From Gammaproteobacteria bacterium (lineage in GTDB: Bacteria; Pseudomonadota; Gammaproteobacteria; HK1): 45,917 nt of DNA. Shown here in pieces: positions 1 to 45,917 of this stretch; the first letter of the stretch is position 1; every line of letters begins with the position of its first letter. The notes under the pieces were generated by a model, which was not told where the DNA came from, made no database searches, and worked only from the letters and a program-made list of their open reading frames with translations. The stretch lies in the NCBI GenBank assembly GCA_021773635.1, contig JAJFJV010000024.1, positions 1-45,917 of the forward strand. Direction: 5' to 3'. Made by a program: the position numbers and the translations under genes.

Positions 1-57
1 TCCTTTTCGGTCAGCTATTTTTCCCTTTATTAAACACCCAACCAGGAATAAATATTG

Positions 58-1191
58 ATGCCCGATCTACAAGGCAGACCTGATTTTCAATGGATTGACG
101 ATGATGCGGGTATCGCGACAGTCGCAGCAGCCATGGCGGCAGCCAGTTGGGTTGCGCTGGATAGCGAGTCCAACTCCATGTTCGTGTATCAGGAGCGGGT
201 TTGCCTGGTGCAGTTGAATGTGGACGGGAAACTGTACGTCATCGATCCGCTGGTTTCCGATGACCCCAAGGCTTTCCTCGCACCACTAAAGGTGGTGCTG
301 GAGGATGCTGATAAACCCTGCTTTTTACATGGCGGTGAGTATGATGTGGCGTGCTTCAAGCGCGAATTCGACATCTCGCTACGGGGCGTTTTCGATAGCC
401 AGCAGGCCGCCAGCTTTCTCGGCTGGGAGCGTAGCGGCTATGGCAGTGTGGTGGAGGTGGTGTGCGGGGTGAGGCTCGCCAAAGCGCATTCCCAGTACAA
501 CTGGGCGACCCGGCCACTGGCCCAGGATGCATTGGGTTATGCCCTGGATGATGTCGTGTATTTACCGCGAGTGGTGGGACAGCTCGAAGCTGAAATTGCC
601 TCAGCTGATCTGGAAGACGAACTGGCCGAAGCCAACCGGGCGGTGATGGACTCCCCTATTCATGTGGGCGGATTCCAAGCAGAGAAAATATATCGTGTTA
701 AGGGCATGCGCACCCTGGATAGTAACGGTCAACGCCGTCTTTTTGCCGTCTATCAATGGCGGGATGAATGTGCCCGTGAGCTGGACTTTCCACCGGGTCG
801 TTTGTTCAACGATCGCGCCATGGTGAAGTTGGTTCAGGTGGATCCAAAAAATAGTAATGAATTACGGCGCGTGGGCCTTGGCGGTCGCCTGAACCGCTTT
901 TCCGACAGCCTGCTTAAGACCTTGCAGCAGGCCCGTGAAAATCCGCCTGCCATGCCCTCAGTGCCACAAAAGTCACCACCTGATCCCGCCGAGAAGGCCT
1001 GTGGCGAGCGCCTGAAAAAATGGCGGCGCAAGGAGGCAGAAAGACGTGATGTGCCTCTGCAGGTGGTGTTGCCCGCCCGTGCCCTGGCCACCCTGCAGTC
1101 TAACGGTGCCGGAAATCTTGAGGACGTGCCGCAACTGGGCAAGAAGCGCATAGCACTTTATGGCGACGAGCTTCGGCGTCTCTGCGGCTGA
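58..1191 (+). CDS. rnd: Ribonuclease D
   Basis: This 377-residue protein is a 3'-5' exoribonuclease that trims the 3' ends of tRNA precursors and other small RNAs in the cytoplasm. The DEDDy exonuclease signature is visible: Asp35 and Glu37 in LDSES (Exo I), Asp96 in the HGGEYD segment (Exo II), and Tyr161/Asp165 in YALDD (Exo III). An HRDC nucleic-acid-binding region follows at about residues 210-290. The length matches the family (about 375). A TTG codon lies directly before the ATG, but AGGAA at 44-48 is correctly spaced for the ATG at 58. The gene runs closely into the next gene, so they are probably cotranscribed. Identification is firm. Confidence 0.95.
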   Translation: MPDLQGRPDFQWIDDDAGIATVAAAMAAASWVALDSESNSMFVYQERVCLVQLNVDGKLYVIDPLVSDDPKAFLAPLKVVLEDADKPCFLHGGEYDVACFKREFDISLRGVFDSQQAASFLGWERSGYGSVVEVVCGVRLAKAHSQYNWATRPLAQDALGYALDDVVYLPRVVGQLEAEIASADLEDELAEANRAVMDSPIHVGGFQAEKIYRVKGMRTLDSNGQRRLFAVYQWRDECARELDFPPGRLFNDRAMVKLVQVDPKNSNELRRVGLGGRLNRFSDSLLKTLQQARENPPAMPSVPQKSPPDPAEKACGERLKKWRRKEAERRDVPLQVVLPARALATLQSNGAGNLEDVPQLGKKRIALYGDELRRLCG

Positions 1192-1199
1192 ATTCGACT

Positions 1200-1691
1200 T
1201 TGTCTTCACCCGAAGAGATTACTGAAAAAGGCGCCGACCGCGCGGCTGTCAAGGCACTGCCGCCGCTCGTATACCTGTTCTCCGTGTTGGCGGGGATGGG
1301 CTCCAGCCGATTGTTTGGCGGTGCAATAGCTCCTGGAAGCGATGTTCGGTTGGCTTTGGGGTGGGTGCTGATTGGCGCGGGTTTCATCATGGGTTTCATG
1401 TTTATACAGTCGTTTCGGAAAACTGATCAGGACCCGGATCCGAGAACGCCCACACCGACCCTGGTCATCACCGGGCTTTACCAGTTTTCGCGGAACCCCG
1501 CCTATCTGGGGCTCACCGTTATCCAGCTGGGTCTTGGTCTGGTGCTCGATAACATCTGGATCATCCTCTTCCTGGCCCCGGCGCTCACTGTCATCCACTT
1601 TGGGGTCATTGTTCCTGAGGAAGCCTACCTGGAACGCAAGTTCGGGGATGCATATCGGGACTACAGGCGCCAGGTCCGGCGCTGGTTATAG
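1200..1691 (+). CDS. Isoprenylcysteine carboxyl methyltransferase-family membrane protein
   Basis: This is a 163-residue integral membrane protein with about four hydrophobic segments. Its C-terminal half has the pattern of the ICMT/PEMT methyltransferase family: SRNPAYLG, then EEAYLERKFGDAYRDY and a final VRRW. Family members use S-adenosylmethionine to methylate lipid-like or thiol substrates at the membrane, but the substrate of bacterial homologues is generally unknown. The only workable start in this frame is TTG at 1200, eight bases after the rnd stop codon, and there is no clear ribosome-binding site, so translational coupling to rnd is likely. Family assignment is good; specific function is not known. 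Confidence 0.8.
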   Translation: MSSPEEITEKGADRAAVKALPPLVYLFSVLAGMGSSRLFGGAIAPGSDVRLALGWVLIGAGFIMGFMFIQSFRKTDQDPDPRTPTPTLVITGLYQFSRNPAYLGLTVIQLGLGLVLDNIWIILFLAPALTVIHFGVIVPEEAYLERKFGDAYRDYRRQVRRWL

Positions 1692-1802
1692 CGAGGTGAC
1701 GCTTTCAGCGGCGGTAGTGGACAGTGTCCGGTACACCGGATTTCGTTTCCTGCATTTGCGGGGCGGTATAAGCTTCCGCACGATGGTTGACAGGAGCACG
1801 TG

Positions 1803-3110
1803 ATGGACGATTTTGGTTTGCCGGTTTTTCTCAACAACCTGCGTAGCGCGGGCACGATATGGCTGCGGGAAGATGTGCTGGTGCTGGGCAACCTGCTGCA
1901 GGTGGGTTTCGTGTTGCTTGCCATCGCCTTCGCCTCCTTGCTCGGCAAGCGGCTTGGCAGGTTGGTGGCAGAAGTCGGCGCGCGCCATCCCATGTCGGGG
2001 CGGATGGAGGCCCTGCGCATACGGCTCCAGCGGCTGTCCGGGGCACTGATCCTGCTCATCATTTTATGGTCCGGAGTGGCGGTGGCGGCGCGGGCCGGCT
2101 GGTCCTATCCGCTGGTGCGCATGGTGGTGAGCCTGACCAATGCCTGGGTGATTATTCAGCTTGCCTCGGCTTTCATTGCCAGCCCCCTGTGGTCACGCAC
2201 CATCGCCTGGTTGGCATGGACCATCGCGGCGGTTGCGACCCTGGGTTTGATGGACCCCACCCTGGCGATGCTGGATGGCCTCGCCATCAGTTACGGCGAA
2301 ACCCGAATTACGGTATTGGGTGTCCTGAAAGCGGTGGTGGCCATTGGCCTGTTCCTGTGGCTGGCGACCGTGCTGGCGCGGCTGCTGGAAAACCGCATCG
2401 AACGTTCAACTCACCTGACCCCCTCGTTGCGCGTGCTCTACGGCAAGTTGACGCGCATTCTGTTGATTGCGATTGCCGTGGTGGTGGCGTTGGAGAGCGT
2501 GGGTATCGATCTCACGGCCTTCGCGGTTTTTGGCGGGGCGCTGGGTGTGGGTATCGGTTTTGGCCTGCAAAAGATCATTGCCAACTTCATCAGCGGCATC
2601 ATCTTGCTGCTGGATCGCTCCATCAAGCCGGGTGACGTCATCAGTCTCGGCCTGACCTATGGCTGGGTGGAACGTCTTGCCGCACGTTACACCACGGTGC
2701 GCACCCGTGATGGCATCGAGCACCTGATTCCCAACGAGGATCTGATCACCCAGCGGGTGGAGAATTGGACTCACTCGGACATGAATGTGCGTCTGCGTAT
2801 TCCGGTGGGCGTTGCCTACAAGAGCGATGTCCGGGCGGCAATAGCTCTCTGCTGTGAAGCGGCGGCCAGCGCGCCCCGTGTTCTGAAGAAACCGGCTCCA
2901 CAGTGCCTTGTGAGTGGCTTCGGGGATAGCGCGGTAAACCTTGAGCTGCGGGCGTGGATCGGGGACCCGGAAGCGGGGCGGGGTAGCGTCCAGAGCGAGG
3001 TATATCTTGCTATCTGGGAGCGCTTCCGCGAGGCGGGGATTGAGATTCCCTATCCCCAGCGCGACCTGCATATCCGTTCCGTAGATGCGCCTCTGACGGG
3101 CAAATCCTGA
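1803..3110 (+). CDS. MscS-family mechanosensitive ion channel
   Basis: This 435-residue inner-membrane channel would release solutes on hypo-osmotic shock. The N-terminal half has roughly four hydrophobic helices. The pore-lining helix and start of the MscS domain are clear near residues 240-280 (GGALGVGIGFGLQKIIANF, then LDRSIKPGDVI), followed by the beta domain with PNEDLITQRVENW and a mixed C-terminal domain. It is longer than E. coli MscS (286 residues) because of extra N-terminal helices. GTG at 1800 precedes the ATG at 1803; AGGAG at 1792-1796 fits the ATG better. The stop codon is only 5 bp from the end of the convergent MFS gene, with no room for a terminator between them. Confidence 0.9.
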   Translation: MDDFGLPVFLNNLRSAGTIWLREDVLVLGNLLQVGFVLLAIAFASLLGKRLGRLVAEVGARHPMSGRMEALRIRLQRLSGALILLIILWSGVAVAARAGWSYPLVRMVVSLTNAWVIIQLASAFIASPLWSRTIAWLAWTIAAVATLGLMDPTLAMLDGLAISYGETRITVLGVLKAVVAIGLFLWLATVLARLLENRIERSTHLTPSLRVLYGKLTRILLIAIAVVVALESVGIDLTAFAVFGGALGVGIGFGLQKIIANFISGIILLLDRSIKPGDVISLGLTYGWVERLAARYTTVRTRDGIEHLIPNEDLITQRVENWTHSDMNVRLRIPVGVAYKSDVRAAIALCCEAAASAPRVLKKPAPQCLVSGFGDSAVNLELRAWIGDPEAGRGSVQSEVYLAIWERFREAGIEIPYPQRDLHIRSVDAPLTGKS

Positions 3111-3115
3111 CGTCG

Positions 3116-4384
3116 TTACGTCGACTCCGCCTCTTTCCTTGCGGCGGGCAGGGTCTCGTACATACGCACGGCAACGATGAGGCCTGAAATAAAGGTGAGT
3201 ATGCCGATGGCGCCCACCGCCGATAGCAGGCCAAAGGCGTCTGCCAGCAATCCGGCAGCCAGTCCCCCAACCGCATAGCCGCCATCCCGCCAAAGTCGAT
3301 AGACGCCGATTGCAGAGCCGCGCCATTCTGGATGGGCGACATCGCCAATGGTGGCAAGCAGGGTGGGATACACCATTGCAGTGCCCAGCCCCAACAGCAC
3401 TGAGCCACCGAGCCAGACATTAAAGCTGCTACCCACTACAAAGCAGGCAATGCCAAGCGCCTGTACCCACATTCCGCCGGCGATCAGCCATTTTCGCCCC
3501 CAGCGATCGCTCAGTACCCCGGTGGCTAACTGCCCGATACCCCAAACGCCCGGATAGGTGGCGGCAATGATGGCGATGCGGTTAAGCGACATCCCGCCCG
3601 ATGCGAGCAGGAACGGCACCAGCCCCCAGACCGTGGCATCGTTGAGGTTGTTCACCAGTCCGGCCTGGCTGGCGGAGGAAAGGGCACGGTCCTTGAAACT
3701 GGCCAGCACGAAGATTTTCTTGAAGGGCATTTCCGCTTCGTGCTCATGATTCTCGGTGTTTGCCGATTCATGCTTGACGTGGGCATGGGTGTCGCGGACA
3801 AAAAAGATCGATAACAGCAGGCCGAGGGTGACGAAGGCCACGCCAGGATAGAAAGGTATCGGGCGCATGCCGTAACGGGTGGCGAGATAGCCGGTCGCCA
3901 GCGCGGCGAGGGAAACCGCCAGATAGCCGGCAAATTCATTGAGCCCCATGGCCGCGCCGCGTTGCTTCGGCCCCACCAGATCGACTTTCATGATCACCGT
4001 GGTTGACCAGCACAGGCCCTGGTTCACGCCGAGCAGCACGTTGGCGAACACCACCCAACTCCAGGTCGGTGCAAACATCAGCAGGAAGGGCACTGGCAGG
4101 CCGAACAGCCATCCAATGATGAGGATGGTTTTGCGCCCCAGTCGATCCGAGAGTTGACCGGCAAAGAGGTTGGCAATGGCCTTGACGATGCCAAAGCTGA
4201 TGAGAAAGGACAGCACCACTGACTTGGCGACGATGCCGAATTCGGATTCGGCCAGCAGCGGCAGGATGGTTCGTTCCAGTCCGACAGTGGCGCCGACAAA
4301 GCCGTTGATCAGTACCAGCAGCCAAAATTGCCGCCAGTTGGCGCGAAGCCCCAGGGTAACGGTTTCAGCGGATTGATTAGCCAT
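3116..4384 (-). CDS. MFS transporter, regulated with an ArsR-rhodanese protein
   Basis: This 422-residue major facilitator has about 12 membrane segments. The MFS loop signature is visible as GQLSDRLGRKTILIIGW after the second helix and repeats in the second half as GVLSDRWGRKWLIAGG. The central cytoplasmic loop (about residues 200-225) is rich in His and Glu (THAHVKHE, ENHEHEAE), which could bind metal, although that is inference. It starts two bases after the stop of the upstream regulator gene, with GAGG about 10 bases ahead of the ATG, so the two form an operon. The substrate cannot be read from sequence. Given the regulator, an efflux role for a sulfur compound, metalloid or metal is the most natural guess. 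Confidence 0.85.
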   Translation of the reverse strand: MANQSAETVTLGLRANWRQFWLLVLINGFVGATVGLERTILPLLAESEFGIVAKSVVLSFLISFGIVKAIANLFAGQLSDRLGRKTILIIGWLFGLPVPFLLMFAPTWSWVVFANVLLGVNQGLCWSTTVIMKVDLVGPKQRGAAMGLNEFAGYLAVSLAALATGYLATRYGMRPIPFYPGVAFVTLGLLLSIFFVRDTHAHVKHESANTENHEHEAEMPFKKIFVLASFKDRALSSASQAGLVNNLNDATVWGLVPFLLASGGMSLNRIAIIAATYPGVWGIGQLATGVLSDRWGRKWLIAGGMWVQALGIACFVVGSSFNVWLGGSVLLGLGTAMVYPTLLATIGDVAHPEWRGSAIGVYRLWRDGGYAVGGLAAGLLADAFGLLSAVGAIGILTFISGLIVAVRMYETLPAARKEAEST

Positions 4385-4386
4385 GG

Positions 4387-5112
4387 TTATGTGCCCTCAT
4401 GAGCGGTGTCTGGATAGATGTTTCCCGTTGCCAAACAGTTGTCTGCAGGCTTTGGTTTTGCCACCGGAAATCCACTTGCCCGCCAGTCGGGCAGGCCGAG
4501 GGCAAGGCGACGGGCACGGTAGCCCGCGTGCCGTAACTGGCGTACCGCATCGGTAGCGAACAGGCAGTAGGGACCCCGGCAGTAGGCAATGATCTCCTGG
4601 TCCCGGGGAAGCTTTTCAAGATGTTGTTGCAGCTCGTCCGGGGGTACTGACAGGGCTCCCGGGATATGACCCGCTACGTATTCGGCATGTGGCCGGACAT
4701 CAAGCAGAATGACCTCATTGTCCTGTAGCCTGTCTTGAAGCTCTGGCGCGGAAATACCCTCGAGATCTTGGGGAGATTCATAGTAGCTGCGGGTGATCTG
4801 ATCGATTTCGGTGAGGCGAGTTTGCGCCAGCGCTTCAAGGCTGCGAAACAGGCGGAAGACATCCTGATCAGCCAGTTGGTAATAGACCTGCTGACCATCC
4901 TTGCGGCTATCCACCAGGCGTGCTCGTCGCAGAACCTGCAAATGGGCGCTGGCATTGCCAATAGTGAGCCCGGTTTCCTGCGCCACCGCCTCGACCGGCC
5001 GTTCACCCTGTGCGAGCAAATCAAGAATCTCCAGGCGTTTGTCACTGGCGAAGGCCTTGCCGACCCGTGCGAATTGCGCGTACAGCGCATCTTTATAGGA
5101 GCGATGGTTCAT
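4387..5112 (-). CDS. ArsR-family transcriptional regulator fused to a rhodanese domain
   Basis: This 241-residue protein has a winged-helix ArsR domain at about residues 8-100 (recognition helix NASAHLQVLRRARLV) and a rhodanese domain at about 120-215. The rhodanese loop starts at Cys178 with a second Cys at 183 (CRGPYC), preceded by LLDVRPHAEYVAGHIPGAL. The DNA-binding part has no cysteines, so it lacks the classical ArsR/SmtB metal site. Sensing would have to pass through the rhodanese cysteines or Cys226, for example by persulfide formation; that is inference. It heads the operon with the MFS gene and probably represses itself through the palindrome at 5123-5146. Confidence 0.9.
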   Translation of the reverse strand: MNHRSYKDALYAQFARVGKAFASDKRLEILDLLAQGERPVEAVAQETGLTIGNASAHLQVLRRARLVDSRKDGQQVYYQLADQDVFRLFRSLEALAQTRLTEIDQITRSYYESPQDLEGISAPELQDRLQDNEVILLDVRPHAEYVAGHIPGALSVPPDELQQHLEKLPRDQEIIAYCRGPYCLFATDAVRQLRHAGYRARRLALGLPDWRASGFPVAKPKPADNCLATGNIYPDTAHEGT

Positions 5113-5122
5113 AGTGAGAATA

Positions 5123-5146
5123 ATATTCTATAGATTATTAGAATAT
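5123..5146. promoter_or_regulatory. Probable ArsR-rhodanese operator
   Basis: A perfect inverted repeat with 8-bp arms (ATATTCTA and TAGAATAT) separated by 8 bp begins 11 bp upstream of the regulator start codon. AT-rich interrupted palindromes of this size overlapping the promoter are usual for ArsR-family repressors. It also lies just upstream of the probable -10 box of the divergent kinase gene, so it might control both directions. Confidence 0.65.
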
Positions 5147-5169
5147 ACAAGTCTTTTCTCAGCTGGGCG

Positions 5170-5175
5170 TATAAT
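5170..5175 (+). promoter_or_regulatory. Candidate -10 box for the shikimate-kinase-like gene
   Basis: A perfect TATAAT lies 38 bp upstream of the ATG at 5208. I see no good -35 box at the expected distance; the region there abuts the ArsR-type palindrome. Confidence 0.4.
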
Positions 5176-5207
5176 TTCGCCTCTGTTTCGTGCATTCGGA
5201 TTGGCCT

Positions 5208-5714
5208 ATGACCACAGAAAAACGCAGCAATATCGTACTTATTGGTATGCCGGGGGCTGGCAAGAGCACCGTGGGTATCATCCTGGCAAAACGGCTTTCC
5301 CTGAATTTTGTCGATACTGATGTGCTTATTCAGACCACCCAGGGTCGCGCACTTCAGGACATCGTCGACCGTGATGGCCATATCGCCCTGCGGGCTATCG
5401 AGGAGAAGGTATTGCTTGGTCTGCAGCTAAGCCGGCACGTCATTGCCACCGGTGGCAGTGCGGTTTACAGCAAAAAAGCCATGTGTTGGCTAAGAGATAA
5501 CGGTGTCATCATCTTCCTCGACCTGCCCCTCGCGGCACTGAAAACCCGCATTCGCGATTTTGCTACCCGGGGTTTGGCCAAGCGTGCCGATCAGAGCCTG
5601 GCTGATCTGTATGCCGAGCGGCGATTGCTCTATGAGCGTTATGCCGAAATCAGTGTTGACTGCCTGGGGCTGGATCAGGACGAGGTGTGTACGAGGATAG
5701 TTGAAAGTCTGTGA
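5208..5714 (+). CDS. Shikimate-kinase-like P-loop kinase, divergent active site
   Basis: This 168-residue P-loop kinase resembles AroK/AroL, which phosphorylate shikimate in the aromatic pathway. Walker A is GMPGAGKST near residues 15-23. The DTD of the shikimate-binding site, the LRAIEEKVL segment (equivalent to FRxxE) and the late R-LLYERYAEISVD segment are present. Two landmarks differ: the substrate-site GGG reads GGS, and the lid motif RPLL reads RGLA. It stands alone without aroB, unlike the usual aroKB pair. It may be a shikimate kinase subfamily or act on another small alcohol. The ATG at 5208 is preferred over GTG at 5190 because it sits directly before the conserved start. Confidence 0.7.
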   Translation: MTTEKRSNIVLIGMPGAGKSTVGIILAKRLSLNFVDTDVLIQTTQGRALQDIVDRDGHIALRAIEEKVLLGLQLSRHVIATGGSAVYSKKAMCWLRDNGVIIFLDLPLAALKTRIRDFATRGLAKRADQSLADLYAERRLLYERYAEISVDCLGLDQDEVCTRIVESL

Positions 5715-5749
5715 TAGTGGTGAGGCCATGACGGATTCTTAACGGGTGC

Positions 5750-5768
5750 GAGAATGAGAACGAATCTT
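5750..5768. promoter_or_regulatory. Weak Fur-box-like sequence upstream of the peroxiredoxin
   Basis: The 19-bp stretch beginning GAGAATGAGAAC matches the classical Fur box at about 12 of 19 positions by hand count. It lies 160 bp upstream of the peroxiredoxin start. This is a weak match and could be chance. Confidence 0.2.
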
Positions 5769-5929
5769 ATTGCGTTCGCCCCACAATAGACCCTTTCCTG
5801 CTGTTACAATGGTCGGGATCGGGATGCGCGCCCTGACAGTTGGCGGCGCAGAAGCCCTCCGGATTTCTACCGAGACAACCCGATTTTTTCCAAATCGTTT
5901 AGATGAAAGTTGAACTACAGGAGCAGCAA

Positions 5930-6538
5930 ATGAGTACAACATTAGTTACCAAGCAGGCCCCGGATTTCACTGCAGCGGCAGTAACTGGCAGCGGCGAGAT
6001 TGTGGATGCATTACAGTTTTCAGAAGCGCGTAAGGGCAAATACGCGGTGCTGGTCTTTTATCCCCTGGACTTTACCTTTGTCTGCCCCTCCGAGCTCATC
6101 GCGCTGAATCACCGCATGGAGGCCTTCAAGAAGCGTAATGTGGAGGTCTTTGCGGTATCCGTAGACTCCCAGTTCACCCATAACGCGTGGCGCAACACCG
6201 CCGAGAAAGATGGCGGCATCGGGCCGCTGGAGTACACCCTGGTTGCGGACACCAGCCACGCTATCTGCCAGTCCTATGGCGTTGAGCTGGAAGGCGCTGG
6301 TATAGCCCTGCGCGGCACCTTCCTCATCGACCGTGATGGTTTGGTTCGTCATCAGGTGGTCAACGACCTGCCTTTGGGTCGTGACATGGACGAGCTGCTG
6401 CGCATGGTCGATGCCCTGCAGTTCTTTGAAGAGCATGGCGAGGTTTGCCCGGCAGGCTGGAGCGAGGGTAAGGCTGGCATGCAGGCTGACCCGAATGGTG
6501 TTGCCAGCTATCTGGCGGATCACGCCGAAGAGCTGTAA
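5930..6538 (+). CDS. Typical 2-Cys peroxiredoxin (AhpC/TSA family)
   Basis: This 202-residue thiol peroxidase reduces hydrogen peroxide, organic peroxides and peroxynitrite in the cytoplasm. The peroxidatic Cys52 lies in FYPLDFTFVCPSE and the resolving Cys173 in HGEVCPAGW, so it is a typical 2-Cys Prx1/AhpC-class enzyme working as dimers or decamers. An in-frame ATG at 5903 exists, but AGGAG at 5919-5923 is ideally placed for the ATG at 5930 and the family starts here. No AhpF or thioredoxin reductase gene is adjacent, so the electron donor is not shown by context. A strong hairpin follows the gene. Confidence 0.95.
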   Translation: MSTTLVTKQAPDFTAAAVTGSGEIVDALQFSEARKGKYAVLVFYPLDFTFVCPSELIALNHRMEAFKKRNVEVFAVSVDSQFTHNAWRNTAEKDGGIGPLEYTLVADTSHAICQSYGVELEGAGIALRGTFLIDRDGLVRHQVVNDLPLGRDMDELLRMVDALQFFEEHGEVCPAGWSEGKAGMQADPNGVASYLADHAEEL

Positions 6539-6551
6539 GCCTTAAGGAATC

Positions 6552-6586
6552 CATGTGACTCGCCGCCCACGGCGGCGAGTCACATG
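6552..6586 (+). terminator. Perfect 16-bp hairpin after the peroxiredoxin gene
   Basis: The arms CATGTGACTCGCCGCC and its exact reverse complement are separated by 3 bases, beginning 13 bases after the peroxiredoxin stop. There is no long T tract (TTCT only), so it may be a weak intrinsic terminator or a 3' stabilising structure. It could also serve the convergent EamA gene. Confidence 0.6.
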
Positions 6587-6641
6587 TTCTGGCGTTACCG
6601 GGCGAACGCCCTTATCCTCCCTTTTCGGCAATCTGCCTCAA

Positions 6642-7547
6642 TCAACTTGGTCTGATTCCAGACTGACCAGATGAGCTCTGCCGATGCAGCAAGTGCCCAT
6701 ACTCGAACAGCACCAGCCCCGAGAGAATCATCGCCGTCCCGCCCCAGACTTCTGCTGTTACCAATTCTCCGTTGAGTCCATTCCCGAGCAACAGGGCGAT
6801 TACCGGAGTTAACAGGGTAATCAACGCTACCCGTGTTACCTCAACGCGGCGCAACACGTAAAAGTAAAGGGCAAATCCCAGCACTGAGCCGACTATTCCC
6901 AGATAGAGGATTGACGCCAGCGCGCGTTCAGGAATTGCGGTGGGGATGGGCTCTCCCATCAGAAAAAACACGCCGAGATAGAGCGGCACCGCCACCATAA
7001 GTGCGCCGGTGGTTACCACCAATCCGGGCAACTGGGCGTCTATGCGCTTCACCGCCACGGCGCTCGCAGAATGCACGGTGGCAGACAGCAATACGCCTGC
7101 GATGCCGAGGGCGGCTTCCGGGCCCAAGGACCAACTACTGCTAAAGATAAGCACCAGTCCACTTACACCCAGCAGCATGCCCGCTAACCGACTCGGCGTG
7201 AGCGCCTGCTCGGTGAGCCAGAAGCTGGCCATTACCCCCGTCAATATCGGCGTCAAGCCGAAAATGACCGAGATCCAGCCCGAGGGAATGAATTGCGAAG
7301 ACCAGTACACCGAGAGCATCGCCAGGAATAATCCCAGCCCCGCAGCCAGATAGGTCCGACGGGCCTGCTGATGCCATGGCAGTTTGATGCGAAACAGCAG
7401 CGCAATCAGCAGGCAAAAGCCAACACCGAGCACCATGCGCCCGGTCAGTCCGAACAGGAAACCCACCTCATCGCCACTCCACTTGATGGCGAGCGGTGTG
7501 GTGGACCAGATAATGATGACCCCAATATAGGCCGCGGGGATAGACAC
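6642..7547 (-). CDS. EamA/DMT-family transporter, leader-controlled
   Basis: This 301-residue integral membrane protein has about ten hydrophobic helices in two homologous EamA halves (first half to about residue 135, second half from about 150). Family members mostly export amino acids or other small metabolites; the substrate here is not evident. Translation starts at GTG (7547), supported by AGAGGAA about 7 bases upstream. The gene is preceded by an intrinsic terminator only about 40 bases before the start and a short leader ORF, so its transcription is probably controlled by attenuation. That layout suggests the transported or sensed compound is linked to an amino acid or its charged tRNA. 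Confidence 0.88.
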   Translation of the reverse strand: MSIPAAYIGVIIIWSTTPLAIKWSGDEVGFLFGLTGRMVLGVGFCLLIALLFRIKLPWHQQARRTYLAAGLGLFLAMLSVYWSSQFIPSGWISVIFGLTPILTGVMASFWLTEQALTPSRLAGMLLGVSGLVLIFSSSWSLGPEAALGIAGVLLSATVHSASAVAVKRIDAQLPGLVVTTGALMVAVPLYLGVFFLMGEPIPTAIPERALASILYLGIVGSVLGFALYFYVLRRVEVTRVALITLLTPVIALLLGNGLNGELVTAEVWGGTAMILSGLVLFEYGHLLHRQSSSGQSGIRPS

Positions 7548-7584
7548 AATTATTTCCTCTGGTTAATTACAAAACCCCTAAACG

Positions 7585-7618
7585 AAAAAAGGCCACAGGG
7601 CATACGCCGTGCGGCCTT
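7585..7618 (-). terminator. Attenuator terminator upstream of the EamA gene
   Basis: Read on the minus strand, AAGGCCGCACGGC pairs with GCCCUGUGGCCUU around a GUAU loop, with one C-C mismatch and one G-U pair, and runs into six U residues. It ends about 40 bases before the GTG start at 7547, which makes it an attenuator rather than the end of an upstream gene. Confidence 0.7.
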
Positions 7619-7644
7619 CTTGGAAATGTTGAATCGGAACTAAA

Positions 7645-7746
7645 TTACAATATTGATCTCCCACGGCCACACGCGCAAGCATCCACGCGCCATACCAGTA
7701 GCAGGCGCGTGCTGTTTTTCATGTGGCGTTGAAAGAAGGTGTTCAT
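7645..7746 (-). CDS. Putative attenuator leader peptide
   Basis: A 33-codon ORF starts at ATG 7746 or, in frame, a 25-codon version at ATG 7722. The shorter form begins MKNSTRLLLVWRV and ends DACACGRGRSIL. Its RNA holds hairpin 1 (CACGCGCC with GGCGCGUG, 7684-7711). The segment GUGUGGCC then can pair with GGCCGCAC, the 5' arm of the downstream terminator, to form an antiterminator of eight pairs with one wobble. GRGR at the end recalls the GRG endings of ilv and leu leader peptides. There is no strong Shine-Dalgarno sequence, and the control codons are uncertain: Leu, Arg, Cys and one Trp are all present. Confidence 0.45.
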   Translation of the reverse strand: MNTFFQRHMKNSTRLLLVWRVDACACGRGRSIL

Positions 7747-7764
7747 GGCGCGGAGTCTCGCTCG

Positions 7765-7782
7765 TGACAGATAAGCCTGTCA
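7765..7782. promoter_or_regulatory. Inverted repeat overlapping a -35-like box of the EamA leader
   Basis: TGACAG and CTGTCA are perfect 6-bp arms around a 6-bp spacer. On the minus strand the right arm lies within TTGACA (7783-7778), a perfect -35 hexamer about 55 bases upstream of the shorter leader ATG. No good -10 box is visible. It could be an operator or part of the 3' end of the upstream hydrolase transcript. Confidence 0.3.
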
Positions 7783-7800
7783 ACCGTTGGGGAGCTAAAC

Positions 7801-8631
7801 TCACATAGTCGGTCTGGAAACAAATGCGCCAAGAGCCCGTCCATAGCCCGGTTGGCTCATAAAAACCCCGCTGTTGTGGCCGCCCCTCATCTTCACGAAG
7901 GATTTTGGCTCGTTGGCTCCCTGAAATACTTTCTCTCCAAGGTGGAACGGGATGACCTCATCATCAGGGCTGTGCAGCACCAGCACCGGAGACCTTACCC
8001 GCTTGATATGTTTTGCGGCATCAAAATCGTAACGCAGGAAAATCAATCGGGAAAGAACAGGAAAAACCGCATTGGCTACATCCCTTGCGGAGCTGAATGT
8101 GGACTCGAGAATCAGTCCTCCGGGCTGAACATCCGCAGCCAGCTCTGTTGCCACGGCGCCGCCAAGCGAGCGACCAAACAGGATGATATCTTTCGGTCGG
8201 CCCTCTCGCTCATTGACCAGATAGTGCCAGGCCGCTCTGGCGTCCTTGTAAACACCTTTCTCATCCGGCTTGCCGTGGCTTTTTCCGTAACCCCGATAGT
8301 CGAAGATAAAGACATTCAGGCCAAGGCGATGAAAGATCTCTATGGTATCGCCGCGGTGGGAGATATTGCCGGCATTGCCGTGGAAAAAAAGCAGAGTCTG
8401 TTTCGATCCATGATGTGGAATGTGCCAGCCATGCAGGCGCACGCCATCCTCGGTATCCAGCAGGACATCCTCATACCGAAGCCCCCACTCCTTTGGCGTC
8501 TGGTCGATCGTCGCGTCGGGGAAAAAGGTCATCAAGGGCTGTTGCAGATACATATAGCCATTCAACAGGGCTAGCCCAAGCAGCAGGAGCAGGATGTTAT
8601 TTATCATCCGGTTTTTCACGTGGTCCGGCAC
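7801..8631 (-). CDS. Membrane-anchored alpha/beta hydrolase (ABHD13/Bem46-like)
   Basis: This 276-residue serine hydrolase has an N-terminal hydrophobic anchor (NNILLLLLGLALLNGYMYL) and an alpha/beta hydrolase fold. The visible elements are the HGNAGN oxyanion loop, the nucleophile elbow GRSLGG, the acid loop HSPDDEVIP and the catalytic His in GGHNSG. Proteins of this Bem46 type are found across bacteria and eukaryotes, and most lack a known substrate; esterase or thioesterase activity is plausible. The GTG at 8631 gives the longest form. An ATG 24 bases downstream (8607) immediately before the hydrophobic segment is equally plausible, and neither has a clear ribosome-binding site. Confidence 0.85.
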   Translation of the reverse strand: MPDHVKNRMINNILLLLLGLALLNGYMYLQQPLMTFFPDATIDQTPKEWGLRYEDVLLDTEDGVRLHGWHIPHHGSKQTLLFFHGNAGNISHRGDTIEIFHRLGLNVFIFDYRGYGKSHGKPDEKGVYKDARAAWHYLVNEREGRPKDIILFGRSLGGAVATELAADVQPGGLILESTFSSARDVANAVFPVLSRLIFLRYDFDAAKHIKRVRSPVLVLHSPDDEVIPFHLGEKVFQGANEPKSFVKMRGGHNSGVFMSQPGYGRALGAFVSRPTM

Positions 8632-8739
8632 ACCGTCAAAGCAAGGTTAGCGGAGTATCTGCCGGCCATCCTTGAATCCTATTCTCCGTTACCCCAATTC
8701 GATAGGGTTAGGCCCGATTGATTGTGGGGACTCCAAAAT

Positions 8740-9741
8740 TCACGCCCCTGGTACCGGGTAGCTGTTGAGGATTTCCACGTAGTTGGCACGCTCGAATGAT
8801 GCGGGGTCAGGGGCATTTTGCTGGCTCACGCTACCTTTCATTTGCTCCACCGAGTCGTATTCATTGGCTTCGAGCCATTCTTCCATCTCGGTCAACATGC
8901 CCTTCAGGTGTTCCGGGCCATTTTTCAGCAGGGTGCTGCACAGGTAGGTGACATCCGCGCCGGCGAGTAGCATGCGCAGGGCATCGGTACCGCTATGGAC
9001 GCCACCGGTGGCGGCGAGAGAGAGCTTTACCCGGCCGTGGAGGATGGCGATCCAGCGCATCGCGAGTAGTGATTCTGCGGGGCTGGAGAGGTGCAAGTCA
9101 CGAGTAACTTCCAAGGTGTCGAGGTCGATGTTGGGCTGGTAAAAGCGGTTAAAGAGAACCACACCGTCAGCGCCATTGGTTTCCAGTGTGCGGACCATGT
9201 TGGCTACGGAACTGAATTGCGGCGAAAGCTTGAGGGTGATGGGCAGGATTACCTGCTCCTGTAACAGTGACAGCAGTTGCAGATAGCGTGCCTCTACGTC
9301 TTCCGCGCTTTCCTCGATATGCGCAGCGACGTAGTAGACATTGAGTTCCAGGGCATCGGCGCCCGCCGCCGCCAACTCTTGGGCATTCTCGAGCCAGCCG
9401 CTGGGGGAGATGCCGTTCAGGCTGGCGATTACCGGAATATCGAGGGCGGCCTTGAGTGCAGTGAGTTGCTCCAGATAGTCATCCAGGCAGGTGTGATAGT
9501 CATCCACCACCGGCAGAAAGCTTGAGGCCTCCCCGTGCCCCAGGTCCTGATAGTTCTGTAGCTGGTCAAGGGTCCGCCCCTCGGCACTGACTTCTTCCTC
9601 GAACAGGGAGTACATCACGAGTGCGCCCGCACCCGCATCCTCGAGCCGTTTGGCCATATCGAGATTGCGCGAGAGGGGAGATGATGACGGTACCAGGGGG
9701 TTCTTGAGTTCCAGCCCGAGGTAGTGGGTGCGAAGGTCCAT
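8740..9741 (-). CDS. Dihydroorotate dehydrogenase-like flavoprotein paired with PFOR
   Basis: This 333-residue FMN TIM-barrel protein is of the dihydroorotate/dihydropyrimidine dehydrogenase superfamily. It begins with the characteristic LKNPLVPSSSPLSRN segment and carries late barrel motifs such as AATGGVHSGTDALRMLLAGADVTYLCS, which bind the FMN phosphate. It lies three bases downstream of nifJ. In many genomes a protein annotated as dihydroorotate dehydrogenase-like sits beside pyruvate:ferredoxin oxidoreductase, so it is more likely linked to ferredoxin-dependent metabolism than to pyrimidine synthesis. The exact reaction is not established. Confidence 0.82.
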   Translation of the reverse strand: MDLRTHYLGLELKNPLVPSSSPLSRNLDMAKRLEDAGAGALVMYSLFEEEVSAEGRTLDQLQNYQDLGHGEASSFLPVVDDYHTCLDDYLEQLTALKAALDIPVIASLNGISPSGWLENAQELAAAGADALELNVYYVAAHIEESAEDVEARYLQLLSLLQEQVILPITLKLSPQFSSVANMVRTLETNGADGVVLFNRFYQPNIDLDTLEVTRDLHLSSPAESLLAMRWIAILHGRVKLSLAATGGVHSGTDALRMLLAGADVTYLCSTLLKNGPEHLKGMLTEMEEWLEANEYDSVEQMKGSVSQQNAPDPASFERANYVEILNSYPVPGA

Positions 9742-9744
9742 GGC

Positions 9745-12700
9745 CTATTCCTGGGTTTTGTTAGTGGTGGTGGGTTTCGCGGGCGCAGCGGGTGGCGCCT
9801 CGGCGGGAGCAAGCCCCGCCAGCTGCTCATAGCGCTGATAGCGTTCGTTTACCTCATTCTGTGCCCCTTCCATGAGTTGCTTGCTGGCCCGTGGGTTAGT
9901 GCGTGCGAGGATGCCGTAGCGCATTTCCGTTTTGGCGAAATCCCGGAACGAAATATCCGGTTTCTTCGAGTCCAGACGGAGTGGATTCTTGTTTTTCTCG
10001 CGCAGTCTGGGGTCGAAGCGGAACAATGGCCAGTGGCCGCTGCGCACCGCCAGATCCTGCTGTTTGAGGTTGCGGGTGAGGTCGATGCCCTGGGCGATAC
10101 ACGGACTGTAGGCGATGATCAGCGAGGTGCCCGGGTAGGATTCGGCCTCACGGAAGGTCCGCAGTGTATGGATATCCTTGGCGCCGAAGGCGACGTTGGC
10201 CACGTAGACGTTTTCGTAGGCCATAGCGATCATCGCGAGATCTTTCTTGCCGCCCCGTTTACCGCCGGCGGCGAATTTCGCCACTGCACCGCGTGGTGTG
10301 GACTTGGACATCTGCCCGCCGGTGTTGGAGTAGACCTCGGTATCCAGCACCAGAATATTCACGTCGCGGCCGCTCGCGAGCACGTGGTCGAGGCCACCAA
10401 AACCGATGTCATAGGCCCAGCCATCACCACCCAAAATCCACACGCTTTGCCGGGCCAGCGTATCGGCAATATTGTCCAGTTCCCGCGCCTCCTCGGAATC
10501 AATCTTGCCGAGGATTTTTCTGAGCTGGGTGATGCGTTCGCGTTGTTCCTGGATGCCGGCCTCCTCGAACTGATCGGCACCGAGCAGTGCGGTGGCAAGG
10601 TCGTCGCCAATATCCGCACGCAGGCGACCCACCAGGCTGTTTGCGTAACTGAGCTGTTCGTCCAGCGCGACGCGAAAGCCAAGGCCGAACTCGGCATTAT
10701 CCTCGAACAGCGAGTTGGACCAGGCCGGACCCCGGCCTTCCTGATTGGCCGCATAGGGCGTGGTGGGGAGATTGCCGCCATAGATAGAGGAGCAACCGGT
10801 GGCATTGGCAATGACCATGCGGTCGCCGAAGAGCTGAGTGGCGAGCTTGATATACGGTGTCTCGCCGCAACCGGAGCAGGCCCCGGAAAATTCGAATAGC
10901 GTTTCGCCAAGCATGGAGCCCTTGATGGTGGTCCAGCGTACATCCTCGCGTGGATATTCCGGCAGGGTGAGAAAGAAATCCCAGTTTTCCCGCTCCGCCT
11001 CGAGGATCGGCTCCAGCGGCCGCATATTAAGGGCCTTGCGCTTGGATTCGGATTTGTCCCGGGCCGGGCAGATCTCTACGCACAGGTTACAACCGGTGCA
11101 GTCTTCGGGTGCCACCTGATAAGTGATATGCATGCCGGGCGGGAATTCCTTGCCCTTCACCGGCACGTGTTTGAAGCTGGCCGGCGCATTTTCTGCCAGT
11201 TCCGCCGGAAAGACCTTGCTACGGATCACCCCGTGTGGGCAGACGAAAGGGCACTTACCGCAGTGGATGCAGAGATCCTCTTCCCACACCGGGATCTGCA
11301 ACGACAGCCCCCTTTTTTCATAGGCGGCCGTGCCTACTGGATAGGTGCCGTCGGCGGGCAGGCTGCTGACCGGGATGGCGTCGCCACGACCGGCAATCAT
11401 CTCGCCGGTGACCTGGCGTACGAATTCTGGTGCGTTGGCAGCGACCGGGAGGCGGATTTCGCTCGCACCGAGGGCTTTTTTCGGCACTTCTACCTGATGG
11501 AGATTCTCCACCGCGGCATCGATGGCCTTGAAGTTTTGCTCCACCAGTCGCCGACCTTTCTTCCCGTAGGTGCTTTCCACCGCATGCTTGATGCGAGCAA
11601 TGGCCTCGTCTGCCGGCAATACGCCGGAGATGGCGAAGAAACAGGTTTGCATCACCGTATTGATGCGCCGTCCCATGCCACTGTTGGCCGCCACCTGATA
11701 GGCATCGATGGTGTAGAAGCGGAGCTTTTTCGTGATGATGTTTTGCTGCACGGTACGCGGCAGGCTGTCCCACACGGTCTCGGTGGAGTAGGTGGAATTG
11801 AGCAGGAAGACACCGCCTTCGGCGGCCTTGTCGAGCATCTCGAAGCGGTCCAGGAAGATCTTCTGGTGGCAGGCGACGAATTGCGCCTCATTGCTGCCGA
11901 TGAGATAGGTGGAACGGATGGGTTCCGGGCCAAAACGCAGATGTGAGGTGGTAACCGCACCGGCCTTCTTGGAGTCGTAGACGAAGTAGCCCTGGGCATA
12001 GGCATCCGTTTCGCCACCGATAATCTTGATGGTGTTTTTGTTGGCGCTGACCGTGCCATCGCTGCCGAGACCAAAGAACACCGCGCACATGGCCTTGGCG
12101 GCGGCGTCAGTACGAAAGGCTGGGTCCCAGGCCAGGCTGTGGTTACTCAGATCATCGATGATGCCGACCGTGAAGCCGTTAGCTGGCTCGGCGGCATTTA
12201 GCTCGTCGAAGACGCCTTTAACCATGGCCGGGGTGAATTCCTTTGAGCCCAGGCCGTAGCGGCCACCGACTACCTGCGGGAATTCCGGGAAATGGCCACC
12301 ACCGGTAGTGATATGCCGGGCAATAGCTGTCACCACATCCTTGTACAGGGCCTCGCCATCGGCCCCCGGCTCCTTGCTGCGATCCAGCACTGCAATCCGC
12401 CGGGTGCTTGTGGGCAGGGTCGCCAGCAGGCTATCGCCATCGAAGGGCCGAAACAGACGTACTGCCAGTACACCCACTTTTTCACCACGGGCCAGCAGAT
12501 GGTCTACTGTTTCCACCACCGCCTCCACCCCGGAGCCCATCAGTACCAGCACACGCTCGGCATCTTCCGCGCCGTGATATTCGTAAAGCCGGTACTGGCG
12601 ACCGGTCAGGGCGGCAAAGCGGTCCATGGCCGCCTGCACGATGGCCGGTAGCTTCTCGTAGTAGGGATTAACCGTCTCCCGACCCTGAAAATAGACATCC

Positions 12701-13368
12701 GGATTTTGTGAGGTGCCGCGGATTACCGGGCGCTCGGGACTGAGTCCACGGCTGCGATGGGCACGCACCAGTTCCGGGTCGAGCATGGCACTGATGCAGT
12801 CATCATCCAGCATTTCTACCTTGGCCATTTCGTGGGAGGTACGGAAACCATCAAAGAAATGGATGATCGGTACCCGCCCTTCCAGCGTCGCGGCCTGTGA
12901 GATGAGCGCCTGGTCCATGACCTCCTGCACCGAGTTGGAGGCAAGCATCGCGAAGCCGGTGGTACGCGCGGCCATCACGTCACCATGATCGCCGAAGATG
13001 GAAAGCCCCTGTGCGGCAATGGCGCGTGCGGCCACGTGGAACACTGTCGAGGTCAACTCCCCGGCGATCTTGTACATATTCGGGATCATCAACAGCAATC
13101 CCTGGGAGGAGGTGAAGGTGGTGGTGAGCGCACCCTTTTGCAGGGCGCCATGCACCGTACCGGCGGCGCCGGCCTCGCTTTGCATCTCCACCACCTGGGG
13201 CACCACGCCCCAGATATTCTTGCGCCCCCGTGCGGACCATTCATCCGCCTGCTCTCCCATCGGAGATGAGGGGGTGATGGGATAAATAGCGATAACCTCG
13301 TGGGTTTTGTGGGCGATGTAGGCGGCGGCTTCATTGCCGTCGATGGTGCTCATCTGGCGCTCTGCCAT
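9745..13368 (-). CDS. nifJ: Pyruvate:ferredoxin (flavodoxin) oxidoreductase
   Basis: This single-chain homodimeric PFOR of 1207 residues converts pyruvate and CoA to acetyl-CoA and CO2 and reduces ferredoxin or flavodoxin. The N-terminal pyrimidine domain starts with AYIAHKTHEVIAIYPITPSSPMGE. Two 4Fe-4S motifs lie near residues 698-709 (CIHCGKCPFVCP) and 754-765 (CTGCNLCVEICP). The thiamine diphosphate domain has CSGCGETPY (about 826) and GDGWAYDIGFGG (about 978), with NTGGQ nearby. GGAGGAG stands just before the ATG. The length suits the family (E. coli YdbK is about 1170). It forms an operon with the DHOD-like gene. No nif genes are present, so a catabolic or redox role is more likely than nitrogen fixation. 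Confidence 0.96.
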   Translation of the reverse strand: MAERQMSTIDGNEAAAYIAHKTHEVIAIYPITPSSPMGEQADEWSARGRKNIWGVVPQVVEMQSEAGAAGTVHGALQKGALTTTFTSSQGLLLMIPNMYKIAGELTSTVFHVAARAIAAQGLSIFGDHGDVMAARTTGFAMLASNSVQEVMDQALISQAATLEGRVPIIHFFDGFRTSHEMAKVEMLDDDCISAMLDPELVRAHRSRGLSPERPVIRGTSQNPDVYFQGRETVNPYYEKLPAIVQAAMDRFAALTGRQYRLYEYHGAEDAERVLVLMGSGVEAVVETVDHLLARGEKVGVLAVRLFRPFDGDSLLATLPTSTRRIAVLDRSKEPGADGEALYKDVVTAIARHITTGGGHFPEFPQVVGGRYGLGSKEFTPAMVKGVFDELNAAEPANGFTVGIIDDLSNHSLAWDPAFRTDAAAKAMCAVFFGLGSDGTVSANKNTIKIIGGETDAYAQGYFVYDSKKAGAVTTSHLRFGPEPIRSTYLIGSNEAQFVACHQKIFLDRFEMLDKAAEGGVFLLNSTYSTETVWDSLPRTVQQNIITKKLRFYTIDAYQVAANSGMGRRINTVMQTCFFAISGVLPADEAIARIKHAVESTYGKKGRRLVEQNFKAIDAAVENLHQVEVPKKALGASEIRLPVAANAPEFVRQVTGEMIAGRGDAIPVSSLPADGTYPVGTAAYEKRGLSLQIPVWEEDLCIHCGKCPFVCPHGVIRSKVFPAELAENAPASFKHVPVKGKEFPPGMHITYQVAPEDCTGCNLCVEICPARDKSESKRKALNMRPLEPILEAERENWDFFLTLPEYPREDVRWTTIKGSMLGETLFEFSGACSGCGETPYIKLATQLFGDRMVIANATGCSSIYGGNLPTTPYAANQEGRGPAWSNSLFEDNAEFGLGFRVALDEQLSYANSLVGRLRADIGDDLATALLGADQFEEAGIQEQRERITQLRKILGKIDSEEARELDNIADTLARQSVWILGGDGWAYDIGFGGLDHVLASGRDVNILVLDTEVYSNTGGQMSKSTPRGAVAKFAAGGKRGGKKDLAMIAMAYENVYVANVAFGAKDIHTLRTFREAESYPGTSLIIAYSPCIAQGIDLTRNLKQQDLAVRSGHWPLFRFDPRLREKNKNPLRLDSKKPDISFRDFAKTEMRYGILARTNPRASKQLMEGAQNEVNERYQRYEQLAGLAPAEAPPAAPAKPTTTNKTQE

Positions 13369-13501
13369 GTTGCTCCTCCGATACCGATTTCCGTAGTTGG
13401 AATCCGCCGGGCCGTCTTGGGGAAAGCGGCCAGGTGCCGGGATAGATGCCGGCTATAAAAATACCCTCCGCGGGCCAATACATCCAGACATTGTGGTGCA
13501 G

Positions 13502-16018
13502 TCAGCTTCCGCCGGCGCGCAGCGTGCCAAGCGGGGGCTGACTCAACACACCGCGAGTACCGAGCAGCCCAAGGATGCCAATCACACCGGCACCGCCAGC
13601 AATTCCCACAAGCCATAGCCAAGGATTGGGGGCGTAAGCAATGTCGAAAACTTCCCGTGCCAGCAGGCCTTCCAGCAGCGTGGCACCCGCGGCGGCACTC
13701 GTGCCGGCCAGCAGCCCAAGTACCAGAAATTCTACCAGCAGACCCTGCCGGACACGGCGCCGGCTGGCCCCCAGGGTACGCAAAATGGCGCACTCCCGGC
13801 GCCGCTCATCCTGGCTGGCCTGGATGGTCGCCAGGATCACGCAGCAGCCGGCCAGCAGGGTGAAGAAAAAGAGGAATTCCACTCCCCTTGCGGCTTGGCC
13901 CATCAGGGCCTGAGCGCGGTTTAACAGGGCATCCACTTCTACCACGGTGACGCTCGGAAAGGCCTGTATCAGTGCCGGCAGCATGGATTTCTGGGCCGGG
14001 TTCAGGTGGAAGCTGGAGATCCAGGTGGCGGGAAATCCTTCCAGCATACCCGGCGGGGTGAGGACGAAGAAATTGACCCGGAAAGAACCCCATTCCAGCG
14101 CCCGCAGATTGGCCACGGTCCCGGTTACGGGACGGCCCGCGACGGTGAATTCCAGATGATCGCCAAGCCCTATGCCCAGGGTATCTGCGAGCCCCTGCTC
14201 TACCGAAAATACACCGGGAGCAGCAGGTGTGTTTCCCGACCACCAGCGCCCTCCGGACAGTACATTGTCCGGGGGTAACTCCCTTGACCAGGAGAGGTTG
14301 AACTCTCGCAGGGCCAACCGCTGGGCCCGTTTGTCCGTGTAGGTGTGTGGTTGTACCGACTGGCCGTTATGGGAGCTCAGGCGGGCCCTGACCATTGGGT
14401 AAAGGACGGGTTTTTCCAGTCCCTGACGATGTAAAAAAGCCTCCAGCGTCTTGACCTCGTCCGGTTGAATATTGATGAGGAAATAATTGGGTGTGCCGGG
14501 GGGTAGTCCCTCGCGCCACGCATGGGTGAGGTCGTCGCGGGCGAAAGCCAGCAATAACAGCAGCATCAGGCCACCCCCGAAGGCGACCATCTGTACGATG
14601 TTGGCACCGCTATGGCGGGATAAATTGGCCAGTCCAAAGCGCCATGCGACACCACCACGGTGGCGCAAGGGGCCAAGCAGGCGCATCAGCAACAGGCCCG
14701 TGAGTGCGAGCAATCCCAATGTGGCAACAGTGCCCGCGAGCACGTAGGCGGTAAGATGCAGATCGCCCTCCTGCGCAAAAAACAGCATCATCAGCAATGC
14801 TGTGGCGCCCAGCCACGTGAGTCGCCCGGCGCCCCCGGTACCCCGCAGGTTGCGGTTGAGTACCCGTGCCGGCGGTATCGTGCGCAGACGGATGAGCGGG
14901 GGCAGGGCGCAAGCGGCAAGCGTAACCACGCCAATCAGCCAGGCAAATAGCAGGGCCTGCAAGGACGGCTCCGGCAGTACCGGCGCGAGCAATCCACCAT
15001 AAAACCGGGCCAGCATCTCCTGGCTAATCCAGGCCAGTGCGCCACCACTGCTGGCCGCCAGCACGCCGATGAACAATAGCTGTACCCCGAGGATTAGCAG
15101 CACATCATTACGAGAGGCGCCAAGGCAGCGCAGCAGCGCGGCGGTATTCAGATGGCGCTGGCTGTAGCGGCGGGCGGTGACATAGATAGCAATGGCGGCG
15201 AGGCAGACGCTGATCAGTGCGCCGAGATCGAGGAAGCGCATGCCCTTGTCGAGGGTGGAGCGCAGGCCCGGACGGGTATCGCGCAGGGTGCGCAAGCGTG
15301 TCCCGGCGGGCAGGGTGCTTTCCTCGGCATTGCGAAATGCCTCAAGTGCCTGTTGGTCGCCGGCGAGTAACAGGCGGTGTTTTACCCGGCTGCCCCGGGT
15401 CACCAGGCCCGTGGCGGGCACGTCAGAGAGGCGCATCATCAGCCGGGGGGCAATGCTGAACAGGTCGCCGGCCCGGTCCGGCTCGTCGAGAAGCCGTGCG
15501 GAGATGCGGAATTGGCTGCTGCCCAGCTGTAGCGTAGCGCCTGCTTTCATATTGAGCATCGCGAGCAGGCGGGGCTCAAGCCATACCGTGCCCGGGGCGG
15601 GTATGCCGGGTGCGACTTGGCCGGCCATGTCCGGCCCCTGTGCAATGCGCAGTCTGCCCCGTAGCGGGTAGCCGGGACCCACTGCTTTTAGCTCAACCAG
15701 CTGCAGCCGTTCCCCGGCGCTGATCATGCTACGAAAACCCAGGGTGCGAGCACTCGCGAGGCCAAAGTGAAGGGCGCTGGCCTCCAGCGTATCGGCGATG
15801 GGGTCCGGGGAGGTGACGATGACATCGGCGGCAAGCAACTCGCTCGCTTGTGACAACAGGCCGCGGTTGACCCGCTCTTTGAACAAGCCCACGGTTCCGA
15901 CACTGGCAACTGCGACCACCAGCGCCGTTGCCAGCAGCCGGAGTTCACCCGCGCGCCAGTCGCGGCGCAGGGCTCTCAGCCCAAGCCGCAACGGCACGAG
16001 GTAGCGTCCGGCTAGCAA
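13502..16018 (-). CDS. ybbP: ABC transporter permease, FtsX type (YbbP-like)
   Basis: This 838-residue inner-membrane permease is encoded beside a YbbA-type ATPase. It begins LRLGLRALRRDWRAGELRLLATALVVAVASVGTVG, contains two FtsX-like domains with about ten membrane helices, and has large periplasmic regions between helices 1 and 2 and again at about 500-690. Such LolCDE/MacB-class permeases move lipids or proteins out of the membrane by mechanotransmission rather than import solutes; the substrate of YbbAP is not firmly known. The likely start is TTG at 16018, overlapping the ATPase gene by 7 bp, which indicates translational coupling; GTG at 15994 is an alternative. Confidence 0.88.
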   Translation of the reverse strand: MLAGRYLVPLRLGLRALRRDWRAGELRLLATALVVAVASVGTVGLFKERVNRGLLSQASELLAADVIVTSPDPIADTLEASALHFGLASARTLGFRSMISAGERLQLVELKAVGPGYPLRGRLRIAQGPDMAGQVAPGIPAPGTVWLEPRLLAMLNMKAGATLQLGSSQFRISARLLDEPDRAGDLFSIAPRLMMRLSDVPATGLVTRGSRVKHRLLLAGDQQALEAFRNAEESTLPAGTRLRTLRDTRPGLRSTLDKGMRFLDLGALISVCLAAIAIYVTARRYSQRHLNTAALLRCLGASRNDVLLILGVQLLFIGVLAASSGGALAWISQEMLARFYGGLLAPVLPEPSLQALLFAWLIGVVTLAACALPPLIRLRTIPPARVLNRNLRGTGGAGRLTWLGATALLMMLFFAQEGDLHLTAYVLAGTVATLGLLALTGLLLMRLLGPLRHRGGVAWRFGLANLSRHSGANIVQMVAFGGGLMLLLLLAFARDDLTHAWREGLPPGTPNYFLINIQPDEVKTLEAFLHRQGLEKPVLYPMVRARLSSHNGQSVQPHTYTDKRAQRLALREFNLSWSRELPPDNVLSGGRWWSGNTPAAPGVFSVEQGLADTLGIGLGDHLEFTVAGRPVTGTVANLRALEWGSFRVNFFVLTPPGMLEGFPATWISSFHLNPAQKSMLPALIQAFPSVTVVEVDALLNRAQALMGQAARGVEFLFFFTLLAGCCVILATIQASQDERRRECAILRTLGASRRRVRQGLLVEFLVLGLLAGTSAAAGATLLEGLLAREVFDIAYAPNPWLWLVGIAGGAGVIGILGLLGTRGVLSQPPLGTLRAGGS

Positions 16019-16710
16019 GCTGTCTCTCCATCGCTCGTGGTGGCCATCAGTGAGCCGTTTTCCAGCGCCAGGATGCGATCACAGCCGTGGGCGAGATGTT
16101 GATCGTGGGTGACCAGGATCAGCGTCGTACCCTTTTCGCGGTTGAGGGCGAATAACAGCTCGGCGATGTGCTCCCCGGTGCGGGTGTCGAGATTGCCGGT
16201 GGGTTCGTCGGCCAGCAGCAGTTTTGGCTCTGCGGCAAAGGCGCGGGCGATGGCTACGCGTTGCTGCTCGCCGCCGGAGAGTTGTGCCGGGGTGTGCTGC
16301 AGTCGCCCTCCGAGGCCCACCCGTTGCAGGATTTCCGTGGCCGCTGACCCGGGTGCGGAATGGGCGGCCAGTTCCAGCGGCAACATGACGTTTTCCAGCG
16401 CGGTAAAGGCGGGTAACAGTTGGAAGGACTGAAATACGAAGCCCACCATGCGGGCACGTAACGCCGCGCGGCCATCTTCATCCAGCGCATAGAGTTCCTT
16501 GCCGTCGATCTCTACCGAGCCACTGGTGGGCAGGTCGAGGCCGGCAAGCAAGCCCAGCAGAGTGGATTTCCCGGAGCCGGAAACGCCGCGGATCGCCACA
16601 GTTTCGCCTTCACTTACCGTCAGGGAGAGGCCATCAAGGATGGTCAACTCACCCCCGGGGCTGGATATGCGTTTGGCCAGATTGCGGGCTTTGAGTATGT
16701 TGCGCTGCAA
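16012..16710 (-). CDS. ybbA: ABC transporter ATP-binding protein (YbbA-like)
   Basis: This 232-residue cytoplasmic ATPase is the partner of the overlapping FtsX-type permease. Walker A is GVSGSGKST, the Q-loop region reads [23 protein letters not shown] (typical of the LolD/MacB class), the signature is LSGGEQQR and Walker B is [12 protein letters not shown]. The open frame extends upstream to 16869, but that part overlaps the tesA start on the other strand and is unlike the family. TTG at 16710 with GGAGGA at 16720-16715 gives the normal family length, so I place the start there. The divergent tesA neighbour reproduces the arrangement known from E. coli. Confidence 0.9.
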
Positions 16711-16801
16711 TGGATCCTCCGCGAATAGACCGGCTTGCCGCAACGGAAGTTTCGCTTCACCCTTGGGTAAATTGTGGATACCGCTGGCGGACGGGAGAAT
16801 C

Positions 16802-17431
16802 GTGACTAAATCGGAACGTGGATACAAGCTGTGCGGACGCATGGTGTGCTGGATGTTATTGCTCGGCATGCTGACGCCGGCGAGCGCCGCAGAGCCACGT
16901 AGCCTGGTAGTGCTGGGAGACAGCCTCAGTGCCGCTTACGGCATGGCGGTGGAGCAGGGTTGGGTGGCATTGCTGGGCCAACGTCTGGGCGATGATTTTC
17001 AGATCGTCAATGCGAGCATCAGCGGTGAGACCAGCCGCGGCGGGCGCACGCGCCTGCCCGGGCTTTTGAAAACCCATCGGCCGCAAATCGTGGTGCTCGA
17101 ACTCGGTGGAAATGACGGTTTGCGCGGTATTCCGCTGGTGGAAACTCGCAGCAACCTGATGGCCATTATCGAGGCAAGTCGGCAAGCCGGTGCGAAGGTG
17201 TTGCTGGTGGGTATGCGTCTGCCGCCAAATCTGGGGGCGGCGTATGGGGAGTCTTTTGCCTCCCTGTATCGCGAACTGGCCCGGCACTACGGACTGTCGC
17301 TGGTGCCCTTTCTGCTCGAGGGGGTGGGTAGGCATCCGGAGTGGATGCAGCAAGACGGGCTGCATCCGCGGCCCGCGGCCCAGGCCCGATTGCTGGAGAA
17401 CCTGTGGGCGCATCTGCAGCCACTGCTGTGA
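16802..17431 (+). CDS. tesA: Periplasmic acyl-CoA thioesterase I / lysophospholipase (SGNH)
   Basis: This 209-residue SGNH esterase is exported by a signal peptide (hydrophobic WMLLLGMLTPASAA, cleavage near residue 30) and hydrolyses acyl thioesters, aryl esters and lysophospholipids in the periplasm. The catalytic Ser is in block I GDSLSAAYG (about residue 41), block III is GGNDGLRG and the Asp/His pair is in DGLHPRPAAQ. The start is GTG at 16802 with GGGAG just ahead; an ATG at 16841 lacks a ribosome-binding site. It diverges from ybbA-ybbP, a neighbourhood conserved in gammaproteobacteria. Confidence 0.93.
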   Translation: MTKSERGYKLCGRMVCWMLLLGMLTPASAAEPRSLVVLGDSLSAAYGMAVEQGWVALLGQRLGDDFQIVNASISGETSRGGRTRLPGLLKTHRPQIVVLELGGNDGLRGIPLVETRSNLMAIIEASRQAGAKVLLVGMRLPPNLGAAYGESFASLYRELARHYGLSLVPFLLEGVGRHPEWMQQDGLHPRPAAQARLLENLWAHLQPLL

Positions 17432-17436
17432 GTGCC

Positions 17437-18480
17437 ATGCTACGCAGCGTACGGGTACTGTGCCTGTTGGCGCTCGCCGCTGGAACCACGGCCTGTGCCG
17501 ATCTGCATTACTACGGGCAATCCATTGGCGGCCATCTGGATGTCATGATGCGTCAGGCGGCGATTCCGGAGTTGCTGGAGCAGTCCGGCACACCAGAAAA
17601 ATTACGCCATCAGCTGCGTGAGGCGCTGGATATACGTGATTTTGCCAGCCAGCAGCTGGCCCTGCCGAAAAACTCAAGCTATCGCAGCTACGCCGATATA
17701 GAACGACCCTACGTCGTCTGGAGTGTGGTGGCCACGCCGGAGCTTTCCCTGCGCCCCCGGAGCTGGTGTTTTCCCTTTGCCGGTTGCGTTAATTACCGCG
17801 GCTATTTTTCCCGTTCGGGGGCAGAGCGCTTTGGTGCGAGTCTTCGCGATGAGGGGCTGGATGTACACATTGCCGGGGTGTGTGCCTACTCTACGCTCGG
17901 ATGGCTCGCCGACCCGGTACTCAACACCATGCTGGGTTCCCGTCCGGAGTTGCTTGCCGGTACGATTTTCCATGAACTGGCACACCAGTTGATCTACGTT
18001 CAGGACGATTCCGATTTTAACGAGGCCTTTGCGACGACCGTTGCGCGGGAAGGGCTGAGGCGCTGGCTTCGCAGCCAGGGCGATGGTGCAGCACTGGAAG
18101 ATTTTGAAACCCGGTTACGCGGCCAGGCCGCCTTTGTGAACCTCGTTATGACCACTCGGGCAGAGCTGCGGGCGCTCTATCAGCGCACTGTGTCCGATGA
18201 GATAAAGCGGGTTGAGAAGGCACGGATTCTCTCCACTTTTCGGAGTCGTTTTGAGCGCAAGAAAGGTGGGTTGAAAGCACTGGCCGCCTACACACCCTGG
18301 TTTGCCGGCGAAATCAATAATGCCCGGCTGGCGGCGGTTGCGACCTATCATCAGCAGGTGCCTGCCTTCGAGCGCCTGCTCCATCATGGTGGCAGTGATC
18401 TGAGCACCTTCTACCGGGCTGTCGAGAGGCTCGCACGGTTGATGAGGGAGGAACGAAGGCAAGCGCTCGACCTTCCCTGA
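17437..18480 (+). CDS. Predicted zinc aminopeptidase (PF10023 family), probable lipoprotein
   Basis: This 347-residue protein has an N-terminal signal sequence ending in AAGTTAC, probably a lipobox with a lipidated Cys, although its -3 Thr is not ideal. The metal site is visible as HELAHQ (gluzincin HExxH) near residue 180, followed by the downstream Glu in NEAFAT. It matches the predicted aminopeptidase family PF10023. The activity has been predicted from the motif rather than measured in most members. Translation starts at ATG 17437, five bases after the tesA stop codon, so the gene is probably cotranscribed with tesA. Confidence 0.82.
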   Translation: MLRSVRVLCLLALAAGTTACADLHYYGQSIGGHLDVMMRQAAIPELLEQSGTPEKLRHQLREALDIRDFASQQLALPKNSSYRSYADIERPYVVWSVVATPELSLRPRSWCFPFAGCVNYRGYFSRSGAERFGASLRDEGLDVHIAGVCAYSTLGWLADPVLNTMLGSRPELLAGTIFHELAHQLIYVQDDSDFNEAFATTVAREGLRRWLRSQGDGAALEDFETRLRGQAAFVNLVMTTRAELRALYQRTVSDEIKRVEKARILSTFRSRFERKKGGLKALAAYTPWFAGEINNARLAAVATYHQQVPAFERLLHHGGSDLSTFYRAVERLARLMREERRQALDLP

Positions 18481-18561
18481 TAGCACTGGAAAAGCAGACG
18501 GCCTTTGTTATTCTTTAGACAACTTTGATCCAGTAATGTACGCCTAGCGAAGGGAGTAACG

Positions 18562-19146
18562 ATGGACCTCTATCAGGAAGCGGTGGAAAAATTTCAGGCG
18601 CTGTTTGAGCGAGCGCAGGAAACCGACCTGCCGGAGCCCACCGCCGGAGTACTCGCCACCGCCAGCAAGGACGGACTGCCCTTTGCCCGCACCGTGCTTT
18701 TGAAGGGTGTTGACGATCGCGGTTTCGTTTTCTACACCAACACCAGTTCCCGCAAGGCACGCCAGCTGAAGGAAAACCCTCGCGCCGCCATGTGTTTTTT
18801 CTGGCAGCCGCTGTTGGAGCAGGTGAAGGTGGAGGGTAGTGTGGAGAAGGTGTCCAATCGGGAGTCTGAGGCCTATTGGGTTACCCGATTGCGCGATAGT
18901 CAGATAGGAGCCTGGGCTTCTTATCAGTCCGAACCACTGGATAGCCGCGAGACGTTGGAGCGGCGCATCACTGAATTTACCCTTAAATTTTCTAGCAAGC
19001 CGGTGCCCCGCCCCGCCTTCTGGTCGGGTTATCGCATCGTTCCCGAGCGTATCGAGTTCTGGGACAGTCGCCCCAATCGCCTGCATGAACGCATCAGCTA
19101 TCAGCGTACTGATAATGGCTGGACCGTCGGACTCCTGAATCCATAG
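18562..19146 (+). CDS. pdxH: Pyridoxamine 5'-phosphate oxidase
   Basis: This 194-residue FMN enzyme oxidises pyridoxamine or pyridoxine 5'-phosphate to pyridoxal 5'-phosphate, the last step of vitamin B6 synthesis and salvage. Family landmarks are LPFARTVLLKGVDDRGFVFYTN, SSRKARQLKENPRAAMCFFW, the VEGSVEKV strand, and the C-terminal FWSGYRIVPERIEFW and RLHER motifs that bind substrate. It is shorter at the N terminus than E. coli PdxH (218 residues), which is common. GGGAG six bases ahead of the ATG supports the start. It is followed 16 bases later by yjbQ. Confidence 0.95.
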   Translation: MDLYQEAVEKFQALFERAQETDLPEPTAGVLATASKDGLPFARTVLLKGVDDRGFVFYTNTSSRKARQLKENPRAAMCFFWQPLLEQVKVEGSVEKVSNRESEAYWVTRLRDSQIGAWASYQSEPLDSRETLERRITEFTLKFSSKPVPRPAFWSGYRIVPERIEFWDSRPNRLHERISYQRTDNGWTVGLLNP

Positions 19147-19162
19147 CGTGGGGAGTTAAATT

Positions 19163-19579
19163 GTGATCAGTCAGGATAGTTTGAGTATCGATACCCGCGG
19201 GCGCAGCACCCGTGAAGTGACCCGTGAGGTACAGCGCATCGTGGCGGAGTCGGGGATTCAAACGGGTCTTTGCCATGTCTTCCTGCATCACACCAGTGCC
19301 TCCCTGATGCTCTGTGAGAATGCCGATCCGGATGTGCGTACGGATCTTGAAACCTTCATGGGCCATCTCGTGCCCGATGGTGATCCGATGTTCATACATA
19401 CCATGGAGGGGCCGGATGATATGTCTGCCCACGTGCGTACTGTGCTGACCCAGAATGGTCTCGGTATTCCCGTGAGCAATGGTCGTTGCAGCCTCGGTAC
19501 CTGGCAGGGGATTTACGTCTGGGAACACCGCTATCGAAACCATCGCCGTCAGCTGACGATTACTGTTCAAGGAGAATAG
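19163..19579 (+). CDS. yjbQ: YjbQ/UPF0047 secondary thiamine-phosphate synthase family protein
   Basis: This 138-residue small beta-rich protein is of the UPF0047 family. Clear family motifs are CHVFLHHTSASLMLCENADPDV, the PDDMSAHV segment with the conserved His, and GTWQGIYVWEHR near the C terminus. Members can complement a thiE mutant weakly, which gave the name secondary thiamine-phosphate synthase, but the true physiological role is unsettled. The start is GTG at 19163 with GGGGAG ahead. It is probably cotranscribed with pdxH. Its 3' side runs straight into the repeat region. Confidence 0.9.
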   Translation: MISQDSLSIDTRGRSTREVTREVQRIVAESGIQTGLCHVFLHHTSASLMLCENADPDVRTDLETFMGHLVPDGDPMFIHTMEGPDDMSAHVRTVLTQNGLGIPVSNGRCSLGTWQGIYVWEHRYRNHRRQLTITVQGE

Positions 19580-19880
19580 GCGAGTTTTGGCCAAGGATGG
19601 CCTTATGTCGCGAAGCACATGGATGTGCGAGAGCGGCCTACCGCGATGTCGTGCCACATCCTTATACAAGCGCCGCTCCTTGGTATCCGCGCCCATGCAG
19701 CGTAAGTACATCCCTGTACAAGCGCCGCTCCTTGGCATCCATGCCATCGCGGCATAAGTACATCCCTGTACAAGCGCCGCTCCTTGGCATCCATGCCATC
19801 GCGGCATAAGTACATCCCTGTACAAGCGCCGCTCCTTGGCGTCCATGCCATCGCGGCATAAGTACATCCCTGTACAAAAT
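19580..19880 (-). ncRNA. Candidate CsrA-titrating (CsrB-like) RNA or CsrA-site repeat cluster
   Basis: The minus strand of this gene-free interval contains GUACAGGGAUGU four times (in 19862-19875, 19810-19823, 19758-19771 and 19706-19719), each a full match to the CsrA SELEX consensus RUACARGGAUGU inside a GUACA/UGUAC hairpin. A fifth copy at 19667-19656 differs at one position. GGCAUGGAUGCC and AAGGAG motifs alternate with them, giving about a dozen GGA sites. This is the architecture of Csr/Rsm sponge RNAs. Against it, I see no clear promoter or U-tract terminator, and the repeat could instead be a dispersed intergenic element. The limits given are those of the motif cluster, not of a known transcript. 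Confidence 0.3.
19663..19877. repeat. Tandem repeat, 52-bp unit, four copies
   Basis: Units begin at 19663, 19715, 19767 and 19819, with a partial fifth (TGTACAA) at 19871. Units 2 and 3 are identical, unit 4 differs by one base, and unit 1 is divergent in its middle third. Each full unit contains two small palindromes: GTACA-TCCC-TGTAC, and ATGCC-ATCGC-GGCAT. Copies abut without spacers, so this is not a CRISPR array. The related hairpins GGCC-AAGGAT-GGCC (19589-19602) and GCACAT-GG-ATGTGC (19615-19628) lie just before it. Confidence 0.95.
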
Positions 19881-19897
19881 TTACCGGAGACTTCTCT

Positions 19898-20746
19898 ATT
19901 ACTTCCTCTTCCAAAAGCACCATCCTCATTACCGGCTGTTCTTCCGGCATTGGCCGTTGTGTGGCAGAAGGCCTCAAGACACGCGGTTACCGGGTGTTTG
20001 CCAGTGCCCGCAAGCCGGCCGACGTTGAGGCACTTGCGGTTGCCGGCTTCGAGGCCCTGTCTCTCGACCTTGCTGAACCGGATTCCATTGACGCGGCGGT
20101 GGCCGAGGTCAAGGAACTCAGTGGCGGCGCCCTGTACGCCCTCTTTAATAACGGTGCCTATGGCCAGCCCGGTGCGGTGGAGGATCTCAGTCGTGAGGTG
20201 CTGCGGGAACAGTTCGAGACCAATTTCTTCGGCACCCATCAACTGACCCGGGCGGTGCTGCCGATGATGCTGGCCCAGGGTCGTGGGCGCATCATCCAGG
20301 ATAGTTCGGTGCTGGGCTTCGTGGCACTCGCCTATCGCGGCGCCTACACCGCCAGCAAGTTTGCCTTGGAGGGCTTGAGCGACACCCTGCGCTTGGAACT
20401 GGCGGGAACGGGAGTGCATGTCTCGCTCATAGAACCCGGTCCTATCGATAGCCGCTTCCGGGAAAATGCCTTTGCCGCCTACCAGCGCAATATCAGTCCC
20501 GAAAACAGTCGCCACCGCGAGCGCTACGCGGCCATGGAACGCCGCCTTGGTGCCAGCGAGGCACCTACTCCCTTCACCCTGCCACCGGAAGCGGTGCTGA
20601 AGCGGGTCGTTCATGCCCTGGAGAGCCGCCGCCCCCGTCCCCGCTACTACGTCACCTTTCCTACTTATCTGTTTGCCGCGCTCAAGCGGTTGCTTCCCCA
20701 TCGGCTTATGGATCGAGTGTTGCGCGGCGCGGAAGGCCAGCGTTAG
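19898..20746 (+). CDS. Short-chain dehydrogenase/reductase, probable ATT start
   Basis: This is a 282-residue classical SDR, an NAD(P)-dependent oxidoreductase. The cofactor motif TGCSSGIG (about residues 12-19), NNGAYGQPG, the catalytic Ser of the QDSSVLG strand, YTASK (Tyr and Lys) and PGPIDS are all present. The TGxxxGIG motif lies upstream of the first ATG (19961), so the gene must start earlier. Between the in-frame stop at 19859 and the motif there is no ATG, GTG or TTG. GGAG at 19886-19889 is spaced 8 bases from ATT at 19898, which I take as the start. A mutated or misread ATG is the alternative. Homologues act on steroids, retinoids or fatty aldehydes; the substrate is unknown here. 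Confidence 0.8.
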   Translation: MTSSSKSTILITGCSSGIGRCVAEGLKTRGYRVFASARKPADVEALAVAGFEALSLDLAEPDSIDAAVAEVKELSGGALYALFNNGAYGQPGAVEDLSREVLREQFETNFFGTHQLTRAVLPMMLAQGRGRIIQDSSVLGFVALAYRGAYTASKFALEGLSDTLRLELAGTGVHVSLIEPGPIDSRFRENAFAAYQRNISPENSRHRERYAAMERRLGASEAPTPFTLPPEAVLKRVVHALESRRPRPRYYVTFPTYLFAALKRLLPHRLMDRVLRGAEGQR

Positions 20747-20795
20747 GGAACAGGTTAAACTGTCGTATTACTTAAATTAAGGAACAGTGTTTTTC

Positions 20796-21338
20796 ATGGG
20801 TAATTCATTACAGGACCAGCTGCTCAAGGCCGGGCTGGTCAAGGAAGGGGATGCGCGCAAGGCGCGGGCCGGCAAGCGTCGCCAGCGTAAGCGTGCGGGC
20901 AATAAGCGTACGGAACCAAACCCGGAAATCAGCCTCGCCGCGGCAGAGATGGCGCGCAAGCGCGAGGCCGACCGTGAGCGTAATCAGAAGATTGAGGAAA
21001 AGCGCCAGCGCAAGGCTCTCTATCAGCGCTTCAGCAAGCAGGTGGAAGAAGCCAAACTCAACGTCGATGATGCAGAGAACGCCTATTATTTCGAGCGTCG
21101 CAAACGTGTTAAGTCCATCTATGTCACCACCGAGCAACAGGGCGCGTTGAATGAGGGCAAGCTTGCAGTGGTCGGTGTCGGCCCGCGGCATTACCTGGTG
21201 CCCGTGGAGCTGGCCAGCGAGATCCGTTCACAGACTGACAATATCTTTGTGCATATTGAAGATGGCACTGCGACAGCGGTGCCGGCCGAAGACGACCCCT
21301 ACGCGGCTTACGCCGTGCCGGATGATTTGCGCTGGTAG
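20796..21338 (+). CDS. yaiL: DUF2058 family protein (YaiL-like)
   Basis: This 180-residue soluble, highly charged protein has the DUF2058 family start NSLQDQLLKAGLV and a Lys/Arg-rich coiled region to about residue 95 (KRRQRKRAGNKR, then MARKREADRERNQKIEEKRQRK). A compact C-terminal domain contains KSIYVT, GPRHYLVP and VPAEDDPYAAY. The E. coli homologue YaiL is described only as nucleoprotein/polysaccharide-associated, so function is not established. GTG at 20787 is in frame, but ATG 20796 matches the family start; AAGGAA at 20779-20784 is a little far from it. Confidence 0.85.
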   Translation: MGNSLQDQLLKAGLVKEGDARKARAGKRRQRKRAGNKRTEPNPEISLAAAEMARKREADRERNQKIEEKRQRKALYQRFSKQVEEAKLNVDDAENAYYFERRKRVKSIYVTTEQQGALNEGKLAVVGVGPRHYLVPVELASEIRSQTDNIFVHIEDGTATAVPAEDDPYAAYAVPDDLRW

Positions 21339-21399
21339 GCGCGGCTAAGCTGCCCTAAGGTGTCGTCTTCCATATCGCATTTCGGGAGGGGGCGGTACC

Positions 21400-22548
21400 G
21401 TGGAGAGCTATCAGGATATTCGCGACGGCATCAGCGCGCTGTGCCAGGATTTCCCGGGGCCTTACTGGCGGGAACTGGATGCCAGTCAGGGCTATCCCGA
21501 TCGCTTTGTAGCCGCGCTCACCGAGGCCGGTTATCTGGCGGCGTTGATTCCGGAAGAATATGGCGGCTCCGGGCTGGGGATTGGAGTGGCCGGAACAATT
21601 CTTGAGGAGATCTCTCGCTCCGGCGGCCATCCCGGTGCATGTCACGCGCAGATGTACACCATGGGCACGCTGTTGCGCCATGGCTCCGATGAACACAAGC
21701 AGCGTTACCTGCCACAGATTGCCGAGGGCGGCCTGCGCCTGCAGGCCTTCGGCGTCACCGAGCCGGCGGCGGGCACCGATACCACCTCCATCCGCACCTT
21801 CGCGAAGCGCGATGGCGAGCGCTATATCATCAACGGTCAGAAGGTGTGGATCAGCCGTGCCGAGCACTCCGATCTGCTGTTGCTGCTGGCGCGTACAACC
21901 CCGAGGGATCAGGTCTCCCGCAAGACCGAGGGGCTCAGTGTATTTCTGGTAGACCTGCGCGAGGCGGTGGGCAAGGGGCTCAGCATCCAGCCCATTGAAA
22001 CCATGATGAATCACCACACCACCGAGCTCTTTTTCGATGATCTGGAGATTCCTGCCGACGCCCTTGTGGGTGAGGAGGGCAAGGGCTTTCGTTACATCCT
22101 CGACGGTATGAATGCGGAACGTATTCTCATCGCCTTCGAGTGCATCGGCGACGCCAAATTCTTTATCGAGCGGGCAACGGATTACGCCTGTGACCGCAGC
22201 GTATTCCAGCGTCCCATCGGTCAGAATCAGGGGGTGCAGTTTCCCATTGCCCGCGCCTACGCTGACATGCGCGCGGCGGAGTTGATGGTGCATGAGGCGG
22301 CGGAGTTGTTTGATGCGGGCAGTCCGTGCGGGGCCGAGGCCAACATGGCCAAGCTGCTCGCCGCCGATGCCTCCTGGCAGGCCGGGGATACGTGCCTGCA
22401 AACCCACGGTGGTTACGGCTTTGCCCGTGAATACGACATTGAGCGCAAGCTGCGCGAGACCCGGCTCTATCAGGTGGCGCCGATTTCCACCAACCTCATC
22501 CTTTCCTACGTTGGCGAGCATGTGCTCGGCATGCCCCGCTCTTTCTAA
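21400..22548 (+). CDS. Acyl-CoA dehydrogenase, C5-dicarboxylate cluster type
   Basis: This 382-residue FAD acyl-CoA dehydrogenase opens the CoA-ester operon. It has an N-terminal helical domain, the FAD-binding FGVTEPAAGTDTTSIRT segment, the INGQKVWIS strand, RSVFQRPIGQNQGVQF and QTHGGYGFAREYDIER. The C-terminal motif that usually carries the catalytic glutamate (YEGTSEI) reads YQVAPISTN. If active, it must use another base, perhaps the Glu of NAER as in isovaleryl- and long-chain-type enzymes. The start is GTG at 21400 behind a GGGAGG box. Context suggests oxidation of a branched or dicarboxylic acyl-CoA feeding the next three enzymes; that is inference. Confidence 0.88.
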   Translation: MESYQDIRDGISALCQDFPGPYWRELDASQGYPDRFVAALTEAGYLAALIPEEYGGSGLGIGVAGTILEEISRSGGHPGACHAQMYTMGTLLRHGSDEHKQRYLPQIAEGGLRLQAFGVTEPAAGTDTTSIRTFAKRDGERYIINGQKVWISRAEHSDLLLLLARTTPRDQVSRKTEGLSVFLVDLREAVGKGLSIQPIETMMNHHTTELFFDDLEIPADALVGEEGKGFRYILDGMNAERILIAFECIGDAKFFIERATDYACDRSVFQRPIGQNQGVQFPIARAYADMRAAELMVHEAAELFDAGSPCGAEANMAKLLAADASWQAGDTCLQTHGGYGFAREYDIERKLRETRLYQVAPISTNLILSYVGEHVLGMPRSF

Positions 22549-22558
22549 GCCTGACATC

Positions 22559-23698
22559 ATGACCGTTACAGCAAAACCCCTCGACGGCATCCTTGTGGTT
22601 TCGCTGGAGCAGGCGGTGGCGGCGCCCACCTGCAGCGCGCGTCTGGCCGATGCCGGAGCCCGGGTGATCAAGGTGGAGCGCCAAGAAGGTGACTTTGCCC
22701 GTGGCTATGACAGCTACGTGAAGGGGGAGGCCACCTACTTTGTCTGGGCCAATCGCGGCAAGGAATCCATCTGCCTCGACCTGAAAGCCGATGGAGATCG
22801 TGCGGTGCTGGAGCGCATTCTGGCCCAAGCGGATGTCTTTATACAGAACCTTTCTGTGGGTGCCGCGGAGCGCCTCGATCTTGGCGCGGCTGCCCTGCAG
22901 CAACGCTATCCACGGCTCATCAGCTGTTTTATTTCCGGCTACGGGGAGCATGGCCCCTATCGCCATATGCGCGCCTACGACATGCTGTTACAGGCGGAAA
23001 GTGGCTTTTCCTCCATCAGCGGCGATGGCCGTGCAGGCGTCTCCATCGCCGATATCATTACCGGCATCAATGCCGAGGCCGCCATCCTTGAGGCCCTGTT
23101 ACAGCGCCAGCACACCGGTAAGGGTAGTCACATCGGCCTCTCGCTCTTCGACAGCATGGCGGACCTGATGGCCGTGCCGCTCCTGCAAACCCGTTACTCG
23201 GGCGAGTCGCCGCGCTATATCGGCATGCGCCATCCCGCCATCGTGCCCTACGGCAACTTTCCCACCGCGGATGGTGGCGAGGTGGTGTTTTCCATCCAGA
23301 ATGAGCGTGAATGGGCGCGGCTTTGTGAGCAGATTCTGGAGCGCCCCGAGCTCATCACCGACCCGCGCAGTTGTGATAACAGGGCACGTACCGCCAACCG
23401 CGAATTCGTTGAGAAGATCGTTGCCGCAGTAACGCGTAGCCGAAGCCAGGCAAAACTGACCTCACAACTCCGCAATGCGGGCATCGCCCATGGTCGCTTT
23501 AATCACCTGCCCGAAGTACTCAGCCATCCGCAACTGCGTGGCTGCGCAGTGCCTTTACCGGATGGCGAGGTGGCGGAGATACCGGCACCGCCGGCGCGAG
23601 TGCCGTGGCGTGGCGATACACTCGGTGGGGTGCCGGGTCTGGATGCACAGGGCGCCGCCATCCGTGCCGAATTCGCCGGGGAGGAAGGCGGTGAGTAG
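22559..23698 (+). CDS. Class III (CaiB/BaiF) CoA-transferase
   Basis: This is a 379-residue family III CoA-transferase, which moves CoA between carboxylic acids through an aspartyl-CoA intermediate. The family start PLDGILVVSLEQAVAAPTCSARLADAGARVIKVER and the NRGKESICLDLK segment are clear. The catalytic Asp is about residue 141 in the AYDMLLQAESG motif. It begins 10 bases after the dehydrogenase stop and overlaps the next gene by 8 bp. With a MaoC hydratase and CitE-like lyase downstream, the order matches itaconate (Ict-Ich-Ccl) or mesaconate pathways, in which this enzyme would activate the C5 dicarboxylate using succinyl-CoA. Confidence 0.88.
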   Translation: MTVTAKPLDGILVVSLEQAVAAPTCSARLADAGARVIKVERQEGDFARGYDSYVKGEATYFVWANRGKESICLDLKADGDRAVLERILAQADVFIQNLSVGAAERLDLGAAALQQRYPRLISCFISGYGEHGPYRHMRAYDMLLQAESGFSSISGDGRAGVSIADIITGINAEAAILEALLQRQHTGKGSHIGLSLFDSMADLMAVPLLQTRYSGESPRYIGMRHPAIVPYGNFPTADGGEVVFSIQNEREWARLCEQILERPELITDPRSCDNRARTANREFVEKIVAAVTRSRSQAKLTSQLRNAGIAHGRFNHLPEVLSHPQLRGCAVPLPDGEVAEIPAPPARVPWRGDTLGGVPGLDAQGAAIRAEFAGEEGGE

Positions 23699-24542
23699 TC
23701 TCAATCTCGATGAGTTCAGGCAGTGGATTGGCAAAACCGAAACCCGGACCGACACTGTTCATTCCGGTCCCGTCGACGCCCTTGCTGCCACGCTCGATCG
23801 CGAAGACCCGGCCGCCCGGGTGGGTGATACTCTGCCGCCGCTGTGGCACTGGCTTTACTTTCTTCCCCGTCCACGGGCCTCGGAACTGGGATCGGACGGT
23901 CATGCAAAGCGCGGGGGTTTTCTGCCCCCAATACCGCTGCCGCGCCGCATGTGGGCGGGTGGGCGTCTGCAATTCACCCGCTTGCCCAGAGTGGGTGAGA
24001 TCCTCGAACGCGAGTCCACGGTAGTGGATATCAAACTCAAACAGGGCCGAACGGGAGCCTTGGCATTTGTGCTGGTGCGTCATCTCATCACCGGCAATCA
24101 GGGCGCGCAGATGAGCGAGGAGCACGATATCGTCTATCGCGAGATGCCAAAATCCGGGACGAGGCCGGCAGCTGGCCGGCCAGCGCCTGCAGAGGCGGAG
24201 TGGTCACGGCGGATTTCCCCCGACCCGGTATTACTGTTTCGTTATTCGGCCCTTACTTTCAATGGCCACCGCATCCACTATGACCGCAGCTTTTGCACGG
24301 AGCGGGAGGGCTATCCGGGCCTTGTGGTCCATGGGCCGTTGATCGCCACCTTATTGCTGGAGGGTCTGCGTGCGCATCATCCGGATGCCGCGATCAGGGC
24401 CTATGACTTCAGGGCGGTAAGCCCGCTCTTCAATACCGCAAGTTTCAGCATCGGCGGCCGTATCGAGAGTGACAAGGCGCGACTCTGGGCGCTGAACGAC
24501 AACGGTGAACTTGCCATGGAGGCGACGGCCCGGCTGGGCTGA
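23691..24542 (+). CDS. MaoC-like hydratase, itaconyl/mesaconyl-CoA hydratase type
   Basis: This 283-residue protein combines an N-terminal FAS1-like dehydratase half with a C-terminal MaoC hot-dog half. The segment RRMWAGGRLQFTRLPRVGEILERES resembles mesaconyl-C4-CoA hydratase and itaconyl-CoA hydratase (Ich). The C-terminal half contains LFRYSALTFNGHRIHYD, holding the Asn/His active site, and YPGLVVHGPLIATLL. It would add water to an unsaturated C5-dicarboxyl-CoA to give citramalyl-CoA or methylmalyl-CoA. The start is GTG at 23691 with GAGGAAGG just ahead, inside the end of the transferase gene, so translation is coupled. Confidence 0.85.
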   Translation: MSSLNLDEFRQWIGKTETRTDTVHSGPVDALAATLDREDPAARVGDTLPPLWHWLYFLPRPRASELGSDGHAKRGGFLPPIPLPRRMWAGGRLQFTRLPRVGEILERESTVVDIKLKQGRTGALAFVLVRHLITGNQGAQMSEEHDIVYREMPKSGTRPAAGRPAPAEAEWSRRISPDPVLLFRYSALTFNGHRIHYDRSFCTEREGYPGLVVHGPLIATLLLEGLRAHHPDAAIRAYDFRAVSPLFNTASFSIGGRIESDKARLWALNDNGELAMEATARLG

Positions 24543-24553
24543 AGGAGGGCAAC

Positions 24554-25453
24554 ATGAAACCGGAAAACATAAATCCCGTTGCCACCTGGCGCTCCCTGCT
24601 CTTCGTGCCTGCTCATGCAGAGCGCTTTGTGGCAAAGGCCCACACCCGCGGGGCAGATGCGGTGATTCTTGATCTTGAGGATGCTGTAGCACCGGATGCC
24701 AAGGCGCAGGCACGGGGGGCGCTGGCACACGCGGCCAGGCATCTCTCCGATCACGGCCAGACGCTGTGCGTGCGCATCAACGCGGAAGCGGAACTCGCCC
24801 GGCAGGATATCGAGGTCGCCGCACGTCCCGGCGTGGTCGCTATCGTCATGCCAAAGGTAGAAACGCCGGCTCAGGTTCAGGCCGTAGACAAAATTCTCAC
24901 GGCCTGTGAAGAAAAGAGCGGGTTGTCGGCAGGCGGAATCCGTCTCATCGCGATGCTCGAAAGTGCGCTCGGCATACTCAACGCCCAGTCCATCGCCACC
25001 GCAAGCCCACGCCTCGCCGCTCTGGCACTTGGCCCCGAGGATTTGGCCACCAACATGGGTTGTGCGCCAACCCATGAATCACTGATCGGCCCCTGCCAAC
25101 ACCTCCTGCTCTCGGCCCGTGCTGCCGGCCTCGGCGCCCTCGGCTTTCCCGGTTCCATCGCTACCTTTAATGACGAAGCCGTATTACGTGGACAGCTTGC
25201 CAGTGCGCGAGCGCTCGGTTTCACCGGGGCACTTTGCATCCACCCGCATCAGGTACCGATTCTCAACGAGGTATTCAGCCCAACTGAGGAGGAATATGCC
25301 TGGGCCGAGCGTGTCATGCAGGCTTGGGTCGAGGCGGAGAAAAACGGCAAGGGAGTAGCTGTCCTCGATGGCCGGATGATTGACCCGCCGGTAGCGCGCA
25401 GGGTGGCGGAGATTCTGGCCCGCATATGCCACGATGCAATTAATTCTGGCTAA
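24554..25453 (+). CDS. HpcH/HpaI aldolase, citramalyl-CoA or malyl-CoA lyase type (CitE-like)
   Basis: This 299-residue TIM-barrel lyase is of the CitE/malyl-CoA lyase family. Landmarks are RSLLFVPAHAERFVAKA at the N terminus, ADAVILDLEDAVAPDAK, MPKVETP, and the metal-binding Glu and Asp in MLESALG and LGPEDLATNMG. With the upstream hydratase it would cleave citramalyl-CoA to pyruvate and acetyl-CoA (or methylmalyl-CoA to propionyl-CoA and glyoxylate). Pyruvate and acetyl-CoA are also the substrate and product of the PFOR in this window. GGAGGG stands before the ATG. A hairpin (25520-25564) follows the gene. Confidence 0.88.
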   Translation: MKPENINPVATWRSLLFVPAHAERFVAKAHTRGADAVILDLEDAVAPDAKAQARGALAHAARHLSDHGQTLCVRINAEAELARQDIEVAARPGVVAIVMPKVETPAQVQAVDKILTACEEKSGLSAGGIRLIAMLESALGILNAQSIATASPRLAALALGPEDLATNMGCAPTHESLIGPCQHLLLSARAAGLGALGFPGSIATFNDEAVLRGQLASARALGFTGALCIHPHQVPILNEVFSPTEEEYAWAERVMQAWVEAEKNGKGVAVLDGRMIDPPVARRVAEILARICHDAINSG

Positions 25454-25519
25454 CGCATCATTCGCTATGGATGCCGGATGGAGATGTGGAATTCAGAACA
25501 GGGGTGACGCAGATACCTC

Positions 25520-25564
25520 AAAGTGCAGCGCCGGCCTTTGAGCGCGGCAAGACAGCTGCACTTT
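25520..25564. terminator. Bidirectional hairpin between the lyase and LamG genes
   Basis: Perfect 10-bp arms AAAGTGCAGC and GCTGCACTTT enclose a loop with an inner GCCG/CGGC stem. It lies between convergent genes, so it may terminate both, although neither side has a strong T tract. Confidence 0.5.
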
Positions 25565-25583
25565 AAGTTCTGCGGGATGATAT

Positions 25584-26402
25584 CTATGACATTCTTCGCC
25601 TGCGGCTATAACCCACACCAAGCAAGCCGAAGGCCAGCAGGACAAGAGTAGCTGGTTCCGGAACACTTGCCCCGAGGAATGCATCCGAGGTCAAAGCAAC
25701 GTCCGAGATCCGGATCTCATCAATCAAGCCATCCAGGTACTGGTTGCCGGTTTCCTGAAGATTGCCTATCCCGATTCCAGGTTGCCAAAAAGATCCTGTC
25801 AGCAATGGCAATGTAGGCCGTACCGAGGTCGTGGTTGATGCCACCTCGGAACCGTTGATAAAGAGTTTCATCGCGCCAGTGGTGTTATCGATGCTTCCCG
25901 CGACGTGCATTAGTTCTCCGGTGGGCAGCAGATCCGGTGAGTGTAATGCGACTGCGCCGGCCGTCCCCGTGATCAGAAATCTGAGTTGACCACCCAGGAT
26001 TCCGAGGTAGAAGGGATCCAGACCGCCTCGACGGTCACCGCGAAATACGATCTGATCAAGCTGTCCGGTTCCCGGCAGCGTATCCAGAGATACGATGGCC
26101 TCTACCGTCATACTCGAGACGCTGAAGGCGGATGAGTCCGTTACAAAAACCCGGTCGTTGCTGCCGTCGAACTTCAGCCCGGAGCCCCCTCCGGGAACTG
26201 CCTGATAGACCGGGCCACCGAATGGGGTGCCGTTATGGCCATTGCCGGAGCTGTCCAGGACTGAACCCGAACCCGTTGCGGTAGCGCCCGGGGTGCCATC
26301 AAAAGTCCAGTGTGCGATGGTTGTTGCGTGTGCCGCGTTGCCCGGAAGATAAAGTGCCAGGGTAGCGATTGCTGGAATAAGCCAGGTCCGTGTATTTCGC
26401 AT
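25584..26402 (-). CDS. Secreted LamG-domain protein with PEP-CTERM anchor
   Basis: This 272-residue exported protein has a signal peptide to about residue 27 (ending GNAAHA). A laminin G/concanavalin-like beta-sandwich spans about 28-235, including DSSGNGHNGT, GSGLKFDGSNDRVFV and the late YLDGLIDEIRISDVAL motif. A canonical PEP-CTERM tail covers 246-272: VPEP, a hydrophobic helix and the basic YSRRRRMS. Such tails are recognised by exosortase (EpsH/XrtA systems) for surface display or release with exopolysaccharide. No exosortase gene is in this window. AAGGAAT ahead of the ATG supports the start. The ligand is unknown. Confidence 0.9.
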   Translation of the reverse strand: MRNTRTWLIPAIATLALYLPGNAAHATTIAHWTFDGTPGATATGSGSVLDSSGNGHNGTPFGGPVYQAVPGGGSGLKFDGSNDRVFVTDSSAFSVSSMTVEAIVSLDTLPGTGQLDQIVFRGDRRGGLDPFYLGILGGQLRFLITGTAGAVALHSPDLLPTGELMHVAGSIDNTTGAMKLFINGSEVASTTTSVRPTLPLLTGSFWQPGIGIGNLQETGNQYLDGLIDEIRISDVALTSDAFLGASVPEPATLVLLAFGLLGVGYSRRRRMS

Positions 26403-26796
26403 GTTCGTAATTCCTTAATATCAAAAGGGCAGTAATCGCCCGGGTTTTCTCCTGTTCGTTGTAAGAAGCAAAAATCAGGCCTATTTGTATTAAGACTTAA
26501 ATATCAATCAGTTATAGACGCTCGGCTTGTACCTGTCTCCAAGTTTGTAAAGTTTCCTGACGCTTTTTTCGGGTTTGAGCCGGGAGGAATGCCCTCATCC
26601 CTAGATAAAGCATGCTGAATGTATATATAAACAATATGTTAGGGGTGTGTGTTCGTAGTAATAAATTCTGACAGAGGCACTATGACAGGAGTCAGTTGAC
26701 CTTTTTCCAGGCTCTGCATAATGGGGTTTTTCCTGCTACACGAAGAAGTAGAATGGCAATAAGCTTCGTAGGCCCGCCGACCAGCGAAACCGGAAA
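26403..26796. other. 394-bp intergenic region between divergent LamG and MOSC genes
   Basis: No ORF or RNA gene is convincing here. It is more AT-rich than its surroundings, especially 26620-26640. On the plus strand TTGACC at 26696 and CATAAT at 26717, with a 15-bp spacer, could be a promoter for the MOSC gene. A short GGGC/GCCC stem lies in the LamG leader near 26427-26441. Confidence 0.6.
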
Positions 26797-27603
26797 ATGC
26801 CCGAACTCACACTGACCCGGATAAGTTACTACCCGCTAAAATCCACTGGTGGTATCGACACCCTTCAAGCCGAAGTAGAGCCTCGTGGGCTCAAGGATGA
26901 TCGCCGCTGGATGTTGGTGGGCGCCGATGGGCGTTTCCTGACCGCCCGGGAGCATCCACGGTTGTTGCAGATTCATGCGGGGTTTAAGGGCCAGGTTTTG
27001 ACTCTGAGTGCCCCGGGGATGCCGGTGCTAGAACTGGCTGAGGGGAGACCGGAAGCGGGGCCACGTCTGGATATTACGGTATGGCGTGATCAGTTGAGTG
27101 CAGCTGCCATGCCGGCTAGTGCGGATGCCTGGTGCAGTGAGTATCTTGGTCTTGCCTGTCGGCTGGTATATATGGATGAGCAGTGTGAGCGTCCCGTTGA
27201 TCCGGAGTTTTCCGGGTCCCATGACAGGGTGAGTTTCGCCGATGGTTTTCCCTGCTTGCTGATCAGCCAAGCTTCTCTCGATGATTTGAACACGCGGACG
27301 CCGCTGGCGATCAGCATGCGGCGCTTTCGACCCAATCTGGTGATCTCCGGTTGCGAGGCCTACGCCGAAGACGGTTGGCAGCGCTTGCGCATCGGCACGG
27401 TGGAATTCGCCGCGGTCAAACCCTGCACCCGTTGTGTACTAACCACCGTTGATCCCGATACCTCGGAGAAACATCCGGCACAGGAGCCACTCCGTACTTT
27501 GGGTAGCTATCGGCGCAGCGAGCGCGGGATCGCCTTCGGAATGAACCTGATTCCGCGAGGCACGGGGGTGCTGCACGTCGGTGATTCGGTGGAGATCCTG
27601 TAG
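26797..27603 (+). CDS. MOSC domain protein (YcbX-like, without ferredoxin domain)
   Basis: This 268-residue protein has an N-terminal MOSC beta-barrel domain (YYPLKSTGGIDTLQAEVEPRGLKDDRRWMLV) and a MOSC catalytic domain from about residue 120. The likely molybdenum-cofactor-binding cysteine lies in KPCTRCVLTTVDP. Such enzymes bind sulfurated molybdenum cofactor; E. coli YcbX reduces N-hydroxylated bases. YcbX has an extra C-terminal 2Fe-2S domain that is missing here, so an external electron donor would be needed. Neighbours give no further clue. The gene converges on the LysR gene. Confidence 0.88.
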   Translation: MPELTLTRISYYPLKSTGGIDTLQAEVEPRGLKDDRRWMLVGADGRFLTAREHPRLLQIHAGFKGQVLTLSAPGMPVLELAEGRPEAGPRLDITVWRDQLSAAAMPASADAWCSEYLGLACRLVYMDEQCERPVDPEFSGSHDRVSFADGFPCLLISQASLDDLNTRTPLAISMRRFRPNLVISGCEAYAEDGWQRLRIGTVEFAAVKPCTRCVLTTVDPDTSEKHPAQEPLRTLGSYRRSERGIAFGMNLIPRGTGVLHVGDSVEIL

Positions 27604-27667
27604 AGCACGACTTCTGGAAATCCAGACCCCCCTGGGATCTTCGATGTAGCGTGACGGAAAACGGAAT

Positions 27668-28600
27668 CTATTTATTTTTCGTATCTTCGACAGAACTGGC
27701 TTTAGTGTCCCTCAGTACCTCTCGTAATTCTCGCTTCATCCAGTCAACGAATACCCGGACCCGGCTCGACAGCAGTTGGGCATGCGGGTAGACCACACTC
27801 ACGGGCATGGGCGGTGGCTCAAAACCGGGAAGCACGATTTTCAGTTTTCCTTTCTTCACCAGTGGCTCCACCTGATAGGAAAGAAAGAGACCAAAGCCTA
27901 TGCCCGCGGCACAGGCCTCGGTTGCGGCAATCGCCTGGTTGCTTGCGAAGGATCCTGATACCGGTACTGATAGCTGTTTTCCACTCTCTGCGAAGTGCCA
28001 CGTTGTCCCCGGTGCGATCCCGGTAAAACGTACACAGTTGTGGTGGGAGAGTTCCTCGGGTCGCTGGGGAATGCCGACATTCCTGAGCAAGCCCGGGCTG
28101 GCACACACCACCTGGCGGATCTCTCCAACGGGTACTGCAATCATGGACGAGTCGTCGAGATGACCAATGCGTATAGCGACATCAATGCCTTCCTCCACCA
28201 TATTGATGACGCGGTCCAGAAGCAGGAGTTCGATCTGCACTTGATCGAAGCGCTCCAGGAAACGGGTGGCGATCCGGGTGACATGCATTTGCCCGAAGGT
28301 CACCGGTGCAGTGACGCGCAGAAGGCCACTCGGTTCATGCTGTTGAGCGGTGAGGGCGAGCTCCGCTTCTTCGACGTCGCTGAGAATCCGGCGACACCGC
28401 TCCAGATAATGCCGACCCTCGTCAGTCAGGGCGATTCGGCGGGTAGTACGGTTAAGTAGCCGGATATTCAGCGTTTCTTCGAGTGAGGCCAGGGACCTGA
28501 CCACGGATGGCAGCGATCTGTCGAGCACCTCCGCGGCTGCGGTCAGACTGCCGCGGTCCACGATTTGCACAAAGGTTTTCATTGCCAGCAGTTTGTCCAT
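27668..28600 (-). CDS. LysR-family transcriptional regulator
   Basis: This 310-residue LysR-type regulator has a winged helix-turn-helix at residues 1-60 (MKTFVQIVDRGSLTAAAEVLDRSLPSVVRSLASLEETL, then LLNRTTRRIALTDEG) and a co-inducer-binding domain at about 90-300. The sequence style is that of the CrgA/AaeR-like group. It faces the DsrE gene across 127 bp that contain two copies of an inverted repeat, one of them 12 bp from its own start codon, so it probably represses itself and controls the DsrE, flavoprotein and AEC genes. The inducer is unknown. Confidence 0.92.
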   Translation of the reverse strand: MDKLLAMKTFVQIVDRGSLTAAAEVLDRSLPSVVRSLASLEETLNIRLLNRTTRRIALTDEGRHYLERCRRILSDVEEAELALTAQQHEPSGLLRVTAPVTFGQMHVTRIATRFLERFDQVQIELLLLDRVINMVEEGIDVAIRIGHLDDSSMIAVPVGEIRQVVCASPGLLRNVGIPQRPEELSHHNCVRFTGIAPGTTWHFAESGKQLSVPVSGSFASNQAIAATEACAAGIGFGLFLSYQVEPLVKKGKLKIVLPGFEPPPMPVSVVYPHAQLLSSRVRVFVDWMKRELREVLRDTKASSVEDTKNK

Positions 28601-28611
28601 CCCGAGACATT

Positions 28612-28628
28612 ACTCCGTTATACGGAGT
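28612..28628. promoter_or_regulatory. LysR operator candidate 1
   Basis: A perfect palindrome, ACTCCGT-TAT-ACGGAGT, starts 12 bp upstream of the LysR start codon. It shares the core CGTTATACG with site 2, whose centre is 41 bp away, about four helical turns. Confidence 0.6.
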
Positions 28629-28653
28629 AGTTAAATGTATTTTCATGTATTTA

Positions 28654-28667
28654 TTCCGTTATACGAA
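28654..28667. promoter_or_regulatory. LysR operator candidate 2
   Basis: TTCCGTTATACGAA repeats the CCGTTATACG core of site 1 with less perfect arms, 61 bp upstream of the DsrE-family gene. A strong recognition site plus a weaker activation site is the usual LysR pattern. Confidence 0.55.
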
Positions 28668-28727
28668 CCTTTCAGAATTTGCTTCACACGGTGTTGCCGT
28701 GATTTTTAACTGAAGGAGACACAAACG

Positions 28728-29102
28728 ATGAAAGCAGCAATCTTGATTCTTTCGGACCCGAAGTCCGGATCAGAGGAGTCCCTGGGACGCGTGTTCAATG
28801 CCCTGGCCACGGCCTATGACTTCAAACGGCATGGCGACGAGGTGACCATTCTTTTCAACGGCGCCGGGACGCGATGGATTGGCGAGGTGGCCAAACCGGA
28901 GCATCCGGTCCACGACTTGTTCGAGCAGGTCAAGGATGTGGTCGCCGGCGTGTCCTGCGGCTGCGCCGATGTATTCGGTGCCACGGAAGAGGTGGAGAAA
29001 TCGGGTTTTGACTTTATCAAGGACAACCCGGTACCAGGCACCAGCGGCCTGCCCAGCCTGCAAAGTCTGGTGGTCGATGGATACACGGTATTGACCTTTT
29101 GA
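28728..29102 (+). CDS. DsrE-family protein
   Basis: This is a 124-residue single-domain alpha/beta protein of the DsrE/F-like fold. It begins AAILILSDPKSGSEESLGRVFNALATAYDFKRHGDEVTILFNG and has cysteines in VSCGCADVFGA, about the position of the sulfur-carrying cysteine of DsrE proteins. It is distinct from the tusD/dsrE gene further on. A role in sulfur or persulfide handling is possible, but the function is not known. AAGGAGA before the ATG is a strong ribosome-binding site. It is the first gene opposite the LysR regulator. Confidence 0.82.
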   Translation: MKAAILILSDPKSGSEESLGRVFNALATAYDFKRHGDEVTILFNGAGTRWIGEVAKPEHPVHDLFEQVKDVVAGVSCGCADVFGATEEVEKSGFDFIKDNPVPGTSGLPSLQSLVVDGYTVLTF

Positions 29103-29107
29103 GATGC

Positions 29108-29143
29108 GGGGACCGGGCAAGCAGGAATATTGCCCGGCCCTTT
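29108..29143 (+). terminator. Intrinsic terminator or attenuating hairpin after the DsrE-family gene
   Basis: CCGGGCAA and TTGCCCGG form a perfect 8-bp stem (29113-29137), extended by GGG/CCC across a bulged A, followed by CCCTTTCT. It sits just after the DsrE stop and may lower expression of the following gene. Confidence 0.6.
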
Positions 29144-29162
29144 CTGACTGGGAGCCTTTGCT

Positions 29163-30122
29163 ATGAAAATTGATAACCCCTACCACGAAGGTGAACTGCT
29201 CGTACAACGAAGTGCGAATGAGGCGGATTGGGCGCAACGGAATGGTGGCGTGATTGCCGATACCATCTCCAGGGGCGCTCTACGATTCATTGCCCAGCAA
29301 ACGCTGGCCGTCTTTGGTAGCCTCGATCCAGACGGGAATGTATGGGCCTCGGTGCTGGTCGGTGAAGCAGGGTTTCTGAGTGCTACGGATGAACACACCG
29401 TTGAGTTGGATGCTACGGAGCAGCGCTCGGGAGAGGATGATCCCCTGTGGGCCAACATCGAGACGAATAGCCGGATCGGTGTATTGGTAATTGATCTGGC
29501 CAGCCGGCGACGGCTGCGCGTTAACGGTCGCTTCCGAAGGATAAACGACACCCGATTCGAGCTCGCGGTAGAACAGGCGTACCCGAATTGCCCCAAATAC
29601 ATACAGCGCCGTCATCTCTCTGACCTCGGCGTGTCGGCCCCGACACTTGCAGAAGCGCCACGCCGCGGGGTCACGTTGACGGCCGATCAGATGGCGCTGA
29701 TAGCCTCTGCCGATACTTTTTTTGTCGCCAGCGCGAACCCCGGGCACGGCATTGATGCCTCACATCGAGGCGGTCAGCCGGGATTCGTCAGCACGCTGGA
29801 CAGTCGTCGCCTGCGCATTCCTGACTACGCCGGTAACAGCATGTTTAATACCCTGGGAAATTTTGCTGCCTATCCTCACGCGGGCCTGGTGTTTCTGGAC
29901 TTCGAGCGTGGTCGCCTTCTGCAATTGACGGGGGGTGCGGAAATCCTGTGGAACCAGAACGATCCAGATGATGAAACGGGGGGTACAGGCCGCTACTGGG
30001 AGCTGGAAATTGAGCATTGGGTAGAAACTTCCTTGCCACGCCAGTTGCGCTGGGAGCTGCTCGATTATTCCCCACATAATCCGCGGGCACGGCATGGTGC
30101 CTTTGGAGAACGGCAACTGTAA
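29163..30122 (+). CDS. Pyridoxamine 5'-phosphate oxidase-family FMN-binding protein
   Basis: This 319-residue protein has split-barrel flavoprotein folds. The N-terminal half reads FIAQQTLAVFGSLDPDGNVWASVLVG. The second half repeats the pattern as ADTFFVASANPGHGIDASHRGGQPGFV, then YAGNSMFNTLGNFAAYPHAGLVFLDFERGRLLQLTG. It is much larger than PdxH and lacks its substrate motifs, so it is probably an FMN or F420-type oxidoreductase of unknown substrate. Homologues are sometimes fused to ferredoxin reductase modules, but this one is not. It follows the DsrE gene under apparent LysR control. Confidence 0.82.
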   Translation: MKIDNPYHEGELLVQRSANEADWAQRNGGVIADTISRGALRFIAQQTLAVFGSLDPDGNVWASVLVGEAGFLSATDEHTVELDATEQRSGEDDPLWANIETNSRIGVLVIDLASRRRLRVNGRFRRINDTRFELAVEQAYPNCPKYIQRRHLSDLGVSAPTLAEAPRRGVTLTADQMALIASADTFFVASANPGHGIDASHRGGQPGFVSTLDSRRLRIPDYAGNSMFNTLGNFAAYPHAGLVFLDFERGRLLQLTGGAEILWNQNDPDDETGGTGRYWELEIEHWVETSLPRQLRWELLDYSPHNPRARHGAFGERQL

Positions 30123-30202
30123 GGATCCGGCTGCCACCTGAGCCTGCTTGACAGGGCCGGGCGCGCCCTTGCACGCTCAGGGGCTCTCTCGAAGGGCCTG
30201 TC

Positions 30203-31150
30203 ATGCTAGCAGTTCTAAACGTCGTCCTGCCGGTCTTCCTCATCATCGCGACCGGTTATGTAGCGACCCGCACCAAACTGTTTCCTGATGCCGGGATCGA
30301 TGGGCTGATTGCCTTCGTGATTAAATTCGCGATTCCGGCGTTGTTGTTGAATGCCATGTATCGCCTCGATCTCGCTATGGCCTTTGAGTGGCGGATCTTG
30401 GTCTCCTTCTATACCGGCGCGCTGACCTGCTTCGTGCTGGGCATGATCCTGGCACGTAAGATCTGGAAACGTACGCCTGGCGAGGCCGTGGCGGTCGGCT
30501 TTTCCGCATTATTTTCCAATACCGTGCTGGTGGGGTTGGCGATCATGACCCGCGCCTATGGTGAGGCCGCAACCCAGCCCATGTTCGGGATCATTGCCCT
30601 GCACGCACCTTTGCTCTACACCCTTGGCATGATTTTCATGGAGATTGCCCGCCGGGACGGGGCCGGCATGAAGAGCACCGTGCGCCGAATGCTGGCCAGC
30701 GTGTTTTCCAATGCCTTGATGCTCGGCATCCTGACCGGCCTGTTACTCAATGTACTGGAGATTCGGCTACCGGAGCCAGTTGCTTCCGCGCTGGAGATGC
30801 TGGCGGCCGCCACTCTGCCCGCGGCCTTGTTTGGTATAGGCGCCGCATTGACGCGATACCGGATGCGCGCGGAGGCGAGTGAGGCGCTGATGGTCTCGGT
30901 ACTCTTGTTGCTGGTTCACCCGGGTATTGCCTGGGTGCTTTCACAACATGTCTTCGAATTGCCACCCGAATTCGTCCGCGCGGCGGTGGTGACGGCGGCT
31001 ATGCCGGCCGGGCTTAATGTCTATGTCTTTGCGGCGATGTACGATCGCGCGACCGGGCTTGCAGCCAGCGCCTTGCTGCTTTCGACCGTTTTATCTATCG
31101 CAACGATTACCCTTTGGCTGACGGTGCTCGGCGGCGCAGGGATTACTTAA
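30203..31150 (+). CDS. AEC-family transporter (auxin efflux carrier fold)
   Basis: This 315-residue membrane protein has about ten hydrophobic helices in the AEC pattern. It starts AVLNVVLPVFLIIATGYVATRTKLFPD and contains FSNTVLVGLAIMTRAYGE and the late AAVVTAAMPAGLNVYVFAAMYDRA segment typical of the family. Bacterial members are putative malonate, malate or other organic-acid carriers. The substrate is not shown here. It lies 80 bp downstream of the flavoprotein gene on the same strand, with no strong terminator between them. Confidence 0.87.
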   Translation: MLAVLNVVLPVFLIIATGYVATRTKLFPDAGIDGLIAFVIKFAIPALLLNAMYRLDLAMAFEWRILVSFYTGALTCFVLGMILARKIWKRTPGEAVAVGFSALFSNTVLVGLAIMTRAYGEAATQPMFGIIALHAPLLYTLGMIFMEIARRDGAGMKSTVRRMLASVFSNALMLGILTGLLLNVLEIRLPEPVASALEMLAAATLPAALFGIGAALTRYRMRAEASEALMVSVLLLLVHPGIAWVLSQHVFELPPEFVRAAVVTAAMPAGLNVYVFAAMYDRATGLAASALLLSTVLSIATITLWLTVLGGAGIT

Positions 31151-31209
31151 TCCCGATCTTTACAATCGGTAGGCACTTTCTCTTGGCGTATCACTTTTTT
31201 GGGCGGTGA

Positions 31210-31797
31210 TCAGTGCCGTGCCACACCCTGCACCACCCGCTCAAGGAAATGCAGCTTGCGCATGAGATCGTTGGTCTCCAGCAATTCCTGTTTGCGCGGC
31301 AGTGGCAGGGGCAGGAATTCTACCAGGCGGGCGCAGACCCACCGGGCATCGTCATAATGGGTGGGGATTTCATAGCCCGGAGAAAGCTCGCTGAGAATCT
31401 GTTTCAGCAGCAAGCTCAGGTTGTGGAAGCGGGCCGGTAGTTCCATGGGGGGCAGTTCCTCCAGAAAACCTGCGCGGCATTGTATTAGCTGGTTTTTATC
31501 CACATGGATGGCATGCAGCTGGAAACGTTTTTCACCACGCACGGTGATCTGCAAAAGACCACTCTCGCCTGGTTGCCAATCCACGATGTTGGCGTAGCAG
31601 CCGATATCGAAGGTCTGTGCCGCGTTGCCAACCTCACTGCCCTCGCGGATCAGGCAGATGCCAAAGCCCTGTTCCTCGCGCATGCAGGCACTGACCATGT
31701 CCAGGTAGCGCGGCTCGAAGATTTGCAGCGGCAGCAGACCGTCGGGAAACAGCACGGTATTGAGCGGAAACAGTGGAAATTCCGCCTCAGTCGTCAT
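31210..31797 (-). CDS. LON substrate-binding-domain protein
   Basis: This 195-residue stand-alone LON N-terminal (PUA-like) domain protein starts [30 protein letters not shown] and has [11 protein letters not shown]. It lacks the ATPase and protease domains of Lon. Homologues exist widely in proteobacteria and are thought to be adaptors or sensors, without a settled function. The frame opens earlier (31827), but ATG 31797 has GGGGAG ahead and matches the family start. It overlaps the end of ubiX by 11 bp, so it is translationally coupled. Confidence 0.87.
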
Positions 31798-32407
31798 CCG
31801 TTTCTCCCCAGCGTGGCAGCAGCTCATGTTCGATCTCCAGGTGATCGAGAATGCGTGCCACCATGAAATCCACCAGGTCAGCTATTTCCCGCGGCTTTTG
31901 ATAGAAGCCCGGGTTTGCGGGCATGATCACCGCGCCCATACGGGACAAACGCAGCATATTTTCCAAATGGAGTTCCGAGAGCGGGGTTTCGCGGTGTACC
32001 AGAATGAGTTGCCGATGCTCCTTGAGTACCACGTCGGCGGCACGTTCGATGAGGTTGCTGCTCAATCCCGCCGCGATACCAGCCAGCGTGCCGCTGGTAC
32101 AGGGACAGACCACCAGTGCGCGCGGCGGGTTGGAACCACTCGCCACCGGAGCCATCCATTCCTCGCGGCCAAACACGGTGAACTGGCCCGGTTGAGCACC
32201 GTAACGTTCACCAAGGATTTTCTCGATGGCCCGCGGGCGGGTGGGCAGCTTTAGCCCGACTTCCATATCCAGCACCATGCGAGCCGGGTCTGAGAGCATG
32301 AACCAGACTTGTTCGCCAGCCCCAAGTAATTGCTCCAGCAGACGCAGGCCATAGGGGGCACCCGAGGCGCCGGTCATGGCCAGGGCGATGGCAGAGTTAG
32401 CTGTCAT
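31787..32407 (-). CDS. ubiX: Flavin prenyltransferase UbiX
   Basis: This 206-residue enzyme attaches a dimethylallyl group to FMN to make prenylated FMN, the cofactor of UbiD decarboxylase in ubiquinone synthesis. Family landmarks are [21 protein letters not shown] at the N terminus, the [34 protein letters not shown] block, and the C-terminal [16 protein letters not shown]. It starts inside the last codons of mpl (ATGACAGCTAA overlap, 11 bp) and overlaps the LON-domain gene, so mpl-ubiX-LON is one tightly coupled operon. UbiD is not in this window. Confidence 0.95.
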
Positions 32408-33764
32408 GATGTTTCCTCAGGCTCTTTTCAAGCCGCTCATGCAGGCCACCAAAGGCACCATTGCTCATGATGAGCAGGTGATCCCCGGGGCGGGCCTCTT
32501 TGGTGATGGTGTCGACCAGGGTCTCGAGTTGTTCCATGATTTGAATCTCGTTTTCTCTTCCCCTCGTAACGGTGCCAAGATCCCAGTCGAGCCCTGGTGG
32601 CTGGTAGAGCCAGGCGAGATCCGCGTCGGCGAGGGCTGGGCCCAATGTATCGCGATGTATCCCGAGGCGCATGGTATTTGAGCGCGGTTCGAGGATGGCG
32701 AGGATGCGCCCGCCATTAATGTGCTGGCGCAGGCCGGCCACCGTGGTGGCAATGGCGCTGGGGTGGTGGGCGAAATCGTCGTAGAGCGTGATGTCGGCCA
32801 CCTTGGCGCGCACCTCCATGCGGCGCTTTATGCCCTGGAATTCTGCTAAAGCCTCGCAGGCCACCCCTACGGGCACTCCAGCGTGGCGGGCCGAGGCAAT
32901 GGCGGCAAGGGCATTGCGTACGTTATGGGCGCCGATGAGTGGCCAGTTCACTGAGCCTGCACACCGGCCCTCCAGCCACACTTCAAAGCGGCTGCCATCG
33001 TCGGTTTCCAGCCGGGCCTGCCACTGGCCCGTACCAAGACCGAAATCTTCGCACGGGGTCCAGCAACCCATTTCCAGTACCCCGGCCACGGCCTTGTCTT
33101 CGGCGTTGTGGATGATCTTGGCATTACCGGGGACGGTGCGCACAAGATGATGAAACTGCCGCTCGATGGAGGCGAGATCGGGGAAAATATCGGCGTGATC
33201 GTATTCGAGGTTGTTGAGTGCCAGCGTGCGCGGACGGTAATGGACAAACTTGGAGCGTTTGTCGAAAAAGGCGGTGTCGTATTCGTCCGCTTCCACCACG
33301 AAGAAGGGGGAATTCCCGAGGCGGGCCGAGAGGCCAAAATTTCCGGGTACACCGCCGATGAGAAATCCCGGCGTGAGCTTCGCGTATTCCAGAATCCAGG
33401 CCAGCAGGCTGGCGGTAGTGGTCTTGCCATGAGTGCCGGCCACGGCCAAAACCCAGCGATCATGGAGCAGGTTCTCCGCCAGCCACGCCGGGCCGGAGGT
33501 ATAGCGAAGCCCGCGGTCCAGCACATATTCCACTGCCGGGTTACCGCGTGACAGGGCATTGCCGATGACTACCTGGTCCGGCGCGGGATCCAGCTGTTCC
33601 GGGTCGTAGCCCTCAGTGACCTCAATGCCAAGCCCATCGAGCAGTGTGCTCATGGGCGGGTAGGCATGGGCGTCGGAGCCGGTGACGCGATGCCCCAGTT
33701 CGCGTGCCAGGGTAGCAACCCCCGCCATGAAGGTGCCGCAGATGCCGAGTATATGAATGTGCAT
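32397..33764 (-). CDS. mpl: UDP-MurNAc:L-Ala-gamma-D-Glu-meso-DAP ligase
   Basis: This 455-residue Mur-type ligase attaches recycled murein tripeptide to UDP-MurNAc in the cytoplasm, saving peptidoglycan precursors. It begins [23 protein letters not shown]. It has the ATP loop GTHGKTT at 110-116, the [24 protein letters not shown] block typical of Mpl rather than Mur[12 protein letters not shown], and [11 protein letters not shown]. An ATG at 33767 immediately precedes the chosen ATG; AGG is just upstream of both. The frame opens further upstream, but that part lies in a palindromic repeat. The gene leads the mpl-ubiX-LON operon. Confidence 0.95.
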
Positions 33765-33785
33765 CATCCTGGAATCGGTGATTGG

Positions 33786-33904
33786 ACGGGGCGCAGGGTG
33801 CGTGATGATTGGTGTCTGGCAAGGCGCGACGACGAGTAATAGCGATCTATTGCGAGGAGTTGCAACGCAGCTAGGCATCGAGCAGCGCGCACCCTGCACC
33901 CCGT
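33786..33904. repeat. Long imperfect palindromic element upstream of mpl
   Basis: Two arms of about 57 bp are imperfect reverse complements across a CGAT centre at 33843-33846. The outer parts ACGGGGCGCAGGGTGCG and CGCACCCTGCACCCCGT pair almost completely, and the inner AATAG/CTATT pair closes the loop. No coding potential is visible. It resembles the palindromic repeats scattered between genes in many gammaproteobacteria. It lies only 22 bp before the mpl start and so is probably transcribed in its leader. Confidence 0.75.
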
Positions 33905-34003
33905 AGCACCCGTGCTTTGCAGATGAGTCTGCCTTACTCCACGGAATCGAAAAGGATTAATTGTTTGCATCGTCTATAAAGCGTTCAATTGCCGGTTCCA
34001 GGA

Positions 34004-34519
34004 TTAACCTGCCAGCGGAAATAACTGGTTCATGATGAGGATGGAGGCCCAGGAAAAGACCACCGCGAGTACCAGCCCGAGGGTGAAGACACAGGAGAGG
34101 CTGTGGCGCAGGATATGGGCGGTGATGGCGAGGCTCCAGCCCACCAGTCCGAGGAGTAAAAAGGCAGGTGCGCCGGTAGGGTTCTCCGCCGCCTTGGCGA
34201 TGTGTAGCCAATGGGTGACGGGGATGGCGACAAGACTGAGTATTGCGCCGGTTCCGGCCAGAGCGGTGAGAGTCTGGTGATAGCGTGGCAGGCGGCGTGG
34301 CGGATAGAGGACAATGGCGACGAAGGCCGCGAGCAGGGCAGTCTCCACCAGTCCTGCGACAAAGGCTCGGGCCGGGATCAGATAGGCCAGCGACAGCAGA
34401 AAGGCGGCAAGGGCGTGGACCGCGAGCGCGAGTCCCATGAGCAGGGTAGAGCTTGGTAGCTGCTGGGGGCCACTACGCAGCCAGCACAGTTCCAAAAAGG
34501 GTCGAATCAATGCGTACAA
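34004..34519 (-). CDS. Integral membrane protein, Yip1-like, unknown function
   Basis: This protein of about 171 residues has five hydrophobic helices and a short N-terminal segment LYALIRPFLELCWLRSGPQQLPSS before the first. The pattern resembles small Yip1-like bacterial membrane proteins of unknown role. I place the start at TTG 34519 because GGAG lies 8 bases ahead and the conserved-looking region begins there; an ATG at 34555 would add 12 residues without a ribosome-binding site. It shares its upstream region with the divergent fructokinase gene. Confidence 0.65.
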   Translation of the reverse strand: MYALIRPFLELCWLRSGPQQLPSSTLLMGLALAVHALAAFLLSLAYLIPARAFVAGLVETALLAAFVAIVLYPPRRLPRYHQTLTALAGTGAILSLVAIPVTHWLHIAKAAENPTGAPAFLLLGLVGWSLAITAHILRHSLSCVFTLGLVLAVVFSWASILIMNQLFPLAG

Positions 34520-34669
34520 ATGAGGGTCTCCGGTAGACACGCCGTACGCGGGCATTGTACGCGATAAGCGCCCGGGAACTTGCACCGGCGAGAGTAGCTA
34601 AGGATCATGGGCAGGAACGGCGAGGGTGGAAATCTGTCTATTGCTCGCACCCCAAAAGGATAGAAATAC

Positions 34670-35587
34670 ATGCGTATAGGAATAGATCTCGGGGGCACCA
34701 AGATCGAGGCCATTGCCCTTTCAGAACAGGGTGAAGAGCTGGCGCGGCAGCGAGTGCCGACGCCGCAAAGCAGCTATCAGGATACCCTTGATGCCATCAC
34801 CGGCCTGGTTGCGGACATTGAAAAGAAGCTTGGGCGCGCAGGCTCGCTGGGGGTGGCAACACCGGGGGCCATCTCTCCCGCCAGCGGCCTTATCAAGAAC
34901 GCCAATTCCACTTGTCTCATCGGTCATCCTCTCGACCATGATCTCGCCACCGCCCTGGACCGCCCGGTGCGTACCGCAAACGATGCCAACTGCTTCGCCC
35001 TGTCCGAAGCGGTGGACGGTGCCGCTGCGGGCGCGGAGACAGTTTTTGGTGTGATCATTGGTACCGGTACCGGCGGTGGGCTGGTGGTGCGCGGCGAGGT
35101 GCTGACCGGGCCCAATGCCATTGCCGGCGAGTGGGGGCACAATCCCATGCCTTGGCCGCGGCCGGAGGAGTGGCCCGGTGTGCGTTGCTATTGTGGCCGT
35201 ATGGGTTGTCTGGAGACTTTGCTATGCGGGCCGGGATTTGCCCGTGAGTTTAATGAAGCCACCGGGCAGACCCTGACCGCCAGAGAGATTGCCGCACTGG
35301 CGGATGCGGGCGATGTGGCGGCGTGTGCCGCCCTCGACCGCTACGAGGAGCGTCTTGCCCGGGCGCTGGCACACGTGATCAACATCTTTGACCCGGAGGT
35401 CATCGTACTGGGCGGCGGCATGTCCAATATCAAACGGCTTTACGACAATGTTCCCAAACTTTGGGGCACACATGTCTTTTCCGACCAAGTGGATACCCGG
35501 CTGACCCCGCCGCGCTTTGGAGATTCCAGCGGAGTGCGCGGTGCCGCTTGGTTATGGCCTGTAAACCACGCCCAGCGGAGCAAATAA
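34670..35587 (+). CDS. mak: Fructokinase, ROK family
   Basis: This 305-residue sugar kinase is closely similar to E. coli Mak along its whole length. It phosphorylates fructose (also mannose and other hexoses) to the 6-phosphate in the cytoplasm. Motifs are the phosphate loop GIDLGGTKIE, the catalytic Asp in TANDANCFALSEAVDGAAAGA, GEWGHNPMPWP, and the ROK zinc site CYCGRMGCLE near residue 173. The end, GDSSGVRGAAWLWP, is also Mak-like. Its stop codon overlaps the start of the next gene by one base. Confidence 0.93.
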   Translation: MRIGIDLGGTKIEAIALSEQGEELARQRVPTPQSSYQDTLDAITGLVADIEKKLGRAGSLGVATPGAISPASGLIKNANSTCLIGHPLDHDLATALDRPVRTANDANCFALSEAVDGAAAGAETVFGVIIGTGTGGGLVVRGEVLTGPNAIAGEWGHNPMPWPRPEEWPGVRCYCGRMGCLETLLCGPGFAREFNEATGQTLTAREIAALADAGDVAACAALDRYEERLARALAHVINIFDPEVIVLGGGMSNIKRLYDNVPKLWGTHVFSDQVDTRLTPPRFGDSSGVRGAAWLWPVNHAQRSK

Positions 35588-36297
35588 TGATTGAGCTTTA
35601 CCAGTTCCCTCCGGCCTTCGGACTGCCCAATCCAAGCCCCTTTTGCATGAAGCTGGAAACCTGGCTGCGTCTTGCCGGGCTTGAATACGAGGTGCGAACC
35701 GTTACCAGCCCGGGCAAGGCCCCGGGAAGCAAGCTGCCCTCGCTGGTGGTGGACGGCAAGACGTTAACGGATTCGGCCGCGGCCATTCGTCATCTGGAGC
35801 AGCAGTTTCAGCTGGATGTGGATGCCGACCTTTCCGCTGAGCAGCGGGCGGTATGCGAGGCCATTGAGCGCATGCTGGAAGATCACCTGTACGGGATCAT
35901 GCTCTACAGTCGCTGGATGGTGCCCGCCAACTGGCGGGTGGTGCGCCGCACCTTTTTTGGCGATCTGGGTTTCCCGCTGTCGGCTTATCTGCCTGGCATC
36001 GCCCAGCGTCAGGTACGCGGCATGCTGCAAGCCCAGGGTTTTGCTGAACGGCCACGCGACGAGGTCTACGCCCTCGGTTGCCGTGATATCGACGCACTTT
36101 CTACCCTGCTGGGTGACAAGCCCTTCCTCATGGGTGAGGAGCCCGTGCGGGTGGACTGCTGCGCCTATGGGGTGCTGGCCAACATCATGCAACCGCCGGT
36201 GGAGTCGAAACTGAAGGCCCATACCCTCGACCAGGCCAACCTGGTGGCCTATTGCGAACGCATGGGGACACGCTTCTTTCCATCCGTGGCGGCGTAG
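35587..36297 (+). CDS. Glutathione S-transferase-like protein (metaxin/FAXC-like)
   Basis: This 236-residue protein has a thioredoxin-fold N-terminal domain (IELYQFPPAFGLPNPSPFCMKLETWLRLAGLEY) and an all-helical GST C-terminal domain with the late DKPFLMGEEPVRVDCCAYGVLANI motif. The first-domain pattern suits the GST_N_4/metaxin-like group, not classical detoxifying GSTs. Glutathione use is likely, but the reaction is unknown. Its ATG overlaps the mak stop (TAATG), so it is translationally coupled. An ATM1-type exporter follows, a transporter class that handles glutathione persulfide compounds. Confidence 0.82.
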   Translation: MIELYQFPPAFGLPNPSPFCMKLETWLRLAGLEYEVRTVTSPGKAPGSKLPSLVVDGKTLTDSAAAIRHLEQQFQLDVDADLSAEQRAVCEAIERMLEDHLYGIMLYSRWMVPANWRVVRRTFFGDLGFPLSAYLPGIAQRQVRGMLQAQGFAERPRDEVYALGCRDIDALSTLLGDKPFLMGEEPVRVDCCAYGVLANIMQPPVESKLKAHTLDQANLVAYCERMGTRFFPSVAA

Positions 36298-36321
36298 CCG
36301 TATCCGGCAAGACCGTACGGG

Positions 36322-36327
36322 TATAAT
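36322..36327 (+). promoter_or_regulatory. Candidate -10 box overlapping the ABC exporter start region
   Basis: A perfect TATAAT overlaps the ATG at 36326. A transcript from it would start near 36334, so it could only use the next in-frame ATG at 36338, with almost no leader. Confidence 0.4.
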
Positions 36328-38191
36328 GCCCGCCCTTATGGTCTACCGTCCCACTCCTCACCATCGCCAGGATTCCACTGGGCCGAGCCCCGGCTTGCGC
36401 TCGGACTGGAATAATCTGCGCCAGTTTTTGCCCCTGCTGTGGGAGTTTCGCGGGCGCGTACTGATCGCTCTCGGTTGCCTGATTTTCGCCAAGCTGGCCA
36501 GCGTGGGTGTGCCACTGCTGCTCAAGCAGATCGTGGAGGTGCTGGAGGGCCGGGGGCAGGAGATGATGCTATTGCCCGTAGTACTCGTGCTTGGCTACGG
36601 TGCTTTACGACTCGCCAGCTCGTTGTTCAACGAACTGCGCGATGCGATTTTTGCAAAGGTGCGCTACCACACCATGCGCCGGCTGTCGGGCAGGGTGCTG
36701 ACTCATTTGCATACCCTGGCGTTACGCTATCATCTGGAGCGCAAAACCGGCGCCATCTCCCGGGATCTTGAGCGCGCCACCCGCAGTCTGAGTTCGCTGC
36801 TCAACTATCTGGCCTTTAGCATTTTTCCGACGGCGCTGGAGTTCCTGCTGGTAGGCGGCATCCTGTTCAGCGGTTATCCGTGGCAATTTGCGGTGAGCAC
36901 CTTTGGCACGGTGATCGTGTACGTTCTTTTTACCCTCGCGGTGACGGAATGGCGTATCCACTACCGCCAGGAAATGAATGCCCTGGACTCCGAGGCCAAC
37001 AGTCAGGCGGTGGACAGCCTGATCAACTACGAGACGGTGAAGTACTTCGGTAACGAAGCACTGGAGACCGAGCGCTACGATAAAACCCTGGGACGCTGGG
37101 AAGGGCTGGCGGTGAAGACCCAGACTTCCATGTGCGCACTCAACTTCGGTCAGGGCGCAATCATTGCGCTGGGCGTTACTCTCATCATGTTTCTGGCGAC
37201 CCGCGGCGTGGTGGCGGGGGAGCTGAGCCTTGGGGACCTGGTGTTGGTCAATGCCTTCTTATTGCAACTCTTCATTCCGCTGAACATGCTTGGCATCGTT
37301 TATCGCCAAATAAAATATGCCTTTACCGATATCGAACTGGTGGCCCGCCTGCTGGCCGAAGAGGTGGAGATTAAGGATGCGCCCGAGGCGGCCGATCTGA
37401 TGGTTGCCGGCGGTGAAGTGTGTTTCCAGGACGTGCATTTTGCCTATCAGTCGGACCGGCCCATTCTGCATGCCGTGGACTTTCAAATTCCCGCCGGCAA
37501 GAAGACCGCGGTGGTCGGACCAAGCGGCGCCGGGAAATCAACTCTGGCGCGATTGCTGTTTCGCTTTTACGACGTCACCGAGGGAGTCATATCCATTGAT
37601 GGCCAGGATATCCGTGAGGTCGGCCAGCAGAGCCTGCGCGGGGCCATTGGTATCGTTCCCCAGGACACCGTGCTGTTCAACGAAAGTATCCGTTACAACA
37701 TCGTCTATGCACGGCCGGGCGCATCGCAGGAAGAGGTGGAGCAGGCGGCAAGGCTGGCCCATATTCACGACTTCATCACTTCCCTGCCCCAAGGTTACGA
37801 CACCGTAGTGGGAGAGCGCGGGCTCAAGCTTTCCGGTGGTGAGAAGCAGCGAGTCGCCATCGCCCGGGTGATTCTCAAAAACCCGAAAATTCTCATCTTC
37901 GACGAGGCAACTTCCTCTCTCGACAGCCACTCTGAACAGGCCATTCAGACGGCCCTTGGCGAAGTGTCCACCAACCACACCACCCTGGTGATCGCACACC
38001 GCCTATCCACAGTGGTGGATGCCGATGAAATCCTGGTGATGGAGGCTGGCCGTATTACTGAACGCGGTAACCACCGCAGCCTGCTTGAAAATCAGGGTCT
38101 CTACGCCCGCATGTGGGCCTTGCAACAGGAAGAGCGGCAGCATCGGCAGGAAGAGGCGCTGGCTGAGGTTGCGGTAGAGGCAGGGATATAA
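36326..38191 (+). CDS. ATM1/HMT1-type ABC exporter (permease-ATPase fusion)
   Basis: This 621-residue half-transporter would work as a homodimer in the inner membrane. Six helices span about 40-330, including ERKTGAISRDLERATRSLS and DSLINYETVKYFGNE, which are characteristic of the ATM1 group, and YRQIKYAFTDIE ahead of the ATPase. Walker A is GPSGAGKST (about 397), the signature LSGGEKQR (about 501) and Walker B ILIFDEATSS (about 522). Relatives export glutathione-bound persulfides, metals or Fe-S precursors. ATG 36338 is an alternative start, favoured if the TATAAT at 36322 is the promoter. The GST-like neighbour fits a glutathione-related role. Confidence 0.9.
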   Translation: MPALMVYRPTPHHRQDSTGPSPGLRSDWNNLRQFLPLLWEFRGRVLIALGCLIFAKLASVGVPLLLKQIVEVLEGRGQEMMLLPVVLVLGYGALRLASSLFNELRDAIFAKVRYHTMRRLSGRVLTHLHTLALRYHLERKTGAISRDLERATRSLSSLLNYLAFSIFPTALEFLLVGGILFSGYPWQFAVSTFGTVIVYVLFTLAVTEWRIHYRQEMNALDSEANSQAVDSLINYETVKYFGNEALETERYDKTLGRWEGLAVKTQTSMCALNFGQGAIIALGVTLIMFLATRGVVAGELSLGDLVLVNAFLLQLFIPLNMLGIVYRQIKYAFTDIELVARLLAEEVEIKDAPEAADLMVAGGEVCFQDVHFAYQSDRPILHAVDFQIPAGKKTAVVGPSGAGKSTLARLLFRFYDVTEGVISIDGQDIREVGQQSLRGAIGIVPQDTVLFNESIRYNIVYARPGASQEEVEQAARLAHIHDFITSLPQGYDTVVGERGLKLSGGEKQRVAIARVILKNPKILIFDEATSSLDSHSEQAIQTALGEVSTNHTTLVIAHRLSTVVDADEILVMEAGRITERGNHRSLLENQGLYARMWALQQEERQHRQEEALAEVAVEAGI

Positions 38192-38222
38192 GCCAGGTGG
38201 CGCCGAAAAGGCACGGAACAAG

Positions 38223-38275
38223 ACCCGAGCACATTTCCCGTACTATTCCTCTTTAACCGGTGAATAATCTCGGGT
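38223..38275. terminator. Possible terminator between the ABC exporter and DMT genes
   Basis: ACCCGAG (38223-38229) and CTCGGGT (38269-38275) are complementary across a 39-base loop between convergent genes. There is no T tract. Support is modest. Confidence 0.3.
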
Positions 38276-38330
38276 TCTATAACAACGGACCTTGTGTTGA
38301 AGCTGGATGTACTCCGTCCGCAAATTTGCA

Positions 38331-39254
38331 TCAAACCGTTACTGAAACTCGCTTCCTCCAAATCCGTCCGTCAATCGCAGACAGGCCGAGCGCAATGAGG
38401 CTCATTCCTGCAAAGTGAACGGGTTCCAGCGCTTCGTTCAAGAATAACGATCCGAGTAATATGGCCGAAACAGGAATGAGCAAAGTGACCAATAACAAGT
38501 TGGTGGCACCAGCCGACTCCAGAATTTTGAAATAGAGAACATAAGCGACGGCTGTAGACAGTACGCCCAGCCCGACGATAGCGCTCCAGGTGCCCGTACT
38601 CGGCACCGAAAAATTAAGTGGTCCGTCGACATATAGGGTTATGGGAACCAAAATCAGGGTTGATGCCGTGACCTGACCGGCCGCCGTAACCATCGGGTTG
38701 AGGGCCATTGTTTTAAAGCGACGACCGTAAACACCTGCGAAGGCATAGGACAGGGCAGCAACCAAAACTGCAACTTGTGCAAGCGTACTATCCCCTTCGC
38801 CAACGGCTGGCGCTCCGATCATCACTACCACGCCCACAAAACCAACGGCCACACCGATAAGCTTCATCGGTGTGGCTCGCTCGTCAGATAACAGCAGACC
38901 AGCAACGACCACCGTAAATAGCGGTGTTGTTGCGTTCAATATCGATGCCAGGCCTGAACCGATTTGAGTTTGCCCCCAGACGATGAGCACAAAGGGAAGC
39001 ACATTGTTCAGAATTCCCATTCCAAAGAATGCGAGCCATACGCCCGGTTTTTTCGGGGGGCGTAATCCCATTGCCAGGGCGATACTCCACAGTGCTATGG
39101 AGGCGAGACCCACCCTCAGAGTAACAATGGTCAGAGGGGGTAAATCAGCTACCGCCACTCCGACAAAGAAAAATGATCCTCCCCAAAGAACGGACAATGC
39201 GATGAGCATGATCCATTCACGAGTCCCCATGGAAGTATTGATGCATGATCTCAT
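38331..39254 (-). CDS. EamA/DMT-family transporter
   Basis: This 307-residue membrane protein has about ten helices and two EamA repeats, the first containing LSVLWGGSFFFVGVAVADLPPLTIVTLRVGLASIAL. The second ends AGMSLIALGLSAIDGR. It is distinct from the EamA protein at 6642. I chose ATG 39254 because GAGAGG lies 8 bases upstream; ATG 39230 is also possible. The frame is open further upstream without support. It faces ada across a shared upstream region and may be an exporter of an unidentified metabolite. Confidence 0.87.
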   Translation of the reverse strand: MRSCINTSMGTREWIMLIALSVLWGGSFFFVGVAVADLPPLTIVTLRVGLASIALWSIALAMGLRPPKKPGVWLAFFGMGILNNVLPFVLIVWGQTQIGSGLASILNATTPLFTVVVAGLLLSDERATPMKLIGVAVGFVGVVVMIGAPAVGEGDSTLAQVAVLVAALSYAFAGVYGRRFKTMALNPMVTAAGQVTASTLILVPITLYVDGPLNFSVPSTGTWSAIVGLGVLSTAVAYVLYFKILESAGATNLLLVTLLIPVSAILLGSLFLNEALEPVHFAGMSLIALGLSAIDGRIWRKRVSVTV

Positions 39255-39380
39255 TGCGATTGCCTCTCTTGCGCCCGAATATTCTGGGTTTAGTCTGGCT
39301 TCTCCCGACATCTAAAACCATCTGATTCTTGCTTTCTAATTCACGATCTAAAAATTCTGATATTGATTTTCCTCCATCGA

Positions 39381-39393
39381 AATTGCACAGCAA
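39381..39393 (+). promoter_or_regulatory. Possible Ada box upstream of ada
   Basis: AATT-GCACA-GCAA resembles the Ada recognition sequence AATT-N6-GCAA but with a 5-base gap. It lies 67 bp upstream of the ada ATG, a plausible position for autoregulation by methylated Ada. Confidence 0.35.
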
Positions 39394-39459
39394 GAAACGG
39401 ATGGAAACGCCGTAATGGATATGGTTTTATGTATTCAAAATGCAGTTCCTGGAAAAAAC

Positions 39460-40527
39460 ATGTCGATGCCATCTGAACAAGAAATGCGGGCCGCAATAGC
39501 GTCGCGGGACAAGGCTGGTGACGGGAGCTTTTTCTATGGAGTCATCACCACCGGGGTTTTCTGTCGGCCCTCGTGTGCTTCCCGTCCCGCTCGTCCTGAG
39601 AACCTGAGATTTTTTCCGAGCATTGAATCTGCCATTGTTGCAGGCTTTAGACCTTGCAAACGCTGCCTGCCGACAGAAGGCACACCGAAAGCAAACAGGC
39701 TCGTGGAAATAGCCCGGTATATCGAATCTCATGCGGACGAACGTCTAACACTGGCGAAGTTAGCCGATCAAGCTGGGCTCTCATCCTCCCGGCTTCAACG
39801 AATATTCAAGGATGCTTTCGGTGTGTCTCCAAAAGACTATCAGGATGCGGTCCGTATGCGGCGGTTCAAACAATCATTAAAAGAAGGCGACAGCGTTACC
39901 GACGCAATATTTTCTTCGGGCTACGGTTCAATCAGTCGGATCTATGGTGAGGCGAGGCGCAATATCGGCATGACACCGAAAGCTTATCGAGCTGGCGGCG
40001 CTGGAGAGACCATTGCCTATACCTGCCGGGATACTGCACTTGGCCCCATGGCGATGGCCGCTACTAAAAAAGGGGTTTGTTTCGTGCAATTTGGGGAAGA
40101 CGAGGAATCTCTGTTTACACAGCTGCAAGAGGAGTTTCCTAAAGCGAAACTCGCTGCTTCTCCCGCTCAAAACACCCCTGAACTTGACGCCTGGATGGAT
40201 GCCCTTGATGAGCACATCAGCAATGGGGCTCCCAGACCTGACCTGCCGCTTGATCTGCGCGGAACAGCATTTCAAATGAAGGTCTGGAGATTCCTTCTCA
40301 GCGTAGGCGAAGGAGATGTACTCAGCTACGGTGAGTTAGCTGCGCAGATTGAAAAGCCCAAAGCCGTTCGTGCTGTAGCATCGGCTTGCGCTGCGAATCG
40401 TATTGGTGTGCTGATACCTTGCCACCGGGTGTTAAGGGGTGATGGGAGCCTTGGGGGATACCGCTGGGGTTTAGATCGTAAGCGGGCATTGCTCGATGCG
40501 GAAAGAGCACGATGCACTGATTTGTAA
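39460..40527 (+). CDS. ada: Ada: methylated-DNA methyltransferase and transcriptional activator
   Basis: This 355-residue protein repairs O6-methylguanine and methylphosphotriesters irreversibly and, once methylated on its N-terminal cysteine, activates the adaptive response. The zinc-site cysteines are at 35, 39, 66 and 69 (FCRPSC, PCKRC), spaced exactly as in E. coli. AraC-type helix-turn-helix motifs span about 85-180. The acceptor Cys is at 321 in IPCHRVL, the same number as in E. coli, which supports ATG 39460 over ATG 39415. TGGAAA precedes it. A possible Ada box lies upstream. The divergent DMT gene may share the control region. Confidence 0.95.
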   Translation: MSMPSEQEMRAAIASRDKAGDGSFFYGVITTGVFCRPSCASRPARPENLRFFPSIESAIVAGFRPCKRCLPTEGTPKANRLVEIARYIESHADERLTLAKLADQAGLSSSRLQRIFKDAFGVSPKDYQDAVRMRRFKQSLKEGDSVTDAIFSSGYGSISRIYGEARRNIGMTPKAYRAGGAGETIAYTCRDTALGPMAMAATKKGVCFVQFGEDEESLFTQLQEEFPKAKLAASPAQNTPELDAWMDALDEHISNGAPRPDLPLDLRGTAFQMKVWRFLLSVGEGDVLSYGELAAQIEKPKAVRAVASACAANRIGVLIPCHRVLRGDGSLGGYRWGLDRKRALLDAERARCTDL

Positions 40528-40555
40528 AATTGGCGCGCTAAAAAGAATACCAAGC

Positions 40556-40627
40556 CCGACAGGTCTTTAATGTCCGCTTTCGGGGATTCGGGCAGATGAG
40601 TGGCAACCCTGTCGGATCGCTCCCCGA
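40556..40627. other. Two interleaved inverted repeats between ada and msrA
   Basis: CCGACAGG (40556) pairs with CCTGTCGG (40608), and TCGGGGA (40580) pairs with TCCCCGA (40621). Because the pairs interlock, they could form alternative hairpins or a pseudoknot. They lie between convergent gene ends, so termination is the simplest role. Confidence 0.4.
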
Positions 40628-40639
40628 TGGCGCGGCATT

Positions 40640-41110
40640 TCAGCAGTGACCACGCCCGTGTTTTTCCAGGTAACGCTGGTGGTATTCCTCGGCACGGTAG
40701 AAGGTGTCTGCTGCGACAATCTCGGTGACGACAGGGTGGTGCGTTCCCAGTTTTAGCTGATGTTGGTCGCGGGAGGCCTCGGCGGCTGTTTGTTGTGCCG
40801 GGGAGTGGCAGAAGATCGCCGAGCGGTACTGGCTGCCAACATCGGGGCCCTGGCGGTTGCGGGTGGTGGGATTGTGGCAATTCCAGAAGGCCGTGAGCAA
40901 GGCTTCATAACTGATGCGGGCCGGGTCGAAGGATACCTCCACGGCCTCTGCGTGATTGGTGTCGCCGTGGCAGATGTCTTCATAGGTGGGATCGACGGTG
41001 GTGCCCCCGGTATAGCCGACGGCGGCGTCCAGCACGCCATCTAGGCGGCGGAACATCGACTCCACGCCCCAGAAACAGCCCGCTGCAAAAGTTGCTTTTT
41101 CCTGTGTCAT
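40640..41110 (-). CDS. msrA: Peptide methionine-(S)-S-oxide reductase
   Basis: This 156-residue repair enzyme reduces methionine sulfoxide in proteins using thioredoxin. The catalytic Cys12 is in AAGCFWGVE, with the family blocks VGYTGG, YEDICHGDTNHAEAVEV and FWNCHNPTTRNRQGPDVGSQYRSAIF. Cys156 is the last residue and may act as a resolving cysteine. It is the last gene of the minus-strand operon with tas and the glutaredoxin gene, 10 bases after the tas stop. The overall theme is thiol and oxidation repair. Confidence 0.95.
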   Translation of the reverse strand: MTQEKATFAAGCFWGVESMFRRLDGVLDAAVGYTGGTTVDPTYEDICHGDTNHAEAVEVSFDPARISYEALLTAFWNCHNPTTRNRQGPDVGSQYRSAIFCHSPAQQTAAEASRDQHQLKLGTHHPVVTEIVAADTFYRAEEYHQRYLEKHGRGHC

Positions 41111-41120
41111 TTATGTCTCC

Positions 41121-42167
41121 TCAGGGCCCCGGGTTGGGATGTCGGGTGTGGATGGCCTCTATGGCGCTGATGACTTCCGCCGGCAATTCCAGTGCTGCGC
41201 TGGCGATATCCTCGTCCAGTTGTTCCAGGCTGGTAGCGGTGATGATGTTGCTGGTTACGAAGGGGCGGCTGGTGACCCAGGCCAGTGCCATCTGCGCTGG
41301 TGACAAGCTATATTCCCGCGCAACACGCACATAGGCGGCGGTGGCAGCCAGTGCTTCAGGGTTGCTGTAGCGAGTGTAGTTGGAAAACAGGCTCAGCCGT
41401 GAACCTGCCGGCATTTCACCATCGAGGTATTTCCCGCTGAGTGTGCCGAAGGCCATGGGTGAGTAGGCCAGCAGCCCCAGGTCCTCACGGTGGGCGATCT
41501 CGGCGAGGCCCACTTCAAAGCTGCGATTGAGCAGATTGTAGGGGTTCTGGATGCTCACCATGCGCGGTAGTTCCGGGTTCGACTCAGCCAGCTGCAGATA
41601 ACGCATGGTCCCCCAGGGCGTTTCATTGGAGATGCCGACGTGGCGTACCTTGCCGGCGCGGATCAGGTCGGCAAGCACCTCCAGCGTCTCCTCCAGCGGG
41701 ATGGCGGATTCCGCTACCGGGTGCTCGTAACCGAGTTTGCCGAAGTAGTTGGTTTCACGGTCCGGCCAATGCAGTTGGTAGAGGTCGATGTAATCGCTTT
41801 GCAGGCGCTTGAGGCTGGCGTTGACAGCGGCCTCTATGTGACTGCGGTTCAAACGCGGCTGACCACCGCGAATCCACTCCAGCCAGCCGCTGCCCGGGCC
41901 CACCACCTTGGTGGCCAGGATGACCTGCTCCCGGTTGCCGCGGGCTGCAAGCCAGCTGCCAATAAATCGCTCGGTGTCGCCATAAGTCTCGGCTCGCACC
42001 GCGACGGGATACATCTCAGCGGTGTCGAGGAAGTTGATACCTGCTGCCAGAGCGTGGTCGAGCTGGGCATGGGCTCCGGCTTCGTCCACCTGCTCGCCAA
42101 AGGTCATGGTGCCGAGGCAGAGTGCGCTGACATCGAGATCGGTGCGACCGAGTTTGCGATATTCCAC
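41121..42167 (-). CDS. tas: Aldo/keto reductase, Tas orthologue
   Basis: This 348-residue NADPH-dependent aldo/keto reductase is closely similar to E. coli Tas along its length (VSALCLGTMTFGEQVDEAGAHAQLDHA, NYFGKLGY, SNETPWGTMRYL, IQNPYNLLNRSFEVGLAEIA). The catalytic tetrad is visible: Asp and Tyr in FLDTAEMYP, Lys in ATKVVG and His in LHWP. Tas was found as a suppressor of tyrosine auxotrophy and its natural substrate is uncertain. It lies between a glutaredoxin gene and msrA in one operon. Confidence 0.92.
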   Translation of the reverse strand: MEYRKLGRTDLDVSALCLGTMTFGEQVDEAGAHAQLDHALAAGINFLDTAEMYPVAVRAETYGDTERFIGSWLAARGNREQVILATKVVGPGSGWLEWIRGGQPRLNRSHIEAAVNASLKRLQSDYIDLYQLHWPDRETNYFGKLGYEHPVAESAIPLEETLEVLADLIRAGKVRHVGISNETPWGTMRYLQLAESNPELPRMVSIQNPYNLLNRSFEVGLAEIAHREDLGLLAYSPMAFGTLSGKYLDGEMPAGSRLSLFSNYTRYSNPEALAATAAYVRVAREYSLSPAQMALAWVTSRPFVTSNIITATSLEQLDEDIASAALELPAEVISAIEAIHTRHPNPGP

Positions 42168-42180
42168 GTTCAGAAACTCC

Positions 42181-42441
42181 TTATGATGCTTCGCTTAGCA
42201 AACGTCGAAGAAGGGGGCTGGAGGCCGCGCTTTCCAGTTCGTCATAACCACCGACATGATGCTTGCCAACAAAAATCTGCGGTACGCTGGTGCGTCCGGA
42301 GCGTTCCAGCATCTCCCGTGCGCGTTGTCCGCCCCAGCCGACCCAAACGCTACGATAGGGTATATCCAGCTGGCGCAACAGGGCGCGGGCGCCGATGCAG
42401 TAGGGACAGAGGAGGGTGCCGTAAAGGACGACTTCGGCCAT
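42181..42441 (-). CDS. Glutaredoxin-family protein
   Basis: This 86-residue single-domain glutaredoxin has the dithiol active site CPYC at residues 12-15, the cis-Pro motif TSVPQIFV and the glutathione-binding GGYDEL. It has unusual features for the family: WVGWGGQRAREMLERSG in the middle and a run of small residues before the last helix. It probably reduces protein or glutathione disulfides and may support the downstream MsrA. It starts the three-gene redox operon and diverges from tusD. Confidence 0.9.
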   Translation of the reverse strand: MAEVVLYGTLLCPYCIGARALLRQLDIPYRSVWVGWGGQRAREMLERSGRTSVPQIFVGKHHVGGYDELESAASSPLLRRLLSEAS

Positions 42442-42564
42442 GCTTTGGTCTCACTGTGTATTTGCTTGCCCGTATAGGAGCTCGGGTGTGCCGGGAAGTT
42501 CATCTTCCAAACGTCGCCGTGGGCCTTACAATAGCGCCGACTTTTTCCCACATTCAACCTGCTA

Positions 42565-42957
42565 ATGAAATTTGCTCTCTTGGTCAACGAAGGTCCCTAC
42601 CAGCATCAGGCTGCGGATAGTGCCTGGCATTTTGCCTGCGCGGCGCTGGCCAGGGGACACGGGATCTCGCGGGTCTTTTTTTACCATGACGGGGTCTATA
42701 ACGGCACCCGACTTGGGGTGGTGCCCCAGGATGAGCGCCATATCCCGGAGCGTTGGTCGGCGCTGGCCGAGGAGCACGGGGTGGATCTGGTGATCTGTGT
42801 CGCCGCTGCCCAGCGGCGCGGGATTCTTGATGCGGCGGAGGGTCGTCGTCATGGCAAGGGCACGGACAATCTGGCGGAGGGCTTCCGTATCGGTGGGCTC
42901 GGGCAGCTCATTGAATCGGGTATCGAGGCGGACCGCTTGCTGGTGTTTGGCGACTGA
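42565..42957 (+). CDS. tusD: Sulfurtransferase subunit TusD/DsrE
   Basis: This 130-residue catalytic subunit of the TusBCD/DsrEFH heterohexamer carries sulfur as a persulfide during 2-thiouridine formation in tRNA, or in sulfur-oxidising relay in dsr organisms. The active cysteine is at position 78 (VDLVIC), exactly as in E. coli TusD and A. vinosum DsrE. The start FALLVNEGPYQHQAADSAWHFA is family-typical. Its stop overlaps the next start by one base. The gene order D-C-B then E matches dsrEFHC. Confidence 0.93.
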   Translation: MKFALLVNEGPYQHQAADSAWHFACAALARGHGISRVFFYHDGVYNGTRLGVVPQDERHIPERWSALAEEHGVDLVICVAAAQRRGILDAAEGRRHGKGTDNLAEGFRIGGLGQLIESGIEADRLLVFGD

Positions 42958-43328
42958 TGGGTGTGGCTGATAAAAAACGGATTCTCTATGTACAGCGCCG
43001 GGCGCCCTACGGGAGCCTCTATGCCCAGGAGGCGCTGGAGATGTTGCTCATGGGCGCCGCCTTTGGCCAGCGGGTCAGCATCGCCTTTCTCGACGACGGG
43101 GTGTTTCAGCTCAAGGCCGATCAACAGCCGGGGGCACTGGGCATGAAGAATTACGGGCGCATGGTGCGGGCGCTGGAGCTTCATGATCTGGAGGGTATTT
43201 ACGTGGAGCGGGAATCTCTGGCCGAGCGCAATATCGAGTCCGGGCAACTGGTATTACCGGCCGAGGTACTGCCAAGGGCGGAGCTTTCACAGCTGATGGC
43301 GGCGCAGGATATGGTGCTGAGTTTCTGA
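42957..43328 (+). CDS. tusC: Sulfurtransferase subunit TusC/DsrF
   Basis: This 123-residue structural subunit of the TusBCD/DsrEFH complex begins with KRILYVQRRAPYGSLYAQEALEMLLMGAAFGQRVSIAFLDDGVFQL, a clear match to TusC. It has no cysteine, which is consistent with the F/C subunit not carrying sulfur. ATG 42957 overlaps the tusD stop (TGATG), and tusB follows after 2 bases, indicating one tightly coupled operon. Confidence 0.92.
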   Translation: MGVADKKRILYVQRRAPYGSLYAQEALEMLLMGAAFGQRVSIAFLDDGVFQLKADQQPGALGMKNYGRMVRALELHDLEGIYVERESLAERNIESGQLVLPAEVLPRAELSQLMAAQDMVLSF

Positions 43329-43330
43329 TC

Positions 43331-43636
43331 ATGACGACCCTGCATCTTGTTAACAAATCACCCTTCGAGAAGGATGCCTTCGACAGCTGTCTGCGTCACG
43401 CCCTGCCCGGAAGTGCGGTGCTGCTTATCGAGGACGGGATCTACGGGGCCTTGCGGGGAACACCTCCGGGCGATCGCCTGCAACAGGCGACGGCACAGCA
43501 GTGTTATGTGCTGGAAGCCGATCTGCAGGCCCGGGGTTTTGGGTCAGAGGCACTGGTTAAGGATGTGCAGATGGTGGATTACGACGGCTTTGTGGAACTG
43601 GCCGTGGCCCATGATCTTGTGCAGTCCTGGTTATAG
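43331..43636 (+). CDS. tusB: Sulfurtransferase subunit TusB/DsrH
   Basis: This 101-residue third subunit of the complex starts TTLHLVNKSPFEKDAFDSC and has Cys20, the position noted for DsrH. It continues with AVLLIEDGIYGAL and ends VQSWL. The last codons TGG TTA TAG lie in one copy of an 8-bp direct repeat. The second copy, after the palindromic element, would read TGG TTA TAA, so the gene end was probably duplicated by an insertion. Confidence 0.9.
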   Translation: MTTLHLVNKSPFEKDAFDSCLRHALPGSAVLLIEDGIYGALRGTPPGDRLQQATAQQCYVLEADLQARGFGSEALVKDVQMVDYDGFVELAVAHDLVQSWL

Positions 43637-43782
43637 TCGGAGAAATCCCGTCTCGCACTCCCTGACGTTGTTGAACCTGTGCTCAAGTACTCATTTACTC
43701 CGTGTAAACTCCGCTTCTGCGCGCAGGTTCGCCTTGTCAGGAAGCACGATCCAGAATTTCTCGGAAACCTCTCTTGGTTATA
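43628..43782. repeat. Palindromic element flanked by an 8-bp direct repeat, between dsrH and dsrC
   Basis: A 139-bp stretch (43636-43774) contains two imperfect inverted arms, 43638-43679 and 43724-43764, roughly 70% complementary by eye. It is flanked by direct repeats TGGTTATA at 43628-43635 and 43775-43782. The repeat contains the dsrH end codons and reads correctly at both sites, as expected of a target-site duplication. It encodes no transposase, so it would be a non-autonomous (MITE-like) element. The arms are not exactly terminal on the right side, by about 10 bases, which is a caution. Confidence 0.6.
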
Positions 43783-43784
43783 AT
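43779..43784 (+). promoter_or_regulatory. Candidate -10 box for dsrC
   Basis: TATAAT is formed at the right junction of the palindromic element, 38 bp upstream of the dsrC ATG. The -35 region is poor. The insertion may have given dsrC its own promoter. Confidence 0.35.
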
Positions 43785-43822
43785 TCATCGTTTAATGTGC
43801 GGCTGAAGTCTGAGTGGAAACA

Positions 43823-44155
43823 ATGAGTGTAGTGGTGGACGACAAGACCCTTGAGACCGATGACGAGGGTTATCTGGAAAATCTCGAGGACTGGAGCCCC
43901 CGGGTTGCCGAGGTGATGGCGGCAGTGGAGGACAATGAACTTGGGGAGGAGCACTGGGTGGTGCTTAATATCCTCCGTGACCACTATGCCGAATACGAGA
44001 CTGCCCCCGCGGTGCGTTTGCTGACCAAGCTGGTGGGCAAGCAGTTGGGCAAGGACAAAGCCAACACCCGTTTTCTGTATCAGCTGTTTCCCTTTGGGCC
44101 CGTGCGTCAGGGGTGTCGACTGGCGGGGTTGCCCAAGCCTACGGGCTGCGTTTAA
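43823..44155 (+). CDS. dsrC: DsrC/TusE sulfur carrier with both conserved cysteines
   Basis: This 110-residue DsrC-family sulfur carrier ends QGCRLAGLPKPTGCV, containing Cys B and the penultimate Cys A separated by exactly ten residues. That is the arrangement of true DsrC; TusE-type proteins, which act only in tRNA thiolation, keep only Cys A. The rest of the fold is clear (LENLEDWSPRVAEVMAAVE, HWVVLNILRDHYAEY, TRFLYQLFPFGPVRQG). GTG at 43814 is in frame, but ATG 43823 suits the family. It receives sulfur from the TusBCD/DsrEFH complex encoded upstream. No dsrAB is in this window. Confidence 0.9.
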   Translation: MSVVVDDKTLETDDEGYLENLEDWSPRVAEVMAAVEDNELGEEHWVVLNILRDHYAEYETAPAVRLLTKLVGKQLGKDKANTRFLYQLFPFGPVRQGCRLAGLPKPTGCV

Positions 44156-44190
44156 CGGGTCTGCTCCAAGCCTTTAATAAAACCACCGTC

Positions 44191-44212
44191 ATTACCCGTG
44201 GAAATGGGTAAT
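44191..44212. terminator. Inverted repeat between dsrC and cysG
   Basis: ATTACCC and GGGTAAT form a 7-bp stem with an 8-base loop between two convergent genes. No T tract follows; a terminator role is plausible but weakly supported. Confidence 0.35.
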
Positions 44213-44284
44213 CCAGGAGAGCGAAGGCGGTGCAAACAGTACTGGTGAGTCTCCCGGTGCCTGACTGGCGCCCTCTTCGTTCCA

Positions 44285-45670
44285 TCAATCCGCGCCCTCA
44301 AACCAGCGTAGTTGCCCACGTAATTTCACCACGCCGCCGACGATGAGCAGGGTAGGGGCTCGCGCCTCGGCCTGTACCGCAATTTCCGGTAGGGTCGCCA
44401 GGGTGCCTTCCAGCACCCGCTGCTGTGGCGTGGTGCCCTGCTCGATAAGGGCCGCCGGGGTGTTCTCAGGCAGGCCGTACTCCACCAGTTTTTCGGCAAT
44501 GACGGGCAAGCCCACCAGGCTCATATAAAAGACCAGGGTCTGGTCCCGGGCGACCAGGCGGTCCCAGGCGAGATTGACGTTGCCATCCTTGAGGTGGCCG
44601 GTGACGAAGACACAGGACCGGGCATGGTCGCGGTGGGTCAGCGGGATGCCGGCGTAGGCGGCGCAGCCCGAGGCGGCGGTGATGCCGGGTACCACCTGGA
44701 AGGGGATGCCGTTTTCCGCCAGGGTTTCGATCTCCTCGCCGCCGCGCCCGAAAATGAAGGGGTCGCCGCCCTTGAGACGCAGCGCGCGTTTGCCCTCGCG
44801 TGCCAGCTTGACCAGCAGTGCGTTGATTTCCTGCTGGCGCAGGGCATGACAGGCGCGGGCCTTGCCCACATAGATGCGTTCCGCGTCCCGGCGCACCAGT
44901 TGCAGCACGGCGGGAGAAACCAGGCGATCGTGAAGTACCACGTCGGCCTTTTGCATCAGGCGCAGCGCGCGAAAAGTGAGCAGATCCGGGTCGCCCGGCC
45001 CGGCCCCCACCAGATAGACCTCGCCCGTGGCGAGATCATCGGCATTGGCAAGGGCGTGCTGGAGTTGCTCCCGGGCCTCGTCTTCGCGTCCCCCGTGCAC
45101 CAGTTCCGCGATGGGGCCTTCCAGTACCTGCTCCCAAAAGTGCCGCCGTGCGGGTCCCGCAGGCAAGTGTGTTTTAACCGCGTCACGGAAGTCTCCGGCA
45201 AGGCGCGCAAGGCGGCCGTAGCTGGCGGGGATCAGGCTTTCCAGACGGGCCCGCAGGGCACGGGCGAGCAGGGGCGAGGCGCCGCTGCTGGAGATAGCCG
45301 CTACCATGGGGGAGCGATCAAGTATCGCCGGCATAATGAAGCTGCAGGCGTCGGGATCATCTACCACGTTGACCAGGATATTTCGCTCGCCGGCTTCATC
45401 TGCAATGCGGTGATTGAGTTCACCATCGGCGGTGGCGGCAATGACTATACGGCAGTCATCAAGGTCTTCGGTGACGAAGGAGCGCCGCAGAACCCGCAGG
45501 CTGTTTTGCTCTTCCAGTGCACTAATGTCGGTGCCGGTTTCCGGGGCGACGACCACCACCTGGGCATTTGCCTTGAGCAGGAGTTCGGTCTTGCGGGCCG
45601 CGACTTCGCCACCACCGACCACCAGGCAGCGTTCACCTTGAAGACGAAGAAACAGGGGAAAAAATTCCAA
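44285..45670 (-). CDS. cysG: Siroheme synthase (trifunctional)
   Basis: This 461-residue enzyme makes siroheme from uroporphyrinogen III. The N-terminal dehydrogenase/ferrochelatase part has the NAD motif [12 protein letters not shown] (about 16-27) and [18 protein letters not shown]. The C-terminal methyltransferase part starts [15 protein letters not shown] (about 217) and has [16 protein letters not shown] and [22 protein letters not shown]. The start is TTG at 45670 with AGGA ahead, matching the E. coli CysG start. Siroheme serves sulfite and nitrite reductases (and DsrAB where present). Its closeness to tus/dsr genes is common in gammaproteobacteria. Confidence 0.95.
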
Positions 45671-45702
45671 GACAACTATCCTGATGATTTACCGGTTAGA
45701 AA

Positions 45703-45708
45703 AGTATA
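45703..45708 (-). promoter_or_regulatory. Candidate -10 box for cysG
   Basis: On the minus strand TATACT lies about 33 bp upstream of the TTG start. No clear -35 box is seen. Confidence 0.3.
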
Positions 45709-45862
45709 CGCTTCCGCGATGTCCGAGGAGCCTGCAGGGGATAGCATGGGGGTCGCCAGTCAGCAAATTGGCGGGCGCGTGGGCGCATGAAGAACACGAC
45801 CATCATGGGGCTGTGCTTGCTCGAAGCCGGTGTTGCAAGTGTCGCGAAACGAGGGGGTAAAA

Positions 45863-45917
45863 TGGCGCTCCCTAGGGGACTCGAACCCCTGTCTACGCCG
45901 TGAGAGGGCGGTATCCT
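45863..45917 (-). tRNA. tRNA-Glu (CUC anticodon), 3' part only
   Basis: The minus strand reads as the last 55 bases of a tRNA-Glu, with the 5' part beyond the window. The anticodon stem-loop is CCGCC-CTCTCAC-GGCGT, giving anticodon CUC at the position of UUC in the E. coli tRNA. The T arm is AGGGG-TTCGAGT-CCCCT, and the 3' end GGGAGCGCCA carries an encoded CCA. The outer pair of the anticodon stem (27-43) is C-U, a mismatch. Glu-CUC is a minor isoacceptor that reads GAG only, so a UUC tRNA must exist elsewhere. Confidence 0.85.

Follow-up and report, generated by a model that had tools for sequence, protein, structure and literature searches.

A predicted leader-peptide transcription attenuator with a conserved tryptophan codon upstream of an EamA-family transporter gene

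The leader and the transporter gene

The window, that is the whole stretch of 45,917 nucleotides that was analysed, contains on its minus strand a compact leader (7746-7585) located 5' of a gene for an EamA-family transporter. It comprises a 33-codon open reading frame (ORF) and three pairings, namely 1:2 (a hairpin), 2:3 (the antiterminator) and 3:4 (an intrinsic terminator; Table 1). Read along the minus strand from 7783, the order of the elements is TTGACA, 18 nt, GAGACT, 7 nt, ATG, 33 codons, TAA, terminator, AGAGGA and GTG. The upstream gene is encoded on the same strand and terminates at 7801. The transporter scores 107 bits against PF00892 (gathering score 28.2). Against the NCBIfam equivalogs it reaches 59.7 of 270 for YedA and 28.8 of 300 for YddG, and none of the four listed models is at its cut-off.

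A sequence-only reading of the window had proposed a leader-peptide attenuator before the EamA gene with all parts in order, and the comparative data agree. That reading offered two ORF lengths, 25 or 33 codons, of which the longer has the conserved start; the shorter version begins at the second Met, codon 9. Hairpin 1 is present within the ORF as proposed, and extends beyond the CACGCGCC/GGCGCGTG part that had been named, because its base pairs with strand 2 too. The whole ORF folds alone into one long hairpin (-39.6 kcal/mol).

The segment GUGUGGCC (7673-7666) has two alternative partners, 7608-7615 in the antiterminator, as the earlier reading had it, and 7727-7720 within the ORF (hairpin 1). 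The 7608-7615 strand also pairs with 7592-7599 in the terminator, and all three pairings are mutually exclusive. The terminator (7621-7586, -23.3 kcal/mol) carries six U at 7590-7585 and is located 37 nt 5' of the GTG at 7547, close to the 40 bases estimated before. For the 256-nt leader the folding z is -2.55, with 2 of 200 shuffles equally stable.

Table 1. Features of the leader and the transporter gene in the window
Feature	Position	Strand	Basis and remarks
Putative -35 element TTGACA of the leader promoter	7778..7783	-	Inferred; sequence and orthologue pattern
Putative -10 element GAGACT, spaced 18 nt from the -35 element and 7 nt from the leader ATG	7754..7759	-	Inferred
Leader peptide ORF, 33 codons, leaderless mRNA probable	7645..7746	-	ATG 7746, TAA 7647-7645; MNTFFQRHMKNSTRLLLVWRVDACACGRGRSIL
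Trp codon 19 (TGG), proposed control codon	7690..7692	-	Trp in 104/111 peptides; geometry
Strand 1, forming the 5' side of hairpin 1; its base, 7720-7727, is paired to strand 2	7700..7736	-	Folding, enriched contacts (104 leaders), swap test
Apical 3' arm of hairpin 1, contains the Trp codon	7684-7696	-	Folding
Strand 2, 3' arm of the hairpin 1 base and 5' arm of the antiterminator; holds GUGUGGCC at 7673-7666	7656..7676	-	Swap test, alignment
Strand 3, 3' arm of the antiterminator and 5' arm of the terminator (AAGGCCGCACGGC, UUCC upstream)	7606..7627	-	Covariation
Strand 4, 3' arm of the terminator; U-run 7590-7585	7586..7601	-	Covariation
AGAGGA, Shine-Dalgarno-like, of the transporter gene	7555..7560	-	Sequence
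EamA-family transporter, 301 aa, GTG start at 7547, regulated gene	6642..7547	-	Pfam PF00892, 107 bits

Conservation of the leader, its start and its pairings

The ORF retains its frame and length, with no indels, in the two other members of the genus (MNTLFQRHMKSPVRLPLAWRADTCTCGYGRLML, MNTLFQRHMKNPVRLPLVWRAGACTCGHWRLML), where a different gene lies upstream. Within the class, 95 of 369 genomes encode the transporter at an E-value no higher than 1e-60. In GTDB at least 571 places encode a relative, and the best 80 were used; among these are records of Thiocystis, Thiorhodococcus, Imhoffiella, Thiodiazotropha, Mariprofundus and others. Leaders of the culturable carriers Thiocystis violacea and Mariprofundus ferrooxydans PV-1 are L167 and L161, respectively. 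The Chromatiaceae and the symbionts among the carriers are sulphur-oxidising, and Mariprofundus is iron-oxidising. One of 96 places in the class (G091:C18) was left out as too near a contig end, and two of 175 upstream regions (L113, L159) as too short.

A script recovered promoter, ATG, short ORF and terminator in 148 of the 173 readable upstream regions. Merging of leaders more than 85% identical left 111 non-redundant leaders from Gamma- and Zetaproteobacteria. A U-run terminator was present in 148 of the 151 leaders above the promoter/ORF score threshold. When the 95 class regions are ranked by E-value, the script succeeded in 30/30 (these include the window and its genus), 19/20, 15/20, 13/20 and, in the last group, 2/5; the leader thus tracks the orthologue and fades with distance. 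In L067 (third group), L160 and L176 the leader is visible by eye despite failure of the script, and in L173 only its 3' part is; none of these were counted. The sequence-only reading had named orthologues devoid of leader ORF and antiterminator, or a terminator pairing free of covariation, as evidence against an attenuator. Neither was found: alignment with the orthologue upstream regions shows the ORF kept in most of them and the antiterminator strand recognisable, and the terminator covaries. The spread of the leader, its probable leaderless start and the copies before other genes are additions to that reading.

The pattern TTGACN-N16-18-NANNNT-N6-7-ATG occurs in 110 of the 175 orthologue upstream regions, and block-shuffled sets average 0.3. 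The ORF is 23-37 codons long in 109 of these 110 promoter-selected loci, which involve no choice on length, and 47 codons in the other one. A gap of 6-8 nt separates -10 element and ATG in 105 of the 111 leaders; the leader-search score credited the ATG, a spacer of 16-18 and a gap of 6-8, so that such figures are partly selected and the strict-pattern count is the test made without choice on ORF length. Upstream of the leader ATG, GGAG, GAGG or AGGA is present in 4 of 111 leaders, as against 91 of 111 for the transporter start. The transcription start is predicted at the ATG or within a few bases of it. Together with the missing Shine-Dalgarno motif in 107 of 111 leaders, this makes it probable that the leader ORF is translated from a leaderless mRNA. 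A sigma-70 consensus scan detected no promoter; the -10 element is degenerate. In the genome of the window itself the promoter-spacing pattern has 12 matches, compared with 8 in the reversed control; the case is therefore carried by conservation and not by the pattern. A further promoter-spaced ATG of this genome, with a 30-codon ORF (MFVRLRTFWNSELAGRARRPTRSEIQSFTN; L298, G000:C37:1858, and L299), may be chance.

Pairing was assessed by covariation and by swap tests, the controls of which ignore the tree and the relatedness of the leaders. Column-pair tests were run minus four leaders without the GCC/GGC core (L029, L055, L167, L179). Invariant columns spoiled mutual information with APC on the anchored blocks, and Watson-Crick excess was tested instead. 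When the 6804 column pairs are ranked by this excess, the first five all belong to the terminator stem (z 8.2-10.0). In 54 sequences, 98.0% of the terminator cells are paired, 8 of 10 pairs have changed on both sides, and covariation is 0.337 (0.163 shuffled).

The antiterminator, in an alignment blind to pairing, is paired in 79.4% of cells, with a covariation of 0.276 compared with 0.194 when shuffled (0/500 as high) and at most 0.115 when slid. Two of five measures are unexceptional for it, namely pairs changed on both sides (6 vs 4.9) and further pair types (15 vs 13.0). Alignment column 230 covaries with column 135, its partner in the antiterminator, and also with column 250, its partner in the terminator. 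On Trp-anchored columns the best register of strand 2 with strand 3 has a Stouffer score of 4.3. In the swap test of these two strands (111 leaders), own partners have an advantage of -3.36 kcal/mol over foreign ones (z -14.3), compared with -0.62 and -0.81 in the codon-shuffled controls. Considered singly, 51 of the 111 leaders have an antiterminator duplex stronger than that of 95% of their codon shuffles. In the 54 leaders, the antiterminator strand CUGYG-Y-GCC often has one unpaired pyrimidine at column 137 of alignment A3.

For hairpin 1 the swap test gives an advantage of own partners of -5.61 kcal/mol (111 leaders; z -17.8; controls -0.88 and -0.76). The swap tests thereby support the view that strands 1:2 and 2:3 co-evolve. 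Trp-centred tests were made on the 104 leaders with Trp. Here the contacts of hairpin 1 are enriched, for example codon -12 with codon +8 relative to Trp (42.7, as against 4.4 in codon shuffles), and its ensemble energy has a mean z of -1.81, below -1.64 in 51 of 104 leaders. The duplex test of strand 2 with the upstream codons was null, with 7 of 104 leaders at the 5% level, and Trp-anchored column-by-column covariation had no antidiagonal standing out for hairpin 1. On these two grounds 1:2 is the least secure of the pairings outside the window.

The control codon, ribosome models and related leaders

The earlier reading had left Cys, Arg, Leu or Trp as the possible signal. Trp stands out among them: it is present in codons 12-22 of 101 of 111 peptides, where 47 are expected from within-peptide shuffles (z 11.5). 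The same test gives weaker values for Leu (z 5.2) and Arg (z 4.1), and Cys fell outside the eight residues that it put out. Cys was rejected, its codons being mostly within the antiterminator strand and probably stemming in large part from the antiterminator sequence CUGUGUGCC. Of the 111 peptides, 68 have one Trp, 34 have two, 2 have three and 7 have none. A single Trp in most leaders contrasts with the tandem codons of textbook attenuators, which are typical and which the mechanism does not need. Codons 18-20 hold 69 of the 142 Trp codons. Among moderately related peptides Trp is the best-retained residue (0.71), followed by Arg (0.52). The peptides are variable overall, and the residues flanking Trp differ widely. 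TGG occurs 142 times in frame compared with 76 and 23 in the other frames; stops are absent in frame by construction and amount to 5.5% and 2.5% in the other frames. Strand 2 begins 12-17 nt (4-5 codons) 3' of the Trp codon in 49 of 104 leaders. CGA makes up 0.20 of the Arg codons in the leaders and 0.10 in the transporter genes of the same loci.

Stalling was modelled on a truncated transcript, a toy model with an RNA that ends before the 3' arm of the terminator and a ribosome footprint of 30 nt. Mean antiterminator pairing in this model is 0.65 with the A site at codon -4 relative to Trp, 0.56 at Trp, 0.46, 0.41, 0.39 and 0.35 at +1, +2, +3 and +4, and 0.41 at the stop codon. Positions before Trp are thus likewise permissive for 2:3. 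According to this profile Trp would be located, on average, at the downstream edge of the zone that permits readthrough, and a ribosome past Trp would disfavour 2:3. In the window the value is 0.68 at +2, 0.52 at +3 and 0.45 at +4, a drop three to four codons after Trp. The ribosome-free RNA pairs 2:3 almost like the Trp-stalled one (0.52 vs 0.56; window 0.70 vs 0.69), and the truncated model therefore lends no support to a role of hairpin 1 in untranslated RNA. Equilibrium folding with the whole terminator gives a terminator pairing of 0.94 with no ribosome, 0.91 with a ribosome at Trp and 0.94 with a ribosome at the stop. Pairing at Trp is lower than at the stop in 14 of 104 leaders (window 0.59 vs 0.96) and higher in 1. 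Ribosome positions are hardly discriminated on average by the equilibrium model and partly so by the truncated one; the folding models back the position of Trp only in part.

A covariance model was built from 54 leaders, taken from the 108 that are not longer than 175 nt. At an E-value of 1e-7 or below it gave 83 matches, spread over 78 of the 369 class genomes, some of which had also provided leaders for its training. In a sample of the phylum, matches were found in 23 of 398 genomes; 20 are outside the class, and 16 of those 20 are before EamA genes. Downstream of strong matches outside the known EamA places stand further EamA genes and, at L284, one more gene. Nineteen of 20 fetched places were read. 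Seven of them (at least 37 bits) have a leader, and twelve (at most 36.2 bits) resemble ordinary terminators or chance.

Several leaders precede genes of other kinds. Leaders with Trp codons stand before an alpha/beta hydrolase with an N-terminus that looks lipoprotein-like by eye (L222 and L224, genomes G147 and G061). Others precede a small secreted-looking protein with no match in Pfam or NCBIfam (L223 and L259, G134 and G249). A Trp leader without TTGACA is located before a short ORF and a transglutaminase-like gene (L258, G315). These three kinds of gene have no obvious fit to a Trp regulon. In G050 a leader (L239/L263) precedes argD, followed by a transglutaminase-like gene and, by eye, an acetyltransferase-like ORF; the argD product is just above the NCBIfam cut-off (568.6 vs 568), and the peptide of L239 has no Trp and carries Arg at codons 10, 12, 16 and 18. 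In three genomes outside the class leuA is located behind apparently leaderless leaders with Leu codons, namely L279 (ILRLR), L287 (LNLRL) and L288 (LNLRL). The LeuA protein of L279 scores 666.8 (cut-off 455), and those of L287 and L288 were assigned by sequence likeness only. In these look-alikes the amino acid matches the gene, Leu before leuA and Arg before argD. Their likeness to the EamA leaders may reflect shared descent or architecture alone. Samples at the level of the order around G050 and G147 (1 and 4 genomes) gave no new target gene.

A short ORF with one or more Trp codons (..RWRW and similar) precedes trpE in 5 of 10 class genomes inspected. Four of these leaders were found by script and have at least 2 Trp (L181, L184, L188, L189), and one was found by eye and has one Trp (L180). 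No Trp-codon ORF was seen before trpE of the genome of the window (L187). A listing for the trpE of L182 was not counted, as it appears inside the upstream gene.

Proposed mechanism, alternatives and known systems

It is nearly certain that the class of mechanism is leader-peptide transcription attenuation, and Trp is the likely amino acid sensed, judging from the retention and placement of its codon. The best reading, to which slightly better than even confidence is given, is a ribosome-dependent attenuator of the trp/his/leu type, through which tRNA-Trp charging would govern the expression of an orphan EamA transporter. It builds on the ORF, the promoter spacing, the missing Shine-Dalgarno motif, the three exclusive and co-evolving pairings, and the conservation and usual geometry of Trp. 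RNA polymerase would begin with the A of the leader ATG or a directly neighbouring base, and a ribosome would enter the 33-codon ORF on the leaderless transcript. With charged Trp-tRNA the ribosome would pass codon 19 and cover strand 2 up to the stop; the 3:4 terminator would form and the transporter would be off. With scarce Trp-tRNA it would stall at codon 19, with hairpin 1 opened and strand 2, about 15 nt downstream, left free. Free strand 2 would pair with strand 3, the terminator would be blocked and the transporter transcribed. In this scheme we infer the stalling, the direction of the response and the behaviour without translation. The cargo could accordingly be Trp or a Trp-related compound, and induction by Trp shortage would be easier to reconcile with uptake of Trp or a precursor than with export.

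The strongest rival as regards the amino acid is arginine, sensed by the same attenuator alone or jointly with Trp, with ribosomes waiting at the Arg codons before Trp. Arg is present in 111 of 111 peptides and within codons 12-22 in 104 of 111, where 87.4 are expected. Three of the seven peptides without Trp (L015, L062, L068) have Arg-Arg at codons 18-19, the related leader before argD is Trp-less as well, and the stall model is permissive at codons that precede Trp. However, the enrichment of Arg is far below that of Trp and its position is not fixed, the best one, four codons before Trp, being occupied in 37 of 103; CGC predominates among the Arg codons just 5' of Trp, in keeping with a GC-rich stem. 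Sensing of Arg is accordingly considered quite unlikely. The strongest rival as regards the mechanism is general translation stress, in which slow translation or a ribosome inhibitor would be sensed, either by a drug-type attenuator or by an arrest peptide that requires Trp within the exit tunnel; the transporter would in that case be an exporter. Trp is a key residue of the TnaC and SecM arrest peptides, basic residues are frequent before Trp in the leaders, exporters occur among EamA proteins by their NCBIfam names, and some copies stand before the hydrolase and other non-biosynthetic genes. The wide variation of the residues around Trp, the match between amino acid and gene at leuA and argD, and the frequent location of strand 2 directly downstream of a Trp-stalled ribosome speak against such stress sensing, which appears fairly unlikely.

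Two other explanations do without a sensing peptide. The ORF could be incidental to an attenuator that senses an RNA or a protein, with UGG as a binding motif, few parts of the ORF besides the start and strand 2 being as constant as UGG. An ORF of 23-37 codons in nearly all promoter-selected loci, the bias of TGG towards one frame, and the Leu and Arg codons of the look-alikes make this very unlikely. That the structure is a plain terminator of the same-strand gene ending at 7801, with a chance ORF and no regulation, is extremely improbable: the other two members of the genus keep leader and terminator behind a different upstream gene, and the leader has a promoter-like sequence of its own along with co-evolving pairings. 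A wider extension of the preferred Trp attenuator can be put forward only tentatively and with considerable doubt. It would be a leaderless attenuator cassette of at least two classes and no Rfam family, in which the codon at one structural position sets the specificity (Trp for EamA and a few others, Arg for argD, Leu for leuA), serving a Trp-starvation regulon that has gone unrecognised and whose main member would be a Trp-related EamA transporter.

The closest known type is the enterobacterial trp attenuator (RF00513, Trp_leader), with its his and leu counterparts, which likewise has an ORF with control codons, hairpins 1:2, 2:3 and 3:4 and a U-run terminator near the gene. The present leader differs from it in having usually one Trp codon instead of a tandem, a transporter instead of trp enzymes, and no Shine-Dalgarno motif before the leader ORF. 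RF00513 has no match in the window even with the E-value limit set to 5; its best score among 20 orthologue loci is 23.0 bits, at L040, compared with a cut-off of 41. A search with Rfam, at gathering score in the window and at permissive E on a 501-nt stretch and the 20 orthologue loci, gave no family above cut-off except a partial tRNA at the window end. A search of PDB sequences returned a single weak and unrelated match. Few cargos are known for the EamA proteins, which form a very large family of transporters. In Bacillus subtilis, ycbK, which we take to encode an EamA-type transporter in the rtpA operon, has a T-box among its controls. In PMC11255114 ycbK is described as a Trp-controlled gene with a TRAP site, and its control by TRAP contrasts with the leader peptide proposed here. 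In Sinorhizobium meliloti, as described in PMC7298713, the trpL leader RNA (rnTrpL) likewise has its 5' end at the ATG of the leader ORF, contains Trp codons and is terminated upstream of the gene. It encodes a peptide of 14 aa with several consecutive Trp codons before trpE(G) of an alphaproteobacterium, and the likeness is one of description only.

The sequence-only reading was aware of no leader-peptide attenuator described for the EamA family, and the literature search likewise found no published account of one among the matches listed, which were at the level of title and abstract and from few subscription journals; earlier lists of Trp leader peptides could contain one. The large catalogue of premature terminators by Naville and Gautheret 2010 (PMC2965389) includes leader peptides, and the words EamA and tryptophan are absent from its main text. 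These comparisons suggest a new, widespread case of a known attenuator type and a testable clue to the cargo of an orphan transporter. A conserved switch that names an amino acid would offer a cheap and direct cargo hypothesis for a widespread orphan EamA clade, and the leaders provide a large comparative data set for attenuators that are seemingly read from leaderless transcripts. Elsewhere in the window, 5190-5714 encodes a small kinase whose best NCBIfam model is a homoserine kinase (173 of 197 bits, below the cut-off), and the partial tRNA match at 45866-45917 is cut by the window end.
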